A DNA stretch of 59,615 nucleotides, taken from contig CAKZTD010000448.1 in the NCBI GenBank assembly GCA_937921595.1, positions 1 to 59,615 of the forward strand, given 5' to 3'. This document shows positions 1-59,615 of the stretch, piece by piece. A program made the translations under genes and the position numbers. The first letter of the stretch is position 1. Each line of letters opens with the position of its first letter. Source of the DNA: an uncultured Saprospiraceae bacterium. Its GTDB lineage: Bacteria > Bacteroidota > Bacteroidia > Chitinophagales > Saprospiraceae. The notes below the pieces were generated by a model. The model saw only the letters and a program-made list of their open reading frames with translations. It had not been told where the DNA came from and did no database searches.

Positions 1-1
1 A

Positions 2-1774
2 GATTATCAATCTAAAAAGGAACGACTAGATTTTAGTGAAGCTTATGAACGAAAGTTTAAAAAACATGAATCACTTCCTCGCCTGTTTCCAGTAGACATA
101 AAATCAGAAGTCCATCTTTTTCCAAATGAAGACAAATACAACATCAAAGTAAATTATTTATTAGAAAACAAAAACAACACTTCTGTCAATCAGGTATTCA
201 TTACTTCTAAAAAAGAAGTAAAAAATATTACTCTTGAAAATGCCACACTTATAGAACATGATACTTTTTTTGAGACTTATTTATTTCAGTTAGACCAGCC
301 ACTATTACCGAACCAACGACTGAAACATTCTTTCGAATTAATCCACCAACAAAAAGGATATGAAACACCAAGAACTTTGGTTCACAATGGTTCTTACATC
401 ATCCATACTTCACTAGGTCCTTCTTTAGTTTATCGGAGCAGCAAAGAGATCAAAGATAATTTCGAAAGACAGAAACGTGGTTTACCCAAACGTGAAGAAG
501 AAATGGCGACGGAAGATCATCTTCACCTTGAAGAGGCTTCCATTGGGCAGGTTACTTTTGAGACCATCATTTCTACGCAAGCAGATCAAATTGCACTTGC
601 TCCAGGAAATTTAATCCGGAAATGGACGGAGAATGATCGCATTTTTTTTCATTACAAAACTAATGGGCCAGTCACTCCTTTGCTTGGTTACTTCTCTGCA
701 AAATATCAAACTAAAAAGACAAAACATCTAGGCATTTCAATTGAACAATACTTTCACCCAGGCCATGATTACAATGTTGAAACTATTGAAAAAAACACAA
801 AACTTACTTTAGATTATTGCATTAAAAACTTTGGCGATTATCCATTAGACCACTTAAGGATTGCGGAAATTCCTGGACATTGGAATTTTGGTGGTCAAGC
901 GATGCCAGGAACAATTAGTATGGTCGAAAATCGAATGTACCTAGTTGACAATCGAGATCCAAATGGTTTTGACTTAGTTGCAAAACGCACGATTCACGAG
1001 GTGGCACATCAATGGTGGGGCGGTATTCTTTTACCTAAACAAATTGAAGGAGCTAGTTTTTTTATTGAGGGGCTTGCAAAATATACAGAAGCGGTCGTCA
1101 TGGAAAAACATTATGGTAAAGGTGCTATTTGGCAATTGAGTGAGACTTCAAATCGAAGGTATTTTAGAAGTCGGGCTATGAGTGCTGATCCGGAGCCTCC
1201 TTTGTATTTAGCAGGTGGGCAGGATTATTTATCTTATGGAAAGAGTCTAATTATTTTGCTTGCTATGAAAGATTTGATTGGTGAAGAAAAAGTGAATATT
1301 GCTATTCGAAATTTGACAGACAAACATAGACAAGAAGTTGAACCGACTTTAATTTCTCTTGAATTACTAGAGGAGTTTTACAAGCTTAGTCCAACCAAAT
1401 ATCACCCGCTCATTGATGACTGGTTCAAAAAAGTGATTACCTATAATTTAAAAATTGAAGGAACTGATACTAAAAAACTGGGCAATGATCAATTTGAAAT
1501 CACCATCAATATTAACGCGAAACGTTTTGAAGAAAACAATTTGGAACCTACAAAACAGATTGATCTGAATGAGCCGATACAGATTGGTTTGTTTAAAAAA
1601 CATCCGAAGAATTTTAAGCATGATGATCCTATTCTACATCTAAAATCTCATCAGATTGATCAGGAAAATATGCAGCTTAAAATCATTGTTGATGAGATGC
1701 CGAAATATATTTGTATTGATCCTTTTGGTGCTAGGTTGGACGCCAATCGGGTGGATAATATTTGGGAATTGTGA
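2..1774 (+). CDS. M1-family metallopeptidase, C-terminal part (5' end outside window)
   Basis: The frame is open from base 2, so this is the 3' part of a longer gene; the TTG at 377 is internal. A zinc site HEVAH lies at 995-1009, followed by a Glu codon at 1067 in the context FIEGLAKY. Nineteen residues separate the last His from that Glu, one more than in classical M1 aminopeptidases. From memory, that spacing occurs in the proteins where an ABC-2-type permease is fused to an M1 domain. The segment before the peptidase (YERKFKKHESLP, then a beta-rich stretch) also resembles those fusions. Membrane permease segments would then lie upstream of this window. The protease domain identity is firm; the fusion is inference. 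Confidence 0.85.
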   Translation, partial: DYQSKKERLDFSEAYERKFKKHESLPRLFPVDIKSEVHLFPNEDKYNIKVNYLLENKNNTSVNQVFITSKKEVKNITLENATLIEHDTFFETYLFQLDQPLLPNQRLKHSFELIHQQKGYETPRTLVHNGSYIIHTSLGPSLVYRSSKEIKDNFERQKRGLPKREEEMATEDHLHLEEASIGQVTFETIISTQADQIALAPGNLIRKWTENDRIFFHYKTNGPVTPLLGYFSAKYQTKKTKHLGISIEQYFHPGHDYNVETIEKNTKLTLDYCIKNFGDYPLDHLRIAEIPGHWNFGGQAMPGTISMVENRMYLVDNRDPNGFDLVAKRTIHEVAHQWWGGILLPKQIEGASFFIEGLAKYTEAVVMEKHYGKGAIWQLSETSNRRYFRSRAMSADPEPPLYLAGGQDYLSYGKSLIILLAMKDLIGEEKVNIAIRNLTDKHRQEVEPTLISLELLEEFYKLSPTKYHPLIDDWFKKVITYNLKIEGTDTKKLGNDQFEITININAKRFEENNLEPTKQIDLNEPIQIGLFKKHPKNFKHDDPILHLKSHQIDQENMQLKIIVDEMPKYICIDPFGARLDANRVDNIWEL

Positions 1775-1877
1775 TGTGGGAATTATGAACTATTGATTCT
1801 AAAAAACTAGAGGACAAAGGAAGTCGAGTATCGTCAATTTATGGTATTTTAATTTATTTACATCTTCATTCCTAGGC

Positions 1878-1898
1878 ATGCAAGTTACAAACTTGCAT
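1878..1898. repeat. Short perfect hairpin between convergent genes
   Basis: ATGCAAGTT and AACTTGCAT form a 9-bp perfect stem around an ACA loop. A second partial copy (CCAAGTTACAG) follows at about 1911. It sits in the 246-bp gap between two convergent genes and may help end transcription, but there is no clear T-run. Nothing else recognisable lies in this gap. Confidence 0.5.
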
Positions 1899-2020
1899 TA
1901 TACCTGACTTCCAAGTTACAGCCTCCTTTAGTCGGCTTTAAACTTGAAAGAGTGTTTTCACTAAAAAGTATAATGCCAATCTGGACTTTGCCCTTGGTTT
2001 CGAAAAGGAATAGCTTAGAA

Positions 2021-2593
2021 CTATTCGGCTTCTGCCCTACTCTTTTCGACCACTTCTTTTAGTGGAACATCGTTGATCATGACATTTTCTAAAACGGCAT
2101 TTCCATCTTTTATTTTTACTAGTGCGTATGCGACTTGGCTGGTATCGCGTCGTGATTCTCGATAAATGGTTTCCGCTTCCAGCGCTTTGGATTCTTCCAT
2201 GTAGAAACGATCGAACGGATAGTCAACATATATTCTACTTTCACTCAGTCGTCTTATTTTAGCAGTCAGGTAATCTGATCCATCATTAGGTATTTCTTTG
2301 CTTACTGATTTTATGATTGCAAAACCTTTTTCATTTTCAGAAACACTAACATAGACTTTTTCATGCCTTTTCCAATCCTCAACATGTGCCACTTCAACAT
2401 CATTATTCATAAATCTAAGTGAAACGTATTTACCTCGAAATGGATCATAAGGATCTACAGGAGCAGTTTTAAATTTAAACGTTTTACCGGATGATATGAC
2501 ATTCTCTTGTTGAAAAATCATACTCGCTGGAACAAACAATTGAAGCAATACCAATATTATAAATGCGGGGAAAATTACTTTTTTATAATCCAT
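2021..2593 (-). CDS. GDYXXLXY-type membrane-anchored protein
   Basis: 190 residues. One N-terminal membrane anchor (about residues 7-27) is followed by the motif region DPYDPFRGKYVSLRF, a variant of the GDYXXLXY signature in which the Asp of GDY is Lys. The rest is a predicted extracytoplasmic beta-rich domain. The start codon overlaps the last 11 bases of the upstream DUF2157 gene, so the two are probably translationally coupled. DUF2157 and GDYXXLXY proteins are known to occur together, and the pair may work as one membrane complex. The biochemical function is unknown. Confidence 0.82.
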   Translation of the reverse strand: MDYKKVIFPAFIILVLLQLFVPASMIFQQENVISSGKTFKFKTAPVDPYDPFRGKYVSLRFMNNDVEVAHVEDWKRHEKVYVSVSENEKGFAIIKSVSKEIPNDGSDYLTAKIRRLSESRIYVDYPFDRFYMEESKALEAETIYRESRRDTSQVAYALVKIKDGNAVLENVMINDVPLKEVVEKSRAEAE

Positions 2594-3875
2594 CAGTTTT
2601 TCTTTTTTTAATCATATAAAAATTGGTAATAAAAAACCCTACTCCCAGTAAAACGAAAAGTATTCCTCGCCAAACAAAAGAAAGATCAGCATCAAAAAAC
2701 CGGCAAGTAATCAATGCGGTGATGATGAGTAGACCATAATTTAAAATTCCAAAATGATTGTCTCGTATTCCTTTTCTTACGGTCATTACTCCGATTCCAA
2801 AAAGTAAAAAATTGATTAGTATTGTTGAAAGTGGTGAGTACATTCCAATTATAAAAATGATAATAAAAATTAGAAACACTGGAGTGATCGGCTCAATACC
2901 TTTTAATCCTTTTTCTTTTAATCCTCGGATAAACAAACCTAAAGCTGTTAAACCCAACACACTTACTGCTATAATCTGAGCAATATTAACAGTAGAAAAA
3001 AACCGATCATTTATTGTTCTCAAATCTTCCCAAAACCAATCAAAACTTAACATGAGTAAAACGATTACTGTTCCTAATGCTCCCAATACCCGATAGCCAT
3101 TTCTAAATAAATTTTGTTTTTTAAAGTATGAAAAATCACCTATCATATACAATACACTGAACAAACTCATATACCCGACAAACATGATTTCTCCATCGCC
3201 TCGTACAGTAATACTCGCTAAAGTCATGATCACCGACAAAGGAATAAACCAATGGTGAACTGTAGTAAAATTACTGCTTGCTTTGTTTTTACAGATCAAG
3301 TAATAATACGGTAAAATGGCCAATAAAAGAAAAACAAAATGTAAATACGAGCCCGCTCTATATCGATCATCATAACCAATAATCACGGTATACCAAACAA
3401 TCCAAACCAAGGAGAACAAGGAAACCATCGAGGATTTCATAATGTAAATCAAGGGAATGCAAAGCAACAACCAAGTCAAAAGAAAAGTACTCATTGAACC
3501 GGGAAGATTATAAATCTGACTGACCAGAGAAATACTCGCTCCTACTGCAAAGAATAAAAGCACAGCACTACTTTCTCGCCAACCTGTACTTTCTGGTTTT
3601 TTCAATAAAGTAAATCCACATAATCCTTGCCCTATCAAAAGCGGAAGAAATGCAAAAAACAGTTTGATCCCTTTGGAAAGATTATCCCAGTTGTGTGCAA
3701 GGATAAGAATGATTCCGAGGCCGACAAGGATCGCTCCAAGTACTCCAAAAACAACGAAGAGGCGATTATTGGAGTCTGGTTTTTTGTTTTCATAAAACTC
3801 ATTGATTGCCTCTGCCGTCTCAGGGGAGATGACTTGAGCATCGAGGAGTTCGTTTAGATTCTTTTGGAGATTCAT
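2583..3875 (-). CDS. DUF2157 polytopic membrane protein
   Basis: 430 residues. A short cytoplasmic N-terminal part (LLDAQVISPETAEAINEFYE) is typical of DUF2157. It is followed by many hydrophobic segments from about residue 38 to the C-terminus, with AHNWD after the first one or two helices as in the family. It overlaps the downstream GDYXXLXY gene by 11 bases and forms a two-gene operon with it. The family has no established activity. The upstream region carries a CACAAAGACACAAAG-type repeat, which reads as tandem CTTTG words in the direction of transcription. Confidence 0.82.
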   Translation of the reverse strand: MNLQKNLNELLDAQVISPETAEAINEFYENKKPDSNNRLFVVFGVLGAILVGLGIILILAHNWDNLSKGIKLFFAFLPLLIGQGLCGFTLLKKPESTGWRESSAVLLFFAVGASISLVSQIYNLPGSMSTFLLTWLLLCIPLIYIMKSSMVSLFSLVWIVWYTVIIGYDDRYRAGSYLHFVFLLLAILPYYYLICKNKASSNFTTVHHWFIPLSVIMTLASITVRGDGEIMFVGYMSLFSVLYMIGDFSYFKKQNLFRNGYRVLGALGTVIVLLMLSFDWFWEDLRTINDRFFSTVNIAQIIAVSVLGLTALGLFIRGLKEKGLKGIEPITPVFLIFIIIFIIGMYSPLSTILINFLLFGIGVMTVRKGIRDNHFGILNYGLLIITALITCRFFDADLSFVWRGILFVLLGVGFFITNFYMIKKRKTDGL

Positions 3876-3893
3876 GATTTGTTATTTTTTCGC

Positions 3894-3916
3894 TACAAAG
3901 ACACAAAGAAAAAAAG
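3894..3916. repeat. CACAAAG-type dispersed repeat upstream of the DUF2157 gene
   Basis: The run TACAAAGACACAAAGAAA lies about 20 bases upstream of the DUF2157 start. Related runs occur at 20875-20893 and 50802-50853. Read on the minus strand it contains TGTCTTTG, close to the Bacteroidota -7 consensus TAnnTTTG. Confidence 0.55.
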
Positions 3917-3951
3917 AGGATACTTTTAAATTTCACTCTAATTGAAACCAA

Positions 3952-5403
3952 CTATTGATCCAATTGCTTCATCTTTTCATCAAGAGCTGCTCTATTCAAA
4001 ACATTTCCTTGTTTGATAACCGTGTTTATCTTTTTTGTATTTTGAATATCGTCTAATGGGTTAGCATCGAGGATCACTAAATCTGCAAACATCCCTTCGG
4101 AAATCAAGCCTAGTTCCTTTTCCATTTTGAAATATCTTGCTGGACTTAGGGTTGCAGATTCAATGGCCTCCAAAGGTGTCAGCCCTGCTTTCACTAAAGC
4201 GATTAATTCATGATGCAAACTATACCCTGGTGTCAAGTAAAAAATCGGGCAATCTGTTCCAGCCATAATTCCGACATTTGCTTTGTTCATTTTACCAACC
4301 GTCTCAAAAAACCAATCTTTATAAATTTTTCGATCTTCTGTTACTTCCATTTCCAAAACAGTTGCAACCCCATCTCTCCATTTCCTCTCGATATCAGGAG
4401 GCAGGTATTTAAAAGTCTCTTGCCAATCTTTCGAAGCGAAAGGTTTATCTACAAAAGAAGTCATCACCATAAAAGTTGGGATTTGCCAAGTTTTATTTTC
4501 TGCGAAAGCAGTAATAACTTCCTTAGTTTTTTCTTCATCAGCATTTAAAACAGCTTCTCTTCTTTGTGATTCATGGATGCTTTTACGAAGCACTGATCCT
4601 TCTCCATCTTTTCCTAAAGCCAACATTTTTTTCCTTTGCTCTAGTAATTCATCCGCATTTTTTGCGGTAGACATTTCGACATTTCGAAGGTGCTCTATAC
4701 TTGAAAACCCAGCATTAGAAGCAGTGATTGCATCCATACTTAATGGAATATGTCCAGTCAATGGAAGGCCTTTTTCTTTGGCTCTTTTTGCAATAGCAAA
4801 AAATTGTTCTGGACTCAACATTTCATATGCCTTTAGTAAATCGACTCCAATGCTATCTAATTTTTCAACCTCCAATAATGCAGCTTCCGGTGTGGCTAAG
4901 CCTACTGAAAGCGGCGGTCTAGCAGGTGAGCTTCCATCATAAACATTTGGCATTCCGTCGAGTAAAGGACCGGCGATCATCACTCGTGGAGTGGTGGTAG
5001 GATTAGCAGTAGATTCGTTTTTCCATTTTTTTAAAAAATCAATTTTACCTCCTGTATCTCTCACACTAGTCACTCCATAGGATAGAAATAAATCGAACAT
5101 CGAAGGGGCCATTTCTTCGATATAAGCAAAGTGAACATGGGCATCCCATAATCCGGGAATTAGAAATTTTCCGGTACCGTCAATGATCTTATTTTCTGGA
5201 GATAATTTAAGATCTTTAGATTTGGCTATTTTTAATATTTTTCCATCTTTTAGGATGATCGTTTGATTTGAGATCAAACCGTTATTTGCATCAATGGTTG
5301 AAATATTGGTAATGCAAGTTGCCTCTTTGAAAAGTTCGCCAGGCTTCGAACAACCAATGAAGACAAATAGAATCAATAAGAAAAGTATTTTGTTCTGCTT
5401 CAT
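3952..5403 (-). CDS. Amidohydrolase-family lipoprotein (imidazolonepropionase-like)
   Basis: 483 residues. The N-terminus is a lipoprotein signal with a lipobox Cys at residue 18 (FIGC). A composite beta domain leads to the metal-binding DAHVHF (His89, His91), and later AGTDCPIF supplies the conserved Asp of the amidohydrolase fold. A C-terminal ADLVILDANPL segment completes the typical layout of secreted imidazolonepropionase/prolidase-like enzymes. It would hydrolyse a cyclic amide or peptide-like bond on the outer face of a membrane; the substrate cannot be read from the sequence. It stands 42 bases downstream of the DUF1569 gene on the same strand and may be co-transcribed with it. Confidence 0.88.
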   Translation of the reverse strand: MKQNKILFLLILFVFIGCSKPGELFKEATCITNISTIDANNGLISNQTIILKDGKILKIAKSKDLKLSPENKIIDGTGKFLIPGLWDAHVHFAYIEEMAPSMFDLFLSYGVTSVRDTGGKIDFLKKWKNESTANPTTTPRVMIAGPLLDGMPNVYDGSSPARPPLSVGLATPEAALLEVEKLDSIGVDLLKAYEMLSPEQFFAIAKRAKEKGLPLTGHIPLSMDAITASNAGFSSIEHLRNVEMSTAKNADELLEQRKKMLALGKDGEGSVLRKSIHESQRREAVLNADEEKTKEVITAFAENKTWQIPTFMVMTSFVDKPFASKDWQETFKYLPPDIERKWRDGVATVLEMEVTEDRKIYKDWFFETVGKMNKANVGIMAGTDCPIFYLTPGYSLHHELIALVKAGLTPLEAIESATLSPARYFKMEKELGLISEGMFADLVILDANPLDDIQNTKKINTVIKQGNVLNRAALDEKMKQLDQ

Positions 5404-5445
5404 GGTTTTAGTTTAGATCATTTATTTACCCCTTGACTACTTGAC

Positions 5446-5898
5446 TTATACGCCAAACTGTGTCAGGTGATGATCAAGATGTTTATAAAATAAAACATTC
5501 CATTCATCTTTTGTTAATGGGCCAAAGGAATGTGATTCCCTATTATGAAAATGATCAGCTCCTAGCTCCTGCGTCTTCGTCAGGTATTCAATTAGGTTGG
5601 CTTTTTCCGTTTCAAAATTTCGTTCGTCAGCAATAATAAACTCAGGTGCTGTTCTACCATTCTTTGGATAAGGCTTTGGTCCGACGACCGCATTTTTTAC
5701 AAAAAGTTTAAGCATAAATTTTTTAAAAGCACCTGGCTTAGGATATTTATTCGTGTAAGCCATTTCGTAGGCTACACAACAATGAGCGAGCATTTGTGCA
5801 ACATTCATTTTTCCCCATTGAGCTTGAGTCTTTGGAGTGAGGTTTTTGATACGAGTGATCGTTTCAGCTACGTCGTTGGTATTAAATATGCTTTTCAT
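5446..5898 (-). CDS. DUF1569 (DinB-like four-helix) protein
   Basis: 150 residues, cytoplasmic, no signal peptide. MLAHC (about residue 39) and HLDHHLTQFG near the C-terminus supply the three His positions expected for the metal site of the DinB/YfiT-like fold. RTAPEFIIADERNFETEK is typical of DUF1569. The family resembles thiol-dependent transferases, but its substrate is not known. The gene precedes the amidohydrolase gene on the same strand. Confidence 0.85.
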   Translation of the reverse strand: MKSIFNTNDVAETITRIKNLTPKTQAQWGKMNVAQMLAHCCVAYEMAYTNKYPKPGAFKKFMLKLFVKNAVVGPKPYPKNGRTAPEFIIADERNFETEKANLIEYLTKTQELGADHFHNRESHSFGPLTKDEWNVLFYKHLDHHLTQFGV

Positions 5899-6154
5899 TA
5901 GTATGTTTGTGTTTGAAAAAAATTAAAATTGACTGATAAATATACGCAAGTCGATTGATAAAAATAAATTTGCTTCTGATAAGGACTCAGTAAATAATAA
6001 ATTCCGATTTGATGCTGACCTTTTGTCACTTGTTGTCGTTATGAAATCCTTGTAATAAAGGACATTACTGCGAATTATCAACCTTCGCATCTGAAAAAAT
6101 CTCTAGCCTAAAATCAACAAACTATTATTTGCTGAATCCTAAGCTATAAAATCG

Positions 6155-6162
6155 TATTTTTG
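6155..6162 (+). promoter_or_regulatory. Candidate -7 box for the cytochrome c peroxidase gene
   Basis: TATTTTTG matches TAnnTTTG and lies only 5 bases before the ATG at 6167. A TTTG occurs 23 bases further upstream. If used, the mRNA would be leaderless or nearly so. Confidence 0.4.
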
Positions 6163-6166
6163 AGGT

Positions 6167-7282
6167 ATGAAAAGAACTTTTGTATTGATAGGAATCATAT
6201 TGCTTGTTTTGGTTTTCTCTTGCCAAAAAGAAGATGAGACGCCAATACCTGAAACACCGAAACTAGTACTTCCAGCAACACCTTATGATTATAGTGAATT
6301 GAACTTCCCTCCGCATTTTGAGACGACGGTCATGAATTTTATTCTAGGCGGCAATTTGAGTAACAATCCAATCACTGACGAGGGTGCGACTTTGGGTCGG
6401 GTACTTTTTTATGATAAAAAACTATCCATCAATAATGAAGTTGCCTGTGCCAGTTGTCATTTTCAAGAAAATGGTTTTAGTGATCCCCTAGCTTTTAGTG
6501 TCGGCTTTGATGGTCGGACAACTAGGCGAAATTCAATGGGCTTAGCAAATGCTTTACACACTCGTAGATTTTTCTGGGACCTAAGAGCGAATAATTTGAG
6601 GCAACAGGTTTTGCAACCAATCGAAGATTCTTTGGAGATGGGAAGTAATTTTGAGGATTTGGTAATTGAATTATCTGAAACGGATTATTATCCGGACTTA
6701 TTTGAAGCAGCTTTTGAAAGCGACACGATTACTAAAGAAAAAATTGGAAATGCTTTGACGCAGTTTATTAATTCAATGACTGCTTTTAGTTCTAAATATG
6801 ATGAAGGTCTTAGTTCTGATTTTGAAAACTTCACCCCTCAAGAATTATTAGGAAAAGAATTATTTTTTGAAAGAGGTTTGAAATGTAATCAATGTCATAC
6901 CAATGCTGTTTTTGCAAATACTTCTCCTTCAAATAATGGTTTGATTCATGATGAAAATGATCTCGGATTTATGGAGGTCACCGGTAATGAAGAAGATAAA
7001 TTCCGCTTTAAAGCACCGACCCTACGGAACATCTCCTTGACTGCGCCTTTTATGCATGACGGTCGCTTTGCAACTTTAGAAGAAGTGATTGAACACTACA
7101 ACAGTGGGCTTCAGGCTTATCCTAATTTGGACGATCGATTGACTACTGATAATTCTGTTGGTGGCCCTCCGAGACAAATGAATTTAACAGAGGAAGAAAA
7201 AGCGGCGCTGGTGGTTTTCTTGGGTACTTTTACGGATGAGATTTTGGTGACTGACCAGAAGTATAGTGATCCTTTTGAATGA
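6167..7282 (+). CDS. Di-heme cytochrome c peroxidase lipoprotein (CCP/MauG family)
   Basis: 371 residues. The signal peptide ends in a lipobox with Cys19 (VFSC). Two CxxCH heme-binding motifs are present, CASCH at residues 94-98 and CNQCH at 240-244, as in bacterial di-heme peroxidases. The conserved PFMHDGRFATLEEVIEHYN stretch near the C-terminus is also characteristic. It should reduce hydrogen peroxide in the periplasm using electrons from small donors; a MauG-like oxidase role cannot be excluded. It is a single gene, ending inside a GAATGAGT-type inverted-repeat element that separates it from the convergent VOC gene. Confidence 0.92.
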   Translation: MKRTFVLIGIILLVLVFSCQKEDETPIPETPKLVLPATPYDYSELNFPPHFETTVMNFILGGNLSNNPITDEGATLGRVLFYDKKLSINNEVACASCHFQENGFSDPLAFSVGFDGRTTRRNSMGLANALHTRRFFWDLRANNLRQQVLQPIEDSLEMGSNFEDLVIELSETDYYPDLFEAAFESDTITKEKIGNALTQFINSMTAFSSKYDEGLSSDFENFTPQELLGKELFFERGLKCNQCHTNAVFANTSPSNNGLIHDENDLGFMEVTGNEEDKFRFKAPTLRNISLTAPFMHDGRFATLEEVIEHYNSGLQAYPNLDDRLTTDNSVGGPPRQMNLTEEEKAALVVFLGTFTDEILVTDQKYSDPFE

Positions 7283-7474
7283 GTTACTTTTTAATGAGTG
7301 AATGGAGGAATGAGTGAATAAGGTGTATTGCCTTTGGCAAACTGCTCATCTTATACCTTTGGTTTTCAACTTTGTCTTTCCAATAATTAAGTAAAGTCAG
7401 TTTGATTTAATATTCTCTAAACTTTTAAGCTAGGCCATTCACTCATCCAGTCATTTTTTTACATCCACTCATTT
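7277..7474. repeat. GAATGAGT-type long inverted repeat (copy A)
   Basis: The left arm (7277-7320) holds GAATGAGT, AATGAGTGAATGG and GGAATGAGTGAAT. The right arm (7434-7474) holds CCATTCACTCATCC and CCACTCATTTT, the reverse complement pattern. The two arms are separated by about 110 bases. The left arm begins at the TGA stop of the peroxidase gene. The element lies between convergent genes and could act as a two-way transcription stop. Confidence 0.65.
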
Positions 7475-7483
7475 TCTTCTTTC

Positions 7484-8173
7484 TTAATCATTAAAAATAA
7501 AAAAACCATACCCACCAGGGTCTCTCAAAATCACATTATCAACACTCCCTTCTTTATTAAACGCGGTGACCTCTTCAGCGATTGGAATATTTAGAGAACG
7601 GATTTTTTCTATGATGACTGGGTTATTTTTTCCATTAAAAAAAGTGAGCGATGGATTGAAAAACAGATGCGGACAACTATTTGGCTTCATGATACTGACG
7701 CCCATTTTATTTTCATTTTCCATGGTAATCCAACCTTGCTCAGCACTACCCATCGTTTTCGAAAACCCAAGGGCTTCCCAAATTTTCAAAGATTTTCCAA
7801 TAGCAATACTTTCGAGACTCACGCCAGCGTAATTCCCCAGTACTGATTTTTCAATACCTGTCAGATCGTAACTAGGAATCGTTTCGCTTTCTATAAGATA
7901 AATCCAGGCTCCACTTGGATCATTTAGCAGATAACCATTTTCTATTTTTACAACAGTCGTGATTGCTTCTAAAGCTTTTGCTTCAGATTTCCACGAGCTA
8001 TTAATGAGCTTCACACCTGCTCTGGCAAAACGATCAGGATTGATCTCAATAATTACATGACCATCAGAAAGAAGAACTGGGTTTTCTTTTGATATTATTT
8101 TAAAATCCAACTTAGTATAAAAATCCAAGCTGTTTTCGATTTTGTTGGTTGGTGTTTGTATGATGGATAGCAT
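7484..8173 (-). CDS. VOC (glyoxalase/bleomycin-resistance fold) protein
   Basis: About 229 residues from the ATG at 8173. I chose this start because MLSIIQTPTNKIENSLDFYT begins directly with the first VOC beta strand, whereas the 16 residues added by the ATG at 8221 look unrelated. Two VOC-like halves can be seen. The first ends at NDPSGAWIYLIE, the second at LRDPGGYGFFIFN. The family uses a metal-dependent beta-alpha-beta-beta-beta fold for isomerase, lyase or dioxygenase reactions. No substrate can be assigned, and the metal ligands are not clear. Confidence 0.8.
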   Translation of the reverse strand: MLSIIQTPTNKIENSLDFYTKLDFKIISKENPVLLSDGHVIIEINPDRFARAGVKLINSSWKSEAKALEAITTVVKIENGYLLNDPSGAWIYLIESETIPSYDLTGIEKSVLGNYAGVSLESIAIGKSLKIWEALGFSKTMGSAEQGWITMENENKMGVSIMKPNSCPHLFFNPSLTFFNGKNNPVIIEKIRSLNIPIAEEVTAFNKEGSVDNVILRDPGGYGFFIFND

Positions 8174-8269
8174 GGTATTGGTGTTGCTGGTTAAGAAACT
8201 AACAATGGAACAAGTTAGCAAAATGATAAGATTCTTTTTAACTTATTAAGTACTTAACTATTTTTTATT

Positions 8270-8308
8270 TTTCCTAATACTTTTTTCATTGAAAAAAGTA
8301 TTAGGAAA
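8270..8308. repeat. Perfect 18-bp hairpin with 3-nt loop
   Basis: TTTCCTAATACTTTTTTC (8270-8287) and its exact reverse complement (8291-8308) flank an ATT loop. Neither side is followed by a clear T-run. It lies between two minus-strand genes, about 155 bases downstream of the small winged-helix gene. A GC-richer patch around 8325-8365 in this gap is unexplained. Confidence 0.7.
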
Positions 8309-8461
8309 TTCTAGCTCAAAAAAACGCTCTGCGCACAGCAGTCACCCGCGCCCACCTTTTTGACCATTCCCAACCCACACATACTGCTAATCCTTATGTT
8401 TACTGCATTTTATCATTAGCAAATCAAAATACTAATTTTGAATATGGTTAGAAAACATAAT

Positions 8462-8749
8462 TCACTTTTTCATCCGTAGTTCATGTGGGCTCGTTTTGGG
8501 AATTCTTTCGATGATTCCTCTGGCTTCGAGATCGAGCTTTACGGAAACGATGTACCAGACCACTTTCCCATCAAAGGTTTCAGAAAGATCTCGAATTGCC
8601 ATATCAGATAATTTTTCATAGCTGATTACTTTTCGTTTTTTTATGGTTTTTAAAATATAATCATGGATTACATCATACCTTCTTTTTAAAATATTAACGC
8701 CTTTCTTACCTTGTGGATGAAGGGTGAGATTTTTTTCTTCTTCGGACAT
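8462..8749 (-). CDS. Small winged-helix-like protein (resembles DUF6958)
   Basis: 95 residues from the ATG at 8749 (MSEEEKNLTLHPQGKKGVNI). A longer frame from 8770 would overlap the start codon of the divergent channel gene, so I prefer the internal start. The pattern (LHPQGKKGVNI, then an inferred helix-rich core, then VWYIVSVKLDLEARGIIERIP) recalls the small DUF6958 family and looks like a winged helix with a beta wing. The family match is from memory and unverified. Its start lies 19 bases from that of the potassium channel on the opposite strand, so the two share a very short promoter region. Confidence 0.7.
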   Translation of the reverse strand: MSEEEKNLTLHPQGKKGVNILKRRYDVIHDYILKTIKKRKVISYEKLSDMAIRDLSETFDGKVVWYIVSVKLDLEARGIIERIPKTSPHELRMKK

Positions 8750-8768
8750 TTTTAAATAAAAATATATC

Positions 8769-9707
8769 ATGGCTACTAGAATTCCAAATTTTCAGGATTT
8801 AGGTTTCGGATCAAGGATCACTACATCAGGAGATCGTTTGATTCTTCAGGATGGCTCTTTTAACATTGTTCGAAAAGGGCGAAGAGCTTGGGATGCTTAC
8901 CAATTCTTGATAGGAATGCCTCCTAGTCAACTTGCTTTTGTTACCTTTCTTTTTATTATCGGCATCAATGCAATATTTGCCTGTATGTTTTTAGCCGTCG
9001 GAATTGAACAACTCAATGGAGTACCAAAAGGGTCTTGGATTGACAACTTTCTTTATGCTTTCTTTTTTAGTGTGCAAACGTTTACGACCGTCGGTTATGG
9101 TGGAATCAATCCAGTTGGCATTTCGGCAAATTTTGTTTCTTCGCTTTGTGCCATGATTGGCTTGATCTCTTTCGCGCTCGTGACAGGATTATTTTTTGCT
9201 AGATTTTCAAGACCAAGATCTCATATTAGTTTTAGTAAGAAAGCAATAATTTCCCCCTATAGGGGTATGCAAAGTTTTCAATTTCGGATTGTCAATCCTC
9301 GGAGTCATAAAATCATCAATCTTTCTGCGCGAGTCTCAATGACCTGGTTGGAAAAACAATCAGATGGCTTGTTTAAACGAGAATTTGCCAATCTTCCATT
9401 GGAAAGAGATCAGGTTGTTTTGTTTCCGTTGAACTGGACGATCGTTCATCCAATCGCAGAAGATAGCCCAATGTATGGAAAGACGCTCAAAGAAATGGAA
9501 GCAATGCGAGCCGAAATTCTTGTGATGATTTCTGGCTTTGATGAAAGTTACAATCAACATATCCATACGAATAGTTCTTTTACTTGTAAGGAAATCGAAA
9601 CGGGTGTGAAATTTAAACCGATGTATACTTCTTCGAATCAGGATGCTACGTTTTTGTACTTGGATGATTTAAATAAAGTGATGCCGGCGGTGTCAAAGGA
9701 GGGATAG
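8769..9707 (+). CDS. Inward-rectifier potassium channel, KirBac type
   Basis: 312 residues. A slide-helix region (about 38-50) precedes outer helix TM1 (about 55-77), a pore helix, the selectivity filter TVGYG at residues 107-111, and TM2 (about 122-145). The rest (150-312) is the beta-rich cytoplasmic domain seen in Kir channels, with SFQFRIVNPRSHKIINLSARV at its start. This is the full family layout, so a functional tetrameric K+ channel in the inner membrane is expected. The TAG stop codon is part of a GGGATAG repeat unit. The gene is divergent from a small winged-helix protein. Confidence 0.93.
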   Translation: MATRIPNFQDLGFGSRITTSGDRLILQDGSFNIVRKGRRAWDAYQFLIGMPPSQLAFVTFLFIIGINAIFACMFLAVGIEQLNGVPKGSWIDNFLYAFFFSVQTFTTVGYGGINPVGISANFVSSLCAMIGLISFALVTGLFFARFSRPRSHISFSKKAIISPYRGMQSFQFRIVNPRSHKIINLSARVSMTWLEKQSDGLFKREFANLPLERDQVVLFPLNWTIVHPIAEDSPMYGKTLKEMEAMRAEILVMISGFDESYNQHIHTNSSFTCKEIETGVKFKPMYTSSNQDATFLYLDDLNKVMPAVSKEG

Positions 9708-9776
9708 ATCACCTCTTGTGATAGGGATAGATTTCGCTTTAGCGAAATAGGGATAGATTCACTACGTAAATAGTGG
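9701..9776. repeat. Hairpin array with TAGGGATAGA linkers (locus 1)
   Basis: The order is GGGATAGA, hairpin TCACCTCTTGTGA, linker TAGGGATAGA, hairpin TTTCGCTTTAGCGAAA, linker TAGGGATAGA, near-hairpin TTCACTACGTAAA, TAGTGG. The first unit supplies the stop codon of the channel gene. Further loci are at 18550-18602 and 30151-30243. The rest of the gap to 9983 shows no gene. Confidence 0.75.
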
Positions 9777-9983
9777 GGCGTGTGCTGAAATTTTAGATTT
9801 GTTTTTGTTCTTCTATGCCCTTCGTTTCTTCTTCGTGAGCTTCATGTCCATTTCCTCTACGATGCTCTTCGACTCCTTTATGCCCTCTGCGTCCTTTAGT
9901 ATGGAAGTGATTTTTTTTCTACCGTTTGAATTTCATTAACAACTTGGTAGTAGGATAAAATTTACTTTTACTACAAAAAAAAT

Positions 9984-12020
9984 ATGAAGCTATTATTTGC
10001 ACTCCTGCTATTACTGGGTTTAGGAAATTGTAAATCAGATTATTCTGAAATCATTTCTCAGCCTACCGATCCTCAACAACAGTATTTGTTAAAGCAAGTT
10101 TTATCAACTACTCAGGAAAATCATTTCCAGGCGAAACCGATTGACGATTCTTTTTCCAAGGCTATGTTTGAAGCTTACCTTAATTTACTTGATCCAGAGA
10201 AAGTATTTTTCACCCAAAAAGATATTCAAGCTTTAAGTCAATTTCAAACCAATATCGATGATCAATTACAGCAAGATGAGTTTGGGTTCTTTTACCTAGC
10301 CAATCACTTATTAAATCAAAGCATTCAAAAAGCGGAAAACTTTCATCAGGATATTTTTGATAAAAAAATCGATTTTAGTTCTGACACAACTTTCGAAACG
10401 AATCCTGATAAAATTGGCTTTTCTAAAAATGATCGAGCATTAAAAAAACGCTGGGAACAAAAAATAAAAGCGAGTATTCTAGAAGAGCTATTGGCCAACA
10501 ACAAGGATTCTTCTGATTCTACTTTTAAAACCAACAGAAAAGAAGCCATTGCAAAAGAAAAACGTTTAATTGCTCTGGAATTTAAACAGTACAAAAAGAA
10601 TACGCTTAACAAACGTTTCCATCAATATTTGAATACTTTTTTAAATCTCCAAGATATGCAAACGGAGTTTCTCTCTGTTGAAAAACGAGCAAAATGGAAT
10701 GCAAATTACACTCGATCATTGGTCGGAATTGGTGCTCGGATCATTATTGAAAAAGGTTATCCCAAAATAGAAGGCTTAACCACTAGTGGCCCTGCATGGA
10801 AAGGTCAACTTTTACAAAAAGACGATCTGATTTTAAGCCTAAAGGATGGAAACAAAAAAGCTGTTGATCTTTTCGGAATGGAAATCAACGAGGTGCTCGA
10901 CTTGATAAAAGGGGAAGCAGGAACTTCCTTGGAATTAACCATCAGAAGAAACCAAAACACTACTTTGCAAGTTCCAATCACCCGAGAAGCGATTCGTTTC
11001 GACCTAGTACTCTCTTTAATTTTAGAAAGGCAAAACCTTAATGAACAAGTTGGCTATATTCGAATTCCTAGGTTTTACATTGGCGATGAAGGTGTTGCTT
11101 ACCATGTCTATCAGGCGATTCAAAACCTTAAGAAAAATCAAGTAAAAGGAATTATCATCGATCTACGAAACAACCAAGGAGGTTCCAGTGGAGAAACCAG
11201 AGACATCTTAGATTATTTTTTAAAAGAAGGAGTAGTTATGCAAACCAAATCTAAGGATGGTGATATTAATATCCAGAAAGTCAACGACCAGGATGTTACT
11301 TATGATGGCGACTTGGTCGTATTGGTCAATGAACGAAGTGCCTCTGGCTCAGAGCTTCTTTCAGGTACCTTGCAAGATTATGGTCGGGCCGTAATCGTCG
11401 GTGGAAATGCAACTCGTGGTAAAGGAACCATGCAGCGGTTTTATACTTTTGAAAATAAAGAAACCGGAGCAGAAATCGGGAGTTCTAAAATGACAATCGC
11501 TACTTTTTATTCGGCAAGTGGTCGCTCTCCTCAGTTTACAGGAATTATTCCTGACATCATTTTGCCAAATAATTTTACTTATGTCGAGTCTGGTGAAAGA
11601 ATCCACAAAACGGCACTTCCTCCTCAGCAATTAGAAATTAAATCTTGTACTCAATCAGTTAATAATATTTCTAATCTCCAAACAATCATTGCCAAAAGCA
11701 AAGAGCGAACAAAAGATAATCCTAAGTTTCAATTAGCCGATCGAAAAGCACAGCATATCAAATCAATACAAGATCAATCAGAAGTGAGCCTTAATTTCGA
11801 AACTAGAAAAGCTCAACAAAAATCAAGGTTACAATTGGAAGCTGATTTTAAAAATATATTTTCTAATATTGATGGCTTCAATGTTCAGCTTTTACCGCAA
11901 GATATTGCGACTGCTGATTCCGCTTTGATTGAAAATAATAAAATCTGGCAAAACAATATCCAACAAGATCCGTATGTTTATGAGTGTTTTCAGATCATTA
12001 GTGATTTGAAGGAATCATAA
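9984..12020 (+). CDS. Prc/Tsp-type carboxy-terminal processing protease (S41)
   Basis: 678 residues, with a lipoprotein signal (lipobox Cys16, GLGNC). The helical N-terminal Tsp domain spans about 30-240. A PDZ domain lies around 245-335 and the S41 core around 355-530, with a C-terminal helical extension after it. Aligned by eye with E. coli Prc, the catalytic residues are Ser454 in SASGSE, Asp465 in LQDYGR and Lys480 in RGKGT. The gap between Asp and Lys is one residue longer than in E. coli. It should degrade or trim envelope proteins from their C-termini. A membrane-protein gene follows 14 bases downstream and is probably in the same operon. Confidence 0.92.
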   Translation: MKLLFALLLLLGLGNCKSDYSEIISQPTDPQQQYLLKQVLSTTQENHFQAKPIDDSFSKAMFEAYLNLLDPEKVFFTQKDIQALSQFQTNIDDQLQQDEFGFFYLANHLLNQSIQKAENFHQDIFDKKIDFSSDTTFETNPDKIGFSKNDRALKKRWEQKIKASILEELLANNKDSSDSTFKTNRKEAIAKEKRLIALEFKQYKKNTLNKRFHQYLNTFLNLQDMQTEFLSVEKRAKWNANYTRSLVGIGARIIIEKGYPKIEGLTTSGPAWKGQLLQKDDLILSLKDGNKKAVDLFGMEINEVLDLIKGEAGTSLELTIRRNQNTTLQVPITREAIRFDLVLSLILERQNLNEQVGYIRIPRFYIGDEGVAYHVYQAIQNLKKNQVKGIIIDLRNNQGGSSGETRDILDYFLKEGVVMQTKSKDGDINIQKVNDQDVTYDGDLVVLVNERSASGSELLSGTLQDYGRAVIVGGNATRGKGTMQRFYTFENKETGAEIGSSKMTIATFYSASGRSPQFTGIIPDIILPNNFTYVESGERIHKTALPPQQLEIKSCTQSVNNISNLQTIIAKSKERTKDNPKFQLADRKAQHIKSIQDQSEVSLNFETRKAQQKSRLQLEADFKNIFSNIDGFNVQLLPQDIATADSALIENNKIWQNNIQQDPYVYECFQIISDLKES

Positions 12021-12034
12021 ATATTTATTTTTAA

Positions 12035-13015
12035 ATGACGACCATTACACCTTCTACTGGTAATAAAATCATCCTAGGTATCGGGGGAACTGCTTTTACA
12101 GTAGTTGGTCTTTTTTTGTATCCAAAGTTAAGTTTCCAAGGTTACTTTGAAATACTCCCAATAGTGATAAGTGGTCTTTTTATCTTTTTCGGACTAGCTT
12201 GTTTACACCTTGCTTTTTTATACAAAATCATTTTTGATGAAAGCGGCATTACCACCGGTAGTTCTTTTTACAATAAAACGATTCTCAATAGAGAGATTGA
12301 AGGCTTTTTTATTTTTGAAGAAAAAGGACAAAAGAAAAAAGACATTATTCTTCAACTCGCCATTTTAAAACATGACGGTACGGGCAAGGTATTTCTAGCG
12401 GATAGTTTCGGATCTCACTTTGAACTCATTAAAGAAACGCTTGCAAAAAAGCATAAGCAGATTGACGGAAAAAAGAAATCCAATTTTCTACAAAAGCGTA
12501 AAAATTCGAGGCTCCGAATTGGAAGTTATTTCGGTATTGCTCTAGCTTTATTTGGTATTTATTTAATCTTTAGTTTTTTAAAACCGGATCCTCCTCAAAT
12601 CTCTTTGTATGGCACTTTAGTGGAACAACCAAGTTTCACTTACAACAAACGTAATCGACCAACTCGAATCAATCTTAAGCTAAACGAATATCCTGGATTG
12701 ACTTTTTCTGAAGTTGGTAATATCGGCTATCTCGAAGCTTGGGCATTGATAACTGCTCCTGGAGACAAAATCTCTTTGAAAATTTCCGAAGCAGATCATG
12801 AAGCTAAAATCAAAAAAACAAAGGCTCCAGATAAAGTGATTCTCAATTATGGAAAGGATATGATCGAGATCAAAAGTCTGACTCATCGCAAGCTTTCGTC
12901 ACAACCCGTCTATCGAGAAAACAATGCGGAGGGTTTCGTGATTGGAATATTCTTTTTGCTTGTTGGTCTTGGAGCTTTTTTTTATTATCAGCGAGATATA
13001 CGGACCGTCTTTTAG
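12035..13015 (+). CDS. Hypothetical membrane protein with four predicted helices
   Basis: 326 residues, family not recognised. Hydrophobic segments lie at about 10-27, 37-63, 161-181 and 298-317. The region between helices 2 and 3 resembles a small PH-like beta domain after the membrane, and the stretch between helices 3 and 4 is soluble and beta-rich. The gene starts 14 bases after the Prc protease and is likely co-transcribed, which suggests an envelope role. No catalytic motif is visible. Confidence 0.75.
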   Translation: MTTITPSTGNKIILGIGGTAFTVVGLFLYPKLSFQGYFEILPIVISGLFIFFGLACLHLAFLYKIIFDESGITTGSSFYNKTILNREIEGFFIFEEKGQKKKDIILQLAILKHDGTGKVFLADSFGSHFELIKETLAKKHKQIDGKKKSNFLQKRKNSRLRIGSYFGIALALFGIYLIFSFLKPDPPQISLYGTLVEQPSFTYNKRNRPTRINLKLNEYPGLTFSEVGNIGYLEAWALITAPGDKISLKISEADHEAKIKKTKAPDKVILNYGKDMIEIKSLTHRKLSSQPVYRENNAEGFVIGIFFLLVGLGAFFYYQRDIRTVF

Positions 13016-13083
13016 GTTTACTAAACTTAGCATTTTCGTTTTTTCCTCCCCTTTTCCATTGTTTGTTAAAAATCTATAGAATA

Positions 13084-13114
13084 TTGCTATTTACTTAAAT
13101 GTAAAGTATATTTG
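13084..13114 (+). promoter_or_regulatory. Promoter of the membrane-protein/XRE module
   Basis: TTG at 13084-13086 and TATATTTG at 13107-13114 are 20 bases apart, a good fit to the Bacteroidota consensus TTG-N19-21-TAnnTTTG. The expected start of transcription is near 13120. Confidence 0.6.
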
Positions 13115-13165
13115 TCATTATGTAAACTAAACTTTCCTATTAGGACGGTATATTTTACATTTTAA
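13095..13165. promoter_or_regulatory. Candidate operator: three ATGTAAA words around the promoter
   Basis: AATGTAAAGTATA overlaps the -7 box, TATGTAAACTAAA follows at about 13118-13130, and the inverted copy TATATTTTACATTTTAA lies at 13149-13165. The first and third are near-perfect inverted repeats of each other. This is a plausible autoregulatory site for the XRE protein encoded 500 bases downstream. Confidence 0.45.
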
Positions 13166-13191
13166 AGCAAGTTTAAGTAAAAAAATAGCAT

Positions 13192-13638
13192 ATGAATTTG
13201 AAGTCACTTCTTGAATGCGAAAGAAAAAGTCTTATGAAAATTTCAAAGTATCAACTTCCAAATGGCTTTAAAAAGATTGGTCTTGGGATTTTGATCATTT
13301 CATTCATCAGTCTTTTTTCAAATAAATTCCTAGCAGACAGCGAAGCCATTCGTATCTTTTCGAAATACGGAATGCTCATTGGTTTTTTGATTATTTCTGT
13401 TTCAAAAGAAAAAATTGAAGACGAATTAATTACCAAAATCAGAATGCAATCCTATACTTTTTCTTTTGTATTTGGAGTCTTCTTTTCATTGCTACAACCT
13501 TTTATTAATTATTCTGTAGATTCTATTTTTCAATCTGGAGAAGCAGTTTTTAAAGACAATGGTGATTTTCAAATTCTATGGCTTTTATTAAGCGTCCAAG
13601 TTTTATTTTTTGAGTTTTTGAAAAAATTACATAAATGA
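13192..13638 (+). CDS. Small membrane protein paired with an XRE regulator
   Basis: 148 residues with four hydrophobic segments (about 27-45, 58-70, 86-105 and 126-142). The stretch SKEKIEDELITKIRMQSYTF resembles membrane proteins that sit next to Cro/C1-type regulators in many Bacteroidota. Translation may instead begin at the ATG at 13234 (MKISKYQLPNGFKKIG), which looks more like the family start. The last four bases (ATGA) overlap the start of the regulator, so the two are translationally coupled. The function is unknown; a membrane signal to the regulator is a guess. Confidence 0.75.
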   Translation: MNLKSLLECERKSLMKISKYQLPNGFKKIGLGILIISFISLFSNKFLADSEAIRIFSKYGMLIGFLIISVSKEKIEDELITKIRMQSYTFSFVFGVFFSLLQPFINYSVDSIFQSGEAVFKDNGDFQILWLLLSVQVLFFEFLKKLHK

Positions 13639-13835
13639 AAAACAGGTTGAAGGTGGAGCGATCGATTTTAGATTTGACGCAAGATGAGTTGGCAAAAAAG
13701 ATTGGTGTTTCTAGACAAACGATAAATTCTATTGAAAAGAACAGGTATGTACCTTCTACGGTTTTGGCTTTAAAGCTGTCGAGAATTTTTGGAAAACCGG
13801 TGAATGAGTTTTTTGAATTAGAAGATAAGGATTAG
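13635..13835 (+). CDS. XRE/Cro-type helix-turn-helix regulator
   Basis: 66 residues, essentially one HTH domain: LTQDELAKKIGVSRQTINSIE is the two-helix DNA-reading part, followed by VPSTVLALKLSRIFGKPVNEFF. This is the short regulator type common next to small membrane proteins. It starts within the stop codon of that partner (ATGA overlap). It probably binds the repeated ATGTAAA words around the module promoter; this is inference from position. Confidence 0.9.
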   Translation: MKNRLKVERSILDLTQDELAKKIGVSRQTINSIEKNRYVPSTVLALKLSRIFGKPVNEFFELEDKD

Positions 13836-13962
13836 AGGTAAGGAGTGAGAGTTGAACACAGAGAACAAGGATTAACGAATAGTAATTTTGATGGTGGTCA
13901 TTTCTTCTTACTACATCAAAAATCTAAAATCATTAATCCTTGCTCTGAATTAATTCTGCCTT

Positions 13963-14931
13963 CTACTTCACAGCTCCCACACTAATCAAATAATCGACAA
14001 CATCTTGATGCTTTCCTCTTTTCGCCATTTTTAGTGGAGACCGAAGTTCAGAATTTAAATTGTATCCGTCTCGAACTGATTTATTTACATCCGCTCCTTT
14101 GGAAACTAAAAACTTTACAACTTCAAGATGACCTGACCAAGCTGCACCGATCAAAGGCGTTTCATCACCAACAACATATTCATCAACTCTTGCTCCTTTT
14201 TCAATCAAGTATTTCACTAATTTGAGGTGACCATGTTTAGACGCCATGATCAGGGGGTTCCCATCACCATCTACTGCTTTATTAACATCTACGCCACTTT
14301 TTACAAGCGCCTTCATCAAACTAAGGTGTCCACCTTTTGCAGCCATAATCATTGGATTACCATCACCTTCGGAACCACGATTTGGGTCTGCCCCATTTTC
14401 CAAAAGCAAAGCCACCACTTCCGAATGACCTCCTCTCACTGCAAGCATCAATGGCGTTCCATCTCGAAAAACACGACCATCAACATTCGCTCCTTTATCG
14501 ATCAAAAGTTTGACGATATCAGAATGACCGTTTTTAGCTGCAGACATGAGTGGCGTCCCATCTCCGGAAACTTTTCGATTAACATCCGCTCCTTTTGACA
14601 ATAATAATTCTACAAATTCTCGATGGTTTAACTGAGCAGCAATCATCAAAGCACTGGCATCACCACTCCCTTTGTAACTTACTTTTGCACCTGCAGCAAA
14701 AAGGAGTTTCGCTATCTCAACATTCCCTTTAGCCGCCGCCGCGCCAAGTGGAGAACGTGGCTCGCCATCTCCTCGATAAGAACAATTCGGATTTGTATTT
14801 TTTAATAAAATTTTGACCGTCTCGACCCGCTCCGCTTTTACTGCTTTTAGCAAAGCTTGACAATCATTATTCTGAGCCGCTAAAAATAATGGACCCAACA
14901 AAAAGAAAAAGAAAAAAGATAAAGCTTTCAT
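13963..14931 (-). CDS. Secreted ankyrin-repeat protein
   Basis: 322 residues. A signal peptide (MKALSFFFFFLLGPLFLAAQ) is followed by about eight or nine ankyrin repeats of 33-34 residues that fill the rest of the protein. The repeats are unusually even: most carry GDGxPL at the turn and then AAxxGHxxxVKxLLxxGADVN. Ankyrin repeats bind proteins. A periplasmic or surface location follows from the signal peptide. No catalytic domain is present. The gene is alone and divergent from LytS/LytTR pair 1. Confidence 0.9.
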   Translation of the reverse strand: MKALSFFFFFLLGPLFLAAQNNDCQALLKAVKAERVETVKILLKNTNPNCSYRGDGEPRSPLGAAAAKGNVEIAKLLFAAGAKVSYKGSGDASALMIAAQLNHREFVELLLSKGADVNRKVSGDGTPLMSAAKNGHSDIVKLLIDKGANVDGRVFRDGTPLMLAVRGGHSEVVALLLENGADPNRGSEGDGNPMIMAAKGGHLSLMKALVKSGVDVNKAVDGDGNPLIMASKHGHLKLVKYLIEKGARVDEYVVGDETPLIGAAWSGHLEVVKFLVSKGADVNKSVRDGYNLNSELRSPLKMAKRGKHQDVVDYLISVGAVK

Positions 14932-15161
14932 AAGAATATATTTTTTGAGAAGTGTTTAAAAATAGATTGATGATTCAAAACTAAGCGAAAGAAGCAGTGC
15001 ATTTTTAAAATAGCGACCGATCCGCTATACGAACCTATCAAAAGCTATAAACCTAAGGTCAACTTATTCATCATTCGGAAAGGTGATTTAGAAGGGCGGA
15101 AATTAGTCCTCGGCTATCTTTTCAAAATAATGTATTCAAAATCCTTATTTTAGACATTCTT

Positions 15162-16229
15162 ATGGAAAAGCAAAACACATGGATCGATCGTATATTACAA
15201 AACAGAGTAGCTTCTCATTCGCTATTCTGGTTAGTGCTATTGTTGTCCACTAGCCTACTTGCAAGCTTTAATAGCTCATTTAGCTATTCGCTGATCAACA
15301 ACTCGGCGCTTTTACCAGCTCAGATGATGGCTGCCTACTTGCTTTCCTATTATCAGATTCCGAAGCTTTTATTAAAAAAACAATATTTAAAATTTATCAT
15401 CTCTCTAATAGCAAGTTCCTTTTTATTCATGGTCATTGCCCGCATATCTGTAGTCTATGTTGCGGAACCATTTATTCGAACAGATTTTGAGCAAGAGACC
15501 CTAATGGAAATTATTACCGATCCGGGTTATTTATTGATGGTCTATTTTCCAGCAGTTTATTTATTTCCTTTTATCATGCTCATTATAAAAACCTTGAAAG
15601 AGCGTTCTGAGGAACGGCATCAATTAGAAGTTTTACAAAAAGAGAAAGCGACCACTGAACTTAATTTTTTAAAAGCACAAATTCATCCGCATTTTTTATT
15701 TAACACCCTGAACAATCTATATTCACTTAGCCTTGAAAAATCTGATGATGCACCTGAGGTGGTAGAAAAATTATCCGATATGTTGGATTACATGCTTTAT
15801 CAATGCAGTGACCCCACGGTGCCCATTCGAAAAGAAGTTAGCCTTTTAGAAAACTACATTGCGCTAGAAACCATTCGCTATGGCGATTTACTAGATTTAG
15901 TTTTTAATAAAAACATTGAAAATCCCGAAGTAGAAATTGCGCCTTTAATTTTGTTGTCTATTGTTGAAAATGCATTTAAACATGGGGCCAGCGGCAATCT
16001 TAAAAATCCTACGATCCATATTGATTTGGAAGCTACAAATGAGCATCTTTATTTTAAAGTTTTCAATACCAAACCGACGGTACTTGATAAGGAGCAAATT
16101 GTTTTGAAAAAAGGAATGGGATCGGTGAATGTTAAGCGGCAGTTGGATTTGATTTATCGGGGAAAGCATAGTTTGGTCGTGATGGATGAGGTGGATAGTT
16201 ATAGTTTGGTGTTGGAGATTGAGTTTTGA
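15162..16229 (+). CDS. LytS-type sensor histidine kinase (pair 1)
   Basis: 355 residues. Four predicted membrane helices (about 20-37, 47-64, 77-98 and 123-143) form the input part, with almost no external loop. A coiled coil leads to the His_kinase box, AQIHPHFLFNTLNNLY, with His177 the likely phosphate acceptor. The ATPase part contains SIVENAFKHG as N box. The partner LytTR regulator follows 119 bases downstream on the same strand. The signal is unknown; with so short an external part it may be sensed in the membrane. Confidence 0.9.
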   Translation: MEKQNTWIDRILQNRVASHSLFWLVLLLSTSLLASFNSSFSYSLINNSALLPAQMMAAYLLSYYQIPKLLLKKQYLKFIISLIASSFLFMVIARISVVYVAEPFIRTDFEQETLMEIITDPGYLLMVYFPAVYLFPFIMLIIKTLKERSEERHQLEVLQKEKATTELNFLKAQIHPHFLFNTLNNLYSLSLEKSDDAPEVVEKLSDMLDYMLYQCSDPTVPIRKEVSLLENYIALETIRYGDLLDLVFNKNIENPEVEIAPLILLSIVENAFKHGASGNLKNPTIHIDLEATNEHLYFKVFNTKPTVLDKEQIVLKKGMGSVNVKRQLDLIYRGKHSLVVMDEVDSYSLVLEIEF

Positions 16230-16348
16230 TTTTTTGACACGGATTAGGACACGGATTTCCACAGATCCTCTTCTATGGTATTCGATTGGGATGTGGATTT
16301 CAAGGGAGAGAAAAACTTAGTTTATAATTGTTTTTAAAATATGATTTG

Positions 16349-17068
16349 ATGTCTGAGTTGATAAAATGTATTATTGTTGATGATGAACCTTTGGCGATCA
16401 AGTTGATTACTCGACATGTGAATGAATTGCCTAGCTTATCCTTGGTCGCTAGTTTTCAAAATCCATTGGAAGCTTTTGATCTTTTAAAAAAGGAATCGAT
16501 TGATTTGATTTTTTTAGACATTCAAATGCCAGTATTGACGGGGATTGATTTTGTAAAATCATTACCGAATCCTCCTGGAATTATTTTCACTACTGCTTTC
16601 CGAAATTATGCGGTCGAGAGTTACGAATTAAATGTAGTAGACTATCTCGTCAAGCCTATTACCTTTACACGTTTTTTAAAATCCGTAAATAAATTCATTG
16701 ATCAGCAATCTGCCCCTACAACTAATTCCACTGTTGCTATAAGTTCTCAGGATCCAAATAAATCGAGTAATCACCTCTATGTGAATTCCAATAAAAAACA
16801 CATCAAAGTAGATTTTGACCAAATCCTTTTTGTAGAAAGTATTAAAGATTATGTTCGCATTCATACCCATCAAAAGAATATTATTACAAAGGATAAGATT
16901 AGCGAATTTGAAAAGAAGCTTCCAGATAATTTTCTAAGAATCCATCGCTCTTTTATTGTAAACACAGATAGGATTACCGCTTTCACGGCACATGATGTGG
17001 AGATTGAAGAACGGGAAATTCCAATTGGAGGAAGTTATAAAACGGGGGTGATGGAGCGGCTGAAATAA
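16349..17068 (+). CDS. LytTR response regulator (pair 1)
   Basis: 239 residues from the ATG at 16349 (MSELIKCIIVDDEP); a TTG at 16328 would add seven residues and is less likely. The receiver domain has the acidic pair in IIVDDEP, Asp57 in LIFLDIQMP as phosphorylation site, and KP in YLVKPIT. A LytTR DNA-binding domain follows from about residue 140, with FLRIHRSFIVNTDRI near its end. It should act with the kinase upstream. The stop is followed by a GAGC/GCTC stem and an ACACAGAG repeat. Confidence 0.9.
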   Translation: MSELIKCIIVDDEPLAIKLITRHVNELPSLSLVASFQNPLEAFDLLKKESIDLIFLDIQMPVLTGIDFVKSLPNPPGIIFTTAFRNYAVESYELNVVDYLVKPITFTRFLKSVNKFIDQQSAPTTNSTVAISSQDPNKSSNHLYVNSNKKHIKVDFDQILFVESIKDYVRIHTHQKNIITKDKISEFEKKLPDNFLRIHRSFIVNTDRITAFTAHDVEIEEREIPIGGSYKTGVMERLK

Positions 17069-17090
17069 GAGCTCGGCTTCGCTCCATTAG

Positions 17091-17128
17091 ACACAGAGAG
17101 CACAGAGGAGACACAGAGAGCACAGCGT
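17091..17128. repeat. ACACAGAGAGCACAGAG-type repeat
   Basis: Two tandem copies of GACACAGAGAGCACAG follow pair 1. Related runs are at 24304-24339 and, shorter, near 13857. The family is purine-rich, non-coding and intergenic here. Confidence 0.55.
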
Positions 17129-17182
17129 TTTTTTTACTTGTACAAAGAGAGAATATCCATCTGAAGAATGAGGCACCCGCCT

Positions 17183-17218
17183 ACATTCACTCATCCGCTC
17201 ATTCAACAATTCACTCTC
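17183..17218. repeat. GAATGAGT-type repeat (copy E, mostly one arm)
   Basis: CATTCACTCATCCGCTCATT and AATTCACTCTC form a right arm. Only a GAATGAG remnant at about 17166 represents the left arm. It lies between convergent genes. Confidence 0.5.
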
Positions 17219-17235
17219 CGCTATACGCTTAAATA

Positions 17236-18474
17236 CTAGTATCTTCTATTTGGTCTTCGACCTCCTCCACTATTTCTGTTTCCTCCTCTATAAGAACGAT
17301 TACGTTGTGGTTCTGGTGGTGGCGGTATTTCTGTACCATCATCAACATAAGGATGATCTTCAACTACAGTTAGCTTTTGATTGATCAGCTTTTGAATATC
17401 TCTTAGGTATGGTCGTTCTTCTGAACTACAAAAAGACAATGCAACTCCACTCGCTCCTGCTCTACCTGTCCGGCCGATTCGGTGGACATAAGTTTCCGGG
17501 ACATTAGTCAAATCAAAATTGATCACATGCGATAAACTATCCACATCAATTCCTCTGGCAGCAATATCTGTTGCAATCAATACTCTCGTAGTTCCGCTTT
17601 TAAAGTTCCCCAAGGCTTTTTGTCTAGCAGCCTGAGATTTATTTCCATGAATCGCTTCCGCTCTGATACCAGCGCGATCTAACATTTTCACAACCTTATT
17701 CGCACCGTGTTTTGTTCTAGAAAAAACTAAAGCAGAATGGACATCATCATTTTCTAATATATGCGTCAATAATTTAATTTTGTTGCTCTTCGTCACAAAG
17801 TAAACCGATTGCTTCACTTTTTCAGCAGTAGTTTGCTCTGGCTTGATCGTAACCTTTTCCGGATTTCCTAAAATCTTTTGAGAAAGATTCAAGATCGACG
17901 GAGGCATAGTCGCAGAGAAAAATAGTGATTGTCTTTGTTCTGGTAATTTCGCAATGATCTTTTTGATGTCATGGATAAAACCCATATCTAACATCTGATC
18001 CGCTTCATCCAATACAAAATACTTAATATCTTTTAGAGAAATATATCCTCTATTCATCAAGTCCAATAATCGTCCTGGAGTAGCAACGATAACATCGACT
18101 CCACTACGAATCGCATTGATTTGTTTGGTTTCTTTTACACCACCAAAAATTACCGTTCCTCGAACACCAGTATGCTGCCCGTAAGTTTTAAAACTCATCG
18201 CTATCTGAATCGCTAATTCCCGCGTCGGAGTTACGACTAAAGCTCTAACCTTTCTTTGGCCTTTTTCTCTTGCTTTGTCTAGATACAAATGCTGAATGAT
18301 CGGAATTCCGAATGCAGCAGTCTTCCCTGTACCAGTCTGTGCACAGCCCAAAAGATCTTTTCCCTTTAATAAAATTGGTATAGATAACTCCTGAATAGGT
18401 GTAGGATTGGTATAGCCCTCGTTCCTCAATGCCTTTAAAATAGGCTCTACTATGTGTAAATCGTCAAATGTCAT
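17236..18474 (-). CDS. rhlE: DEAD-box RNA helicase, RhlE-like
   Basis: 412 residues. All helicase motifs are present and in order: AQTGTGKT (45-52), PTRELA (83-88), TPGR (132-135), DEAD (156-159), SAT (187-189) and HRIGRTGR (331-338). The C-terminal tail from about 378 is proline-, glycine- and arginine-rich (RGGNRNSGGGRRPNRR), typical of RNA-binding tails in RhlE-like enzymes. It should unwind short RNA duplexes in ribosome assembly or RNA decay. The gene is not obviously part of an operon. The exact ortholog name among DEAD-box paralogs is uncertain. Confidence 0.93.
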   Translation of the reverse strand: MTFDDLHIVEPILKALRNEGYTNPTPIQELSIPILLKGKDLLGCAQTGTGKTAAFGIPIIQHLYLDKAREKGQRKVRALVVTPTRELAIQIAMSFKTYGQHTGVRGTVIFGGVKETKQINAIRSGVDVIVATPGRLLDLMNRGYISLKDIKYFVLDEADQMLDMGFIHDIKKIIAKLPEQRQSLFFSATMPPSILNLSQKILGNPEKVTIKPEQTTAEKVKQSVYFVTKSNKIKLLTHILENDDVHSALVFSRTKHGANKVVKMLDRAGIRAEAIHGNKSQAARQKALGNFKSGTTRVLIATDIAARGIDVDSLSHVINFDLTNVPETYVHRIGRTGRAGASGVALSFCSSEERPYLRDIQKLINQKLTVVEDHPYVDDGTEIPPPPEPQRNRSYRGGNRNSGGGRRPNRRY

Positions 18475-18549
18475 ACTCTATGGATAAAAAGCTGCAAAGG
18501 TAAGGGAATAAATGGGATAATGCTCGAAATGGGGATTTTTATTAATGAG

Positions 18550-18602
18550 AGATAGATCACCAGCGTTGATAGGGATAGATTCGCTATGCGAATAGTGGAG
18601 TG
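18550..18602. repeat. Hairpin array with TAGGGATAGA linker (locus 2)
   Basis: GATAGA, then TCACCAGCGTTGA (a decayed hairpin), linker TAGGGATAGA, perfect hairpin TTCGCTATGCGAA, then TAGTGG. It is 76 bases upstream of the helicase start. Any open frame here is accidental. Confidence 0.65.
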
Positions 18603-18706
18603 CCAGGCTGGATTTATTATTCGGGACGGTCTTCTCTGCGGCCTCTTCGCCTAACAAACAGCCTCGGATATGTTCAAAAAACTCTTTAGAATTACGTGCT
18701 CCCAAC

Positions 18707-18748
18707 ATTCACTAATTCACTCATTCACTCATTTTTTCATTCACTCCT
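18707..18748. repeat. GAATGAGT-type repeat (copy F)
   Basis: Three copies of ATTCACTCATT-like words run from 18707 to 18748. On the minus strand the TGA stop of the alpha/beta hydrolase gene is the first word of the repeat (TGAATGAAAAAATGAG). Confidence 0.55.
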
Positions 18749-19586
18749 CCCCCAAATACTCCAATACCGCATCTGAAAATGCCTGCCCTTTGTACGTATT
18801 ATTATGATCTCCTGGAACAATCTTCAAGCTACTATTCGATAAATGTTTTTGTAAGTCTCCCGGAGTTCCATTATCAATATCCTCATTACCGGCCAATACT
18901 AGGACTGAGGTTCTTATTTTTTCCAATTCTCCAATAGAGGTCACCGGCTGGTGATGTTGCAATAGGCTGAGAACTTTTAAATTCGCATTGATGGACTTTG
19001 CATAATTGACGGCTCCTTCGGTCATTTCATTGAGAGGGGCTTCTCCACCGAATGCTTTAGCAAACATAATTCTACGATCCCATTCCGGATTGGTAAAATC
19101 TAATCCCATTCCGCCAATAACTGCTTTGGAAATTCTTTGGTCTTTAGTCAATAGTTTCGCTAAGATGATGGAACCTCGGGAGTAGCCGACTACCTCATAT
19201 TTTTCTAAACTTAGATAATCTGCAAGCTTTATCAAATCTTTTATTTCTGCATCATTGGAATAGGCTTTTGGAAACAGCGGTTTATCTGATTCGCCATTTC
19301 CTCTGAGATCTGGAACGATGACGCGGTAGCCTTTTTCTAGTAATGCCTTTTTTAGAATAGATTTGTTCCAAGAATTTCCGCTGGAGATGAATCCGTGAAG
19401 GAGTATAATGGGGTCGCCTTGGCCCTCGTCAGTAAATGCGATTTTGATGTTGTCGAAAGAAACCAGAGGTGAGGAGCGAAGGGCGAGAGGTGAGGTGGTC
19501 GTCGTGGTTTGATCTTTTGGTTCTTGATTTGAGGAGGGGGAGCATTGGAAGATTAGGAGAACTAAAAAGAGGTGAAGGTATTTCAT
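18741..19586 (-). CDS. Alpha/beta hydrolase lipoprotein
   Basis: 281 residues from the ATG at 19586, which gives a clean lipoprotein signal (MKYLHLFLVLLIFQC, lipobox Cys15); the ATG at 19610 would only add MSTTIITT. A low-complexity Thr/Ser linker precedes the fold. LLHGF is the oxyanion-hole region, GYSRG holds the nucleophile Ser137, GNEDIDN probably holds the acid, and GDHNNTY the catalytic His. It is a membrane-anchored serine hydrolase of unknown substrate. A second, unrelated small alpha/beta hydrolase gene lies 82 bases upstream. Confidence 0.87.
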   Translation of the reverse strand: MKYLHLFLVLLIFQCSPSSNQEPKDQTTTTTSPLALRSSPLVSFDNIKIAFTDEGQGDPIILLHGFISSGNSWNKSILKKALLEKGYRVIVPDLRGNGESDKPLFPKAYSNDAEIKDLIKLADYLSLEKYEVVGYSRGSIILAKLLTKDQRISKAVIGGMGLDFTNPEWDRRIMFAKAFGGEAPLNEMTEGAVNYAKSINANLKVLSLLQHHQPVTSIGELEKIRTSVLVLAGNEDIDNGTPGDLQKHLSNSSLKIVPGDHNNTYKGQAFSDAVLEYLGEE

Positions 19587-19668
19587 TGTTGTTATTATTG
19601 TTGTTGACACGGATTATCACAGATTTATGCTCGGATTATCACGGAGGTTTTGCTTTGGTTTGCTTGAC

Positions 19669-20199
19669 TTACCTGGGGACTCGTGACAGGTCTTCACAGA
19701 TTTGGTTGATGTATTTTTCTTGGGTGTATAAATCGTGTCCTGCATTTTTAAAAATATAATGATCTACTTTTTTATCATCATACCAAGTCGCATCGGGTTG
19801 ATACATATCCTGACCTCCAAAATACAATTTAATCTTCGAATTTGGAATCTGATTTTCTTTTCTTAATCGTGTAGAAGAGATCGCAAAAAAGTGTTGAACA
19901 TCAAGGCCTAACAAATTCGCTTTCCAGGCGATCGTTCCTCCGATACTGAAAGCTAGGATATTTACTTTTTCTTTTTCCAACCTTAGAAGATTTTGGACTG
20001 CTTTGTCGATGCCTCCATTTATGAATTTTCGATGGAGGTCCTCTTGACTGTCATTGCTATTTTTGATTTCTGCTAGTTCGCAAGAATCGTAGAATTTCAC
20101 ATTAAACCTTGGGACTAGTTTTTCAATATAGCTTGGAAGCCATTTTGCTTTTGTTTTTCCAAAGAGATCAGAAAGGAGTATAAGACGATCCGAGTTCAT
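19669..20199 (-). CDS. Small cytoplasmic alpha/beta hydrolase-like protein
   Basis: 176 residues without signal peptide. The fold is short, with no cap domain. AFSIGG holds the nucleophile Ser85, GGQDMYQPD supplies the acid position, and NAGHDLY the catalytic His, so the triad looks complete. It resembles minimal dienelactone-hydrolase or RBBP9-like proteins. The substrate is unknown. It is on the same strand as the next alpha/beta hydrolase lipoprotein and may share a transcript. Confidence 0.78.
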   Translation of the reverse strand: MNSDRLILLSDLFGKTKAKWLPSYIEKLVPRFNVKFYDSCELAEIKNSNDSQEDLHRKFINGGIDKAVQNLLRLEKEKVNILAFSIGGTIAWKANLLGLDVQHFFAISSTRLRKENQIPNSKIKLYFGGQDMYQPDATWYDDKKVDHYIFKNAGHDLYTQEKYINQICEDLSRVPR

Positions 20200-20339
20200 T
20201 TCGATTTATAAAATTTAAAAAAATCAAAAACATTCCACCAAGGTAACCTTTTCTAATCTCCCTAAATAAAGATAATATAAGCAACATTTAAAATTTCATT
20301 CTTATAGAAAAGACTTTAATAATAACCAATACTTTATAA

Positions 20340-20386
20340 ACCTACCTCAACTAGTAGGTATATGAGACAAGGCCTGTCTAATTTTT
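20340..20386 (+). promoter_or_regulatory. Two adjacent hairpins in the leader of the small secreted protein gene
   Basis: ACCTAC-8nt-GTAGGT (20340-20359) is followed by AGACA-AGGCC-TGTCT (20365-20379) and then AATTTTTT. The second hairpin with its T-run could stop transcription before the gene at 20465. The rest of the 265-bp leader shows no gene. Confidence 0.35.
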
Positions 20387-20464
20387 TCGATTTACAAAAT
20401 TTCATTTTCCTATTCGTTAACCCCAACTCAGTCGACCATAACTGAGCCTTAAAACCTATTCATT

Positions 20465-20806
20465 ATGAAAAATCAAATTAAAATTTCCCTAATCACATTG
20501 AGTTTAGTTTTTTCTGGTATATTGTTCTCAAATTTTTCTTTTGCAACTAATGCAAATCATTCGTTAACCCTAAAAACTTATTCACTCATGGCAAACGGGA
20601 CATTTTCCTGGACGGCAGCTCCAGGAGCAGTTAATTATGATGTAACCATCACTAATCTTTCTACTCAACACAGTTCATTTCAACAAACTACGCAAACCTC
20701 AATCCCTCTAACGGGTTTACCTACGGGTAGATATAAGATTGTTGTGAAAGCGAATTTTGCGGATGGAAGTTCTTCGATTGTTATAGAAGATATAATTATG
20801 GTTTAA
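20465..20806 (+). CDS. Small secreted protein with one fibronectin-III-like domain
   Basis: 113 residues. A signal peptide ends near residue 28 (SFATNA). The mature part, about 80 residues, has the Fn3-like pattern GTFSWTAAPGAVNYDVTITN, then a Pro- and Thr-rich turn and GLPTGRYKIVVKANFADGSSS. Short Fn3 domains mediate binding outside the cell. The gene has its own strong terminator and a long leader with two hairpins, so it is probably transcribed alone and possibly at high level. Confidence 0.8.
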   Translation: MKNQIKISLITLSLVFSGILFSNFSFATNANHSLTLKTYSLMANGTFSWTAAPGAVNYDVTITNLSTQHSSFQQTTQTSIPLTGLPTGRYKIVVKANFADGSSSIVIEDIIMV

Positions 20807-20827
20807 AAGCAATTAAATAAGAATTCA

Positions 20828-20874
20828 AAAACGACCGAAAGAATACCTATTCTTTTGGTCGTTTTTATTTTTTT
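20828..20874 (+). terminator. Strong intrinsic terminator
   Basis: AACGACCGAAAGAATA pairs with TATTCTTTTGGTCGTT around a tiny loop and is followed by a run of T. It ends the small Fn3-like gene. A CACAAAGGCACAAAG repeat follows directly at 20875-20893. Confidence 0.85.
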
Positions 20875-20934
20875 GCCACAAAGGCACAAAGTTTTTTACA
20901 ACGTTGTGGCTTAACATTTGCTTTTGGGATCGTT

Positions 20935-22350
20935 TCATTTTGATATTTTCTCTAACAACCAGTTTTTAAAAACTAAATTTTGAGAACTATTTATCTTTTT
21001 GCTTAAATCATTAATGTCTTTATTTTGAAATTTTAGTTGCATCATTCTTTTTGTAAATCGGGCAAAATTGAGGCATCCTTCCGCTACTCTTTCTGAAACA
21101 ACTTTGTTATTTCGAATGTATCGAACAAAGGTGTTTATTTGAGCAAGAGACAACGTATAATAACTATCATCTTTTAAAAACAAATCAACATAGGTCCGAA
21201 TAAGTATTGTTTTTGAATTGATAATTTGCAAAGGCTTAGTAAAGTTGTAATTCGAAATCAAATCTATGGTTTCATCAAATTTGTCTTGTTTAAAATACCA
21301 AATAGCCCATCCATAAGTAATTGCATCATTTCTGACTTTTGCATCTAAATGAAGCCCATATTTTTCAATAAATAATTGAGTCCATTCAAATTCTTCACAA
21401 GCTACCCCAGAAGAGACAATGTTAATAAAAGTAGCTTCTGACATCTCATCTTTCACAAACAGACAATCATGCTCTAATCCAATTTTATATAATGTCAAAC
21501 TATGGTTTGCAAATTTAGAAATACCTTTATTATTTAATCGAGTACAAAAATTTAATAGAAACTGAAGAATATTTTTCCGATCTTCTATTCCAAATTCTCT
21601 TATATTTATTGCAAACAATTCTTTTAGGCTTTTAAAAATTTCTTCTCTTTCATCGGATTCTTGCAAAACAATAATTTTTGCATAAATCTGAAGTAGAACA
21701 TTTGAATTATCCCTACTTGTTATTACCGGGTCCAAATATTTAATTTCAAAATCTCCTGTAGAAATTGTCTGCTGAATCGCCCTCAATGCACAAGCCAATT
21801 TCACCTTCGACAATTCAAAATACCCATCTAGGCTTTCCATAGCAGCTACCAGATTTCCAGTTCCTCCCTTTTGCCGATTCGTCGCCGGATGCGAATAAAA
21901 CTGTAAATTAAGTTCTTCTTTATTTTTAAAATAAAATTCATCCTTATAAGGTGCCTCTTCTAGCTCACCTAACAATTCATTTGTCTTTTTTTCAAACAAC
22001 TCATAGGTATTGATCCTTCCCAGACTTTTTGTCAATGTTTTTTTAAATAAAAACTCATCCTTCTTCATCTGCTCCGCCACTAAAAACGACTCCACCAGAT
22101 TTGCAAAATGATGAAAAAGAAATCGCATCTTTTGAACATCATAGGTTTCTTTGGGAAATAGCTTAACAAATAGCTTTTCCAAAGTCAGGCTAGATTGATT
22201 AAAATCAGGATAATACTTCCTTAAAAGCTCATACAATCTGATTAGTCTATCATTAGAATTGTAGTAAGGAGACTTTATAAACTTATAAAACCAACGAAAT
22301 TCCTCCTTTGATAAGGATTTCAACAAGGTAATCGATCTATTGTCTATCAT
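20935..22350 (-). CDS. Hypothetical alpha-helical protein, 471 residues
   Basis: No known domain is visible. The N-terminus SLSKEEFRWFYKFIKSPYYN is distinctive, and I believe similar openings occur in proteins found in several copies in Saprospiria genomes, but I cannot verify this. The protein appears wholly helical, with degenerate TPR-like pairs in the second half, and it lacks signal peptide and membrane helices. A regulatory or scaffold role is possible but unproven. A good -7 box lies about 50 bases upstream. It is divergent from an AraC regulator. Confidence 0.78.
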   Translation of the reverse strand: MIDNRSITLLKSLSKEEFRWFYKFIKSPYYNSNDRLIRLYELLRKYYPDFNQSSLTLEKLFVKLFPKETYDVQKMRFLFHHFANLVESFLVAEQMKKDEFLFKKTLTKSLGRINTYELFEKKTNELLGELEEAPYKDEFYFKNKEELNLQFYSHPATNRQKGGTGNLVAAMESLDGYFELSKVKLACALRAIQQTISTGDFEIKYLDPVITSRDNSNVLLQIYAKIIVLQESDEREEIFKSLKELFAINIREFGIEDRKNILQFLLNFCTRLNNKGISKFANHSLTLYKIGLEHDCLFVKDEMSEATFINIVSSGVACEEFEWTQLFIEKYGLHLDAKVRNDAITYGWAIWYFKQDKFDETIDLISNYNFTKPLQIINSKTILIRTYVDLFLKDDSYYTLSLAQINTFVRYIRNNKVVSERVAEGCLNFARFTKRMMQLKFQNKDINDLSKKINSSQNLVFKNWLLEKISK

Positions 22351-22401
22351 TTTTTGAAATAAAAAATAAGCTTAATTAATTGATATACAGTAATTTAAAC
22401 A

Positions 22402-22409
22402 CAAATATA
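22402..22409 (-). promoter_or_regulatory. -7 box for the 471-residue protein gene
   Basis: On the minus strand TATATTTG fits TAnnTTTG, giving a leader of about 45 bases. No convincing -33 TTG is present at the usual distance. The rest of the 302-bp divergent gap (22351-22652) shows nothing else. Confidence 0.45.
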
Positions 22410-22652
22410 GTTCATTTTTTTGAAATTTATATTGCTTTCTTTCCCTCTTTTTAAGGACAAATCTTTCTAAATTAGCATTGTAATTAACAAACACATAAAA
22501 CTAATACTTTAAAAACCTGCAATTCTAAGTACGAAAAACAAGCAGGATTCTCCCCAAACACATAGAACTTACAAAAAAGCGACGACGCCATTTAATACAC
22601 AAAATGTCTAAGTCCGTTTAATTTGCGATTAACCCCGAAAAGCAGTTATATA

Positions 22653-23204
22653 ATGAATTTATTCCCCAAAAGACAAATGGATACGGATGACCAGATCATT
22701 CGTATCCATCAACAAGACTTAATCTACAAAATCAGGAAAGGCGATTATACTTTTATACTTATTCAAGATAGTACAAACGTAGCTAAAGAACTTGAAATTT
22801 CCTGGTTAGATCAATTAAGAATGCATCAAAATAATTCGATAAAAGAATCGAATAACTCAGTTAGCAAAAATGCAGGGAATCAAAAAAAGCAGGATCTCTT
22901 TTTAGATAAAGTCGTCCATGTGATTACCGAACATCTTGACAATCACCAATTGACAGTGGAAGATATTTGCACAAAACTTCATATCAGCTATATGCAGTTT
23001 TACAGAAAGCTAAAAGGCCTGACAGGGAAGACGCCGGTTCAGTTTATTCGGAAAATGCGTTTACTAAAAGGCAAGCAGATGTTGCAAATGACAGAATTGA
23101 AAATTTCGGAAGTAGCATACTCCATCGGCTTTAGTGACCCCAATTATTTTTCTCGGGTCTTCAATAAAGAATTTGGATTGAGTCCGAGTGATTTCAGAAA
23201 TTAA
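22653..23204 (+). CDS. AraC-family transcriptional regulator, short form
   Basis: 183 residues from the ATG at 22653 (MNLFPKRQMD); a TTG at 22623 would add ten residues and is less likely. The C-terminal half is a complete AraC HTH pair: LTVEDICTKLHISYMQFYRKLKG and ISEVAYSIGFSDPNYFSRVF, ending in FGLSPSDFR. The N-terminal 75 residues are not a recognised ligand-binding domain. The HTH resembles those at the end of Bacteroidota hybrid two-component proteins, so this may be a detached version. Its targets are unknown. Confidence 0.85.
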   Translation: MNLFPKRQMDTDDQIIRIHQQDLIYKIRKGDYTFILIQDSTNVAKELEISWLDQLRMHQNNSIKESNNSVSKNAGNQKKQDLFLDKVVHVITEHLDNHQLTVEDICTKLHISYMQFYRKLKGLTGKTPVQFIRKMRLLKGKQMLQMTELKISEVAYSIGFSDPNYFSRVFNKEFGLSPSDFRN

Positions 23205-23285
23205 AAAAGCATAGTTTTTATTTTATATTTTAAAAGTCGTTCTAAATTATCTCGGTAATTTTTCACGGCGAGTACAAAGCGATTA

Positions 23286-23313
23286 TTGTTATCCTGTGTA
23301 ACCCCTATATTTG
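23286..23313 (+). promoter_or_regulatory. Promoter for a short non-coding transcript
   Basis: TTG (23286-23288), 17 bases, then TATATTTG (23306-23313), a good TAnnTTTG match. It lies 80 bases after the AraC gene and no gene follows on this strand before the terminator. Confidence 0.5.
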
Positions 23314-23319
23314 AACCAG

Positions 23320-23495
23320 AACAATAATTCAAATCGTGTTCCTATCTCCCCAAGGTTTGAACACAACCAAATGACAGACCCCTTAAAGCTAAACATGATT
23401 TACATAATCTAAAAATGTAAGTCAACAAAAATTCTCTCTCTAATTGAAAACACCTAGCTGCACCACCCCCTCGGTGCAGTGAGGTGTTTTTTTTT
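23320..23495 (+). ncRNA. Candidate small RNA, about 175 nt
   Basis: A promoter-like sequence, about 130 bases without a substantial open frame, and a strong terminator outline a short transcript. The only frame is 13 codons (ATG at 23371, MTDPLKLNMIYII). I cannot match it to 6S RNA, tmRNA or a riboswitch. The neighbouring gene downstream is on the other strand, so this is not simply a leader. Confidence 0.4.
23450..23495 (+). terminator. Strong intrinsic terminator
   Basis: ACACCTAGCTGCACC pairs with GGTGCAGTGAGGTGT (two central mismatches), followed by nine T. It ends the candidate small RNA or the AraC transcript, and also separates it from the convergent DUF2306 gene. Confidence 0.88.
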
Positions 23496-23568
23496 AACTC
23501 CTTACAAACACAAATCCTAAAAAATCTGTTTACCTATCCGCTCCCTACTCTCTATAGATATGGTCCGG

Positions 23569-24282
23569 TCAATTGAATCCGGTTAACAGGACCTCATCGT
23601 TTCCTTTGGTTTCGGTGAGGGTTTTAATTTCTAAGGGACGAGTAGTAGTGTGGGAGTTTGCTTTTCGGTAGATTAAAAATTCTACAAAAAGAAGATTACC
23701 CACCCAACTTGTCCAGGAAACAAAAACATATTGCGTCACCGGATCTATGTAAAAATAAGTTCCAAGAATGAGTTGGTAAACGCGAAGGCTAATTGCGGAA
23801 AGCGTCAAGGCATAACTTCGCATCATCCACTTTTTATGCTCGCTGAATTTTCTTTGCCGTGCGGTTTGATATCCTTTGTAGGTCGTCCACCACCAGAGCG
23901 GAACAAGGATTAGAAAACTTACTTTGGCCATCCATCCACCATTCGCATAAAAAGCCATGATCATTCCACTCGGAGCACTAAACAATAATAAAAGAGCAAC
24001 ATAGGTTTTCCCTAAAAAGCGATGTATGCTTGAATGATTTTTTAGGATGTAATTTGAAAATAAAAATGCACCACTAAGAAGAATAATCAAACTGCTAAAA
24101 ATATGTGTATAAAAGGAAATACGGTAATGATCAAGGTGAATGATCATCTGCTTAGTTTGTAGGAAATCGACATCCCATTGCCAAGTGGTGTATGGCCAGA
24201 TAATTTGAAACATTTGCCAAGTGAAGAAGGTGATGGCAAGCATCCAGATGGTGTTGAATAATATGGCTTTGGTGGCTTTCAT
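23569..24282 (-). CDS. DUF2306 membrane protein
   Basis: 237 residues from the ATG at 24282 (MKATKAILFN). The longer frame from 24339 reads through an ACACAGAG repeat (giving MYLCVCSVRSVS) and is rejected. The protein has six or seven hydrophobic segments. His-containing turns HLDHYRISFYTHIF and HRFLGKTYV, and FSEHKKWMMRSYALTLSAISLRVYQ, are typical of DUF2306. Similar His placement is seen in heme-binding membrane proteins, but the activity is not established. It is a single gene. Confidence 0.82.
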   Translation of the reverse strand: MKATKAILFNTIWMLAITFFTWQMFQIIWPYTTWQWDVDFLQTKQMIIHLDHYRISFYTHIFSSLIILLSGAFLFSNYILKNHSSIHRFLGKTYVALLLLFSAPSGMIMAFYANGGWMAKVSFLILVPLWWWTTYKGYQTARQRKFSEHKKWMMRSYALTLSAISLRVYQLILGTYFYIDPVTQYVFVSWTSWVGNLLFVEFLIYRKANSHTTTRPLEIKTLTETKGNDEVLLTGFN

Positions 24283-24303
24283 ATTCTTTGGGATATTTTC
24301 TTT

Positions 24304-24339
24304 GGACACAGAGCGCACAGAGCAGACACAGAGATACAC
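24304..24339. repeat. ACACAGAGAGCACAGAG-type repeat upstream of the DUF2306 gene
   Basis: GACACAGAGCGCACAGAGC and AGACACAGAGATACACGG are related to the run at 17091-17128. It lies 21 bases upstream of the chosen start and makes a spurious N-terminal extension in frame. Confidence 0.55.
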
Positions 24340-24427
24340 GGCCTTATTCTTTTGAAACGTCGTGCATCTCTGCCTCTATTCTCTGTAGTCATTTGAGCAT
24401 GTTGAAAAATTGGTCTTATACTATCTA

Positions 24428-25180
24428 CTAATCTAAAGATGCTCGGTCATCGACCTTATAAGATTTTGACTCCTCGACTAAACCATTTGAGTGTATGTCA
24501 AATACATTTGTTTTCTCTAAATCATAACCAATGATTTCGTTGTCTATGAAGCCAGTCTCTTTTACATTGTTTTTCCAAATGTTCTTATAGGTCTTCTTCC
24601 AAATTTGACCTTGTTCATCAATTGAAAAAGATTCCGTTTTCTGATAGCTATTATAGGCCAAGTTAAATCCATATGGCAAATCAAATTCATCGTCTTCTTC
24701 CCTAGCTCTCTTATCTGTCTGAATTCTTTTTCCTTTTAGATCATAGAGCGACATATTGTACGACGACATTCTTTCGCTCCTCATTGGAAAATAAGTCATA
24801 TAAATCACAGCAATCATTTTATCGTTCGGATAAAATCTTACAATAGGGATCACTGATGGTGGCCCTGATCTGGAAAACATTCCGCTTTTTATTTCGGGAA
24901 TAAAATTTTTCATCAAAAGGTAATTGTTTTGACTTTTTGTTTTTGGCGCTTTTTTGCTAACTTTTTTTAGTTTGGTTTTCTTTTGATTTTCATAAACATA
25001 CTTATTGTTTAAATTAACAGAAAATGGCATATCTATTTTATCAAAATGACTAAGAAATTCTGCGAAGGACGCTTTCCTTCCTGTAGGTTCTACTACTTCA
25101 GTATTCGGTTTTATAAATCCTGAACTCAGCATAAATACTAGGAACAATCCGCTTAGGGAAAAATAGGTTTTAATTTTCAT
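24428..25180 (-). CDS. Hypothetical secreted protein, 250 residues
   Basis: A signal peptide (MKIKTYFSLSGLFLVFMLSSGF) is followed by a Lys-rich linker (KKTKLKKVSKKAPKTKSQ) and a beta-rich domain with YDLKGKRIQTDKR near the middle. No family is recognised and no lipobox Cys is seen. The shape suggests a periplasmic or surface protein. It is in the same orientation as the vWA gene upstream but separated by 85 bases. Confidence 0.7.
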   Translation of the reverse strand: MKIKTYFSLSGLFLVFMLSSGFIKPNTEVVEPTGRKASFAEFLSHFDKIDMPFSVNLNNKYVYENQKKTKLKKVSKKAPKTKSQNNYLLMKNFIPEIKSGMFSRSGPPSVIPIVRFYPNDKMIAVIYMTYFPMRSERMSSYNMSLYDLKGKRIQTDKRAREEDDEFDLPYGFNLAYNSYQKTESFSIDEQGQIWKKTYKNIWKNNVKETGFIDNEIIGYDLEKTNVFDIHSNGLVEESKSYKVDDRASLD

Positions 25181-25265
25181 TAGAATGGTTTTTAATAATT
25201 ACGAATATGATTGATTCGAAACGGTACTTTATAGCTGTTTTCTTTTTCGAGAGCAAAACACTCTC

Positions 25266-26447
25266 CTACTCTTTTATTTTGTAGCCTTTTTCTTTCGCTT
25301 GCTTTTGGATCGTGGAGATCATTGCTTTTTGCAAACTGGTCTCTTTTTTATTTTTAGATTCTTTCGCTTTAAATTCACGACGTTGCTTATCTAGTTTTTG
25401 GATTTCAACTTGAATATTGGAACGTCGAGCAGAGATGGCTTCGATTTCAGCTTCGAGATCTTCAGGACTTAAATTTTGTAGAGTATCACTGTGAATCTTT
25501 ACATTTTTCAAAATATTTTTATCTTTTTTATACGCATCTACAACATCCCAATCTGTCGCTTTATATTTTTTAGAACTTTTAAAAGTTGCACGATCAACCA
25601 TATTAGATTTGCTATAAACATTTGCATTTACATCTTGAGAGACCTGATTCAATTGTTTAGTTTTTCCTTTTTCACCAAAAGGAATGTAGGTTTTATTGAG
25701 CTCCGTATTTAGTTTATTGATTTGATCATCATAAGGAGTTGGTACATAAACCGTTTCTGCATTATGATTAATATTCAAATATTCACCAGCTCCAGAAACA
25801 GCACCTGCTTTCCAATTTTCACGGATACCTTCGTTATAATCTCCACAGAAAACAGTATTGACCACAACGCCTTTTTCTCTAGCTTCTCCACAAGCCGTTT
25901 CATAACTTACCGGCCCTTGAGTAAAACCTTCGTTGCCTGCTATGTAAATGATCCGAAGACCATCATTACTTTTCCAATCTAATTCGTTTAACGATGTTTT
26001 GATCATCGCACCGCAAAACTCATCTCCTCCACTTGTTTTTAAAGCAAATAATTTTTCAGAAACTAAATCCATATCTGTTGTAAAAGCAGTCAACTGATGA
26101 ATTTGATTTACATCTCTAGTTTTCGAAGGATTTCCATATTCATATAAAGCGATTTCTAATTTCGTTTCAGAATCGTCTTTTTCTGTTCTGGCCAATTCAT
26201 TGAGTATATTCCAAAGCTGAGACTTTGCTTGTTCAATCAATCCACTCATTGATCCGCTGGTATCTAGCAATAAAGCAACTTGTATTGTATTTTTATCATC
26301 GTCTTCGGCATTAGCATTATCGGTGATTTCGGTATGATCCGTATTCATCAAGGACAAAAATGGTAGGCTCATTTTGTTGTAAGCAAGGCTTACACAGAGA
26401 TACATGGTTAGTCCAAGAACAACAAAAAAGAATTTACGTACAAGCAT
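25266..26447 (-). CDS. vWA-domain protein with N-terminal membrane anchor
   Basis: 393 residues. One membrane helix (about 7-25) precedes a von Willebrand A domain with a complete MIDAS start, DTSGS at residues 62-66. GDEFCGAMI supplies the conserved Thr/Asp region (here Gly-Asp), and IYIAGNEGF the later loop. The C-terminal third is charged and probably coiled coil (AEIEAISARRSNIQVEIQKLDKQ). vWA domains bind partners through a metal ion. Such stand-alone vWA proteins are common in this phylum and their partners are mostly unknown. Confidence 0.88.
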   Translation of the reverse strand: MLVRKFFFVVLGLTMYLCVSLAYNKMSLPFLSLMNTDHTEITDNANAEDDDKNTIQVALLLDTSGSMSGLIEQAKSQLWNILNELARTEKDDSETKLEIALYEYGNPSKTRDVNQIHQLTAFTTDMDLVSEKLFALKTSGGDEFCGAMIKTSLNELDWKSNDGLRIIYIAGNEGFTQGPVSYETACGEAREKGVVVNTVFCGDYNEGIRENWKAGAVSGAGEYLNINHNAETVYVPTPYDDQINKLNTELNKTYIPFGEKGKTKQLNQVSQDVNANVYSKSNMVDRATFKSSKKYKATDWDVVDAYKKDKNILKNVKIHSDTLQNLSPEDLEAEIEAISARRSNIQVEIQKLDKQRREFKAKESKNKKETSLQKAMISTIQKQAKEKGYKIKE

Positions 26448-26657
26448 GATAGGTTTTTTATGGTTTAGAAATTAGGCACATGAGGTGCTTTAATTAGAAG
26501 ATGTTTTCAATATCATATTCCAAATTTCCTAAAAAGAAACAGGAATTAAAACCTATACTTGGGGAAGGAATCGAACGACTTGGTGAGTGTGCCGATAGAC
26601 TTGGTGAAGTGGGCTATTTTTGGATTTTTTTGAAAAAAGTGTTTAAAAAAAGTATTG

Positions 26658-26665
26658 TAACTTTG
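26658..26665 (+). promoter_or_regulatory. -7 box for LytS/LytTR pair 2
   Basis: TAACTTTG fits TAnnTTTG and ends 16 bases before the ATG at 26682. The nearest upstream TTG is 25 bases away, longer than usual. Confidence 0.4.
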
Positions 26666-26681
26666 GAGAAGAATTTATTTT

Positions 26682-28586
26682 ATGAAATATCGTCATTACG
26701 TTTTATGTTTTTTATTGTTGATCTGCACAAGTGTCGTTTTCGGCCAAAAGACAAAGAAGAGAAAATCTAAGTCTAAACAGCAGACTAGTGAGCAATTAAT
26801 CAAAAGAGCAATGTCTATAAAAGAGAAAGCTCCGACAGAAGCAATCAAGCTGATTGAAGAGGCCATCTCGTATGCTCGTCAACGAAAAGATCGTCGGACG
26901 GAAGGGGAAGCTTATGTTTTACTGGGAAATATTTACGAAGATATTAGTCAAGAAGAATTAGCATTACAGCGATACCAACAGGCACTTCCAATGATACGCC
27001 AAAATAAAAAAAATCTTGATGCGAAAGCTTCTTTACAAGAACGAATTGGGCGAATTTATTTGAATCAAGGAGACCTTAAAGCTGCTGAAGCGAGTTTTAA
27101 AATTTGTATTGAAGACAGTTATGAAAAAACGCTTACCCTAAGATGTGAAGAAGGATTAGCGGATGTGAAACTACTTCGAAAAGATGCCAATGCAAGTGTG
27201 GAACAACTGGATGCTATTGCTTCGAAGTATCCGCTTGACAGTCTTAACACTGCGCTTAATGAAGCGCGACGTGCGCAGGTATATATTCAGCAAAATGAAT
27301 TCGATAAAGCAAACGAAGCTTTTGGAAATTCAATCAATAGTCTTCCTCAAAGTAAAGAAGTTTCGAAAGAAGATTTTAAAACTTTTCAAAAAACGAAGGA
27401 TGATCTATTAAGTATTCAAACAAACACCACTCAGGAAAAAGTTGACATTAGAAGTAATATCGCCAGTAACACCAAATTCAATTTTTCTATTGATGCTCAG
27501 GTAGCGGAAAATTTAAAAATCGCTGAGATATACGAAGCAGAAAATGACTTGGTGGAAGCGGAAAAATTTATTGTTGTTTCAAAAAGCTTGATCACTCCAA
27601 GCACAAATTCGGCGGTCGCTGCTGATGTTTACAAAAAATCTTCCGAAATTAATCAACGTCAAGGCAAAGTAAATGCGGCGCTTGATGATCTTGAACTTTA
27701 CATCACTGCCAAAGAACAATCTATCAATAAACTCGAAGTCGACCTTAAGGAACAGGTTGAGATTGTAAAAGGACAACAGCAGATTGACCTTAATTCAAAG
27801 GATTACGATCTGGATGAGAAGGAGAATGAGCTGATGCAGTCACAACTCCAAACACAAAAAATAATCATTGGTTTATTGTCTTTGGTATTGGTTGGGTCAC
27901 TGGTGTTTTTTTATTTTTTATATAAAAATGTAAAAGAGAAACGAAAGGCAAATCAAAAGCTTTTCCTCAAGTCACTTCGAACGCAGATGAATCCGCATTT
28001 TATTTTTAATGCTTTGAATTCGGTTAATAATTTTATTGCTAAAAATGATGAAAAAGCGGCTAATAAATTTCTTTCTGATTTTTCGAGATTGATGAGAAAA
28101 GTACTTGATTATTCTCAAAAGGATTTTATTGCTTTTGAAGAAGAAATGGAATTAAATGAATTGTATCTAAAACTGGAGCACTTTCGTTTTCGAGATAAGT
28201 TTGATTATAAATTTAAAAACAATGCTCATCAACACGGCTACAGTATGGAAGTACCACCGATGTTGATTCAGCCTTTTATTGAAAATGCAGTGTGGCATGG
28301 ATTGCGTTACAAAGAGGGAAAAGGAAACCTAGAAGTGAGTATAAATGAGGACAATGGTTTCCTAAAAATTATCATCACGGATGATGGAATTGGTCGCGAA
28401 AAATCGAAGGCTTTAAAAACGAGTAATCAGAAAAAATATAAAAGTACTGGATTGGACAACATAGCTAAACGGATTGCTTTGATTAATGAATTGTATAAAA
28501 AGAACTATGAAATTAAGGTTTCTGATGTTGATGGAAATGCGGAGAATACGGGGACTTTGGTGGAGATTCTGATTCCGGTGGAATGA
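26682..28586 (+). CDS. TPR-containing LytS-type sensor histidine kinase (pair 2)
   Basis: 634 residues. A signal peptide ends at about residue 21 (VVFGQ). Tetratricopeptide-like repeats fill about 35-345 and would lie in the periplasm. A coiled coil (345-390) and one membrane helix (about 394-415) lead to the cytoplasmic kinase: RTQMNPHFIFNALNSVNNF with His439, and an N box IQPFIENAVWHG. The TPR domain suggests sensing of a protein or peptide in the periplasm. The LytTR regulator starts 97 bases downstream and is the evident partner. Confidence 0.92.
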   Translation: MKYRHYVLCFLLLICTSVVFGQKTKKRKSKSKQQTSEQLIKRAMSIKEKAPTEAIKLIEEAISYARQRKDRRTEGEAYVLLGNIYEDISQEELALQRYQQALPMIRQNKKNLDAKASLQERIGRIYLNQGDLKAAEASFKICIEDSYEKTLTLRCEEGLADVKLLRKDANASVEQLDAIASKYPLDSLNTALNEARRAQVYIQQNEFDKANEAFGNSINSLPQSKEVSKEDFKTFQKTKDDLLSIQTNTTQEKVDIRSNIASNTKFNFSIDAQVAENLKIAEIYEAENDLVEAEKFIVVSKSLITPSTNSAVAADVYKKSSEINQRQGKVNAALDDLELYITAKEQSINKLEVDLKEQVEIVKGQQQIDLNSKDYDLDEKENELMQSQLQTQKIIIGLLSLVLVGSLVFFYFLYKNVKEKRKANQKLFLKSLRTQMNPHFIFNALNSVNNFIAKNDEKAANKFLSDFSRLMRKVLDYSQKDFIAFEEEMELNELYLKLEHFRFRDKFDYKFKNNAHQHGYSMEVPPMLIQPFIENAVWHGLRYKEGKGNLEVSINEDNGFLKIIITDDGIGREKSKALKTSNQKKYKSTGLDNIAKRIALINELYKKNYEIKVSDVDGNAENTGTLVEILIPVE

Positions 28587-28683
28587 TTTACAGCGGGTGA
28601 GGAAGCCTCCGACTTTGTGAGGGGTGAGAAATGAGGGACTGAGGTATTTAGGTTTTGAATTTTGAAAAATAGATTTTAAAATT

Positions 28684-29436
28684 ATGGATAAGATAACAGC
28701 ATTGATTGTTGATGATGAACAAGATAGTCGAGAGACGCTTCGGAATTATGTGGGTAAATATTGCCCGCAGGTTTCTTTGATTGGTGAATCTTCGAATATC
28801 ATTGAAGCTCGAGCTGCTATTTTGAAACATCAACCACAACTGGTTTTTCTAGATATTGAAATGCCACATGGCAATGCTTTTGATTTGTTAGAACAATGGG
28901 GAGAGATTAATTTTGAGATTATTTTTATTACGGCTTTTAGTCAGTATGCCGTGCAAGCTTTTAATTTAAGTGCTGCGCATTATTTGTTGAAGCCGGTGGA
29001 TATTGAAGAATTGGAAAAAGCAGTTGCGACGGTTGAACAACTTCTTTCGCAAAAGGAAAAATTGAATCATGCGAATATTCTTTTGGAAAACATGGCCGCT
29101 TTGCATTCTCAAAATAGAAAACTGGTGCTTCCTTTAATGGAAGGTTTTGACGTAGTGAGGATGTCTGAGATTTTATACTGTGAGGCGGAGGATAATTTCA
29201 CTCGGTTTTATTTTATGGATGGTCGAAAGACTTTGATTTGCCGAAATTTAAAATTCTATGAAACCGCCTTGGATGCTTTTGGTTTTTTTAGAGTACATCG
29301 TTCGCACATCATCAACCTGGAATATGTGAAGCGTTACAATAAAGGGAAAGGTGGTTCGGTGGTTCTGGAAAATGAAACGGAGATTATTGTGGCGAATAGC
29401 AAAAAGGGAGAATTGGTGAAGCGCTTGGTGAATTAG
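28684..29436 (+). CDS. LytTR response regulator (pair 2)
   Basis: 250 residues. The receiver has IVDDEQDS, the phosphorylation site Asp57 (LVFLDIEMP) and a KP in LLKPVD. A linker of about 25 residues precedes the LytTR domain (about 145-248), with FFRVHRSHIINLEYVKRYN and a C-terminal ANSKKGELVKRL. Position and orientation pair it with the TPR kinase upstream. A GAATGAGT-type inverted repeat starts 20 bases after the stop. Confidence 0.92.
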   Translation: MDKITALIVDDEQDSRETLRNYVGKYCPQVSLIGESSNIIEARAAILKHQPQLVFLDIEMPHGNAFDLLEQWGEINFEIIFITAFSQYAVQAFNLSAAHYLLKPVDIEELEKAVATVEQLLSQKEKLNHANILLENMAALHSQNRKLVLPLMEGFDVVRMSEILYCEAEDNFTRFYFMDGRKTLICRNLKFYETALDAFGFFRVHRSHIINLEYVKRYNKGKGGSVVLENETEIIVANSKKGELVKRLVN

Positions 29437-29455
29437 TTTTTGAATATCTTAATAA

Positions 29456-29562
29456 AATGAGTAAATGAGAGAATGAGAGAATTTTTGAATGAGTGAATGG
29501 CCTCTCAAACGTAAAAAAATAAGCTCAAAATTTAGGCCTTCACTCAATATTCACTCATTCTT
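29456..29562. repeat. GAATGAGT-type long inverted repeat (copy B)
   Basis: Left arm 29456-29502 (AATGAGTAAATGAGAGAATG and GAATGAGTGAATGGCC), right arm 29534-29562 (AGGCCTTCACTCAATATTCA onward). The short interior contains ACGTAAAAAAATAAGCTCAA, very like the interior of copy D at 49.9 kb. It lies between convergent genes. Confidence 0.65.
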
Positions 29563-29635
29563 CCAAAAAACATGAAGCAAAACACTATAAAAAAATCAGC
29601 AAGAAAAGTATATAGCAAACAATTCCCAATTCGTA

Positions 29636-30013
29636 TTACTCTTCAATTTTAAAAACCGGATTATAAATCAAGCCGACTAAATTCCCCCAAGGATCTTTAA
29701 CCGTCGCTACCAACAGTGGTCCACCTACGCTGTTTGGCTTTTCATCTTCGGTTGCTCCTAAGCTAATTAACTTATCATAAACTTCGTGGATATTTTCAAC
29801 TCCCCAGTAAGTCCTTACTGTTTCGGGTTTATTCGTTGTTGGCTTTTCTTCAGGAAGGAGCCCTAACTCGAATCCTCCAATATTAAATCCGACATAGAAA
29901 GGCTCATCGAAATAGGCTTCTGTTTCAAATGCTTTGGTGTACCAGACTTTCGCTTCTTGGAGATTTGCGACCATGTAGATACAGGTTCGGAGACCTTTGA
30001 TGGGAGATTTCAT
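29636..30013 (-). CDS. VOC-family protein
   Basis: 125 residues, a single VOC unit. MKSPIKGLRTCIYMVANLQE opens the first strand-helix, WYTKAFETEAYFDEPFYVGF gives the middle, and VKDPWGNLVGLIYNP is the typical closing strand with the conserved DPxGN. No signal peptide. It may be a lyase- or resistance-type enzyme, but the substrate is unknown. The gene is isolated between two repeat elements. Confidence 0.88.
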   Translation of the reverse strand: MKSPIKGLRTCIYMVANLQEAKVWYTKAFETEAYFDEPFYVGFNIGGFELGLLPEEKPTTNKPETVRTYWGVENIHEVYDKLISLGATEDEKPNSVGGPLLVATVKDPWGNLVGLIYNPVFKIEE

Positions 30014-30150
30014 GTTTTGAATTTTTATTAAAAGTCATCGAATTTAAAAAACATTTACGGGTATTATCAATCGACGGACAAATTTAACTTGTTGATTTGT
30101 TTTTGAGTTGACAAATAAAGTTGGGATGTTTATGGAGCTTGCGGGGGAGG

Positions 30151-30243
30151 ATTTCTCCTACGTCGAAATAGCGATAGATTTTGATAAATCAAAATAGGGA
30201 TAGATCACCTCTGGTGATAGGGATCGATTTGCTACGCAAATAG
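30151..30243. repeat. Hairpin array with TAGGGATAGA linkers (locus 3, longest)
   Basis: Reading left to right: a degenerate unit, linker TAGCGATAGA, hairpin TTTTGATAAATCAAAA, linker TAGGGATAGA, hairpin TCACCTCTGGTGA, linker TAGGGATCGA, hairpin TTTGCTACGCAAA, TAGAAAGAGG. It ends 30 bases before the start of the barrel-protein gene, so it would be in that mRNA's leader or promoter region. Confidence 0.8.
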
Positions 30244-30272
30244 AAAGAGGTAAACATTTTTTAACTTTTGAT

Positions 30273-31214
30273 ATGGATTTCAGAAATCTTGTGATGTTGT
30301 TGTTCTTTGGTCTTGGCATTTTTGAGCTAGGTGCTCAGACTTGTTGTTCTGCTGGGGCGCCCATTACTTCTTCTTTTGATATCAGTGGATCGGAAATCAA
30401 AGGCTTTGCATTTAGGTTTGACTATGAATACAATAGCGTCAATTTATTGATCGATAATAATAAAAAACTAGTCAATGACCCCAGAACCAGAAATGGCCAG
30501 AGTTTCGTTTTCAAAACGGATTTTAGTTTAAATAAGAATTGGGCATTTAGTGCTTTCCTTCCGGTAGTAATACAGAATCGCACAACTTTTTCTGAAGAGG
30601 AAAGCGCAACTGGTTTGGGAGATTTGACCTTGCTGGGGCAGTATACCACATACTTAAAAAATAATATTGAATTGAAATGGGCTGGAGGTATTAAGCTCCC
30701 AACGGGTCATCAATATTTACAAGATAATCGGGGCATCGTCCTTTCTCCGGATATGCAAAGCGGAACGGGGACTTTAGATTTCATTGGTCGGATGGCTTTT
30801 GTTAAACGTCATTTTTTAATCCAAAATCTAAGCAATCAAACTTCTATTTCTTACCGCTACAATGCAACGAACAATCATTTTGGCGATCAGGAAAAAATTG
30901 CAGGTCGGATTTTTAAATTTGGAAATGAGACGCAATTGACTTCTGCTTTTAGTTATTTATTCGTAGCAAAAAAATGGTTTATCATTCCAGAGTTGGGTAT
31001 TCAAATCAGGCATACATCCCCCAATCAGGAACAAAATGCTGATGCGCCGAATAGCGGTGGTTTTTGGCTTCGACTTCCCCTTGGTGTTCAGTTAAAACCG
31101 AATGATCGTTTTTCGATTCGGCTATTTAGCGAGGTTCCGATTTTTCAGAATTTAGAAGGATTGCAGATTACAACAAATTATAAGCTTGGGCTCTCTTTTG
31201 GAATTAAACTTTAG
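30273..31214 (+). CDS. Outer-membrane beta-barrel protein, transporter-like
   Basis: 313 residues. A signal peptide ends near AQTCC, leaving a mature N-terminus with a Cys pair (Cys24-Cys25 in TCCSAGAP). The remainder alternates polar and hydrophobic residues and ends in an aromatic/hydrophobic strand (LGLSFGIKL), as in outer-membrane barrels. GLGDLTLLGQY and GGIKLPTGHQY recall the phenol-degradation MetA-like barrel family. The CC pair suggests a metal or disulfide role. A DUF3179 lipoprotein gene follows 64 bases downstream, and the two look like an operon. Confidence 0.78.
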   Translation: MDFRNLVMLLFFGLGIFELGAQTCCSAGAPITSSFDISGSEIKGFAFRFDYEYNSVNLLIDNNKKLVNDPRTRNGQSFVFKTDFSLNKNWAFSAFLPVVIQNRTTFSEEESATGLGDLTLLGQYTTYLKNNIELKWAGGIKLPTGHQYLQDNRGIVLSPDMQSGTGTLDFIGRMAFVKRHFLIQNLSNQTSISYRYNATNNHFGDQEKIAGRIFKFGNETQLTSAFSYLFVAKKWFIIPELGIQIRHTSPNQEQNADAPNSGGFWLRLPLGVQLKPNDRFSIRLFSEVPIFQNLEGLQITTNYKLGLSFGIKL

Positions 31215-31278
31215 CTCCAAGATATTTGAAATACATTGATTTTTCATTCTCTTGATAACAAATAACGAAAAAAATATC

Positions 31279-32301
31279 ATGAAAAAATTACTCCTATTTG
31301 CTTCTTTTTCTTTAGTTCTTTTAGTGGCTTGTAAAAAAGAAAATTTCTCTGAATGGTTAATCCCACAAGATGAAGTTCAAGATGGTGGTCCGGGTAAAGA
31401 TGGAATTCCTTCTGTTGACAATCCGAGATTTATTAGCGTTGATGAAGTTGATTTTTTGAGCGATGATGACTTGATCGTTGGGATGAGTTATAAAGGCGTG
31501 ATCAAAGGTTACCCCCACCCTATTATGGATTGGCATGAGATTGTAAATGACGAGGTCGATGACCGGCAAATTGCTTTGACTTACTGCCCATTGACGGGAA
31601 CGGCGATCGCATGGAATAGAATGGTTGATGGTCGAACAACGACTTTCGGTGTGAGTGGAAAGTTATATAACAATAACCTAATCCCTTATGATCGAGAGAC
31701 GGATAGTTATTGGTCGCAGATTAATCTCAATTGTGTAAATGGCGAACGCATTGGAATGAAAGCGGAGATTTTTCCTTTGATGGAAATGACATGGGGTTCA
31801 TGGAAAGCAATGTTTCCGGATTCCGAAGTTATGAGCACAGAGACTGGCTTTAGTAGAAACTACAATAATTATCCTTATGGTGATTATCGAACAAATAATA
31901 ACAGTTACCTCTTTCCTCGCAACCCTATCGATGATCGTCTACCAGGTAAAGAACGAGTTCTTGGGATTTTGAACAGTGACAATAACAAGGCTTACAGCAT
32001 TACAAATTTCGAAGAACCAAAAGCAATCTACGATAGCGTTGGTGGCGAGGATTTTATCATTATTGGTTCGAAGGAAGCTAGATTTATTGTTGCCTTTGAA
32101 GACAATGGTCAATTGGATGGTTTGACTTTCAATGCTGCGGATTTACCGATCATCGGAACGGATGCTAATGGCAATCAATTGGATATTAGTGGGGAGATTG
32201 TAGCGGGTCCTTTGGCAGGAACTAAATTGGATTCGCCGGATGCGTTTATTGGGTATTGGTTTTCTTTTGGAGCGTTTTATCCGGGGATTGAGATTTACTA
32301 G
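31279..32301 (+). CDS. DUF3179 lipoprotein
   Basis: 340 residues from the ATG at 31279; the TTG at 31252 is rejected because MKKLLLFASFSLVLLVAC is a textbook lipoprotein signal (Cys18). The mature protein has the DUF3179 core: VDEVDFLSDDDLIVGMSYKG, the signature YCPLTGTAIAWNR, and a C-terminal YWFSFGAFYPG. The family is of unknown function; the conserved Cys in YCPL suggests a redox or metal site. It is downstream of a barrel protein with a mature CC pair, which points to a shared envelope task. Confidence 0.88.
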   Translation: MKKLLLFASFSLVLLVACKKENFSEWLIPQDEVQDGGPGKDGIPSVDNPRFISVDEVDFLSDDDLIVGMSYKGVIKGYPHPIMDWHEIVNDEVDDRQIALTYCPLTGTAIAWNRMVDGRTTTFGVSGKLYNNNLIPYDRETDSYWSQINLNCVNGERIGMKAEIFPLMEMTWGSWKAMFPDSEVMSTETGFSRNYNNYPYGDYRTNNNSYLFPRNPIDDRLPGKERVLGILNSDNNKAYSITNFEEPKAIYDSVGGEDFIIIGSKEARFIVAFEDNGQLDGLTFNAADLPIIGTDANGNQLDISGEIVAGPLAGTKLDSPDAFIGYWFSFGAFYPGIEIY

Positions 32302-32372
32302 GTTTAGCTAAATTGCTATTCCTTCTCTGATAAGAATTTGATTTCCTGTATTTTACTCAATGCTTTTTTTTG

Positions 32373-32491
32373 CATGAATGAGTGAATGAACGAATGAGTG
32401 AATATTGGATGGAACTCTAAGTTCTCAGTTTATATCTTTTACATTTTGGAGGGTATTCACTCATTCATCAATTCGCTCATTCACTCATTTT
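32373..32491. repeat. GAATGAGT-type long inverted repeat (copy C, best formed)
   Basis: Left arm 32373-32404 reads ATGAATGAGTGAATGAACGA and on; right arm 32455-32491 reads ATTCACTCATTCATCAATTC and on. The arms are close reverse complements over about 30 bases, around a loop of some 50 bases. It lies between convergent genes and ends 9 bases from the MutS-like stop. Confidence 0.7.
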
Positions 32492-32499
32492 AATTGGTT

Positions 32500-34092
32500 T
32501 CAAACTTTTGCTAAATCCGTTGCAATTCGTCTGGCTTCTTCGGTAACCGATTTCGGATAGCCAGAAATCTCTAAAATCTTGATTGCGTTTTTCTTTTCCA
32601 AGGCCCCTTGTTTTAATTTATAATCGAAAGACAAGGTATCGTTTTCCACACTTTCCTGAAAATAATACAGATCGAAATCCTCTGCTAACATTGACGTCAA
32701 TTCAACATCATGCGTAGACACAAGGACGAGGTGTTTATGCTGATTTAAAAATTCTAAAATCGCTTTCGCGGAGCTAATTCTTTCGATCGTATTCGTTCCT
32801 TTAAAAACTTCATCGATCGTAAACAAATATTGAGGTTCTTCTTTTTTTGAGAACTCAATCAATCCTCCAATAGCCGTCACTTCTTCCATATAATAACTTT
32901 TGTCTTCCATTAGATCATCTGAAATTCGGATAGAAGTTGCAATTGCTAAAAGTGGTGCTTTATAATTTTTCGTAAAAGAAGTATTTAGGGTTTGAGCAGC
33001 AATAACATTAAGATTAATCGCCCGGATAAAGGTAGTCTTTCCAGACATGTTTGATCCGGTGAGCAAAAGGCTTTTATTTTTTAAATGCAAATCATTTTCA
33101 ACACAATCTTTTAGTAATGGATGATAAATTGCATCGATTGAAATTCCTTTTTGATCATTTAAAAAATCTGGTTTACTGTAATAAGGCAAACCTGCTCTCA
33201 GCGAAGCAATTGAAATAGACACGTCAATTTCGCCGATAAAAACGAACAAGCCTTCTATGTCTTTTCTGAGAAAAATTATTTCATCTACCACTGCATGAAA
33301 GGTCACGACTTCTGCCAGGATGGAAGATTTTATCAATTCCATAATAATCCAAAGCGCCATAGTTCCTTCATTATCCAACATCGCATCCGTTTTTAGAAAG
33401 AGTACTTTATTGGTGATTTTTTCAACAGATTTTATTTGTTTTAAAATTTCTGTTTTCTCGTCTTCTGTTTTATTAGAATTCATTAACAACTTCCTGGAGA
33501 TCTTTGTTAACCTAGATAGGCGGGAAAAAATATTAGCAAAATTCCCAATTCTACTTCGATGCCAATAATGTAAAAATACATTCACCGCAAAAACGATGAT
33601 CAAAGGAATAAATACTATTGGATAAACAAAACCGATGATCACTCCGGCAATCATGATAAATTGTAATGCTTTTATGATTCCAAAGTATTTTAATTTATCG
33701 GGTAGTTTTCCAAACATCAAGAAAGGAAAATAATAATCGTTAGGTTTTGAAAGTTCATTCAAAATAATCTGGGTTGACAATCTTTTATCTTCTTCTTTGG
33801 TATAAAATTCTATGAGCTTTTCCGATTGATCTAAATCTCGTTTTCGGCAATCCAGATCTCTTAGCTGAGCATAAAGATATTGTTGCCCAATAGCCGAAGT
33901 GGTACGATCCAGATAATTATAAAAGGCTGAAAAATCAAGATCCTGTGCTGCTCGATCATTTAAAACATAAGAAGTATCTTCTTCATGTTTTGACAGAAAA
34001 TAATCTTCAACGAGATGAAGGTTTCCCGTATCCCCTTTCGGCTTAGCCCAGTTATCTTTTAATTTTTTGATTAGTTTTTTCTTTTTGCTCAT
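32500..34092 (-). CDS. Membrane-associated MutS-like ATPase
   Basis: 530 residues. The C-terminal MutS ATPase domain has Walker A TGSNMSGKT (about 345-353), a Walker B-type FTIDEVFKGTN and the STHDVEL switch. Two hydrophobic segments (about 135-175) lie in the middle, where mismatch-repair MutS proteins have none, and the mismatch-binding domain is absent. From memory, this form is frequent in Bacteroidota, and a role other than DNA mismatch repair is likely. It is a single gene with a shared 40-nt repeat element in its upstream region. Confidence 0.87.
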   Translation of the reverse strand: MSKKKKLIKKLKDNWAKPKGDTGNLHLVEDYFLSKHEEDTSYVLNDRAAQDLDFSAFYNYLDRTTSAIGQQYLYAQLRDLDCRKRDLDQSEKLIEFYTKEEDKRLSTQIILNELSKPNDYYFPFLMFGKLPDKLKYFGIIKALQFIMIAGVIIGFVYPIVFIPLIIVFAVNVFLHYWHRSRIGNFANIFSRLSRLTKISRKLLMNSNKTEDEKTEILKQIKSVEKITNKVLFLKTDAMLDNEGTMALWIIMELIKSSILAEVVTFHAVVDEIIFLRKDIEGLFVFIGEIDVSISIASLRAGLPYYSKPDFLNDQKGISIDAIYHPLLKDCVENDLHLKNKSLLLTGSNMSGKTTFIRAINLNVIAAQTLNTSFTKNYKAPLLAIATSIRISDDLMEDKSYYMEEVTAIGGLIEFSKKEEPQYLFTIDEVFKGTNTIERISSAKAILEFLNQHKHLVLVSTHDVELTSMLAEDFDLYYFQESVENDTLSFDYKLKQGALEKKNAIKILEISGYPKSVTEEARRIATDLAKV

Positions 34093-34127
34093 TAGGTTTG
34101 TTTTGATCTAATGGGGCGATTTTGTTT

Positions 34128-34197
34128 ATTTTTAATTTGCTCCAAGTTAAGAAAAACCGGCATTAGGTATGTAGGTGTTCGGGTTCTCCTAATGCCG
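34128..34197. repeat. 40-nt dispersed element with 10-bp inverted repeat
   Basis: TTTTTAATTTGCTCCAAG to CGGCATTAGGT matches 39822-39860 at most positions. Here CGGCATTAGG (34158-34167) is followed 20 bases later by its exact reverse complement CCTAATGCCG (34188-34197). It lies 36 bases upstream of the MutS-like gene. Confidence 0.65.
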
Positions 34198-34269
34198 AAC
34201 AATTGATACCATTCTTAGCTGATTCACATTATGCTTTTAAAAGTATCATATTCTAAAAGAACCGCTCTA

Positions 34270-34410
34270 TTTTTTAGATCAAATGAACTTTGACTAGGAC
34301 GTTCTAAGAAAAGAGGAGGGTTTTAGAGCTTTGTATATTTAAACTAAAATACTCCTGATTGATTAAAAAGAATCACTTCGTTCTAAAAAATCGTTAATTG
34401 ATCTAAAAAA
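34270..34410. promoter_or_regulatory. Spaced 13-bp inverted repeat upstream of an AraC gene
   Basis: TTTTTTAGATCAA (34270-34282) and TTGATCTAAAAAA (34398-34410) are exact reverse complements, 115 bases apart. Two CGTTCTAA words lie between them. The right half is 37 bases before the AraC gene and could be an operator. The rest of this 354-bp gap holds no gene. Confidence 0.35.
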
Positions 34411-34446
34411 GAAGGCCATCCCTCTGGAAAACATTAATTTAGGGCT

Positions 34447-35310
34447 ATGAAATATCAAGAATTTCAATCATCGGTCCACTTGTCAAAGCATATCGAATGC
34501 TATTGGGAAATGGACTTGAGTCCAAAGGATTTAAAAAGTCCGCTGGAGTTGCTTTCTCCTGATTGCACCTTTGACATTCTGATCACAAATCATCCGGTTT
34601 CTATTAAATTTCATCGTGATAATAACTGGACGAAAGTAAATCCGGGAGCTAATTTTATTGGGCAAAAAAACAACTGCATCAGTTTTAGTGTAAAACAAAA
34701 CACTCGCCTATTTGGAATTCGTTTCAAACCATTTGCTTTTGCAAACTTAAGCCCTATTCCTTTATTTCATTTTAATGATCAATCCCTTCCTCTAGATCAG
34801 TTGTTTCAGCTAAAAATTAGCGATAAAAATTTCATTCAAAAAATTGCTTCTAGCGAAGAAATGGATGAGAAGATTGAATTGGTAGAAATACTACTTTCCA
34901 ATTTACTGGAAAAATCATATGCGATTGATCAGACGCTCCGAGCACAAACCAATTATATTTTAGATAGAAAAGGATTAATCAAAATCAATAATTTATTCAC
35001 TGAATTTGGCGTGAGTAAAGTAACTTTAAGAAAGCATTTTTTAAACAAACTTGGTCTTCCTCCTAAAAGAGTTTCACGAATTTGGCGACTCAATTATTTT
35101 TTACAATTAAAAAACACTTATCCGGATTACAATCTCACCGAACTTTGCCTGGAAGCTGGTTTTTACGATCAGGCTCATTTCATCAAAGATTTCAAACACT
35201 TCTTTGGTGCCGGTCCACGGAATTTTTTCCAATACGATGGTGCTTTGATTAAGATTTCGCAAGAAGCGATCTCACGGAGATTTTCTAATCAGTATGATCC
35301 TCGGAGTTAA
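34447..35310 (+). CDS. AraC-family regulator with DUF6597-like N-terminus
   Basis: 287 residues. The N-terminal half (YQEFQSSVHLSKHIECYWEM, then FGIRFKPFAFANL) looks like the beta-rich domain of the group often labelled DUF6597. The C-terminal half is an AraC HTH pair: a first, weaker HTH with FGVSKVTLRKHFLNKLG, and a clear second one with NLTELCLEAGFYDQAHFIKDFKHFFG. It is a single gene; its targets and ligand are unknown. An exact 13-bp inverted repeat upstream could be its own operator. Confidence 0.87.
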   Translation: MKYQEFQSSVHLSKHIECYWEMDLSPKDLKSPLELLSPDCTFDILITNHPVSIKFHRDNNWTKVNPGANFIGQKNNCISFSVKQNTRLFGIRFKPFAFANLSPIPLFHFNDQSLPLDQLFQLKISDKNFIQKIASSEEMDEKIELVEILLSNLLEKSYAIDQTLRAQTNYILDRKGLIKINNLFTEFGVSKVTLRKHFLNKLGLPPKRVSRIWRLNYFLQLKNTYPDYNLTELCLEAGFYDQAHFIKDFKHFFGAGPRNFFQYDGALIKISQEAISRRFSNQYDPRS

Positions 35311-35516
35311 ACTCATGTAGTCTAAGGAACTTGCTTTTCAGACACAGTCAAAAGCAACAGCCAACATTAAAAATCATCACTCGTTAATCCTTATTCTCAA
35401 ATCAATTCATAAAATATAACGTTTTTAATTTTCCTTATCTAGTTCAATTTCCATCCTCACTTGTTAACAAGCTGTTACACTTAACTTTTTTACAATTTCC
35501 CAATAGAAAGAGAGCT

Positions 35517-35524
35517 TATCTTTG
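35517..35524 (+). promoter_or_regulatory. -7 box for the S41 peptidase gene
   Basis: TATCTTTG fits TAnnTTTG and lies 22 bases before the ATG at 35547, giving a leader of about 15 bases. No TTG is at the usual -33 distance. Confidence 0.5.
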
Positions 35525-35546
35525 TGTTTACACAAAATAAATCAAT

Positions 35547-36944
35547 ATGAAAAAAGTAATCAAGTATATCCTATGCATCGGCTTAGTCGTAGGATCTTCT
35601 ATCATCATGAATGCCCAAGAAACTATTTCTGCCGATTTTAAAAAATCTACGATCGAACGTCTTTCCCAATTAATGGATGAAAGATATGTCTTTCCTGATG
35701 TCGCAAAAACAACCAGCGCCCATATCAAGAAGCAATTAAAATCCGGACACTTCAACCAATTTAAAACCGTAGAATCTTTTGCGGAAGCTTTGACGAAAGA
35801 GGTACAATCCATCAATAAAGATAAACATATGCGCATCTGGCCTCAGCGTCCTACAGAAGCCAAAGAGAATTCCATGGAGGCAATGATGGAAAGACAACTC
35901 CATCAACTTGCCTATATCCGGAATAATTCTGCAGGCTTTCATGAAGCAAAAAAACTGGACGGCAATGTTGGTTATTTAGACCTTAGAAGTTTTGCTCCAC
36001 TAGGTCCTGGTTCTAAATATGCAGATAGTTACATGCAATTACTATCAACTTCAGATGCCATTATTGTTGATCTTAGAAAAAATGGCGGAGGCAGCCCTTT
36101 CATGGTTCAATATCTTTGTAGTTTCTTTTTTGATAAAAAAGTGCACCTCAATAGTTTGTATTTTAGAGACGGAGATCGAACGGAAGAGTTCTGGACTTTA
36201 GACGAAGTTAATGGTGAAAAAATGCCTGATGTTCCATTGTTTGTTTTGACGAGTGATCGTACTTTTTCAGGAGCTGAAGAGTTCTCTTATAATATGCAAA
36301 CTCAAAAGAGAGCGACTTTGGTTGGCCAGACAACTGGTGGTGGAGCAAACCCCGGAGGAACGATGCCGATTAATGAAAAACTAGTTGTTTTTATTCCTGG
36401 TGGTAAAGCAATTAATCCAATTACTAAAACAAACTGGGAGGGTGTAGGTGTGGTTCCTGAAGTCAAAACATCACCAGAAGAAACATTGACAAAGGCTCAT
36501 GAACTGGCAAAGGTTGCTGCGAAAGAATATGCAGATCAAATAAGTGCAAATCAGAAAACCTTGTTATCCAACTTAGTCAGTAGTTTGGAATCTTTTGATC
36601 CTACATCAGGAGAACAAGCAGTTTATAAAAGCCTGAAAAAATGTAAGAAAGCGGAACTGATGAATGAGGGAATGATTAACGGATTAGGTTATGAGTATTT
36701 ATTGAATTATAAAAAACCAGTAGTTGCCGAAGCGATTTTCAAAGCAAATACGATGCTCTTTCCTGAAATTGCAAATGTCTATGATAGCTATGCTGAGGCT
36801 TTGGCTATGAATGGCAAACTAAAAGAGTCGGCAAAGAATTACCAAATAGCAGTAGAGATTGGAGAAGCGACAAATGATGGTAATCTAGAGCTTTTTAAAG
36901 AAAACTTAAAAAAGGTAAAAACGAAATTAAACGATAAGCTTTAG
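35547..36944 (+). CDS. Secreted S41 peptidase, IRBP/tricorn-core type
   Basis: 465 residues. The signal peptide ends at about residue 24 (IMNAQ). The helical N-terminal IRBP-like part (25-120) precedes the S41 core: AIIVDLRKNGGGSP, then TFSGAEEF with the likely nucleophile Ser241, and LVGQTTGGGANPGG. NPITKTNWEGVGVVPEV is typical of this subgroup. About 120 C-terminal residues form a helical, TPR-like extension. No PDZ domain is seen, unlike the Prc protease of this window. It has its own promoter and terminator, so it is a single gene. Confidence 0.9.
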   Translation: MKKVIKYILCIGLVVGSSIIMNAQETISADFKKSTIERLSQLMDERYVFPDVAKTTSAHIKKQLKSGHFNQFKTVESFAEALTKEVQSINKDKHMRIWPQRPTEAKENSMEAMMERQLHQLAYIRNNSAGFHEAKKLDGNVGYLDLRSFAPLGPGSKYADSYMQLLSTSDAIIVDLRKNGGGSPFMVQYLCSFFFDKKVHLNSLYFRDGDRTEEFWTLDEVNGEKMPDVPLFVLTSDRTFSGAEEFSYNMQTQKRATLVGQTTGGGANPGGTMPINEKLVVFIPGGKAINPITKTNWEGVGVVPEVKTSPEETLTKAHELAKVAAKEYADQISANQKTLLSNLVSSLESFDPTSGEQAVYKSLKKCKKAELMNEGMINGLGYEYLLNYKKPVVAEAIFKANTMLFPEIANVYDSYAEALAMNGKLKESAKNYQIAVEIGEATNDGNLELFKENLKKVKTKLNDKL

Positions 36945-36979
36945 CGCTTATTCTACCATTCAATTATAAATCATTCATC

Positions 36980-37021
36980 ATCTCCCCGGGTTTTGCATTA
37001 GCAGGATTCGGGGATTTTTTT
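36980..37021. terminator. Intrinsic terminator between convergent genes
   Basis: ATCTCCCCG pairs with CGGGGAT around a loop of about 20 bases, followed by seven T on the plus strand. It ends the S41 gene and is 90 bases short of the convergent flavoprotein stop. Confidence 0.7.
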
Positions 37022-37110
37022 GAACTTCATAAGTCACATTAGGAAAAATAGTTTAATTCTACGAAAAGATATAAGCTTATAACATTTTGTTATACACTCT
37101 TATTTTAAAA

Positions 37111-38328
37111 TCAAGAACCTAACTTCCCTGCAATAAATCCTGTCGTCCAGGCCGATTGAAAATTATACCCTCCAGTGATTCCATCAATGTCCATCACCTC
37201 GCCAGCAAAATATAAGTTTTTACAAACCTTACTTTGCATGGTTTTAAAATCAATACTTTCCAGACTTATTCCTCCACAGGTTACAAATTCTTCTTTAAAA
37301 GTCGTCTTGCCTTTTACTGCATAGACATCATTTGTCAGAATATTTACCAATTTATTGAGCCCTTTCTTCCCTAATTCATTCCAGCGTTTCTTCGTTGGCA
37401 AATCACACTTCTCCAAGAGATAAAGCCAAAGTCGTTCAGGCAAAAGATAAGGCCGATAATTAGCCAAAATTTTATTCCCATGTTTTTGAGTAATCTCTTT
37501 CAGCTCCTCCAATACCAATTCATTATTTTGAACATTCACCCAATTGACTTGAACATCAAAAGTGTAATCTCGTTCGTATAATATCCTCGCTCCGAAAGCG
37601 GACAAAATCAGAATCGCTGGCCCGCTCATCCCCCAATGTGTAATCAACAAAGGGCCATTTGCTTTTAGCTTGGTGCCTTGAATGCTGACCAATGTTTTTT
37701 CAACGACGATGCCCATGAGTTTGGTCACCGTTTCTTCAGGCATATTGAAGGTAAACAAAGAAGGAACTGGATCTTCGATTTTATGACCTAAGTTTTCCAG
37801 CCATTCCAAACCAGAGCGTTTGGGAGAACCTCCAGTAGCAACGATCACTTTATCAAAACGCTGAGTCGGATTTACAGGTTTTATAAATTCGAGTTCTAAT
37901 TGATCGTCGATTGATTGAATTGATTTTACGCCTTGATCTAGTTTGATTTCAACACCCAGTCTTTTTGTTTCTTTTAAAAAGCAATCTATAACGGTTTGAG
38001 AATCTTGAGATTTTGGAAAAATACAATTGTCTTCTTGAGTAACCAAAGGAACATTCCGCTGTTCAAACCAATCAATCGTATCTTGTGTATAAAAAGTACG
38101 AAAGGCTTTTTTCAATTTCTTTCCGCCACGAGGATAAGCTTCGGCGAGTTTTGGAATCGAAACACAGGCATTGGTTACATTGCATCGTCCACCACCAGAG
38201 ACTTTTACTTTTGATAAAAATTTCTTCGACTTCTCTAATATCACAACCTCAGCATCTGGATGATTTTCCTTGGCTGCAATAGCTGCAAAAAAACCTGCTG
38301 CCCCTCCTCCTATTATTGCTACTTTCAT
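37111..38328 (-). CDS. HI0933/YhiN-type FAD-dependent oxidoreductase
   Basis: 405 residues. The N-terminal dinucleotide fold has IGGGAAGFFAA (residues 6-16). VSGGGRCNVTN and the C-terminal DIDGITGGYNFQSAWTTG are signatures of the HI0933 (YhiN/BaiN-like) flavoprotein group. VIVATGGSPKRSG supplies the second FAD contact. The length is normal for the family. Members reduce unsaturated substrates in a few cases, but the physiological substrate is usually unknown. It is followed closely by the GNAT gene upstream on the same strand (38 bases) and may be co-transcribed. Confidence 0.93.
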   Translation of the reverse strand: MKVAIIGGGAAGFFAAIAAKENHPDAEVVILEKSKKFLSKVKVSGGGRCNVTNACVSIPKLAEAYPRGGKKLKKAFRTFYTQDTIDWFEQRNVPLVTQEDNCIFPKSQDSQTVIDCFLKETKRLGVEIKLDQGVKSIQSIDDQLELEFIKPVNPTQRFDKVIVATGGSPKRSGLEWLENLGHKIEDPVPSLFTFNMPEETVTKLMGIVVEKTLVSIQGTKLKANGPLLITHWGMSGPAILILSAFGARILYERDYTFDVQVNWVNVQNNELVLEELKEITQKHGNKILANYRPYLLPERLWLYLLEKCDLPTKKRWNELGKKGLNKLVNILTNDVYAVKGKTTFKEEFVTCGGISLESIDFKTMQSKVCKNLYFAGEVMDIDGITGGYNFQSAWTTGFIAGKLGS

Positions 38329-38366
38329 TTTATGTTAATCCTTTTTCCAATCAGGTTCTAAACTTC

Positions 38367-38885
38367 TCAACCTTCTATTTGGTATAATAATAAATCTTCA
38401 GGATCATCAGGAAGATTTATCGTTTTAATAAAAATTAAACCAAGTTTTTCGATTAGTCTTTGAGAAGGAAGATTCTCTTTAATTGTAATCGCGCTGATTT
38501 TTTTGATATTAAAATCATTGAATGCTGCTTCTTTTAATCTTGACGCAGATTCAAAAGCATAGCCTTGTTTTTCATACTTTGGTAAAAAAGCAAAACCAAT
38601 ATCTACACCTTCTAAACCTTCACGATCGTAAAGTCCACAAGTTCCAATTTTAACACCATCAGATTTTCGGATGACTGTGAAATTAGAATACCCTAATCGC
38701 TCTAACTGAGGAGTCATTTTATCTTTGATATAATTTTCTGCGTCTTCAATACTATGCACATTACGATCTCCGATATTTTTGATCCACTTTGGTGTATTCA
38801 TCAATTCTAATATGAATGAGGCATCTTCTTTCTTCGTTGGTCGAAAGTGAAGACGCTCTGTTTCAAATTGTGGTATTTTCATCAT
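38367..38885 (-). CDS. GNAT N-acetyltransferase, RimJ/RimL-like
   Basis: 172 residues from the ATG at 38885 (MMKIPQFETERLHFRPTKKED); the longer frame from 38945 runs through the AGAACCTGTTT palindrome and is rejected. The family features are the opening ETERLHFR, IGTCGLYDREG, FLPKYEKQGYAFESASRLKEAAF as the acetyl-CoA loop region, and IKENLPSQRLIEKLGL. It probably acetylates an amino group of a protein N-terminus or small molecule. It stands between the flavoprotein and the methyltransferase genes, on the same strand. Confidence 0.87.
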   Translation of the reverse strand: MMKIPQFETERLHFRPTKKEDASFILELMNTPKWIKNIGDRNVHSIEDAENYIKDKMTPQLERLGYSNFTVIRKSDGVKIGTCGLYDREGLEGVDIGFAFLPKYEKQGYAFESASRLKEAAFNDFNIKKISAITIKENLPSQRLIEKLGLIFIKTINLPDDPEDLLLYQIEG

Positions 38886-38896
38886 GGCAAAGATAC

Positions 38897-38956
38897 TTAG
38901 AACCTGTTTAAATTTTATCCTTCGAGCTGCAAAAACAATTTTCAAACAGGTTCTTA
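38897..38956. repeat. 60-bp imperfect palindrome with AGAACCTGTTT ends
   Basis: AGAACCTGTTT (38899-38909) and its exact reverse complement AAACAGGTTCT (38944-38954) bracket about 34 bases, with further partial pairing inside. It nearly fills the gap between methyltransferase and GNAT genes, and the TAA stop of the methyltransferase lies in its right end. Confidence 0.65.
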
Positions 38957-39766
38957 TTGTTTTGTCGCAATGATTTCAACCATCAACGGGCAACAAATCG
39001 TAGTCGTCGAATCTTGTTCAATAGTTTTTAAATCTTCCAATGCCGCATTCATTTCTTCTTTTTGAAGGTATCCCATATCGACTAATTTTGGGAAATAATT
39101 TTCGAAAAAAGATTTTGGCCACTGCCAAGTAGCATCGTCGGGTGTAGCTATTTTAGCCATTAGCCGGACGTTACTAATTTCCATTCCCAAGTCATTTAAA
39201 ATTCCAGGAACTTCTCTTCCAATGTCAATTTCACTATCAGAATCTTTAAACGTTTTTAGCGCTGCTGCAATCGCTTTGGACAAAGCTGGCAATGCTGGTT
39301 CTGTTACAAATGTCGACCAATTATAATATTCATGGATGACCATTTTCCCTCCAGGTTTTAAAGCATCAAATACTTTTTTCAAAACAGGTTTCGTATCTGG
39401 CAACCAAGCTAAAGCCCAGCGGCAATACATTCCATCAAGACTATTCGACTCCAAATTCATTTCACTGAAATCAGCTGCTATCGCTTCGATATTTAAATGA
39501 TGAAACGTTGCGAGTTCCTGAAGATATTGGATGTAATGAGCCGATCTATCGATGCCGATTACCTTCCCTTTTTCACCAGCAAGAAAAGCTAGCTCTTTAC
39601 TACAAAATCCAGGGCCACATCCAAGGTCTAGAATCGTTTGGCCTGCGGTAAACCGAGCGAGATCCCATCCTGTTTGAGCTTCACTTGCCCAAATCTGATG
39701 TTGCACTCCCAAGCGATAAAGTTCTTGATCATCCGTTCCTAAAATATATGCGTTTTTCTCTGACAT
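38954..39766 (-). CDS. Class I SAM-dependent methyltransferase
   Basis: 270 residues. The SAM-binding motif I is ILDLGCGPGFC (residues 45-55), followed by VIGIDRS (motif II) and DGMYCRWALAWLPDT (motif III/IV region), then LKPGGKMVIHEYYNW. The C-terminal third is a helical substrate domain. No substrate can be assigned. The stop codon is inside a palindromic repeat, and the same strand continues with the GNAT gene 68 bases further on. Confidence 0.9.
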   Translation of the reverse strand: MSEKNAYILGTDDQELYRLGVQHQIWASEAQTGWDLARFTAGQTILDLGCGPGFCSKELAFLAGEKGKVIGIDRSAHYIQYLQELATFHHLNIEAIAADFSEMNLESNSLDGMYCRWALAWLPDTKPVLKKVFDALKPGGKMVIHEYYNWSTFVTEPALPALSKAIAAALKTFKDSDSEIDIGREVPGILNDLGMEISNVRLMAKIATPDDATWQWPKSFFENYFPKLVDMGYLQKEEMNAALEDLKTIEQDSTTTICCPLMVEIIATKQ

Positions 39767-39821
39767 TTTTGTTTTTTGTTAAAATAGTAATAATGGTATT
39801 CTGGGTCTAAAATAATATTAG

Positions 39822-39860
39822 TTTTTAATTTACTCCATGCTAAAAAAAACGGCATTAGGT
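39822..39860. repeat. Second copy of the 40-nt CGGCATTAGG element
   Basis: TTTTTAATTTACTCCATGC then AAAACGGCATTAGGT matches 34128-34168. Here the complementary arm is missing. It lies 56 bases upstream of the methyltransferase start, in the same orientation as the first copy to its gene. Confidence 0.6.
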
Positions 39861-39904
39861 CTTAGGTTCCATATTAAACTCAACCTGATTAGTGTTAATA
39901 CTTT

Positions 39905-40606
39905 TTATTTAAAATCAACATCCGAATAATTATCCAGCTGCTCTTCCCAAGAATACGATTTATAATTCAATTTAAATCCTTGAGTATCCAAGTTAAGTTT
40001 TTCTTTTAAAATTTTCCGAACTCCTTTATTACCACCGAAATCTCCATGATACCATTTGAACAACTTACTGATATGGATTTCTTTTTTATCTTCATAAACT
40101 TCTGTCTCTCCTTCCAAAAAAGATAGCGTCGCCATTTCCAATTGAGCATCAAGTCGATCGACAGAATAAAAAGCGATTGGTGGGCAACTCTCTGCTCCGC
40201 AATTCAATGCGAAATGAATCCGGTAATCAATTTTATCTACGGCTAGTTTTTTAATCAGCCTAGCAGCAAATAGATTCGGCAAATAGCCTAATGAAAATTT
40301 ATATCGATACTTCCGTAAAACACCATGTTCCACATCATCAAGGCTCATATTATGCCCAGCAATTTCAATAATTTTTTCGGTATAGATCTTCGACTTATCA
40401 ATCTTTTTTACTTTCCTCAATATTTGAAAAAAGGCATTATAGATATTGATCCAAAATGCTTTTTTATGAAGATCATCTTTTAAATCATTTTGTAAATCAT
40501 CGAGACTTAATCCTGCTAGATTAGCAGTGATTTCATCGGTAGGTCCCTGCATTTTTACAGCAAGGAGAAGTGATTCAGATAATTTGTTCGCAGTGATTTC
40601 AGGCAT
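39905..40606 (-). CDS. DUF547 protein
   Basis: 233 residues, no signal peptide. The DUF547 pattern is clear: KKAFWINIYNAFFQILRK, then LDDVEHGVLR, and RIHFALNCGAESCPPIAFY with two Cys (CGAESC). The last third has KLFKWYHGDFGG, also typical. The conserved Asn, Asp, His and Cys positions suggest an enzyme, but none is established. On the minus strand a TAGTTTTG box lies a few bases before the start. Confidence 0.88.
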   Translation of the reverse strand: MPEITANKLSESLLLAVKMQGPTDEITANLAGLSLDDLQNDLKDDLHKKAFWINIYNAFFQILRKVKKIDKSKIYTEKIIEIAGHNMSLDDVEHGVLRKYRYKFSLGYLPNLFAARLIKKLAVDKIDYRIHFALNCGAESCPPIAFYSVDRLDAQLEMATLSFLEGETEVYEDKKEIHISKLFKWYHGDFGGNKGVRKILKEKLNLDTQGFKLNYKSYSWEEQLDNYSDVDFK

Positions 40607-40610
40607 GCTG

Positions 40611-40618
40611 CAAAACTA
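40611..40618 (-). promoter_or_regulatory. -7 box for the DUF547 gene
   Basis: On the minus strand TAGTTTTG fits TAnnTTTG, and it ends 4 bases before the ATG. The transcript would be nearly leaderless, as suggested for the cytochrome c peroxidase gene. Confidence 0.35.
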
Positions 40619-40697
40619 CATGTTTTATTTTTCTTTCTGAGAAAAATAAATCAAGTGGTCAAGAAATGAGGATTCTTGACCACTTAACAACTTGCTG

Positions 40698-41444
40698 CTA
40701 GTTCCGACCTGCTCTTACACCACCATCGATATCCCAGATCGCTCCGGTTACCCAAGATGATTTGTCAGACAATAAGAAAGAAATCGTCTCTGCTACATCA
40801 TTCGCTTTTCCGTTTCTACCGATTGGGTGAAAACCATTGAATCCTTTGAGTGCTTCTTCTGCTTCATCTTTACCTCCGAAAACACCATGATAAACTGGCG
40901 TCTCAACGACTGCTGGAGAAACTGCGTTTACTCGGATTTTGTGATCTGCTAATTCCATCGCTAGATGCTGAGTCAAACTGTGAAGACCTGCTTTTTGCAT
41001 AGAATACGCTGAAGAAGGTGTCGCTTTTATAGCTTGTTTCGCCCACATAGAACCTACGTTGACGATGGAACCACCATTGGTATCTTTCATCTTATTAGCT
41101 GCAGCTTGTGTAAGAAAAAAGAAACCTCTGTTTAAATCTAAGTAAGAATCATAGTCTGCTGCTGTGTGATCTAAAAATGGTTTAGGTCCAAAGATTCCAG
41201 AAGCATTCACTAAAAAATCAAGGTTTTCCATACTCCCAATCTTGTTGATAAATTCACGTACTTCACTACGGTCGGTGATGTCTACTTTATGCTTGTGAAG
41301 ATTCGGTGCATCTGGTACTTTATCAATACTCCTTCCTACGATGTGAACTGTTGCTCCACCATTTAATAATGTTTCTGCAGTAGCTCTTCCGATACCACTT
41401 GTACCACCGATAATTAAAGCGGTGTTCTTGCTAAATTGACTCAT
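40698..41444 (-). CDS. Short-chain dehydrogenase/reductase
   Basis: 248 residues. The Rossmann motif GGTSGIG (13-19), the NASG-type loop LVNASGIFG (78-86), the catalytic Ser132 and the YxxxK pair Tyr147/Lys151 are all present, with [14 protein letters not shown] after them. It is a classical NAD(P)-dependent SDR of normal length. The TetR regulator gene lies directly upstream on the same strand, and an 18-bp palindrome sits in the 63-base gap between them. This makes it the probable target gene of that regulator. Its substrate is unknown. Confidence 0.92.
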
Positions 41445-41471
41445 TTTCTTATTTTTAAAATATTATAAAAT

Positions 41472-41489
41472 AGACAGACAAGTCTGTCT
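41472..41489. promoter_or_regulatory. TetR operator upstream of the SDR gene
   Basis: AGACAGACAAGTCTGTCT is a palindrome with a two-base centre. The 16-mer ACAGACAAGTCTGTCT (41474-41489) occurs again exactly upstream of tetR at 42099-42114. Confidence 0.75.
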
Positions 41490-41507
41490 TTATTTGTGCA
41501 AAAAAAT

Positions 41508-42071
41508 TTAACTCAATATTTGTGCACACAGTTCTTTTGCTGTGTTGATTGGCCATGAGTTTTGATGCAAATTACTTTCAGAAATGGCACCTTCGTAAAG
41601 GAGATAAACTTGCTTTGCAATGACTTGATTTTGCTTTTTAGTATTTTCAGAAAGATTAGTAGAAACTATTTTTTCTATCAAATCCAAAAATACCTTTTTC
41701 TGAGACTGAATCTTCTTCCTAACTTTTTCATTCTCTCTAGGAAGTTCAGAATAAGTATTTAAACACCAACAGCCATTGAAGGATTCATCATTATAAAATG
41801 ATTTTAAAAAATCAAAAATGGCTAATATTTGCTTCTTCCCTTTTTCTTTTTTTATAACAAAACCTTCAATTGCTTCCAGAAAAGATTCATCTCGGTATTC
41901 TAAATAAGCAATGCAAATATCATCCTTCGATTTGAAATGACTGTACAGGGTTGCTTTCGCAATACCTGCTTCTTTGATGATCTCATTGATACCCGTCAGG
42001 TTGTATCCATTCTGATAAAACAAATGAGCCGCCGTTTCTACAATCGTTTTCTTGACGAGAGAATGTTTCAT
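41508..42071 (-). CDS. TetR-family repressor
   Basis: 187 residues. The N-terminal HTH is typical: VETAAHLFYQNGYNLTGINE then IAKATLYSHFKSKDDI. The C-terminal two thirds are helical and would bind the inducer. Identical palindromic sites lie 28 bases upstream of its own start and before the SDR gene downstream, so autoregulation and control of the SDR gene are strongly suggested. In similar modules the inducer is often a substrate of the dehydrogenase; that is inference. Confidence 0.92.
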   Translation of the reverse strand: MKHSLVKKTIVETAAHLFYQNGYNLTGINEIIKEAGIAKATLYSHFKSKDDICIAYLEYRDESFLEAIEGFVIKKEKGKKQILAIFDFLKSFYNDESFNGCWCLNTYSELPRENEKVRKKIQSQKKVFLDLIEKIVSTNLSENTKKQNQVIAKQVYLLYEGAISESNLHQNSWPINTAKELCAQILS

Positions 42072-42098
42072 AATGCAAATATAGGGTATTTTTTAAAA

Positions 42099-42114
42099 AC
42101 AGACAAGTCTGTCT
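42099..42114. promoter_or_regulatory. TetR operator upstream of the tetR gene
   Basis: ACAGACAAGTCTGTCT is identical over 16 bases to the site before the SDR gene. The symmetric part is ACAGACAAGTCTGT. Confidence 0.75.
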
Positions 42115-42222
42115 GTTTTTTTTATTCAAACCATATCCATTTAAATACAATTTACAGGGGGCTCTTTTTACAATATTTAAATGATTCGAATTTAAAACCA
42201 ACAAAAACATAGGTCACAGAAC

Positions 42223-42312
42223 ATGGCTCAATCATTTTCTTTCCATCAACCTAAAATACTTATTATCAGCATCTTAACAATATTTCTTGTAATACATTTT
42301 AAGGCAAAATAA
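42223..42312 (+). CDS. Candidate 29-codon hydrophobic peptide
   Basis: An ATG frame of 29 codons (MAQSFSFHQPKILIISILTI and a short end) encodes one membrane-helix-sized segment. It ends three bases before the convergent vWA stop. No promoter or ribosome site supports it, so it may be chance. Confidence 0.2.
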   Translation: MAQSFSFHQPKILIISILTIFLVIHFKAK

Positions 42313-42315
42313 TTT

Positions 42316-44211
42316 TCAACGTTTCCCATACGAGTCCAGCATCATTAAAAATCCTGCTCGGTATCCATACTTATCTTTTCCGATTGCCGATTGAGCTAAT
42401 TGCTGAATCTTTTCCAAATCCAAGGTTTTATTACTTGTTGACTGGCGAACAATCATTCCAAATCCAGCAACCGCTGCACTGAACCGAAAATTTTGAGAAG
42501 GCTTCTTATTTTTTAATAACTTAGTTGAAAGTTTGTGTGAAATCAATTTACTTTCATCCTCTTTTGGAAGTTTATAACGAAAGCTAATCTGTCCAAAAGT
42601 TTTTCCTTTTTTAGCAATCGAAGTGAGTGCGCGATGCTGATATAATAATTCATTTCCATTAATAGTAACCTCTGCTGATTCTTTCTGCTTTTCATCATTT
42701 AAAACTAATTCGTAAAGCGCAGTCACTGTATGCCCTACCCCAAGTTCTCCAGCGTCTTTTGTATCATCCGCAAAATCAGCATTATTCAAGAGCCTATTTT
42801 CATAACCCACTAATCGATAAGATTGAACCAGGTATGGGTTAAATTCAATTTGTATTTTCACATCTTTCGCAATACTAAAAAGGCTTCCTCTCAAACTGTG
42901 GACAAATACTTTTCTAGCTTCCATTTCATTATCAATGTAAGCGTAAGTGCCATTGCCTTTATCCGCTAATAATTCAAGTTTGTTGTCTTTATAATTCCCC
43001 ATTCCAAAACCTAAGACACTTAGAAATATATTGTCTTTTCGTTTTTCTTCGATTAAACTAGTAAGCGCTGCATCGCTAGAAAGTCCAACATTAAAATCTC
43101 CGTCCGTCGCAAGTATTACACGGTTATTTCCTTCTGGCAAAAAATGTTCTTTAGCTAATTTATAAGCCAAGTCAATACCCGCTCCACCAGCAGTCGAACC
43201 ACCTGCTTTTAGTTTTTCAATCGCCTCTAATATTTTTTCTTTTTCAATACCAGAAGTAGGTTCCAAAACCATTCCTGCTGCACCAGCATATACCACAATC
43301 GAAATTTTATCTTCTTCACGAAGTTCTGATACTAATAATTTAAACGCAGTTTTTAGTAAGGGCAATTTATTAGCATTGCTCATCGAACCAGAAACATCTA
43401 GCAAAAAGACAAGATGGCTTGGCGGTAACTTTTTATAATTTATCTCTTTGCCTTGCAATCCAATGTGTAGTAGTTTTCGGGATGGATTCCAAGGACAATC
43501 TGCCAACTCTGTATTGATTGAAAACGGCAAATCTTTTTTAGGTTGTGGATAATCATAATCAAAATAATTGATCATCTCTTCTAGGCGGATTGAATTTTCA
43601 GGGATGTCCCAATTTTCTTTAATGGCATTTCGCAAAACACTGTAAGAAGCACAATCTACATCTATAGAAAATGTGGATAGTGGTTCTTCTATTACCTGAC
43701 ATTCTTTATTTTCTTCTATGCTCGAAAAATCATCTGTATTCGACGATTCAGTATTGCTATCGTATCGAATATCAGGATTTAAATCATGTAAAAAGCCATA
43801 ATCTTTTTGTTCTCCCTGAATGCCAAAATAGGAAGAAGCATCATTTTGAACAATCACGATTTGCTCTTCATAAGTCTCTGGATCAAAAGTAAGAATCGTA
43901 TCATATTGAGCAGGCTTTACTTTTTCAGGAACCAAATAAAAATTGATGGTATCCGATTTTTCAACATTAATCGTCAAAGGAGTGTATCCGGGATATAAGC
44001 ATTTGACTTGCCTTTTATCTGATTTACAAAGTATTTTATAATCCCCATTCAAATCACTTACGACTCCCGTATTTTCAATCAAAACATAAACATGTGCCCC
44101 GCTCAGAACTTGTCGAGAATTAGCATCCATGACTTGTCCTGAAATTATTCTTTGAGCAAACGACAAAGCTGGAAGTAAAATTAAAAAGAGAAAAATGATT
44201 TTAAATTTCAT
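42316..44211 (-). CDS. YfbK-like vWA protein with carboxypeptidase-regulatory-like N-terminus
   Basis: 631 residues. A signal peptide (ending SFAQ, residue 20) precedes a CarboxypepD_reg-like beta-sandwich (21-92), a low-complexity acidic linker (about 140-175) and the YfbK-type segment STFSIDVDCASYSVLRNAI. The vWA domain starts with the MIDAS motif DVSGS (272-276) and includes ILATDGDFNVG. The C-terminal DUF3520-like part ends in KDKYGYRAGFLMMLDSYGKR. Exported vWA proteins of this type are common in Bacteroidota; the function is unknown. It is a single gene. Confidence 0.92.
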   Translation of the reverse strand: MKFKIIFLFLILLPALSFAQRIISGQVMDANSRQVLSGAHVYVLIENTGVVSDLNGDYKILCKSDKRQVKCLYPGYTPLTINVEKSDTINFYLVPEKVKPAQYDTILTFDPETYEEQIVIVQNDASSYFGIQGEQKDYGFLHDLNPDIRYDSNTESSNTDDFSSIEENKECQVIEEPLSTFSIDVDCASYSVLRNAIKENWDIPENSIRLEEMINYFDYDYPQPKKDLPFSINTELADCPWNPSRKLLHIGLQGKEINYKKLPPSHLVFLLDVSGSMSNANKLPLLKTAFKLLVSELREEDKISIVVYAGAAGMVLEPTSGIEKEKILEAIEKLKAGGSTAGGAGIDLAYKLAKEHFLPEGNNRVILATDGDFNVGLSSDAALTSLIEEKRKDNIFLSVLGFGMGNYKDNKLELLADKGNGTYAYIDNEMEARKVFVHSLRGSLFSIAKDVKIQIEFNPYLVQSYRLVGYENRLLNNADFADDTKDAGELGVGHTVTALYELVLNDEKQKESAEVTINGNELLYQHRALTSIAKKGKTFGQISFRYKLPKEDESKLISHKLSTKLLKNKKPSQNFRFSAAVAGFGMIVRQSTSNKTLDLEKIQQLAQSAIGKDKYGYRAGFLMMLDSYGKR

Positions 44212-44385
44212 AAATATATTTTTTGAATGGTTTCAAGGAGGCGTTCTCAAAATATTGTTTTGTCTTATTCAAAACGAAGGGTTAATAAAAAGATACAAGA
44301 CGCATTTCTTTCTTTTCATTTTTATAAAAAAATTTGCTCGAAATATTAAATCACTCTCTCTAAAAAATTAGTTTATCTTTATTGT

Positions 44386-44745
44386 ATGTCAACCATAAAG
44401 CTCATCTCACTATTACTTATGTCCGCTGCATACATCTTTGCAGGAATCAGTCATTTTCGAAAACCAAGATTCTTTTTGAGTATTACACCACCATGGGTTC
44501 CTGAACCGGAGAAGGTAAACTTGTTGGTCGGAGCCATTGAAATTACCTTGGGACTTGCTTTACTTTTTTCGTTTACTCGTCATTATGCAGCACTAGGAAT
44601 TATTCTTTTATTGATCGCTGTTTTTCCAGCAAATATTTATCATTTTCAAAAAGCAAGAAAAAAGAAAAAACAGGAAATGGGGACTTTGATTCGATTACCC
44701 ATTCAGCTGCTTTTGATTTATTGGGCTTATAGTTTTTTAGGTTAA
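44386..44745 (+). CDS. DoxX-like small membrane protein
   Basis: 119 residues, four hydrophobic helices (about 7-21, 44-62, 66-83 and 100-117). AAYIFAGISHFRKPRFFLSI, PPWVPEPEKVNLLVGAIEI and LLLIAVFPANIYHFQKA are typical of the short DoxX-like family. Length and end (LLIYWAYSF) are normal, so the gene looks complete. The frame immediately after its TAA continues as the remains of an unrelated secreted protein gene, so a deletion seems to have ended exactly here. Function in this family is not known beyond an occasional link to thiosulfate or quinone metabolism. Confidence 0.85.
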   Translation: MSTIKLISLLLMSAAYIFAGISHFRKPRFFLSITPPWVPEPEKVNLLVGAIEITLGLALLFSFTRHYAALGIILLLIAVFPANIYHFQKARKKKKQEMGTLIRLPIQLLLIYWAYSFLG

Positions 44746-45153
44746 AAATATAAAGCGACTTCACAAGACCATTCAGGAACTTACGTAAACTTCCGAGTAA
44801 CCGGCTTAATTCCAGATGGTATTTATACTGCATGGAATGTCACGGTAAAAGAACCAGATTTTGATCCTGCAGCAGAGATGTTTAACATCACCGGAATCGG
44901 TGCAGCAGGAAAAGGCGATGGCTCAGATAATACTTTTGTCGCAGGTCCGGACGGTACTGCAGAAATAACAACCATTTCTCCGGGGGGAGCACTATCTATG
45001 TTTGGCGAAATTGGCAACTGTGGATTAACCGATCAATTCGAATGGCATGTGGTTGCTGCTTACCATATTGATGGAAAAACTTATGGTGCTGACCTTGGCC
45101 CTGACGGGACGGTCGTCGAGCAGTTTGGATTCATATTTACGAGAGATAATTGA
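44746..45153 (+). pseudogene. 5'-truncated gene for a secreted protein
   Basis: The frame is open from the codon right after the DoxX stop and contains no start codon until an internal ATG at 44878. It encodes YKATSQDHSGTYVNFRVTG, then GDGSDNTFVAGPDGTAEI and a tail YGADLGPDGTVVEQFGFIF. This is the back part of a conserved beta-rich secreted protein, as I remember similar proteins with a signal peptide and these motifs. The missing part should encode the signal peptide and first strands. A terminator 22 bases later is intact. Translation by reinitiation or readthrough is possible but unproven. Confidence 0.7.
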
Positions 45154-45175
45154 TGAACAGAATTAACGATAGATC

Positions 45176-45206
45176 AAGCCTCAGATTAATTTCTGGGGCT
45201 TTTTTA
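45176..45206 (+). terminator. Intrinsic terminator
   Basis: AAGCCTCAGA pairs with TCTGGGGCTT across a short AT-rich loop, followed by six T. It terminates the truncated gene and probably the doxX transcript. Confidence 0.8.
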
Positions 45207-45266
45207 TTGTCCCGAATTTCATTACCAAAAGTTAGTAATTTATTCACTTTCCATTCATTGCCAAAC

Positions 45267-45516
45267 ACTCAAAAGAACTTACCAAATACTCAATAAGCTT
45301 ACCACACACTCATCTCCTGATGAAATCTTCAAAACTTAGATTTATCTTTTCTATAAAAAATAGAAATAGTCAAAGAGAATCATCGACAGCTTTTTTTTGC
45401 TTTTTGTTACTTAAGTATTTTGAACAAATGAATAGTTGGTTGAAGTTTTCAAAAAGAGTAAAAATCTAATACTCATTATTATCAACCATTTACTCAACAA
45501 GCCTACCAACCACTAA
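45267..45516. repeat. Two arrays of three ACTCA words at 21- and 20-bp phasing
   Basis: ACTCA starts at 45267, 45288 and 45308 (array 1), and at 45471, 45492 and 45512 (array 2; the last is ACTAA). The middle units ACTCAATAAGCTTACCACAC and ACTCAACAAGCCTACCAACC agree at 16 of 20 bases. Spacing of two helical turns suggests protein binding sites. They lie upstream of mddA in a 453-bp gap that holds no other gene. Confidence 0.55.
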
Positions 45517-45606
45517 TCTATGATTGATAGCATCCTAAGAAGCAAGTATCATTGTATTATGAAATAGATATCACTCTTTATTTTTTAATACTTAAAATAC
45601 CAAATC

Positions 45607-46386
45607 ATGAAACGAATAGCAGTTCTTTTTTATGGCATCATAGCTTATTTTTTATTCTTTGCGACCTTCTTATATCTCATCGGTTTTACTGGTGATTTAT
45701 TTGTACCCAAAAGTGTAGATGGCGAATTAGCGGTTCCGCTTTGGCAAGCCATTTTAACTAATCTTTCTTTGATTGTTTTATTCGGACTCCAACATAGTAT
45801 CATGGCTCGTGCCTGGTTTAAAAAGTGGTGGACTCAGTTTGTTCCAAAAGTAATCGAAAGAAGTACCTACTTGATATTTACGTGTATTGCTTTGGTCTTG
45901 ATATTTGTTTTTTGGCAGCCAATGGGTGGAGAGGTTTGGAAAGTAGAAAATGGATTTCTATCAGGTGTTCTACTCGCATTATTTGCTTTAGGCTGGGCAA
46001 CCGTTTTGGTAAGTTCATTCCTTATTAATCACTTTGATTTATTTGGACTGAGACAAGTGTGGCTTTATTTTAGAAAAAAACCATACACTTCTTTACCATT
46101 TGGAACACCGCTCTTATATAGAATCGTGAGACATCCACTTTATTTGGGATTGCTTTTAGGATTTTGGTGTGCCCCAACAATGACTGTAACCCGATTACTT
46201 TTTGCTGCAGGATTGACCATCTATGTCTTAATGGCTATCCGTTGGGAGGAAAAAGATTTATTGACACACTTTGGAGAAAAGTATCGACGGTATATGAAAA
46301 ATGTCCCGATGATTCTTCCTTCTTTTTTTGGAAGTAAACCTAAAACACCTACTTACGAAACTATTATAAAAAGGAAAGAGGGATAG
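45607..46386 (+). CDS. mddA: Methanethiol S-methyltransferase (MddA-like)
   Basis: 259 residues with five or six membrane helices. The family pattern is clear along the whole length: FFATFLYLIGFTGDLFVPKS, LFGLQHSIMARAWFKKWWT, LINHFDLFGLRQVWLYFR, and the isoprenylcysteine-methyltransferase-like C-terminus LYRIVRHPLYLGLLLGFW with EEKDL after it. MddA methylates methanethiol to dimethyl sulfide with SAM in the inner membrane. A thiol other than methanethiol is possible. The gene ends KEG-stop within AGAGGGATAG, echoing the repeat word at the end of the channel gene. Two phased arrays of ACTCA words lie upstream. Confidence 0.87.
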   Translation: MKRIAVLFYGIIAYFLFFATFLYLIGFTGDLFVPKSVDGELAVPLWQAILTNLSLIVLFGLQHSIMARAWFKKWWTQFVPKVIERSTYLIFTCIALVLIFVFWQPMGGEVWKVENGFLSGVLLALFALGWATVLVSSFLINHFDLFGLRQVWLYFRKKPYTSLPFGTPLLYRIVRHPLYLGLLLGFWCAPTMTVTRLLFAAGLTIYVLMAIRWEEKDLLTHFGEKYRRYMKNVPMILPSFFGSKPKTPTYETIIKRKEG

Positions 46387-46392
46387 AAAAAA

Positions 46393-46446
46393 TCAAGTGT
46401 TGGCGAGCTTCGAAAAGTCAAGAGTTGACAAGCTGTTAACTCTTGA
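46393..46446. repeat. Direct repeat and hairpin after mddA
   Basis: TCAAGTGTTGGCGAGCTT (46393-46410) and TCAAGAGTTGACAAGCTG (46418-46435) agree at 14 of 18 bases. The second copy also opens a hairpin, TCAAGAGTT pairing with AACTCTTGA (46438-46446). It may terminate the mddA transcript. Confidence 0.55.
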
Positions 46447-46507
46447 TTTATCAAAAAACAAAACTTAACTACCTTTTCTTTAATTCATTAATAATCAACA
46501 CCTTATC

Positions 46508-46618
46508 ATGAAAAAGCATCTTAAAAAATACGGTAAAAAAGGTTTAATTATTTATATTTGTTGGTGTACGGTTAAAGGATTAGCCTTTTTAGCATTTGGA
46601 AATTATTTGGCAAACTAG
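46508..46618 (+). CDS. Small membrane protein, 36 residues
   Basis: MKKHLKKYGKKGLIIYICWC opens a 36-codon frame: a strongly basic N-terminus followed by one hydrophobic segment that could span the membrane (LIIYICWCTVKGLAFLAFG). The composition and the MKK start fit a genuine small inner-membrane protein of a kind I have seen in Bacteroidota. It stands between mddA and the propeller kinase, on their strand. No function is known. A chance frame of this composition is less likely but not excluded. Confidence 0.6.
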   Translation: MKKHLKKYGKKGLIIYICWCTVKGLAFLAFGNYLAN

Positions 46619-46669
46619 AAAACATAGAACACAATTATCAAGAAAAATCTAAATTATATTTTCTGTTCT

Positions 46670-49600
46670 TTGTCGACCGAGGTCGCATTTTTTTATAAAA
46701 AAGTATCTATCTTTTTATATCTGGTTCTTCTTATGCCAGGTATCAACTTTGGCCAGAAAATAACGCCGAACATCCCTGATGTCAAAATAGAATCAAGTAT
46801 CCTTTTAACTACCGAAGATGGACTACCCAGTAATAACGTTCGTGGTTTTGCAGAAACTCCAGATGGTTTTATCTGGCTTGGAACAAATCTAGGGCTTAGT
46901 CGATACGATGGATATCAGTTCAAAAACTTCACGCATAATCCGGAGGATTCCACCTCAATTTATGATGATCGTGTGTTACCAATAATTGCGGATTCAAATC
47001 ATTTGTGGATAGGAACTCATTTGGGCTTTTCTATCATGGATCTCAAGACTGAAAAATTCAGAAATTTCCAATTTGGTGATTTCGAAGTAAAAGACACGCT
47101 CAGTAAAAAAGTATTAACTCGGGTACATGCTATGGACAAAGCTCGAAATGGAGATATTTGGATGGGCACTTTTACCTCTGGCATATTCCGTTACATCCCT
47201 TCTTTGGACAGCTTTATTTGTTATCATTATCCAGAAGAAGAAGTCGCCCCTTTTATTTTATCTAGTAGGATCAATCATGTTCTAAGTGTAAAACAAGATC
47301 GTTTTAATGATTCGATCATTTGGGCAGGCACAACAGCAGGGCTACTCCAAATCAATGCAGTCACCCATGACATGAAGTGGCATTTATATCCGAAAACAGA
47401 TGAACAAACTTTTGCAGCTCAAAATGCAATTCGCTCCATTTACCAGCATTCTGATAGTTTACTATACCTAACCTCATGGCATGCTAAAGTAAATGTATTT
47501 AATCCAAAAACTTCTGAGTTTTATCTTTTGCCTATTGAAAATAAAACAGCTGCAGAACGAGCAGAAGGTTACAAACTTCTTAGTACTCCTACTCGTCCTA
47601 TTGTTCCTAAAAACGAAGAAGAAATCTGGATTACATCAACACGTGGTCTGATGGCTTATCATATAAAATCAAAAACATGGAAAAGCATCAAGTGGAACAA
47701 GTTTCGGCAAAATAAAATATATGGGATTCACTTTATTGATAGCAATAACAGAGTATGGTTACCTTCCAATGATGGATTGCTTTTCTTTGATCCTATTCAG
47801 CAACAATTTATTCGGTATGAATACGATGATTTAAATCCAAACCATCAAGGTTTCACTTACTACGTTATTGCGCCTACACCGAAACATGATTTGGCCATCT
47901 TACCACGTTCCACAGACGGGCTATTTTTTTTAGATGTTCAGAAAAATACTTGGGAAAAATTTTCAATACCTAAAAAATATCGAACCGACAATGGTGACTT
48001 TAGGCCTCGTGGATTTAGCATTTCTCCTTCCGGTGAATGGACGATTGTCTCTACTCAGGAGGTTTATAATTATCATCCTTTAAAGAAAACATTCGAGCCA
48101 CTCTCTTTACCCAAACACCTACAGCAAAAATCGTTAAACTCAATACTATGGGATAGTTCTGGAAGGCTTTGGATTGGAATGGCTTATAATGAGGGTTTAA
48201 TTCAATGGACTCCTAGCCAAAACAAATGGAAAGTCTTTAAGCCTGAACTCGAACGCACAACACCAAAAACAGATGTAGGGACAATCAATTTTTTATTTGA
48301 AGACAGTCATAAAAACATTTGGATTAAACGAGGTGAGGGATACAGTGTTTACCACAATCAGAAAGATACGATCTACAATTTTGTAGAAGACTTGGATCCG
48401 GAACGGACTGGAAATGTCATACATAGTTTTACTGAAGATAAAAATGGAAGAGTATGGCTTAACAGTTCTCTAGGCTTATTAGTCCAGGCTCAAGCTGCAC
48501 ATCCAGAAAAAGGAATTGTCAAAAAACATGATTTAGCGATTACTCAAAATATTAAACAGTTATATTATTTACACGCTGACGACAAAGGAATGCTTTGGGG
48601 ATTAAATGGCAAACACATAATCCAAATTGATCCTAATACTATGGCCTTCAAACAGAAAAATTTAAATTATGGACTTAAGAATGATTTGATTTACGAGTGT
48701 CAAATTCTTAATGATGGAAAAATATTTCTTGGTGGAAAAAACCAAATATGGGTTGCCGATACTCAAGATTTTTCTACGAATGCAGAACAACCCGTTCCTT
48801 ATTTAACCAATATTTCTGTCTTGCAGGAACCTTTAAAAACGGATACGCCTATCCACAACGTTTCTAACTTAGACTTAACTTATGATGAAAACTTTTTTTC
48901 CTTCGATTTTTCTTCTATTGGATTTTCTAAAGGCAAAAGCAATAAATTTCGATACCGCTTAAAAGGCTTTGATGATAAATGGACCGAATCTGGTAAACGG
49001 CGATTTGCAAATTTTACAAATGTTCCTCCTGGTGATTATACCTTTGAATTGAAAGCCGCAAATAATGAAGGTCTTTGGAATGAGCAAGCTTATAGTCTTC
49101 CTGTAAAAATTGCTAGACCTTGGTGGATGACGATATGGTTTTGGGTTTTCTTTTCTTTCCTTATTTTAGGAATTGCTTATTGGATTTATCAATCGAGGAT
49201 TGATCAGATTCAAAAAGAAGCTCAAATAAAATCAGAGTATGAGCGCAAACTCGCTGATGTTGAAATGAGTGCCCTTCGAGCCCAAATGAATCCGCATTTT
49301 GTTTTCAACTCTCTAAACTCTATTGATTATTTTATCATCAACAGTGAACCTGAAGTTGCATCAGATTACCTGAATCGTTTTTCTCGATTAATTCGATTGA
49401 TTTTACAAAATTCAAAGAGCACCATTGTGCCACTCAAAGATGATCTCGAAGCTTTAAAACTTTATATCGAAATGGAGAGTGTCCGTTTTGACAACCTTTT
49501 TGATTATGAAGTAAAAACAGAAACGGGTCTCAATTTAGAACAACTTTGTGTTCCCCCCATGTTGATGCAGCCTTATGTGGAAAATGCGATTTGGCATGGT

Positions 49601-49888
49601 CTGATGCAAAAGGAAGATGGAAAAGGGAAACTTGAATTGAGTTTACATCAACATAATGGTCACATAATCTGCCACATCGAAGACAATGGAATAGGAAGAG
49701 AGGCAGCCTTAAAATTAAAATCTAAATCAGCTTCTAAACGTAAATCTTATGGAATGAAAATCACCAGCGATCGTTTAGAAGTGTTGAATAAATTAGCGGA
49801 CACTGATGCTTCCGTACAAATTATTGATTTAAAAAATGAAGCTGGAGAAGCAACTGGAACTCGAGTTGAATTGATTATTCCTATATAA
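46670..49888 (+). CDS. Propeller-sensor LytS-type histidine kinase (pair 3)
   Basis: 1072 residues from a TTG start at 46670; no ATG lies before residue 22 and the signal peptide (FFYKKVSIFLYLVLLMPG) needs the upstream codons. About 50-720 are two-component-regulator-propeller repeats (TEDGLPSNNVRGFAETPDGF and many W-G-T strands), followed by a Y_Y_Y domain (about 744-815) and one membrane helix (about 818-842). The kinase has LRAQMNPHFVFNSLNSIDYF with His876 and an N box QPYVENAIWHG. The propeller would read a periplasmic ligand, often polysaccharide-related in this family. It pairs with the LytTR gene 161 bases downstream. Confidence 0.93.
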   Translation: MSTEVAFFYKKVSIFLYLVLLMPGINFGQKITPNIPDVKIESSILLTTEDGLPSNNVRGFAETPDGFIWLGTNLGLSRYDGYQFKNFTHNPEDSTSIYDDRVLPIIADSNHLWIGTHLGFSIMDLKTEKFRNFQFGDFEVKDTLSKKVLTRVHAMDKARNGDIWMGTFTSGIFRYIPSLDSFICYHYPEEEVAPFILSSRINHVLSVKQDRFNDSIIWAGTTAGLLQINAVTHDMKWHLYPKTDEQTFAAQNAIRSIYQHSDSLLYLTSWHAKVNVFNPKTSEFYLLPIENKTAAERAEGYKLLSTPTRPIVPKNEEEIWITSTRGLMAYHIKSKTWKSIKWNKFRQNKIYGIHFIDSNNRVWLPSNDGLLFFDPIQQQFIRYEYDDLNPNHQGFTYYVIAPTPKHDLAILPRSTDGLFFLDVQKNTWEKFSIPKKYRTDNGDFRPRGFSISPSGEWTIVSTQEVYNYHPLKKTFEPLSLPKHLQQKSLNSILWDSSGRLWIGMAYNEGLIQWTPSQNKWKVFKPELERTTPKTDVGTINFLFEDSHKNIWIKRGEGYSVYHNQKDTIYNFVEDLDPERTGNVIHSFTEDKNGRVWLNSSLGLLVQAQAAHPEKGIVKKHDLAITQNIKQLYYLHADDKGMLWGLNGKHIIQIDPNTMAFKQKNLNYGLKNDLIYECQILNDGKIFLGGKNQIWVADTQDFSTNAEQPVPYLTNISVLQEPLKTDTPIHNVSNLDLTYDENFFSFDFSSIGFSKGKSNKFRYRLKGFDDKWTESGKRRFANFTNVPPGDYTFELKAANNEGLWNEQAYSLPVKIARPWWMTIWFWVFFSFLILGIAYWIYQSRIDQIQKEAQIKSEYERKLADVEMSALRAQMNPHFVFNSLNSIDYFIINSEPEVASDYLNRFSRLIRLILQNSKSTIVPLKDDLEALKLYIEMESVRFDNLFDYEVKTETGLNLEQLCVPPMLMQPYVENAIWHGLMQKEDGKGKLELSLHQHNGHIICHIEDNGIGREAALKLKSKSASKRKSYGMKITSDRLEVLNKLADTDASVQIIDLKNEAGEATGTRVELIIPI

Positions 49889-50002
49889 TGAGTAAATGCT
49901 AAAATGATTGAATGAATGGCACTTAGGACGTAAATAAATAACTCAAAGAGCTTTCTAAAAATTAATTCATCTCTTATTCAATCATTCAAAATTCTAGCAT
50001 TT
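49887..50002. repeat. GAATGAGT-type long inverted repeat (copy D)
   Basis: The left arm begins at the TAA stop of the kinase gene (TAATGAGTAAATGCTAAAAT, then GATTGAATGAAT). The right arm is ATTCAATCATTC and on to TAGCATTTT. The interior ACGTAAATAAATAACTCAAA is very like that of copy B. Unlike the other copies it lies between co-directional genes, inside a kinase/regulator pair. Confidence 0.6.
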
Positions 50003-50049
50003 TTAAAAAAGAACCAGAATAAAAATACAAACCAGTACCCTAAAAGATC

Positions 50050-50784
50050 ATGAAAAAAATAAAAACAATTATCGTAGATGACGAAAAGCATTCTGTTGCA
50101 ACACTGTCCTGGAAGCTCGAAAAATTCTGCCCGGATGTAGAGGTAGTCGCAACGTTTACTAAAGCTCCTGAGGCTTTGGATTATCTCCAAAACAACCCAC
50201 CTGATTTACTATTTCTTGATATCGAAATGCCGAGGCTAGATGGTTTTGAATTGTTGGAAGAACTTGGTCCAGGCATCAAATTCGAAGTAGTTTTTACAAC
50301 CGCTTATGATGAGTTTGGAATTCGTGCTGTAAAAGTCAATGCTTTGGATTACATCCTAAAGCCAGTTCAAAACCAAGAGCTCAAAGCTGCTATAGAAAAA
50401 TTTAAAAATAAGACCAATAATAAAACGGAAGTACTTTTTAGTAATAAAAACCCTTCAGAAAATAAGTCCAATAGAATTGCTTTAGCCACCAAAGAGAGTA
50501 TAGAATTTGTCGAAGCAAAAAATATTATCTTCTGCAGTTCAGATAGTAATTATACCCTTATCTTTTTGACTAATAACCGTAAGAAGATTATTTCTAGAAC
50601 GCTAAAAGATGTGGAAGAATGGTTGAGACCTTATAATTTTTATCGAGTACATAATTCCCATTTGGTAAACCTTAATCACATCAAAGAATACATAAGAGCA
50701 GATGGTGGTTACCTGATGTTGTCAAATGGCAAAACCCTTCCGGTGGCTCGAAACCGAAAGGAGGATTTATTGAAGATTATGTGA
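50050..50784 (+). CDS. LytTR response regulator (pair 3)
   Basis: 244 residues. Receiver: IIVDDEKHS, phosphorylation site Asp57 (LLFLDIEMP), YILKPVQ. The LytTR domain begins at about residue 138 and contains NYTLIFLTNNRKKIISRTL and FYRVHNSHLVNLNHIKEY. Orientation and order make it the partner of the propeller kinase. The 161-base gap between the two is longer than in the other pairs because an inverted-repeat element occupies it. Confidence 0.92.
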   Translation: MKKIKTIIVDDEKHSVATLSWKLEKFCPDVEVVATFTKAPEALDYLQNNPPDLLFLDIEMPRLDGFELLEELGPGIKFEVVFTTAYDEFGIRAVKVNALDYILKPVQNQELKAAIEKFKNKTNNKTEVLFSNKNPSENKSNRIALATKESIEFVEAKNIIFCSSDSNYTLIFLTNNRKKIISRTLKDVEEWLRPYNFYRVHNSHLVNLNHIKEYIRADGGYLMLSNGKTLPVARNRKEDLLKIM

Positions 50785-50801
50785 TTTATCATTTTATTAT
50801 T

Positions 50802-50853
50802 TTACAAAGATGCAAAGACACCAAGAACAAAATAAATTATTGTGTCTTTGTAT
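50802..50853. repeat. CACAAAG-type repeat forming a hairpin
   Basis: TACAAAGATGCAAAGACACC and GTGTCTTTGTATC are inverted: GCAAAGACAC pairs with GTGTCTTTG across about 20 bases. It lies between convergent genes and may terminate both. Confidence 0.55.
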
Positions 50854-50902
50854 CAAACACATTCGAATCGGCCCTCTAGAAAAATGTTTGTTTTAACCTT
50901 CA

Positions 50903-51952
50903 TTATCTTTTCACCAATTCATTTTTCAGTCTTTTAGGCTTTCGCAACATCTTAAAAAAGCTTGCTAAATATTTTTCGTTTTCTTTAATCGATTTAGCAT
51001 TCATATACTCTACACTTTTGCAAAATGCAATTAAGTCCTTTTCTCTGGAAAGAAAATATTCCACCATTTGATCATACTCCAATTCTGAAATTCTATAAGC
51101 TGGAAAAAGGTATCGCTGATGGACATTCTCTATTGGATAAGTGTTATGCGGCATCGCATAATCATGACCTACAAATCCAGAATAATCAAAATCATAAGGA
51201 ACAGCAACAACTCTAGCTCTCTCTGGAAATTTCACCATTTCTAAGTTATGTTTATGAATAACAGAATAATCTGTATTGGCAATCATATACTGAAATAAAA
51301 CCATTTTCTGAAACGATTCACGATCACAAGCAGAGGCTATAAGTCTCCCTTGTTCAACAATAATGGCATTATTTCTTCTCGCGTATTCATCTTCGTCTTC
51401 GATGATAAAACAGGTGAATTGATATTTCTTTTTGCCTTTATGGAGAATGGAAAGATCAACTAATTTTACTCGAATCGAAGTCGTGTCCAATTGAGCATAC
51501 AACTCATATAAAAAAAACTCTTTGAGCAACTTTTTTTGACTCTTAGCACTTCTATCTTTTGGAAAAACAAATTTTAGTTTGTCCAATTTTAAAAAGCCTA
51601 AAGAATCTAAATCTGGTTTTTTAAAATCAACTTTTACTGGCGGCAAATAACTTACTTGTTTACGCATATTTCCTCTGGCCCTTATTCTTCCTCCAAGATT
51701 TAAAACCGCTACTCCTGAGGAATCCAATAATTGAAAAGACGTCTCTTGATAGCTTTCCCGCATTTTATTAAGAACCAATTTTTTGATATTGGTTTCCATT
51801 TTTATTTCGGGCGTCCCTTCCATTTGATAGATAAAATCAAAGAGACTGGTTTTGTCATTTAAAGCGTTCTGTGACACGCTATGCAAGGGAAGCAATATCA
51901 AGGAGATGAAGAATAAAATCAGAATTGATTTAAGATGAAATATTCTTTTCAT
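50903..51952 (-). CDS. Secreted CotH-like protein
   Basis: 349 residues with a signal peptide (ISLILLPLHSVSQN). The pattern IRARGNMRK, then LKLDKLKFVFPKD, then MIANTDYSVIHKHNLE and VVAVPYDFDYSGFVG resembles CotH, the atypical kinase fold of spore coats, in the regions that carry its conserved Arg, Asn and Asp. Here the spacing is wider and the protein is short. Protein kinase activity at the cell surface is possible but only a hypothesis. It is a single gene. Confidence 0.68.
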   Translation of the reverse strand: MKRIFHLKSILILFFISLILLPLHSVSQNALNDKTSLFDFIYQMEGTPEIKMETNIKKLVLNKMRESYQETSFQLLDSSGVAVLNLGGRIRARGNMRKQVSYLPPVKVDFKKPDLDSLGFLKLDKLKFVFPKDRSAKSQKKLLKEFFLYELYAQLDTTSIRVKLVDLSILHKGKKKYQFTCFIIEDEDEYARRNNAIIVEQGRLIASACDRESFQKMVLFQYMIANTDYSVIHKHNLEMVKFPERARVVAVPYDFDYSGFVGHDYAMPHNTYPIENVHQRYLFPAYRISELEYDQMVEYFLSREKDLIAFCKSVEYMNAKSIKENEKYLASFFKMLRKPKRLKNELVKR

Positions 51953-52057
51953 TTGGTATATATTTTGGGGTTTAATTCGTTTGAAAACTCAAATATTTAC
52001 GCTTGAAATTTTCTTTAAATTTTAATTATTTCATACAACTACAAAGTAGATTAGAAA

Positions 52058-52504
52058 TTAATTCCCAGCTAGTCTTTTATTTTCGAAAATCATTTGGCCA
52101 CCTTGATTCTCAATTTCCATCAATGCAGTATTCGTAATAATTATTTCGCCTTCCGAAATTATCTTCCCAGCCAAATAGACACCACTATTGTAAGTAACGG
52201 AACCATTAATTAATAAATTCCCTTTAGATAAAATCGTTAAGGTAGCGTTGCTATAAATTTTCAAATGTGCTATTGATGGTATAGAATTATTGATTATTGG
52301 AAAATACCCTGACTGGGTAGATACATCAGAAATAATGACCTCCTCACTCCAATCAGGAATCTTGTTTTCACTCCAGTTCCTAGCAGTATTCCAATCGGTT
52401 TCCTTGCCTGGTATTCCGCCTTTCCAATAATTCTGAGCATTTATGCTCGGTAGGAAACAAACAGAAATCAGAAATGTTATAAATATCGCTGTTAAATTTT
52501 TCAT
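52058..52504 (-). CDS. Small secreted protein with beta-helix-like repeats
   Basis: 148 residues from the ATG at 52504, which gives a clear signal peptide (MKNLTAIFITFLISVCFLPS); the longer frame from 52648 adds an unlikely extension. The mature N-terminus NYWKGGIPGKETDWNTARNW is typical of surface proteins whose beta helices start with W.GG...DW..A.NW. Short repeats of the form SIAHLKIYSNATLTILSKGN follow. Such proteins are often adhesin fragments or autonomous short members. There is no C-terminal secretion (Por) domain. Probably a small exported protein or the start of a once longer one. Confidence 0.65.
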   Translation of the reverse strand: MKNLTAIFITFLISVCFLPSINAQNYWKGGIPGKETDWNTARNWSENKIPDWSEEVIISDVSTQSGYFPIINNSIPSIAHLKIYSNATLTILSKGNLLINGSVTYNSGVYLAGKIISEGEIIITNTALMEIENQGGQMIFENKRLAGN

Positions 52505-52704
52505 CTTTTCATTTGTTGATTTAGTTTGATATAAGTTGACGTAAAGAATTATGTTTAATCTGTTTGATATTCTGAAATTTTCATAAGCATTTGACTGGAA
52601 GGAGATTGTGTTGAAAAATTTGAGGTATTTTTTAAAAAACAGATTCAATATAATTTAGTCCAATAATTTAAATGCAAAAGGTTTCGAGCTAATTTCAAAA
52701 TATC

Positions 52705-54051
52705 CTAGGCTCGATTTTCTAGTTTTGACTGATCAGAAACAAGTCCTGCTTTCATCGTATCTATTACAAAATCCAAAGCCTGCCCCCATGCTTTTCCAAC
52801 CTTCGGAGTATAAAAATCTCCTAAAACCTCTGGGATAGTTTCCAACATAGTCTCCTTTACGACGGGGTAATAAGCTTCTTTTACTCCATAGCGTTGATGG
52901 TTTTTTCCGAGTTTTTTTAAGCCCATGACCAAGTGTTCTGGTCTGGATAATGAGTAAACTATTCCTCCTAACATATGCGTTAATAATCTTCCTTGGTCTT
53001 TTATATTATTTTTAAAAAGTGCCCTGACAAATGGTGCTTTTTCAAAAACTTTTTCATAAAAAATACTTGCGAATTTATCTTCATCCTGTAAAAGCAAATG
53101 AAGAGAAGCTTGTAATTCCAGTTGAAGATCCATTTCTTTAAATCCCAACAATTCATAAATTTCTGCACGTTCTTCTTTTCCCGCCAAAAGGGGATTAAAC
53201 TTCCGACCAATATTGAGTGCATCTTTTTTCACACATCTATAAACTGCTTTAGAAATTAGAACATTAGCACCTGTCTTTTTGGTTTGCCCTTGGATACGAC
53301 TAGCTACGTTTACCGGATCTCCGATTACTGAAAACTGACGGTGCGTTGGATGGCCTAAATGACCAACATAAGCCAAGCCAAAATTGATTCCGATCCCGAT
53401 TTCTAATTTTACATTAAAATCTTGTAGCTCAATTTTATTCAACCGCTCCAAAGCATATTGCATCCCTTTTGCTGCACGAATCGCATCCATACAATTCTTC
53501 TCTCGACTCCCTCCGGCCGTTCCAAAAACACCAACAATCTCATCGCCTACATACTGATAGATAATTCCATTATTCATCAAAATAGGATCGCCTAATGCGG
53601 TATAAAATCGGTTCAATAAATAAGCTATATCAAAGGATGCATTTTGAGATGATAATTTTGTAAAATTCCGCATGTCGCAAAACAAAATGGCAATAGGTCG
53701 TTCTTCAGCTCTACCTTCAGGAGCAGTTTCAATTTGCAACTTATTGACTTCTGCGCTTGACCAAATCAAGCGTTGTATTTTGACGTCTCCTTTAATAAAA
53801 CATTGACAGGCTAAACGGATGGATGGATCCCATTTTCGGCTTCTGGTCATTTCGATTTCTGCCTGAGTTTTAGGACTTAAATTTTGTGCTCCTTCTAAAA
53901 CCCGAACTCGACAGGTAGAGCATTTTCCATTGCCACCGCATTCATGTAAATGCGGTATTTGGTTTTCGATAGAAGCATCCAATAAGGAACAGCAATTGGT
54001 ATCGCAGCTTACTTCTTGATTTAGACTTGCATATTGTACTCGAGCTTTCAT
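52705..54051 (-). CDS. Adenylate cyclase with N-terminal [2Fe-2S] ferredoxin and C-terminal globin domain
   Basis: 448 residues in three domains. Residues 1-100 are a plant-type ferredoxin domain with Cys38, Cys44, Cys47 and Cys82. Residues 118-300 are a class III cyclase with metal ligands Asp126 (FCDMRNFT) and Asp170 (YVGDEIVG), the adenine-selecting pair Lys215 and Asp245 (IGDPVN), and Asn248 and Arg252 for transition-state binding, so ATP is the predicted substrate. Residues 312-435 are a globin with B10 Tyr332, E7 Gln353 and proximal His385. It may make cAMP in response to oxygen, NO or redox state. No transmembrane helix is seen. It is a single gene. Confidence 0.9.
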   Translation of the reverse strand: MKARVQYASLNQEVSCDTNCCSLLDASIENQIPHLHECGGNGKCSTCRVRVLEGAQNLSPKTQAEIEMTRSRKWDPSIRLACQCFIKGDVKIQRLIWSSAEVNKLQIETAPEGRAEERPIAILFCDMRNFTKLSSQNASFDIAYLLNRFYTALGDPILMNNGIIYQYVGDEIVGVFGTAGGSREKNCMDAIRAAKGMQYALERLNKIELQDFNVKLEIGIGINFGLAYVGHLGHPTHRQFSVIGDPVNVASRIQGQTKKTGANVLISKAVYRCVKKDALNIGRKFNPLLAGKEERAEIYELLGFKEMDLQLELQASLHLLLQDEDKFASIFYEKVFEKAPFVRALFKNNIKDQGRLLTHMLGGIVYSLSRPEHLVMGLKKLGKNHQRYGVKEAYYPVVKETMLETIPEVLGDFYTPKVGKAWGQALDFVIDTMKAGLVSDQSKLENRA

Positions 54052-54195
54052 AAGGCTCAGGGGTTTTAATGAGGTTAAAACAATACCTCAAAAGTGAGCC
54101 TTTATTTCAATGGATGAAATAGAAGATGAGTAAATCAACAAGGATTATGAGTGGATGGTAAATATAGTTAGAGAATGGTTTGAGCTTCTTTGAAA

Positions 54196-55029
54196 CTATC
54201 CCAATTCAATCAAGTCTTCTTCCCGCTGTGCCCATTCGGTCCACGATCCATCGAAAACAGATTTTTCGTTTTCTAAAACCAGCTCACTTGCTAACATGAT
54301 GACACAAGCGGTGATCCCCGACCCACAAGTAAAAATCATTGGGCGGTCATCGATTTCTTTTTTATCAAAAAGCGCTTTCAGCTCTTCTTTACTTTTGTAT
54401 TTTCCATTTTCTAAAACTTCGGTATATGGCAAACTAGTGGATTGTGGGATGTGGCCACTTGGCAATCCTACTCTTGGCTCCTGAGCTGTTCCATCAAAAC
54501 GGCCAGCAGATCGAGCATCAAGAACCTGGGCCTCTTTTGTTTTCAAATTGCCTTTTACTTCTGCTCTGCTTTTAAATAAATCTGGATGATACTTCGCTTC
54601 GAAATCTCCTTTTTCAAAAACACTATCTGCTATTTCTTCTATTTCAAAACCATTACTATCCCATTCTGGTAATCCGCCGTCAAGGACAGCAATCTCTTTA
54701 TGTCCCATGATTTTAAACAAATACCAAACTCTTGGGCTGGTATAAATTCCAAGGTTATCGTAAGCAACAATCTTACTGTTTTTATTGATCCCTAGTTTTC
54801 TACATTCTTCTTGAAATTGCTCTGGGCTAGGAATCGTATTCGGCAGATCACTTTCTTGATCACTAAAAGTATTTTTGATATCGAATTTACGAGCACCTTT
54901 GATTTGTTTATTCTCTAGGTTTGATTTTTCACCAGAGATATTTTTCTTTTGGCTGGCGTCGAGGATGATGAGATTTGGATCATTGAAATGATCATGAAGC
55001 CATTGGGTAGAAACTAGAGGGTTTGTCAT
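54196..55029 (-). CDS. sseA: Sulfurtransferase, 3-mercaptopyruvate type (two rhodanese domains)
   Basis: 277 residues, the usual length for a two-domain rhodanese. The N-terminal domain has VSTQWLHDHFNDPNLIILDA and YDNLGIYTSPRVWYLFKIMG; the C-terminal one has VLDARSAGRFDG and the active-site loop CGSGITA with Cys235. The CG[ST]G[VI]T loop is typical of 3-mercaptopyruvate sulfurtransferases rather than thiosulfate rhodanese (CRxGxT/R). It should transfer sulfur to cyanide or thiols in the cytoplasm. It is a single gene with a terminator of the neighbouring peptidase upstream. Confidence 0.9.
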   Translation of the reverse strand: MTNPLVSTQWLHDHFNDPNLIILDASQKKNISGEKSNLENKQIKGARKFDIKNTFSDQESDLPNTIPSPEQFQEECRKLGINKNSKIVAYDNLGIYTSPRVWYLFKIMGHKEIAVLDGGLPEWDSNGFEIEEIADSVFEKGDFEAKYHPDLFKSRAEVKGNLKTKEAQVLDARSAGRFDGTAQEPRVGLPSGHIPQSTSLPYTEVLENGKYKSKEELKALFDKKEIDDRPMIFTCGSGITACVIMLASELVLENEKSVFDGSWTEWAQREEDLIELG

Positions 55030-55095
55030 TTTCTATTTTTTTTATAAAGATAGTATGACTATTGGGATTTCAAAAAGATATCATCTTGGAAACAA

Positions 55096-55132
55096 AAGAC
55101 CTCTCGATTTTTATAAAAAATTAAGAGGTCTT
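55096..55132 (-). terminator. Intrinsic terminator of the S41 tandem
   Basis: Read on the minus strand AAGACCTCT pairs with AGAGGTCTT around an AT-rich loop and is followed by TTTGTTT. It is 27 bases downstream of the second S41 gene and ends that operon. Confidence 0.8.
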
Positions 55133-55158
55133 ATAATTCTAATTATTTTTTATAAACT

Positions 55159-56625
55159 TTACTTCTCCTGACTTTTCAGCCACTTCACTGCCGCTTCTAG
55201 CGTTTCATCTTTTTCTGTTTCTTTATCATCTGCAATTTCTACATCTGGTGGGATTCCATGTAGATATGCATTCTTATCACGATCGGTATACACTGAGGAA
55301 GCAAGAAATATCATCGAGCCATCAGATAAACCGAAGTTTTGATTTCCAGTAGAATAGCCTCCGGTATGTTGGCCAAAACTACGTGCCCCTGGTCTGTTTT
55401 TAAATGCTCCGGTCACTACTTCACCTGAGCTTGCAGTTTGCGGACCTGTCAATACTGCTACTTTAGGATTTTTTATAAAAGGGATATATTCTTTGGTGAT
55501 TTCAGTGACCCTTCCTCCTGAAGATACACTTGCTCCTTTCTCATAGGCCCAGCTAGCAAATTCATTTCCGTATTGAAAATAACCGCAAGTTCCTTCGCCT
55601 AAGATTGGACCAATCCCTGCAAGCATTGGCCAACAATTTCCTCCTTGGTTGTCTCGTAGATCAAGCACCCAGCCTTTGATGTTTTTATTGTCTAAAGAGT
55701 CGATTAAATATTGCATTTGATCCGCAAATCGAACACCTGCTCCATTGTCTCCACTGGAGAAAAATGGCATCCAGATGTAAGCATAATTTTCATCAATATG
55801 ATGTCCTTTACTAAATGTAGTCATTGATTTTTTATCCGAAGGAGTTGGGCTTTGCCAATCTTCCACTTTTTTGAGCGGCATATAAAAACTATGATTATCG
55901 ATCAATCGGAGAATGTTTCCCATTTCATTTTGTACATTTTCGATGCTTTCTGCACAGGACGATAATCGTTTCCAATGTTTCATTAATTGATCTCTATCAA
56001 TGTCATCTTTGTACAAAGAGTGAGTCATAATCGTATCCATACATTCCTCCATAAAAGCCAAGTAGCTCGGGTCCATTTCACATTCCTCAATTTCAACAGG
56101 TTCGATTTTAAAATCATCTATTAGTAAGTTTCCGCTTCCAGAAAGTGTCGCTCCAATCCGCAAAGTTTTTGCTTTCGGACTTACCCAAATATCGACACTT
56201 ACTTTCTTCCAATCACTGGTTCCTTCCACCGCACCTTCCATAAGGTTTGCATATTGCAACCATTGTTCTCCATTTTTGGTATAGCAATAAATTTGCCCTT
56301 TTCCATCTTTAATGTCTTCCCCTTTGAGTTTGGCAGAAACTCTTAATTTTACAAAATCATTGACGCCAATCGGATGCTGTTGAAAAACGTAACCTGGTTT
56401 TTGTTCTGAATAAGGCCCTGATATTTTCACAAAAGATTGATCATTACAATTTTTAAGTTTTGCGTTCTTTTCGATTTTTACAAAGTCTTTTGACTGCCAA
56501 TGTGACTTCCCCGTCAGGCTATCAATTGCTTTTTGACTAAAGTCTAAATTTTGAAAAGATTCCCATTGTGCATGAGTTAGGTTAGTAATGAATACCATTA
56601 GGAAGAGAAGGATTGTATTTTTCAT
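55159..56625 (-). CDS. Secreted S41 peptidase with N-terminal beta-sandwich module
   Basis: 488 residues from the ATG at 56625 (MKNTILLFLMVFITNLTHAQ is the signal peptide); nine extra residues upstream are unlikely. A jelly-roll-like module (about 20-185, ending LRIGATLSGSGNLLIDDFKI) is followed by a helical linker and the S41 core: VLDLRDNQGGN, TGPQTASSGEVV with the likely nucleophile Ser, and FGQHTGGYSTGNQ. No PDZ domain is seen. The upstream S41 gene is a shorter paralog 42 bases away, so the two form a tandem operon. Confidence 0.87.
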   Translation of the reverse strand: MKNTILLFLMVFITNLTHAQWESFQNLDFSQKAIDSLTGKSHWQSKDFVKIEKNAKLKNCNDQSFVKISGPYSEQKPGYVFQQHPIGVNDFVKLRVSAKLKGEDIKDGKGQIYCYTKNGEQWLQYANLMEGAVEGTSDWKKVSVDIWVSPKAKTLRIGATLSGSGNLLIDDFKIEPVEIEECEMDPSYLAFMEECMDTIMTHSLYKDDIDRDQLMKHWKRLSSCAESIENVQNEMGNILRLIDNHSFYMPLKKVEDWQSPTPSDKKSMTTFSKGHHIDENYAYIWMPFFSSGDNGAGVRFADQMQYLIDSLDNKNIKGWVLDLRDNQGGNCWPMLAGIGPILGEGTCGYFQYGNEFASWAYEKGASVSSGGRVTEITKEYIPFIKNPKVAVLTGPQTASSGEVVTGAFKNRPGARSFGQHTGGYSTGNQNFGLSDGSMIFLASSVYTDRDKNAYLHGIPPDVEIADDKETEKDETLEAAVKWLKSQEK

Positions 56626-56667
56626 AATTTTATTTTTTGAGATAAAAAACATTCATATTATCCGGCT

Positions 56668-57675
56668 TTATTCATTTAGCCATCTGCTTGCTTCATTGAT
56701 TTGTTGATCATTTTTTAAATAAGTATTATGTTGAAATTCGATATACTCATCAACTCCAACCTTATGATCATATCTGTTTTTATTTCTATCCATAAATACA
56801 TTTTGTGAAATCACCAAAGCTAATTCATCACTTACTTTATCAAAGCCATTTCCTGTAGTATATCCTGCGGTTTCTTCTCCGATAAATTTTACATTATCAC
56901 GTCCTTTAAAAGTAATCGCCAACATCTCCCCTGAGCTTATCGTATATCTACTTAATAGGATTGCTACTTTTTCTGTTGATGATATTTTAGGTAAGTTTTC
57001 CATTTCGCAAACTATTCTTCCATTGTTATCAAACTGTCCTTTTTTAATCCAGTATTCTCTTGATATCTCACTTTGGCTATTAATTGCTCCACCAATATAT
57101 CCTTCCCCAATTAATGGTGCTAGCCCAGCTATCATTGGCTCCATATTGCCTCCTCCATTAAACCTTAAATCTAAAATCCATTTCTCAACACCTTGTTTTT
57201 TCAGGTCTATTAATCCTGCTCTTATAAGGTCAGCTTGTTCCTTTACATCTCCAGTTCCAATCGCGACAACTTTTAAATAGCCAATTTTATTTTCCAATAA
57301 TTTATAAGAGAACTTGGTCGATACATCATTTATTACCGTATTTACAAAATCGGAATTTCTATTATCTTCCTCCTTGATTTCACCTCTATAGCTTACTAGA
57401 ATCGAATAGTCTTTTACCGAACGAAAAGCCCCATGCTTATCGCCCAAACTATTTATTAAATATTGTAATCCTTCTTTCAAGTCTTCAACGCTCTCTTTTC
57501 CTTTTGTAAGTTCAATAAATTTTGCATTGACTTCTTCCCAGTTTACTTGTTCAGAATAAAGAGATGTTTCTTTTGCTTTTAAAACGATTGGATCAAAGAC
57601 AATTTTACTTTTCTGAGAACTCGCACATGAAGTAATCAAGAGGGAAAAAATTAAAACTGGCAAGATGCTTTTCAT
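56668..57675 (-). CDS. S41 peptidase lipoprotein
   Basis: 335 residues with a lipoprotein signal (LLITSCASS, Cys17). It lacks the beta-sandwich module of its neighbour. Its S41 core aligns with the neighbour's: LGDKHGAF near the front, ILDLRFNGGGN, YTISSGEM with the nucleophile Ser position, and IGEETAGYTTGNGF. This is the first gene of a two-gene operon and looks like a duplicated paralog of the second. The lipid anchor would fix it to a membrane, while the neighbour is free. The substrate is unknown. Confidence 0.87.
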   Translation of the reverse strand: MKSILPVLIFSLLITSCASSQKSKIVFDPIVLKAKETSLYSEQVNWEEVNAKFIELTKGKESVEDLKEGLQYLINSLGDKHGAFRSVKDYSILVSYRGEIKEEDNRNSDFVNTVINDVSTKFSYKLLENKIGYLKVVAIGTGDVKEQADLIRAGLIDLKKQGVEKWILDLRFNGGGNMEPMIAGLAPLIGEGYIGGAINSQSEISREYWIKKGQFDNNGRIVCEMENLPKISSTEKVAILLSRYTISSGEMLAITFKGRDNVKFIGEETAGYTTGNGFDKVSDELALVISQNVFMDRNKNRYDHKVGVDEYIEFQHNTYLKNDQQINEASRWLNE

Positions 57676-57933
57676 ATGAAATATTTTTTTTAAAAAAAAT
57701 CACCCTCAACAAGAGTTAAGTATTTTTTCTACATTATTTAAATGCAAGATAGATCGATTTTATTGGCTATCAACGGTTTATTACACCAATGCAGTATTCT
57801 ATGGATTAACGAGACTTAGACCATTTAAAGATTTAAAAGAAATCGCTATTTCTTGCTTTTCTGGTCTTGGTTTTTAGCTTTCATTTTCAACACTGTTTTG
57901 ATTTATGTATCTTGTTTAAAATAATACTCCATA

Positions 57934-58962
57934 ATGAAAGAAAATACTCGCGGAACAATTAGCCTTTATTGGACTTGTCAATTATTTGGCTGGGGAAGTG
58001 CCGCTGCGTATTGGTCTTATTATCAAATCACCTGGACTCAGCCTACACTATTGGAAGTTCTAAGTGTCGTGTGGTCATTTGCAATTGGAATTGGGAGTAC
58101 TCATCTTTATAAAAACCTAGCACATCGTTATGGCTGGCCAAGGCTTGCGATTCGAACATTAATCCCTCGATTATTTTTAGCCTTATGTGTTTTGACTTTC
58201 ATTTATGTGCTTTCCGGATATCTTTGGATTCTTATTCAAGGCTACACTTTTAGCACTTCTGTATTTATGGGAATGTTTTCAGGAGGACTTCGATACATTA
58301 TGATTTGGTTATTAACTTTTCATCTTTATCATTATGCCAGACATAGCCGGCAGGCAGAGATTGATCAAAACAAATATGAGAAACTAGCGATTGCTGCTCA
58401 GTTCAAACAATTGAATACAGAGCTTAATCCTCATTTTTTATTCAACTCTTTAAATAGTATAAAAGCATTGACTTTAGAAAACCCTCAAGCGGCAAGAAAA
58501 GCGGTAGATTTATTGAGCGATATGCTTAGAAATACCTTGAGATTTTCAGAAAAACGAGTGATTCCTCTGAAAGAAGAGTTACAACGTATTGAGGCTTACC
58601 TAGCTTTAGAAAAAATACGTTTTGAAGAACGTCTACAATACACCATGGATATTGAGGAAGGTACAAAAGCGATCAACATTCCTCCTTTGTCTTTATACAA
58701 TCTTGTCGAAAATGCAGTGAAGCATGGCATCAATAAATCCAAATCTGGTGGCCATATTCAAATTTCTTCTTTTTTAAAAGATGATCAAATTCATCTCGTC
58801 GTAGTTAACGACGGTGCCTTAAATCAAGAATCTTCGGATGGAATCGGATTAAAAAATGTAGCAGAAAGAATGCGTTTGGTCTATGGTGCGGCTACTAAAC
58901 TTTCCTTAAAAGCGATTGCTCCTAACCAAGTCGAATCACGAATAAGTTTACCTTTATCTTGA
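57934..58962 (+). CDS. LytS-type sensor histidine kinase (pair 4)
   Basis: 342 residues. The N-terminal third has four hydrophobic segments (about 11-30, 42-58, 77-101 and 115-133), again a membrane-only sensor like pair 1. After a short linker the kinase box NTELNPHFLFNSLNSIKALT has His167. LYNLVENAVKHGINK is the N box, and SDGIGLKNVAERM the last glycine box. The regulator starts 15 bases downstream, the tightest pair in the window, so both are co-transcribed. The signal is unknown. Confidence 0.92.
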   Translation: MKENTRGTISLYWTCQLFGWGSAAAYWSYYQITWTQPTLLEVLSVVWSFAIGIGSTHLYKNLAHRYGWPRLAIRTLIPRLFLALCVLTFIYVLSGYLWILIQGYTFSTSVFMGMFSGGLRYIMIWLLTFHLYHYARHSRQAEIDQNKYEKLAIAAQFKQLNTELNPHFLFNSLNSIKALTLENPQAARKAVDLLSDMLRNTLRFSEKRVIPLKEELQRIEAYLALEKIRFEERLQYTMDIEEGTKAINIPPLSLYNLVENAVKHGINKSKSGGHIQISSFLKDDQIHLVVVNDGALNQESSDGIGLKNVAERMRLVYGAATKLSLKAIAPNQVESRISLPLS

Positions 58963-58977
58963 TGAAGTTGTTTAAAA

Positions 58978-59615
58978 ATGAATAAAAAGAAAGTAATCAT
59001 CATAGACGATGAGCGTCTGGCCAGAGTGGAATTAAAAAACGTATTAGCAAAGTTTTCTAATATTGAAGTAATCGGTGAAGGCGCTAATGCGGAAGAAGGC
59101 ATTCAGCTGGTTCAAGATAAACGTCCTGACTTGATTTTCCTGGACATACATATGCCGGAACAATCTGGTTTTGATATGCTGGAAGAATTGGATGATCCTC
59201 CTGCTGTTATTTTCGTAACTGCCTATGACGAGTATGCGATTAAGGCTTTTGAATTTAATGCATTGGATTATATTCTTAAGCCGATTAATGAAACTCGACT
59301 GGAGGAAACTTTGCAACGGGCGCTTTCCACAAAAAAAGAAGCGGAGCAAACGTTTGAGAAAATATCTAAATCCGTTCTTCCTTTTCCGGATCATTTGTAT
59401 TTGAAAGATGGAGACAAAAGTTATTTTGTAAAGCTAAGTGATATTGATTTGTTTTCTTCTTTTGGAAATTATGTCAAAGTGTATTTTGATGATCAATCTA
59501 TTTTGGTTCATCGCAGTTTGAATCAGATTGAAAAACGGGTACCGGAGAATGTTTTTTTTCGAGCGAATCGGTATTCAATTGTTAATATTAAGCAGATTCA
59601 AGAGGTCAAACAAGG
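58978..59615 (+). CDS. LytTR response regulator (pair 4), C-terminus beyond the window
   Basis: The frame begins at the ATG at 58978 (MNKKKVIIIDDERLARVELK) and stays open to the last base, so the end is missing. The receiver domain has IIIDDERLA, the phosphorylation site Asp56 (LIFLDIHMP) and YILKPIN. The LytTR domain has begun at about residue 130 (HLYLKDGDKSYFVKL), with VFFRANRYSIVNIKQI close to the edge. It follows its kinase by 15 bases. Confidence 0.92.
   Translation, partial: MNKKKVIIIDDERLARVELKNVLAKFSNIEVIGEGANAEEGIQLVQDKRPDLIFLDIHMPEQSGFDMLEELDDPPAVIFVTAYDEYAIKAFEFNALDYILKPINETRLEETLQRALSTKKEAEQTFEKISKSVLPFPDHLYLKDGDKSYFVKLSDIDLFSSFGNYVKVYFDDQSILVHRSLNQIEKRVPENVFFRANRYSIVNIKQIQEVKQ

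Follow-up and report, generated by a model that had tools for sequence, protein, structure and literature searches.

HemAC-Lm from Leishmania major is reported as a soluble heme-containing globin-coupled adenylate cyclase with O2-dependent cAMP production (PMC4534343). In globin-coupled sensors, the globin occupies the N-terminus, and a 2006 paper recognizes flavohemoglobins and globin-coupled sensors as the chimeric globins, with globins mostly absent in Bacteroidetes/Chlorobi (PMC1457004). A further point of reference is provided by the cyclases of the Pycsar systems (PycC + PycTM/PycTIR), for which PMC11224242 names R142 and Q144 of EaPycC and K104 and F109 of AnPycC as specificity residues, together with a shared Phe. 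Finally, ferredoxin domains (Fer2) fused to class III cyclases, with no globin, are encoded in Rhizobium (L158, L159) and in Bacteroidota (L024, L026, L041, L098, L099).

Here, we describe a gene whose product combines a ferredoxin domain, a class III cyclase and a globin. It lies in a stretch of 59,615 nt, referred to below as the window. Full-text searches of an open-access library gave, among the papers listed, no description of such a triple fusion, which agrees, as far as that library goes, with an earlier note on this DNA that had called the arrangement less familiar.

Domain architecture of the fusion protein

The gene and its three domains are the following:

52705..54051, minus strand: Fer2-cyclase-globin gene, 448 aa, stop codon included, a single uninterrupted reading frame
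53791..54021, minus strand: Fer2 [2Fe-2S] domain, residues 11-87, with Cys38, 44, 47 and 82 (PF00111, E 1.6e-10)
53176..53700, minus strand: class III nucleotide cyclase domain, residues 118-292, with Asp126/Asp170, Asn248/Arg252 and Gln166/Ser241 (Guanylate_cyc, E 8e-17)
52753..53061, minus strand: globin domain, residues 331-433, with B10 Tyr332, CD1 Phe346, E7 Gln353 and F8 His385 (PF00042, E 1.2e-12)

Fer2, Guanylate_cyc and Globin all score above their curated Pfam cut-offs in the 448-aa protein, and as sequence matches the three lie far beyond chance. The earlier note had proposed precisely this 448-residue, three-domain protein, and had staked the proposal on a C-terminal globin match; the Pfam search recovers each domain, globin included, and 36 relatives align across the same three. 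Since the fusion is kept in 37 aligned proteins, the idea that it might be isolated or artefactual was ruled out.

The single-chain structure was predicted with confidence (pLDDT 88.6, pTM 0.87), and helices span residues 309-447, the globin region. The VIA-align structure matches listed for this model are cyclases and cover residues 104-306 only, so that this comparison tests the predicted cyclase fold over those residues alone; the ferredoxin and globin folds are supported by the profile matches and by the predicted layout of the chain.

By sequence, the closest solved globins are 3s1i and 3ubc, and the best PDB matches of the globin part include 3s1i (E 3.1e-17) and 3wfw (E 1.7e-16). In NCBIfam, the globin part matches the globin portion of a flavohemoprotein model, far below the equivalog cut-off. 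No Pfam match to the FAD/NAD(P)H reductase domain of flavohemoglobins was obtained, and the protein ends in the globin, whose C-terminal position also differs from the N-terminal layout of globin-coupled sensors.

Conservation of cofactor and catalytic residues

Residues were counted in an alignment of 37 triple-domain proteins (the window protein and 36 relatives) plus five two-domain Bacteroidota Fer2-cyclases. The counts exclude L025, a fragment; L030, nearly identical to L028; L090, from the genome that also contains L029; L011, interrupted by an in-frame stop; L012, a duplicate of L027; and the later finds L162 and L163. Near-identical rows such as L034/L037 were retained, so the 37 proteins are not 37 independent events.

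The putative cluster ligands Cys38, 44, 47 and 82, spaced CX5CX2CX34C, are present in 37/37 triple proteins, so that at the sequence level the [2Fe-2S]-type domain proposed earlier has both its above-cut-off PF00111 match and its four cysteines. Equally invariant (37/37) are the metal-binding Asp126 and Asp170 of the class III fold and the transition-state residues Asn248 and Arg252. In the globin, Tyr332, Phe346, Gln353 and His385 are each found in 37/37, as the earlier note had read for B10, E7 and F8; with the profile match, these residues give the domain the features of an F-type globin. The position names follow from alignment with known globins and from standard nomenclature. Tyr B10 and Gln E7 form the flavohemoglobin pair, and in the alignment with 3s1i a Tyr and a Gln match both positions of the window globin.

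Cys125, beside the first metal Asp, was considered as a mark special to the triple fusion (37/37 there and 0/5 in the two-domain Bacteroidota proteins), but it was discarded because it is present in both Rhizobium copies read.

Distribution and phylogeny

The genome of the window (G000) has one full-length copy of the fusion. Near-complete matches (45-100% identity) occur in 17 of the 199 genomes of its own family, G000 included, and G126, with two pieces at contig ends, raises the carriers to 18/199. Two of these genomes (G016 and G014) have two copies each, and in L011, from genome G094 (one of the 17), an in-frame stop in the Fer2 part represents either decay or a sequencing error. No full-length match was found in G123, from the same genus, so that the fusion is patchy even at that level. 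In a second family of 249 genomes (E 1e-30), it is complete in nine, and two have Fer2-cyclase only. An even draw of 395 genomes over the phylum (E 1e-40) gave three complete copies (G000, G314, G533) and one Fer2-cyclase only; another of 395 over the class, with an alignment as the query (E 1e-60), gave four (G000, G314, G1092, G1110) and again one Fer2-cyclase only. A scan for named carriers, reaching close relatives only, returned 12 loci, all near-complete at 67-69% identity, with members in Maribacter, Eudoraea, Allomuricauda/Muricauda, Flagellimonas, Robiginitalea, Algoriphagus and an uncultured Lewinella. Judged by these counts and named carriers, the fusion is a conserved sequence family in Bacteroidota, sparse yet widespread.

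Carriage on plasmids was considered and rejected: out of 72,556 plasmid records, 168 matched at E 1e-20, in no case over 80% of the query, and the ten matches listed of these 168, all from Rhizobium, are confined to the Fer2-cyclase part.

In a tree of 42 rows (midpoint root, some long branches flagged by the program), one branch (100/99) splits the 37 triple from the five two-domain proteins and, since they sit on opposite sides of it, the fusion may have had a single origin. The flavobacterial-family rows form two separate clades, one of which contains Algoriphagus, a member of another family, and adjoins Lewinella and the genus of the window, a pattern that fits horizontal spread.

Base-selecting residues and the nature of the product

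The position expected to read the base of the substrate is the following:

53554..53556, minus strand: codon of Gln166, which occupies the site where canonical adenylate cyclases have their adenine-binding Lys; Q in 37/37 triple proteins

At the paired Asp/Thr position (Ser241 in the window protein), the 37 proteins have S (20), A (10), T (5), C (1) or G (1). The pair found is therefore neither the Lys plus Asp/Thr that reads adenine in ATP-specific enzymes (T at 241 in only 5/37) nor, being Q166/S241 in the window protein, the Glu plus Cys/Gly of GTP-specific ones. Sequence alignments give K/T at these positions for CyaB (3r5g) and E/G for 2w01, the guanylyl cyclase Cya2 by its structure title, and the window protein matches neither. 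For the base-selecting, metal and transition-state roles of these positions, we assume those known from the class III cyclase literature.

The earlier note had found here the residues expected for ATP, a claim that does not survive these counts: because the adenine-reading Lys is replaced by an invariant Gln and its partner varies, the sequence carries no signature of ATP specificity. The missing Lys lowers the claim of specificity but may leave ATP use possible; Rv0386 is a precedent of an active adenylate cyclase with Gln at the Lys position. The five two-domain Bacteroidota Fer2-cyclases have D/E at this site (5/5), and two Rhizobium Fer2-cyclases have the canonical K/T pair. Gln at this site also occurs outside the fusion, as two further cyclases of the same genome (L002, L003) share the YQYVGDE motif. 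By comparison rather than by motif, cAMP is the likely product, with an identity less certain than the earlier note had it.

Gene neighbourhood

Around the fusion gene, the window contains the following features:

54196..55029, minus strand: two-domain rhodanese, 3-mercaptopyruvate sulfurtransferase-like, directly upstream of the fusion gene with a 144-bp gap
50903..51952, minus strand: F10 protein, 349 aa, secreted-looking by eye, with a 196-aa gene between it and the fusion gene
45607..46386, plus strand: methanethiol S-methyltransferase (MddA; NF045656, 318.8 bits, cut-off 270)

The rhodanese matches its model with 221.8 bits, below the 250-bit curated cut-off. An operon with this gene was rejected because no homologue is present in the other 30 context sources, and for the same reason it probably lies outside the unit. 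Upstream of it, two tandem S41-peptidase-like genes, named by eye, occupy positions 55159-57675.

F10, for which neither Pfam nor NCBIfam gave a match at E 0.001, is encoded immediately after the fusion in two congeneric genomes (L042, L044). It has four copies in the genome of the window, where a homologue, 28% identical, lies directly upstream of a PycTM gene (L066 18-1112, G000 contig C110). Homologues of the methanethiol S-methyltransferase were found in 8/31 context sources (NCBIfam-typed in three of the eight): they adjoin the fusion gene in L046, L047, L051, L053 and L056 and lie 5-6 kb from it in the window, L042 and L044.

Two other neighbours recur. A sensor-kinase gene of one family is located divergently upstream in 13/31 context sources, directly so in 11; in L046 and L047 a DUF4395 gene stands between, and in L046 the kinase is split across two frames. 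Typed on one member, this family is a TPR + HisKA_3 kinase, and the gene after that member encodes a LuxR-type response regulator. A berberine-bridge-type FAD oxidase, typed on L028, is encoded just downstream of the fusion in 8/31 sources. The whole kinase-regulator-fusion-oxidase block is also present in Algoriphagus (L036 3185-8825), in the same order as in Maribacter (L028), which belongs to a different family, and it was likely transferred between families.

Association with PycTM effectors

In five Allomuricauda/Muricauda/Flagellimonas loci (L031-L034, L037), a PycTM gene comes after the fusion gene on the same strand. It starts 15 bp after the fusion stop in L034 and L037, and directly after it in L032, with a mechanically chosen start that overlaps; in L031 and L033 the FAD-oxidase gene lies between, and PycTM begins 14 bp or 0 bp, respectively, after the oxidase stop. 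One of these proteins was identified by PF18967 (E 1.2e-15) and four by PADLOC PycTM (E 8.4e-28 to 2e-30), and all five align. The 59,615-nt window has no PycTM gene. PycTM, HD-PycTM included, is found near the fusion in 6/39 context sources, a set in which PycTM was sought and some genomes are counted twice. A close relative of another genus (G030) has an HD-PycTM gene fifth downstream of the fusion on the same strand (L043 2500-3669, 390 aa), as if a phosphohydrolase had been fused to the effector.

The genome of the window gave no match to the neighbour-type PycTM at E 0.001. It has six PycTM-family matches, from a family that also matches in 3/14 control genomes, and 14 cNMP_binding matches, 12 of them over the cut-off. 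PycTM domains lie in open frames of 422-442 aa on its contigs C418, C11, C398 and C331 (L061-L064).

The search for the neighbour-type PycTM covered 29 of 30 genomes, all save that of L036. Ten named-carrier genomes have exactly one match each, in five of them on a contig other than that of the fusion gene. In Maribacter (L080), the gene immediately before PycTM encodes a response-regulator cyclase with the canonical K/T pair. This regulator-cyclase recurs, at 74% identity or above, in 8/13 distinct carrier genomes (14 were searched, G589 and G698 being identical by coordinates; G602, G655, G692, G748 and G790 of the second family were left out); in the five genomes where the fusion is beside PycTM, nothing at that level was found (best E 1e-15 to 1e-28). 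Since it is absent exactly where the fusion adjoins PycTM and present in eight other carriers, we interpret the pattern as a swap in which PycTM changed its cyclase partner in the Muricauda-group lineage. Strong statistics are precluded, as this would be one evolutionary event. Among the eight, the regulator-cyclase is near PycTM only in G588, G590 and G669 (with other genes between in the last two); the rest have a weaker PycTM match, at E 1e-35 to 1e-43, located elsewhere. If the swap is true, the fusion would make the same nucleotide as the cyclase it replaced, probably cAMP.

PycTM was rejected as a general partner of the fusion: of the 249 second-family genomes, nine have the fusion, 45 PycTM (E 1e-15) and four both, against 1.6 expected, a weak excess. 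The adjacency is a feature of one lineage. That a cyclase with two cofactors and a non-canonical pocket for the base there replaced a response-regulator cyclase beside a PycTM-type effector, which would then be gated by O2, NO or redox state, we put forward only as a tentative and rather doubtful proposal.

PycTM loci were surveyed for 29 of the 47 PycTM matches listed from the 249-genome scan. Within flanks of about 1.5 kb, 20 have a class III cyclase on the same strand, two on the opposite strand and seven none; most adjacent cyclases have ATP-type residues, and a canonical Lys cyclase is close by in 20/29. A PycTM-type membrane protein adjoins a class III cyclase in L108-L136 (Flavobacteriaceae), L080, L086 and L087; in the last three, PycTM ends the gene row and a regulator gene precedes the cyclase. 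Such rows have the look of a Pycsar relative under two-component control, probably gated by cAMP. The type of adjacent cyclase varies by genus (K/T, K/D and one with Gln among L131, L109, L113, L128 and L133), as if the effector stayed while its cyclase was exchanged. Also beside PycTM genes (L083 4339-4953, L117, L132-L136) is a protein of about 205 aa with HD-like motifs by eye, whose L083 copy has no Pfam match at E 0.001.

Proposed mechanism of regulation and its alternatives

The mechanism we favour, and consider fairly probable, is that of a soluble, cytosolic homodimeric class III cyclase under dual control, by an Fe-S cluster on one side and a heme that binds O2 and NO on the other, with cAMP as the most likely product. 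The N-terminal [2Fe-2S] domain would report the redox state of the cell or damage to the cluster, whereas the heme of the C-terminal flavohemoglobin-like globin would bind O2 and NO, as expected from its Tyr B10/Gln E7 pair, that of flavohemoglobins. Both signals might reach the dimer interface, at which the active sites would form, by way of a helix that precedes the cyclase (residues 99-107) and of the joint between cyclase and globin (residues 304-309). A plausible logic is that O2/NO ligation and cluster oxidation act on this one interface; alternatively, electrons might pass from cluster to heme and reset the latter. The cAMP would be read by a CRP-type or PycTM-type receptor. The sequences show three domains conserved as a unit, with invariant cofactor ligands and catalytic residues, and the structure prediction gives the cyclase fold and the layout of the chain; cofactor binding, solubility, dimerization, the activating gas or redox state, the substrate and the receptor are inferred. 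Against this mechanism stand the missing adenine-reading Lys and the restriction of the PycTM pairing to one genus group, with none of that PycTM type in the window's own genome (E 0.001).

A second explanation we regard as unlikely: the cyclase would make another cyclic mononucleotide (cGMP, cUMP or cCMP) and, with PycTM, form a gas- or redox-triggered Pycsar-like circuit. The base pair, Q with S/A/T/C/G rather than K with T/D or E with G/C, and the PycTM gene following on the same strand in five genomes agree with it, but the window has no PycTM gene, and 20/29 loci of this PycTM type have a canonical-Lys cyclase close by. Against the PADLOC PycC models, the cyclase domain reaches at best E 4.3e-17, no stronger a match than to the general Pfam cyclase model. 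Phe124, which precedes the first metal Asp by two residues, occurs in 35/37 and corresponds to the Phe named for EaPycC and AnPycC in PMC11224242, although CyaB has it too. The other pyrimidine-selecting residues given there, R142/Q144 (before D146) in EaPycC and K104 (before D106)/F109 in AnPycC, when placed by their spacing, differ from Q166, V168 and V173 around D170 of the fusion.

Less probable still, and in our view improbable, is a globin acting mainly as an NO dioxygenase or O2 buffer fed with electrons by the ferredoxin domain, the cyclase being a regulated passenger or a reporter of turnover. The flavohemoprotein match, for all its distance from the equivalog cut-off, and the flavohemoglobin pair at B10/E7 are consistent with this, and the fused Fe-S domain could replace the missing flavin reductase as the electron source. 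A passenger cyclase, however, would not need catalytic Asp, Asn and Arg invariant in 37/37. An assembly error or decayed gene, to which the stop in L011 (G094) and the patchiness within the genus (G123) might point, is barely credible and already refuted by conservation: 37 aligned proteins, drawn from many assemblies, share this fusion, and their catalytic and cofactor residues are invariant.

This conserved family could integrate Fe-S and heme signals on one cyclase, making the logic of the signals (AND, OR or electron transfer between cofactors) testable in one protein, and its invariant Gln makes it a test of base choice in class III cyclases. The association with PycTM suggests a possible role for Pycsar-type membrane effectors in gas/redox or two-component signaling too, which would broaden the defence-only picture of these effectors. 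Should the partner replacement be true, gas/redox sensing would be linked to phage-defence machinery, possibly through a nucleotide other than cAMP.

Comparison with known systems

The Fer2-cyclases are among the closest known systems, with Fer2 directly before a class III cyclase and 32-37% identity over both domains, and the two Rhizobium members read share with the fusion the Cys before the first metal Asp. They differ in having no globin and, in the two Rhizobium proteins, an extra N-terminal region of about 270-280 residues with hydrophobic helices by eye, absent from the fusion. The base position also separates them: K/T in Rhizobium, D/E in the five Bacteroidota proteins and Gln in the fusion.

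HemAC-Lm is eukaryotic, whereas the fusion is bacterial with a C-terminal globin; HemAC-Lm is not known to have a ferredoxin domain, and its globin is N-terminal. As in globin-coupled sensors, a globin is proposed here to control a signaling output. The globin of those sensors belongs to the sensor (S) lineage, whereas that of the fusion is C-terminal and closest to F-type globins. Among the latter, 3s1i, presumably Hell's Gate globin I, and 3wfw, a globin fused to Roadblock/LC7, are not fused to a cyclase, unlike the window globin. In five relatives, as in Pycsar, a class III-type cyclase lies beside a PycTM gene, but the base-selecting residues of the published pyrimidine cyclases compared (EaPycC and AnPycC) are different and the window has no effector gene. 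A gas-controlled heme cyclase (HemAC-Lm) and ferredoxin-cyclases are already known; what appears new, as far as the open-access library searched goes, is the triple fusion, with a substrate position that departs from expectation and perhaps an output of the Pycsar type.
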